5,361 nucleotides of DNA from Bacteroidota bacterium (GTDB lineage: Bacteria; Bacteroidota; Bacteroidia; Bacteroidales; VadinHA17), in assembly GCA_022711195.1 (NCBI GenBank), contig JAKLFN010000152.1:1-5361 (forward strand). The letters run 5' to 3'. How positions within the stretch are numbered: position 1 is the first letter of the stretch; every line of letters starts with the position of its first letter. A program made the translations under genes and the position numbers. Shown piece after piece: positions 1-5,361 of the stretch. Under the pieces are notes generated by a model. That model did not search any database. It saw only the letters and a program-made list of their open reading frames with translations, and was not told the origin of the DNA.

Positions 1-71
1 GTATCGATGACTATATCAGCAAGCCTTTCCAGCCATCGGCTCTTATAGAAAAAATCAAGAAGTATATTTAG
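1..71 (+). CDS. Response regulator receiver (REC) domain, C-terminal fragment
   Basis: Reading from base 3, the plus strand encodes 22 residues before a TAG at 69-71: IDDYISKPFQPSALIEKIKK and then YI. 'DDYISKPF' is the beta5/alpha5 junction of a CheY-like receiver domain: the Lys of 'KPF' is the invariant lysine that contacts the phospho-aspartate, followed by its cis-proline and the amphipathic last helix. The phosphorylated Asp and everything upstream lie outside the window. Because the protein ends right after the last receiver helix, the domain is C-terminal. It could close a stand-alone regulator or, commonly in Bacteroidota, a hybrid sensor kinase; the fragment cannot tell which. It converges with the phosphatase gene and overlaps its end by 17 bp (55-71). 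Identity of the domain is fairly sure, of the whole protein unknown. Confidence 0.8.
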   Translation, partial: IDDYISKPFQPSALIEKIKKYI

Positions 72-1125
72 ATGGTGCAGAAAGAGGCTTGAAACCCAGC
101 ACCATGATATCATCGAGCTGCGGATTGCCAGCCATCCATGCATTTATGTTCTCATCAAGGATCGCCTTCTGATCAATGACCGGGAAAGTGTGTATCCTGG
201 TAAGCAGGTAACGGAACCGCCTGTACATAAATTTCTTATTCTCGCTGCCACCAAACTGGTCAACATAACCATCCGAGAAAATATAGACTATATCATCATC
301 CTGAATATCAATTGTATGGCTTGTATATTCACTGCCTTCCGGATTCATGCCTATGATTATCTTATCGCCCTTATATTCTGAAAGAGTATTGTTCCGGATC
401 AGGTAGAGAGGGAAGAATGCTCCTGAATATTCGATTTTTTTCTTTTTCCGGTCAATAACACATAAACCAATATCCATCCCGTCGCGGATAATGGTTCCGA
501 TGTTCTTCTCGCGGCTGAAAGTCTTTTCCAGACCCCGGTTCAGCAATGCAAGTATCTCCGCCGGCTTTCTGATCTGATCGTCATTTATTGCTTTGTCGAT
601 TATCTCCATTCCTATCATCGACATAAGGGCTCCCGGTACACCATGGCCTGTACAGTCAGCGGCAACAACATAGATCCTTTCATTGTTTTCTCCTATCCAG
701 TAAAAATCTCCGCTGACAATATCCTTCGGCCTGAAAAAAATAAACGCCTCGGAAAAAAGCCTGCGGAAATATTCTTCAGATGGCAGGAGAGCCTCCTGAA
801 TCCTCTGGGCATAGATCAGACTGTCGGTCAAATTCTTATCCCTTAGTTCCAGCTGGGCTTTCTGCTGTTCAATCTGACTTAAAGCTTCTTCCTTTTCATT
901 CAGCAGCCTGCGGGTCCTGCGAAGGCTCCTGGTCTGCGAAAATATAAAGGCCAGAACAAGCACAAGAAGCCCTGAGATATATATTACAACTCTCAGTGAG
1001 ACTTCAGGCAAACCAATGCCTGAAGGAGAGAAATTATACATAGCCGGGCCGGCAAGGAGCAACTCTACAATATGGGTAAAAAATAACAACATGGAGTTCT
1101 GCAAAAATAGCTGAAAAAACAGCAT
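55..1125 (-). CDS. Membrane-anchored SpoIIE/PP2C-type protein serine/threonine phosphatase
   Basis: A 356-aa protein of the SpoIIE/RsbU branch of PP2C (PPM) metal-dependent phosphatases, which dephosphorylate Ser/Thr on partner proteins such as anti-sigma-factor antagonists. Residues 1-25 are hydrophobic and 44-63 form a clear membrane helix, so only about 18 residues would be exposed outside. Residues 66-104 are a charged coiled-coil linker leading into the 'SLIYAQRIQEALLPS' segment typical of Bacteroidota members. The catalytic domain spans about 125-346. The metal-binding aspartates expected for PPM enzymes are present: D140 (SGDFYW), D157 (ADCTGHG), D218 (GMDIG), D285 (SDGYVD) and D338/D339 (LDDI), so it should be active. 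No sensor domain (HAMP, TPR, GAF) is visible. The ATG at 1125 is preferred: it keeps the N-terminal hydrophobic segment and follows a weak AGCAGG; ATGs at 1092 and 1041 have no better leader. It starts 28 bp after ubiD and is probably cotranscribed. Its target is unknown; the neighbouring receiver gene is a possible functional partner by position only. Confidence 0.9.
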   Translation of the reverse strand: MLFFQLFLQNSMLLFFTHIVELLLAGPAMYNFSPSGIGLPEVSLRVVIYISGLLVLVLAFIFSQTRSLRRTRRLLNEKEEALSQIEQQKAQLELRDKNLTDSLIYAQRIQEALLPSEEYFRRLFSEAFIFFRPKDIVSGDFYWIGENNERIYVVAADCTGHGVPGALMSMIGMEIIDKAINDDQIRKPAEILALLNRGLEKTFSREKNIGTIIRDGMDIGLCVIDRKKKKIEYSGAFFPLYLIRNNTLSEYKGDKIIIGMNPEGSEYTSHTIDIQDDDIVYIFSDGYVDQFGGSENKKFMYRRFRYLLTRIHTFPVIDQKAILDENINAWMAGNPQLDDIMVLGFKPLSAPSKYTS

Positions 1126-1153
1126 GTTGCAACCTGCTAACGTAATTTGATAA

Positions 1154-2974
1154 TCAGGATTTTATATCAGCAAAATCCTTTCCCGTGAAGAGCATCCGTG
1201 AATATTTTACCGAGGGGGATGGTATGAATGCTCCCAGGCCTGATGATTCCCACTTTCCATTGATAGCACTGATCGTTTCATCAGATGAGCAGACCACATT
1301 CGGCCATTGTCTTGAAAAACCTCCCTTGCGCAGAACTTTGGCTGTTCCGTCAATAACAATGGTGTTGTCAGTCACAAGTTTTATATCACGACCCGGATCT
1401 GAGTTGCCCAACACCTGCCAGGCAATAAGGTACATGCCGGATCGATCGACACTGTGATCCACCAGAAGACATAACCTTTTATGCCCGTCGCCATATCTTC
1501 CTGTAATATCCCGGATGGCATTCTCTACCGCATTTTTATCGAGCGAAAGGTTCACAGGCACCACAACGATGCTATCTTCATAACCTGGGTCCCCTTTCAT
1601 TTCCTGTTGTATTTCCTCAGGAAGCTTCTCCGTCGCATCGATGCCCAGTTTCCCTCCCAGGGCGGGTATTTCGGAAGTATGGTCAAGAATATCGAGAGGC
1701 CCGGTCATGAAAAGCAGATCGCTGGTAAAACATGTATTACGCATAACGTCACTGGTAAGCCTGGAGTAATTTCTGATGTGTGTTTCACCGCTTACCACTA
1801 TCATATACTTTGTGAACATCATCTGTCCTGCACCCATCAGCGAGCTGATTACTTTTTTACCCTGTCCGGGATATGTCTTTCTGATCTTTACTATTACCAG
1901 GTTATGTGCCACTCCTGGGGCTGGCATATGCATGTCTTCAATTTCAGGGAGTATTGCAAGGCGTAAAGGTGACAAAAATATCTTTTCAGTTGCCATGGCC
2001 AGCCATTCATCTTCCATAGGGGGTATGCCGACGATTGTGGCAGTGTAAACGGCTTTAGAGGAGTGTGTTATGCAAGTAACATGGAACTTAGGGTATAAAG
2101 CGGCCAGCGAATAAAACCCTGTATGATCGCCAAAGGGGCCTTCGAGCACCGGATCCTCTTCCGGGTCGACATAACCTTCAATTACTATATCCGCATCGGC
2201 AGGTATGAGCAGGTCGTTAGTTATACATTTCACAAGCCTTACTCTCTTTTTTCTCAGGAATCCGGCCAGGATATATTCATCGATATTTTCAGGAAGCGGT
2301 GCTGTGGCAGCATAGGCATACACAGGATCACCACCCAGTGTTACTGTCACCGGCATCCTGAGCTTTTTTTTACGATACTCCTCAAAATGATTCGCACCTG
2401 TCTTATGGCGCTGCCAGTGCATTGCCGTGGTTTTATTGTCGAGTATCTGCATCCTGTACATTCCGACATTTGTTTTTCCGGTGACAGGATTCTTAGTATG
2501 CACCATCGGCAGTGTTATATACCTACCGCCGTCGTGGGGCCAGCATTTCAGGACCGGGAACATTGACAGATCAGGTTGGTGGTATATTACCTGCTGGCAT
2601 AATCCTTTTCCCCGTTTCCTTGATGGCAGGTAACCGGCAAGCCTTAACAATGAAGGAAGAGATCCGATCTTTGACCGGAGGCTTAGCTTCTGATTCACCA
2701 GGGAAGCAAATGTATTCTCGATATCGCGGGCAGTATCTTCAAGACTTGTCCGGCTGAGGGCCAGGGCCATCCTTTCATCGGATCCGAAAGCGTTAATTAG
2801 GAGGGGGAATGATGTTCCGTTATTTTCAAAGAGAAGGGCTTTGCCGCCATTTTTTGAGAAGCGGTCGGCTACTTCGGATATTTCGAGCAGAGGATCGAAA
2901 AAGGCTTTTATTCTCAGCAGGCCGCCTCTGGTATCGAGGCGGGTTATAAAGTCGGAGAGGCCTGTGTAGGGCAT
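1154..2974 (-). CDS. ubiD: UbiD-family (prenylated-FMN-dependent) decarboxylase
   Basis: A 606-aa member of the UbiD family, which reversibly decarboxylates aromatic or alpha,beta-unsaturated acids using prenylated FMN made by UbiX. Visible landmarks: 'NVGMYRMQ' (169-176) and 'HWQRHKTGA' (186-194), the cofactor and metal-binding segment with N169 and H190; 'IPADADIVIEG' (257-267) with E266, the likely third metal ligand; 'EGPFGDHTG' (278-286), the most conserved family block; and 'KLGIDATEKLP' (442-452) near the C-terminal region. E. coli UbiD is about 497 aa; this longer form is usual in Bacteroidota, where it is often annotated as a menaquinone-biosynthesis decarboxylase. The true substrate cannot be read from sequence, and no ubiX or men gene is in the window. 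The ATG at 2974 is chosen because 'MPYTGLSDFITRLDTRGGLLRI' is a typical family N-terminus. An in-frame GTG at 3073 would add 33 residues encoded mostly by the AAAGATA repeat and lies in a hairpin loop. Family certain; ubiD symbol used in the family sense. Confidence 0.92.
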   Translation of the reverse strand: MPYTGLSDFITRLDTRGGLLRIKAFFDPLLEISEVADRFSKNGGKALLFENNGTSFPLLINAFGSDERMALALSRTSLEDTARDIENTFASLVNQKLSLRSKIGSLPSLLRLAGYLPSRKRGKGLCQQVIYHQPDLSMFPVLKCWPHDGGRYITLPMVHTKNPVTGKTNVGMYRMQILDNKTTAMHWQRHKTGANHFEEYRKKKLRMPVTVTLGGDPVYAYAATAPLPENIDEYILAGFLRKKRVRLVKCITNDLLIPADADIVIEGYVDPEEDPVLEGPFGDHTGFYSLAALYPKFHVTCITHSSKAVYTATIVGIPPMEDEWLAMATEKIFLSPLRLAILPEIEDMHMPAPGVAHNLVIVKIRKTYPGQGKKVISSLMGAGQMMFTKYMIVVSGETHIRNYSRLTSDVMRNTCFTSDLLFMTGPLDILDHTSEIPALGGKLGIDATEKLPEEIQQEMKGDPGYEDSIVVVPVNLSLDKNAVENAIRDITGRYGDGHKRLCLLVDHSVDRSGMYLIAWQVLGNSDPGRDIKLVTDNTIVIDGTAKVLRKGGFSRQWPNVVCSSDETISAINGKWESSGLGAFIPSPSVKYSRMLFTGKDFADIKS

Positions 2975-2979
2975 TGGGG

Positions 2980-3028
2980 AAAGATAAAAGATGAAAGATA
3001 AAAGATAAAAGACCAAAGATAGAAGATA
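2980..3028. repeat. Seven tandem AAAGATA-type heptamers in the ubiD leader
   Basis: Seven consecutive 7-bp units on the plus strand: aaagata, aaagatg, aaagata, aaagata, aaagacc, aaagata, gaagata. Read on the minus (transcribed) strand the unit is TATCTTT, and the array ends 5 bp before the ubiD ATG, so it forms most of the untranslated leader or core promoter. The unit resembles the -7 element TAnnTTTG without its final G; only the copy at 3015-3021 (with C at 3014) makes the full element. Four units are identical and the rest differ by one or two bases, which suggests expansion by slippage. Low-complexity A/G-rich repeats of this kind are, to my knowledge, frequent between genes in Bacteroidota. 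Confidence 0.9.
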
Positions 3029-3043
3029 AAATCGCGGGATCAG
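3014..3043 (-). promoter_or_regulatory. Putative ubiD promoter (-33 CTG, -7 TATCTTTG)
   Basis: On the minus strand TATCTTTG (3021-3014) matches the Bacteroidota -7 consensus TAnnTTTG exactly. CTG lies 19 bp upstream (3043-3041), one base off the TTG of the -33 box. Transcription would start near 3008, giving a leader of about 30 nt made of heptamer repeats. The signal is embedded in a repeat array, so a chance match is possible. Confidence 0.4.
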
Positions 3044-3050
3044 TATATAA

Positions 3051-3090
3051 AAACAATAATGGGAACTATTCACGAAGAGTAGTTCCCATT
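3051..3090 (-). terminator. Rho-independent terminator of the putative ncRNA
   Basis: A perfect 11-bp inverted repeat, AATGGGAACTA (3058-3068) and TAGTTCCCATT (3080-3090), with an 11-nt loop. On the minus strand the stem is followed by ATTG and then TTTTT (3053-3049), as in an intrinsic terminator; on the plus strand no T-run follows. It would end transcripts coming from the right, before the ubiD promoter. A protein-binding dyad in front of ubiD is the alternative reading. Confidence 0.65.
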
Positions 3091-3553
3091 CACCGTTTAC
3101 TGCCTAAGCTGTTCACGGCGTCGGATTACTGTTATTCCGGCCGGTTGCATTACAGGTCTTACGATCTGGTTTTGCAGCCCTGGGCTTTCCGGTTCTGCTT
3201 GTTACGGCAGATCCTTCCGGCTGTCCTTTTTCCACGCCGAAGCGTGTTTTCCGGGACGAAGTGTCATTCAGGCTCCGGAGTCTTTTCCCGAAGGATAAGA
3301 CAACGGTTTCAGGATTTCGAAGTGCCGAAGCTCTTTGATTTCCTGAGGCCCTGTGACCCAGTCGTTGAAAGAACGTTTCCGGTTTCATCGACCTGCTGAG
3401 CACCCGGGATTGGTCTGGGACCAGGTTCCTTTCGCTCAGGCTTCGGCTCTCCTGATGCGCAGACCCGGAGGTCTGGAAGAACCGGTTTGTGTTTCATTTA
3501 AGTAACCTTCGCCGGTCCCACATCTTTTGAGCAGCCTTTTATCGCTCATCCGA
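3051..3553 (-). ncRNA. Candidate long structured non-coding RNA (~500 nt), family not recognised
   Basis: This stretch is more G+C-rich than the intergenic DNA around it and has no convincing protein gene, but on the minus strand it folds into a series of compatible hairpins (plus-strand coordinates): 3460-3475 (CAGACC/GGTCTG, UCCG loop); 3396-3439 (CTGAGC/GCTCAG) enclosing 3411-3423 (TGGTC/GACCA); 3363-3375; 3309-3346 (TCAGGA/TCCTGA) enclosing 3321-3334 (UUCG loop); 3280-3301 (GTCTT-A-TCC, UUCG loop); 3251-3278; 3233-3246 (CACGC/GCGTG, UUCG loop); 3194-3211; 3153-3168 (GUAA loop). All four UNCG loops are closed by C-G and exist only on the minus strand; on plus they read CGAA/CGGA. Ends may pair: CGGCG at 3514-3510 with CGCCG at 3120-3116, and GCTG at 3536-3533 with CAGC near 3111-3108. 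A consensus promoter and an intrinsic terminator flank it. RNase P, tmRNA and SRP hallmarks are absent. Helices were found by eye; no free energy or covariation was computed. The alternative is a small basic protein or a dispersed repeat. Confidence 0.55.
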
Positions 3554-3558
3554 TATAC

Positions 3559-3589
3559 CAAATTTAATAAAGCATCCCTCAGAAAGCAA
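3559..3589 (-). promoter_or_regulatory. Bacteroidota-type promoter for the putative ncRNA
   Basis: On the minus strand TTG (3589-3587) is followed after exactly 20 bp by TAAATTTG (3566-3559), a full match to the TAnnTTTG -7 consensus with normal spacing. Start of transcription is expected about 5-7 nt further on, near 3553. This is the best promoter match in the window, and nothing but the structured region lies directly downstream. Confidence 0.65.
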
Positions 3590-3622
3590 TTATATCAGGT
3601 CTATGTTGTAAACCTGATATAA
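3590..3622. promoter_or_regulatory. Perfect 11-bp dyad abutting the ncRNA -33 box (operator candidate)
   Basis: TTATATCAGGT (3590-3600) and ACCTGATATAA (3612-3622) form a perfect inverted repeat with an 11-nt spacer. Its inner edge touches the -33 TTG (3589-3587), a usual position for an activator or repressor dimer. Half-site centres are about 22 bp apart, two helical turns. No T-run follows on either strand, which argues against a terminator. The regulator is unknown. Confidence 0.5.
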
Positions 3623-3628
3623 ACAGCA

Positions 3629-3650
3629 GTTATTAACAATTGTTGATAAC
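3629..3650. promoter_or_regulatory. 22-bp near-perfect palindrome (GTTATTAACAA/TTGTTGATAAC)
   Basis: An A+T-rich palindrome centred on CAATTG (3637-3642) with a single mismatched pair (T3634 and G3645). It begins 6 bp beyond the 11-bp dyad, so two symmetrical sites lie side by side upstream of the ncRNA promoter. Each half contains a 9-mer (TTATTAACA, TTATCAACA) resembling a DnaA box but lacking the central CAC. A binding site for a dimeric regulator is the simplest reading. Confidence 0.4.
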
Positions 3651-3730
3651 GTTGTAAGGCCATGATACTGATGATTCTCACCATTCTGTCACACGAACTC
3701 ATCCCCCCTGCCCCTTCGCTGACAGATCAG

Positions 3731-3857
3731 CCTCTCCCCCTAAATCCCCCTCTCCCAGGAGAGAGGGGGACTTAAATGTTTCTCTTAATTTAAAAGCCCC
3801 CCCTGGGGGAGAGCTTGTCCCACGTAGCTTCAGCGTAGCGGGAGGTTTGGGGAGAGG
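3731..3857. repeat. 127-bp C/G-rich palindromic repeat (REP/MITE-like) ending at the eno stop
   Basis: The ends CCTCTCCCC (3731-3739) and GGGGAGAGG (3849-3857) are perfect 9-bp inverted repeats, extending imperfectly inward to about 18 bp (CTAAATCC against GGAGGTTT). Inside are a 10-bp hairpin with CCAGGA loop (3745-3754 with 3761-3770), a C7-T-G5 hairpin (3797-3809), and a doubled CGTAGC (3823-3828 and 3834-3839) framed by TCCC/GGGA. The right end is immediately next to the TAA of eno (3860-3858). No coding capacity and no evident target-site duplication. C-rich 'CTCCCCCTAAATCCCCC' repeats of this look occur in multiple copies in many bacterial genomes; copy number here cannot be seen from one window. 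Confidence 0.7.
3791..3816 (-). terminator. Possible enolase terminator inside the palindromic repeat
   Basis: On the minus strand AAGC, bulged TCT, CCCCC, a very short loop, a G-run and GCTT are followed by TT at 3793-3792 (the T-run is TTTT, 3795-3792). This is the first G+C-rich hairpin with trailing T residues after the eno stop, about 45 nt downstream. The second hairpin at 3745-3770 could reinforce it. The T-run is short, so efficiency is uncertain. Confidence 0.4.
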
Positions 3858-5141
<1,284 letters not shown>

Positions 5142-5171
5142 TTAAATTTTATATTAAACATCATGCAATAT

Positions 5172-5212
5172 ATAAAAAAAAGGGATATTGATCATTAATG
5201 AAATATCCCTTT
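5172..5212 (-). terminator. Rho-independent terminator after the L17 gene
   Basis: AAAGGGATATT (5179-5189) and AATATCCCTTT (5202-5212) are a perfect 11-bp inverted repeat with a 12-nt loop. On the minus strand the stem runs into an uninterrupted series of eight T residues (5181-5174, the first three within the stem). It lies 22 bp after the stop codon at 5235 and ends about 40 bp before the eno start, separating the ribosomal-protein transcript from eno. Confidence 0.9.
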
Positions 5213-5234
5213 CAGCGTAAAATATCTATTCGCG

Positions 5235-5361
5235 TTACTTTTTCTCTTCCGCGGTATCGGTATTTTCAGTTGTTTCGCCGGCAGCTTTTACGGTATTATC
5301 GGTTACTTCTGCAGTTTCAGCTTTCTTTTTGCCTGAAGGTTTTCTTCTGCGGGTTGTCTTT
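5235..5361 (-). CDS. rplQ: Probable ribosomal protein bL17, C-terminal tail (partial)
   Basis: An open frame enters from the right edge and ends at TAA (5237-5235), giving 41 residues: 'KTTRRRKPSGKKKAETAEV' followed by an acidic Ala/Thr/Glu-rich tail ending AEEKK. Bacteroidota bL17 proteins carry just such a C-terminal extension, a TRR-S/K-rich basic stretch followed by a Lys/Ala/Glu-rich disordered tail, beyond the conserved fold. In this phylum rplQ closes the rpoA-containing ribosomal operon and often lies close to eno. The conserved core is outside the window, so the call rests on tail composition, gene order and the strong terminator after it. bS16, which also has an extended charged tail in this phylum, is the main alternative. 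Confidence 0.65.
   Translation of the reverse strand, partial: KTTRRRKPSGKKKAETAEVTDNTVKAAGETTENTDTAEEKK

Follow-up and report, generated by a model that had tools for sequence, protein, structure and literature searches.

A probable new class of large structured noncoding RNA in Bacteroidales with DnaA-box-like sequences upstream of its promoter

Several large structured bacterial RNAs are known that have no agreed function. GOLLD and ROOL, two large noncoding RNAs, are often linked to phages; 6S RNA is about 190 nt long and forms one long hairpin, and RNase P RNA resembles the RNA described here in size and in its long-range closing helix. A precedent for replication-linked noncoding RNAs is CcnA of Caulobacter, which is 182 nt long, lies within the origin, has CtrA as its presumed activator, and targets the ctrA and gcrA mRNAs (PMC8959179). 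Another kind of RNA, asdA, is antisense to dnaA (PMC3634043). In the open-access literature on DnaA-regulated RNAs, we found no large DnaA-controlled RNA. Here, we describe a large RNA gene of Bacteroidales with a conserved DnaA-box-like array ahead of its promoter. Our overall reading, to which we assign a probability of roughly 60%, is a free-standing class of structured RNA whose transcription would be set by DnaA and whose core would act in trans.

A structured RNA gene between enolase and UbiD

The window, that is, the whole 5,361-nucleotide stretch of Bacteroidota DNA analyzed here, carries in order the genes for enolase, the RNA, a UbiD-family decarboxylase, and a SpoIIE-type phosphatase. 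An earlier note, made from the letters of this DNA, had proposed an unrecognized structured RNA gene on the minus strand, ∼500 nt long and flanked by a promoter and a terminator of its own, and comparison with relatives bears out a gene of this kind. The features of the locus are as follows.

3858-5135, minus strand: enolase
3559..3589, minus strand: Bacteroidota-type promoter, TTG (3589-3587), 20 nt, TAAATTTG (3566-3559); from sequence
3048..3554, minus strand: noncoding RNA gene, predicted transcript; from full-length homologs and covariation
3049..3090, minus strand: intrinsic terminator, hairpin 3090-3058, then ATTATTGTTTTT; from sequence, kept in 11 close homologs
Start taken as 2971, to 1154, minus strand: UbiD-family decarboxylase
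1125-55, minus strand: SpoIIE-type phosphatase

The ends of the RNA (start near 3554, end at the T-run near 3048) were placed from the positions of the promoter and the terminator. The promoter claimed earlier, TTG-N20-TAAATTTG, can be read directly off the minus strand, and TTG and TAnnTTTG stand at matching distances in a logo of 68 family members (see below). The claimed terminator is also present, as a hairpin at 3058-3090 and a T-run at 3053-3049. A simple promoter and terminator scan of the window listed no sigma-70 promoter at the RNA gene, as expected for a promoter of the Bacteroidota type, and did not list the 3058-3090 terminator, the loop of which exceeds the limit of the scan. The UNCG loops noted before (3466-3469, 3326-3329, 3289-3292, and 3238-3241) all occur on the minus strand; so does the GUAA loop at 3159-3162, the hairpin of which is not kept in all close relatives.

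Three further elements lie around the gene. Short direct repeats (AAAGATAAAAGATNAAAGAT) occupy 2980-3031 between the terminator and UbiD, and the UbiD open frame crosses them. C-rich and G-rich inverted repeats occur at 3731-3857 between the RNA gene and enolase, with a similar stretch in one related locus (L002). On the minus strand, a 14-pair hairpin at 3590-3622, between the promoter and the box array, is seemingly not kept in close relatives.

The closest relatives of the UbiD gene that we found belong to metagenome-assembled Bacteroidales genomes, Prado086 and Prado085 first. Searching 72 UbiD loci gave full-length matches to the RNA in nine, at ∼74%–86% identity, and the rest of the spacer was little conserved. 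Two other genomes (G004 and G306) also carry the RNA, giving 11 genomes besides the window, labeled Bacteroidales or Bacteroidota. The conserved stretch runs approximately from a palindrome at 3650 to just past the terminator T-run at 3048.

We then considered how far folding supports an RNA. The minus strand gave a folding energy of −183.1 kcal/mol versus a mean of −149.9 kcal/mol (sd 6.35) in 100 shuffles (z = −5.2; 0/100 as low). The plus strand folded equally strongly (z = −5.2), so that single-sequence energy does not fix the strand, which is fixed instead by the promoter, the terminator, and the comparison; folding energy alone proves only that something in the region is unusual. The comparative evidence for a predicted RNA gene, drawn from aligned sequences, is far stronger. 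Collecting homologs and examining the helices for covariation, as the earlier note had suggested, yielded a consensus (RNAalifold, 11 close homologs) of 128 pairs, 39 of which show at least one change on both sides that keeps the pair. In these homologs, 96.7% of cells were paired versus 92.1% in shuffles, and 74 cells were double-changed versus 24 in shuffles, with 0/500 shuffles as high on any measure. Sliding the partner by 1–3 columns left 28%–45% of cells paired, in a comparison that favors the consensus over the slid versions since the consensus was derived from the same 11 sequences. The terminator is almost invariant, as are several other stems, and these carry little information for or against the fold.

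The earlier note had held that variation following codon positions, with no covariation in the helices, would speak against an RNA. In two minus-strand frames of the window, substitutions fell on the three codon positions as 219/196/225 and 145/122/104, and 49 of the 52 indel runs against the window were not multiples of 3. Changes at all codon positions together with out-of-frame indels indicate that the region does not behave as coding. A gene for a small protein, or a spacer structured by chance, is thus scarcely credible. The window does hold open frames of 96, 84, and 62 aa, and relatives have open stretches reaching 133 codons in one frame or another; none of the three window frames has a Pfam match, however, codon periodicity is absent from the two minus-strand frames tested, and the covariation of the helices speaks against both ideas. 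The locus thus combines covarying helices, no coding constraint, and its own promoter and terminator, as expected of structured noncoding RNAs in general.

The claim that the RNA matches no known family also stood: an Rfam 15 search of the window gave no match over the gathering cut-off, a lax search of 3040-3860 gave 10 matches that were all far below it, and Rfam models had no match at 13 related loci. On this comparative basis, the minus-strand segment from ∼3554 to 3048 almost certainly encodes a large structured noncoding RNA of a genuinely new class. We regard it as categorically new because no described RNA family matches and the combination of features was not found elsewhere. The broad genre of large structured bacterial RNAs is already known, and the class may stand unnamed in earlier candidate lists, such as that of structured RNAs from the human microbiome.

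Individual known elements were considered as well. RNase P RNA (RF00010) had matches over the cut-off elsewhere in 11 of 12 carrier genomes and none in the twelfth (G169). No tmRNA was found in the window by ARAGORN, nor by Rfam in the window or the 13 related loci. OLE, GOLLD, and ROOL, which we take to be included in Rfam 15, likewise had no Rfam match in the window or at these loci. For a mobile origin, a plasmid collection gave no match; for a phage origin, one exact 18-base pattern had three matches in viral contigs, all of them phage coding sequence by eye.

Long-range covariation frames a conserved core

To define the RNA beyond its close homologs, we used a covariance model of the 3′ end (R1; 99 positions, 24 sequences, threshold E ≤ 0.01, with rough E-values), of which the terminator forms part. 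We drew 73 R1 matches from 69 chosen sources, a subset of loci. In 68 of them, the upstream DNA carries a promoter of the Bacteroidota type and, after it, the GAGNGATAAAA module. This 68-member set, used for the logo and the array, omits the L154 copy (cut by a contig start) and L178, L183, L186, and L192, whose 5′ module scored too low. Total RNA length ranges from 282 to 647 nt among the 68 members; the middle varies, and distant relatives have mainly the two RNA ends in common.

We scanned all column pairs of both RNA ends for covariation, assuming no structure and using no phylogenetic null. Five of the 73 matches were left out (the L154 copy, L183, L192, and L186 and L193, with the core unaligned), one duplicate was merged, and L178 was kept despite a misplaced 3′ anchor, giving 67 members. 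The best six column pairs fell in two helices, four in P1 and two in P2; the third tested pair of P2 ranked fourteenth in the same scan. The parts of the RNA are listed below.

3548..3553, minus strand: P1 5′ strand (UCGGAU), pairs with 3121-3126; from covariation
3537..3547, minus strand: conserved internal-loop strand GAGCGAUAAAA between P1 and P2; GAGNGATAAAA almost unchanged across the 68-member logo
3533..3536, minus strand: P2 5′ strand, pairs with 3139-3142; from covariation
3143..3532, minus strand: variable multi-helix middle domain with UNCG-capped hairpins; from the consensus fold of 11 close homologs
3139..3142, minus strand: P2 3′ strand; from covariation
3127..3138, minus strand: conserved internal-loop strand GGAAUAACAGUA between P2 and P1, with a conserved AAUAACAGUA core
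3121..3126, minus strand: P1 3′ strand (AUCCGA); from covariation
3091..3120, minus strand: penultimate hairpin, loop UUAG, often of UNCG type in relatives; from comparison

In P1, five pairs form in 66–67 of the 67 members, and 54 members form the sixth (3548/3126). Double changes, counted by parsimony on one tree built without the P1 and P2 columns, numbered 7, 11, 4, 0, and 14 at five P1 positions and 3, 8, and 4 at the three tested P2 positions, each of which is paired in 61 of 67 members; the fourth P2 pair draws its support from the close homolog set only. Closure of the RNA by long-range pairing, as suggested previously, is thus borne out through P1 and P2, with partners other than those first named. 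The pairing of 3510-3514 with 3116-3120 was unsupported, as 3091-3120 forms its own hairpin (helix 25; 5/11 pairs with double changes) and the covarying closure is P1. Similarly, the covarying partner of 3533-3536 is not 3108-3111 but 3139-3142, within P2. Together, P1 and P2 frame an internal loop with near-invariant strands GAGNGAUAAAA / AAUAACAGUA, which are likely the working center of the RNA.

Family spread and changing gene neighbors

Of the 295 genomes sampled from the order, R1 matched 67 (a single match in 59, two in 8); under strict filters, the other 228 gave none, and we do not claim the RNA to be universal in the order. Across the phylum, 5 of 345 genomes matched, including G001, under filters that, as in the order-wide search, were stricter than elsewhere. 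Matches also occurred in 10 of the 13 genomes behind the named loci (one labeled Marinilabiliales), in both sampled genomes of a second family, and, once each, in 39 of the 40 genomes from the G001 family. Such near-universality suggests that the RNA is probably important in the last family. From these sequence searches, the predicted RNA gene is usually single-copy and found mainly in one order of Bacteroidota.

In G280, G169, G086, and G052, two copies are close together; in G188, G138, G021, and G235, the two are on separate contigs. Closely spaced RNA gene pairs are seen at L137, L159, L148, and L154, the L137 copies being ∼552 and 647 nt long.

A single match in nearly every genome of the G001 family would suit a housekeeping RNA that replaces a known one, for example 6S RNA, with growth-rate control through DnaA, and the 6S model RF00013 was silent genome-wide in 12/12 carriers. 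This silence is uninformative because the model also misses a control Bacteroides genome. Moreover, the length and fold are unlike the single long hairpin of 6S RNA, and the 13 related loci matched no Rfam model. We regard such a replacement as quite improbable.

The flanking genes of the 73 R1 matches fall into many groups that differ between lineages: enolase and UbiD in the clade of the window, and DNA primase, a RelA/SpoT-like gene, and others (identified by eye only) elsewhere. This neighborhood suggests no protein or pathway partner. Since the flanks differ between lineages, the RNA most likely acts in trans, as judged from gene order. A cis-acting leader, attenuator, or riboswitch of the downstream UbiD-family gene would fit the window and 10 other close loci, in which the RNA lies directly upstream of UbiD on the same strand. 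However, the downstream gene differs in other lineages, the first downstream gene is on the opposite strand in 30 of 72 cases, and the conserved terminator ends the RNA ahead of UbiD. The UbiD leader is already largely refuted by these observations, and we consider it very improbable.

A DnaA-box-like array and the link to replication

Upstream of the promoter, the earlier note had overlooked a DnaA-box-like array at 3606-3650, with the following parts.

3606..3650, minus strand: DnaA-box-like 9-mer array, boxes A–D, at a constant distance in most of the 68 members; putative DnaA binding
3649-3641, minus strand: box A, TTATCAACA
3638-3630, minus strand: box B, TGTTAATAA, inverted relative to A, 2 bp apart
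3625-3617, minus strand: box C, TGTTTATAT
3614-3606, minus strand: box D, degenerate in the window

Members carry up to four DnaA-box-like 9-mers (TTATNMACA) at a fixed distance upstream. The array consensus of the 68 members reads TTATYAACA-NN-TGTTRATAA, then TGTTNATA and TGTKNATA, and the center of the palindrome lies 92–94 nt upstream of GAGNGATAAA in 64 of them. We counted 1.79 exact boxes per member (67 members), compared with 0.04 in mononucleotide shuffles and 0.05 in dinucleotide shuffles (maximum 0.09 of 50). With at most one mismatch, a box stood at position B in 66, A in 52, C in 42, and D in 31 of the 67. Box position 6 commonly has A rather than C; the E. coli consensus is quoted as TTATCCACA in PMC11317965. 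Boxes C and D form a direct pair 2 bp apart, and E. coli DnaA prefers box pairs 2 or 3 bp apart (PMC11317965). A box-like array thus lies near the promoter, as at DnaA-regulated promoters, and these 9-mers are presumably the DnaA boxes of the lineage.

Similar sites also occur away from the RNA. In a scan of 16 genomes for the palindrome (≤2 mismatches), six (G001, G002, G306, G117, G108, and G200) showed no site other than the one at the RNA gene, and the remaining ten had 1–4 sites. The paired-box pattern matched in 13 of 16 genomes, in several of them at other places too, and we do not claim paired boxes to be unique to the origin and the RNA gene. Two genomes have the array ahead of a different gene: G210, which lacks an RNA match, and G295, in which the RNA is found on another contig. 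At both loci (L208 and L209, near 1501-1560; G210:C34 and G295:C10), the array follows an apparent LOG-family gene and precedes the gene for a predicted secreted protein, without the RNA.

We also found a second cluster of TTATYAACA-type boxes, between nadA and rpiB (genes recognized by eye), in G283 (G283:C12:411660-411841, L233) and G169 (G169:C1:368759-369060, L252). In both genomes, cumulative GC skew over the 400 kb examined reaches its minimum within ∼25 kb of this candidate origin. For 16 further carriers, we counted 38 boxes in the 900-nt stretches upstream of nadA, with at least one in 15 of the 16, as against 8 in ∼38.7 kb downstream. The downstream control being mostly coding DNA, dinucleotide shuffles of the same upstream 900 nt were added and gave 3.6 boxes on average (maximum 7). 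Because the same 9-mers are enriched at the candidate origin, DnaA is the best candidate for a protein that reads the array, although another regulator could read the same palindrome.

The RNA locus itself was considered as oriC because of its boxes and was set aside: near the RNA, the cumulative skew of G283 and G169 levels off and does not turn, and its lowest point within the 400 kb examined is ∼150–170 kb away, in an analysis of weak skew on two contigs. The RNA lies ∼172 kb (G283), ∼160 kb (G169), and 292 kb (G100, measured to nadA) from the candidate origin, the three of 18 genomes in which both were found on one contig.

These distances, and up to four boxes at fixed spacing, would also suit a locus at which the DNA itself matters, the array being a site of DnaA titration or reactivation like datA or DARS, and the RNA being independent or modulating the site rather than being the main object of DnaA regulation. 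E. coli has dense DnaA boxes near oriC, and titration has been studied with datA and DARS mutants (PMC12371093). The occurrence of the array without the RNA (in G210 and on a separate contig in G295) points the same way. However, the array keeps its distance to the RNA (92–94 nt to GAGNGATAAA in 64/68 members), a constancy not needed for titration alone, and the two stay together in different gene neighborhoods. We therefore consider a titration or reactivation site unlikely.

DnaA-linked transcription of the RNA is, from the position and conservation of these boxes, the probable reading. We infer that DnaA would bind the boxes ∼50–100 bp upstream of the transcription start and set the rate, in which case RNA output would track active DnaA and, through it, replication. 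By the comparison of relatives, the closing helix P1 is made by the first bases of the RNA, and P2 and the near-invariant loop complete the core. This P1-loop-P2 core may be the site for a protein partner or another ligand, in trans, with the fast-evolving variable arms as a scaffold. The most likely role would be to adjust a process linked to replication or growth; possible targets are DnaA itself and RNA polymerase. An RNA dedicated to chromosome-replication control, in which the DnaA-box promoter is joined to feedback on initiation or on DnaA through the P1-loop-P2 core, is a more tentative proposal that we think rather doubtful; if true, it would be a layer of replication control that we did not find described for Bacteroidales in the open-access literature searched. 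The conserved array before the promoter offers a handle that points to a defined cellular process.

How, then, does this RNA compare with known systems? OLE, GOLLD, and ROOL are likewise large, noncoding, and multi-helix with a conserved core, but their conserved cores are different, and the DnaA-box-like array upstream is a feature of this RNA. 6S RNA is also a free-standing, trans-acting bacterial RNA gene, yet RF00013 matches none of the 12 carriers; RNase P RNA differs in having its own locus elsewhere in 11 of the 12. With the DnaA-bound promoters and clusters of nrdA, datA, and DARS, the array shares several 9-mer boxes and a direct pair 2 bp apart; it differs in that the gene served is a large RNA and in the common A rather than C at box position 6. 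Like this RNA, CcnA is noncoding, is linked to the replication cycle, and has DnaA boxes in its gene region (PMC8959179), whereas this RNA is 282–647 nt long, lies outside the candidate origin, and has its boxes upstream of the promoter. If DnaA control holds, this RNA would join CcnA, from which it differs greatly, as an RNA of the bacterial replication cycle, and its case could be tested directly.
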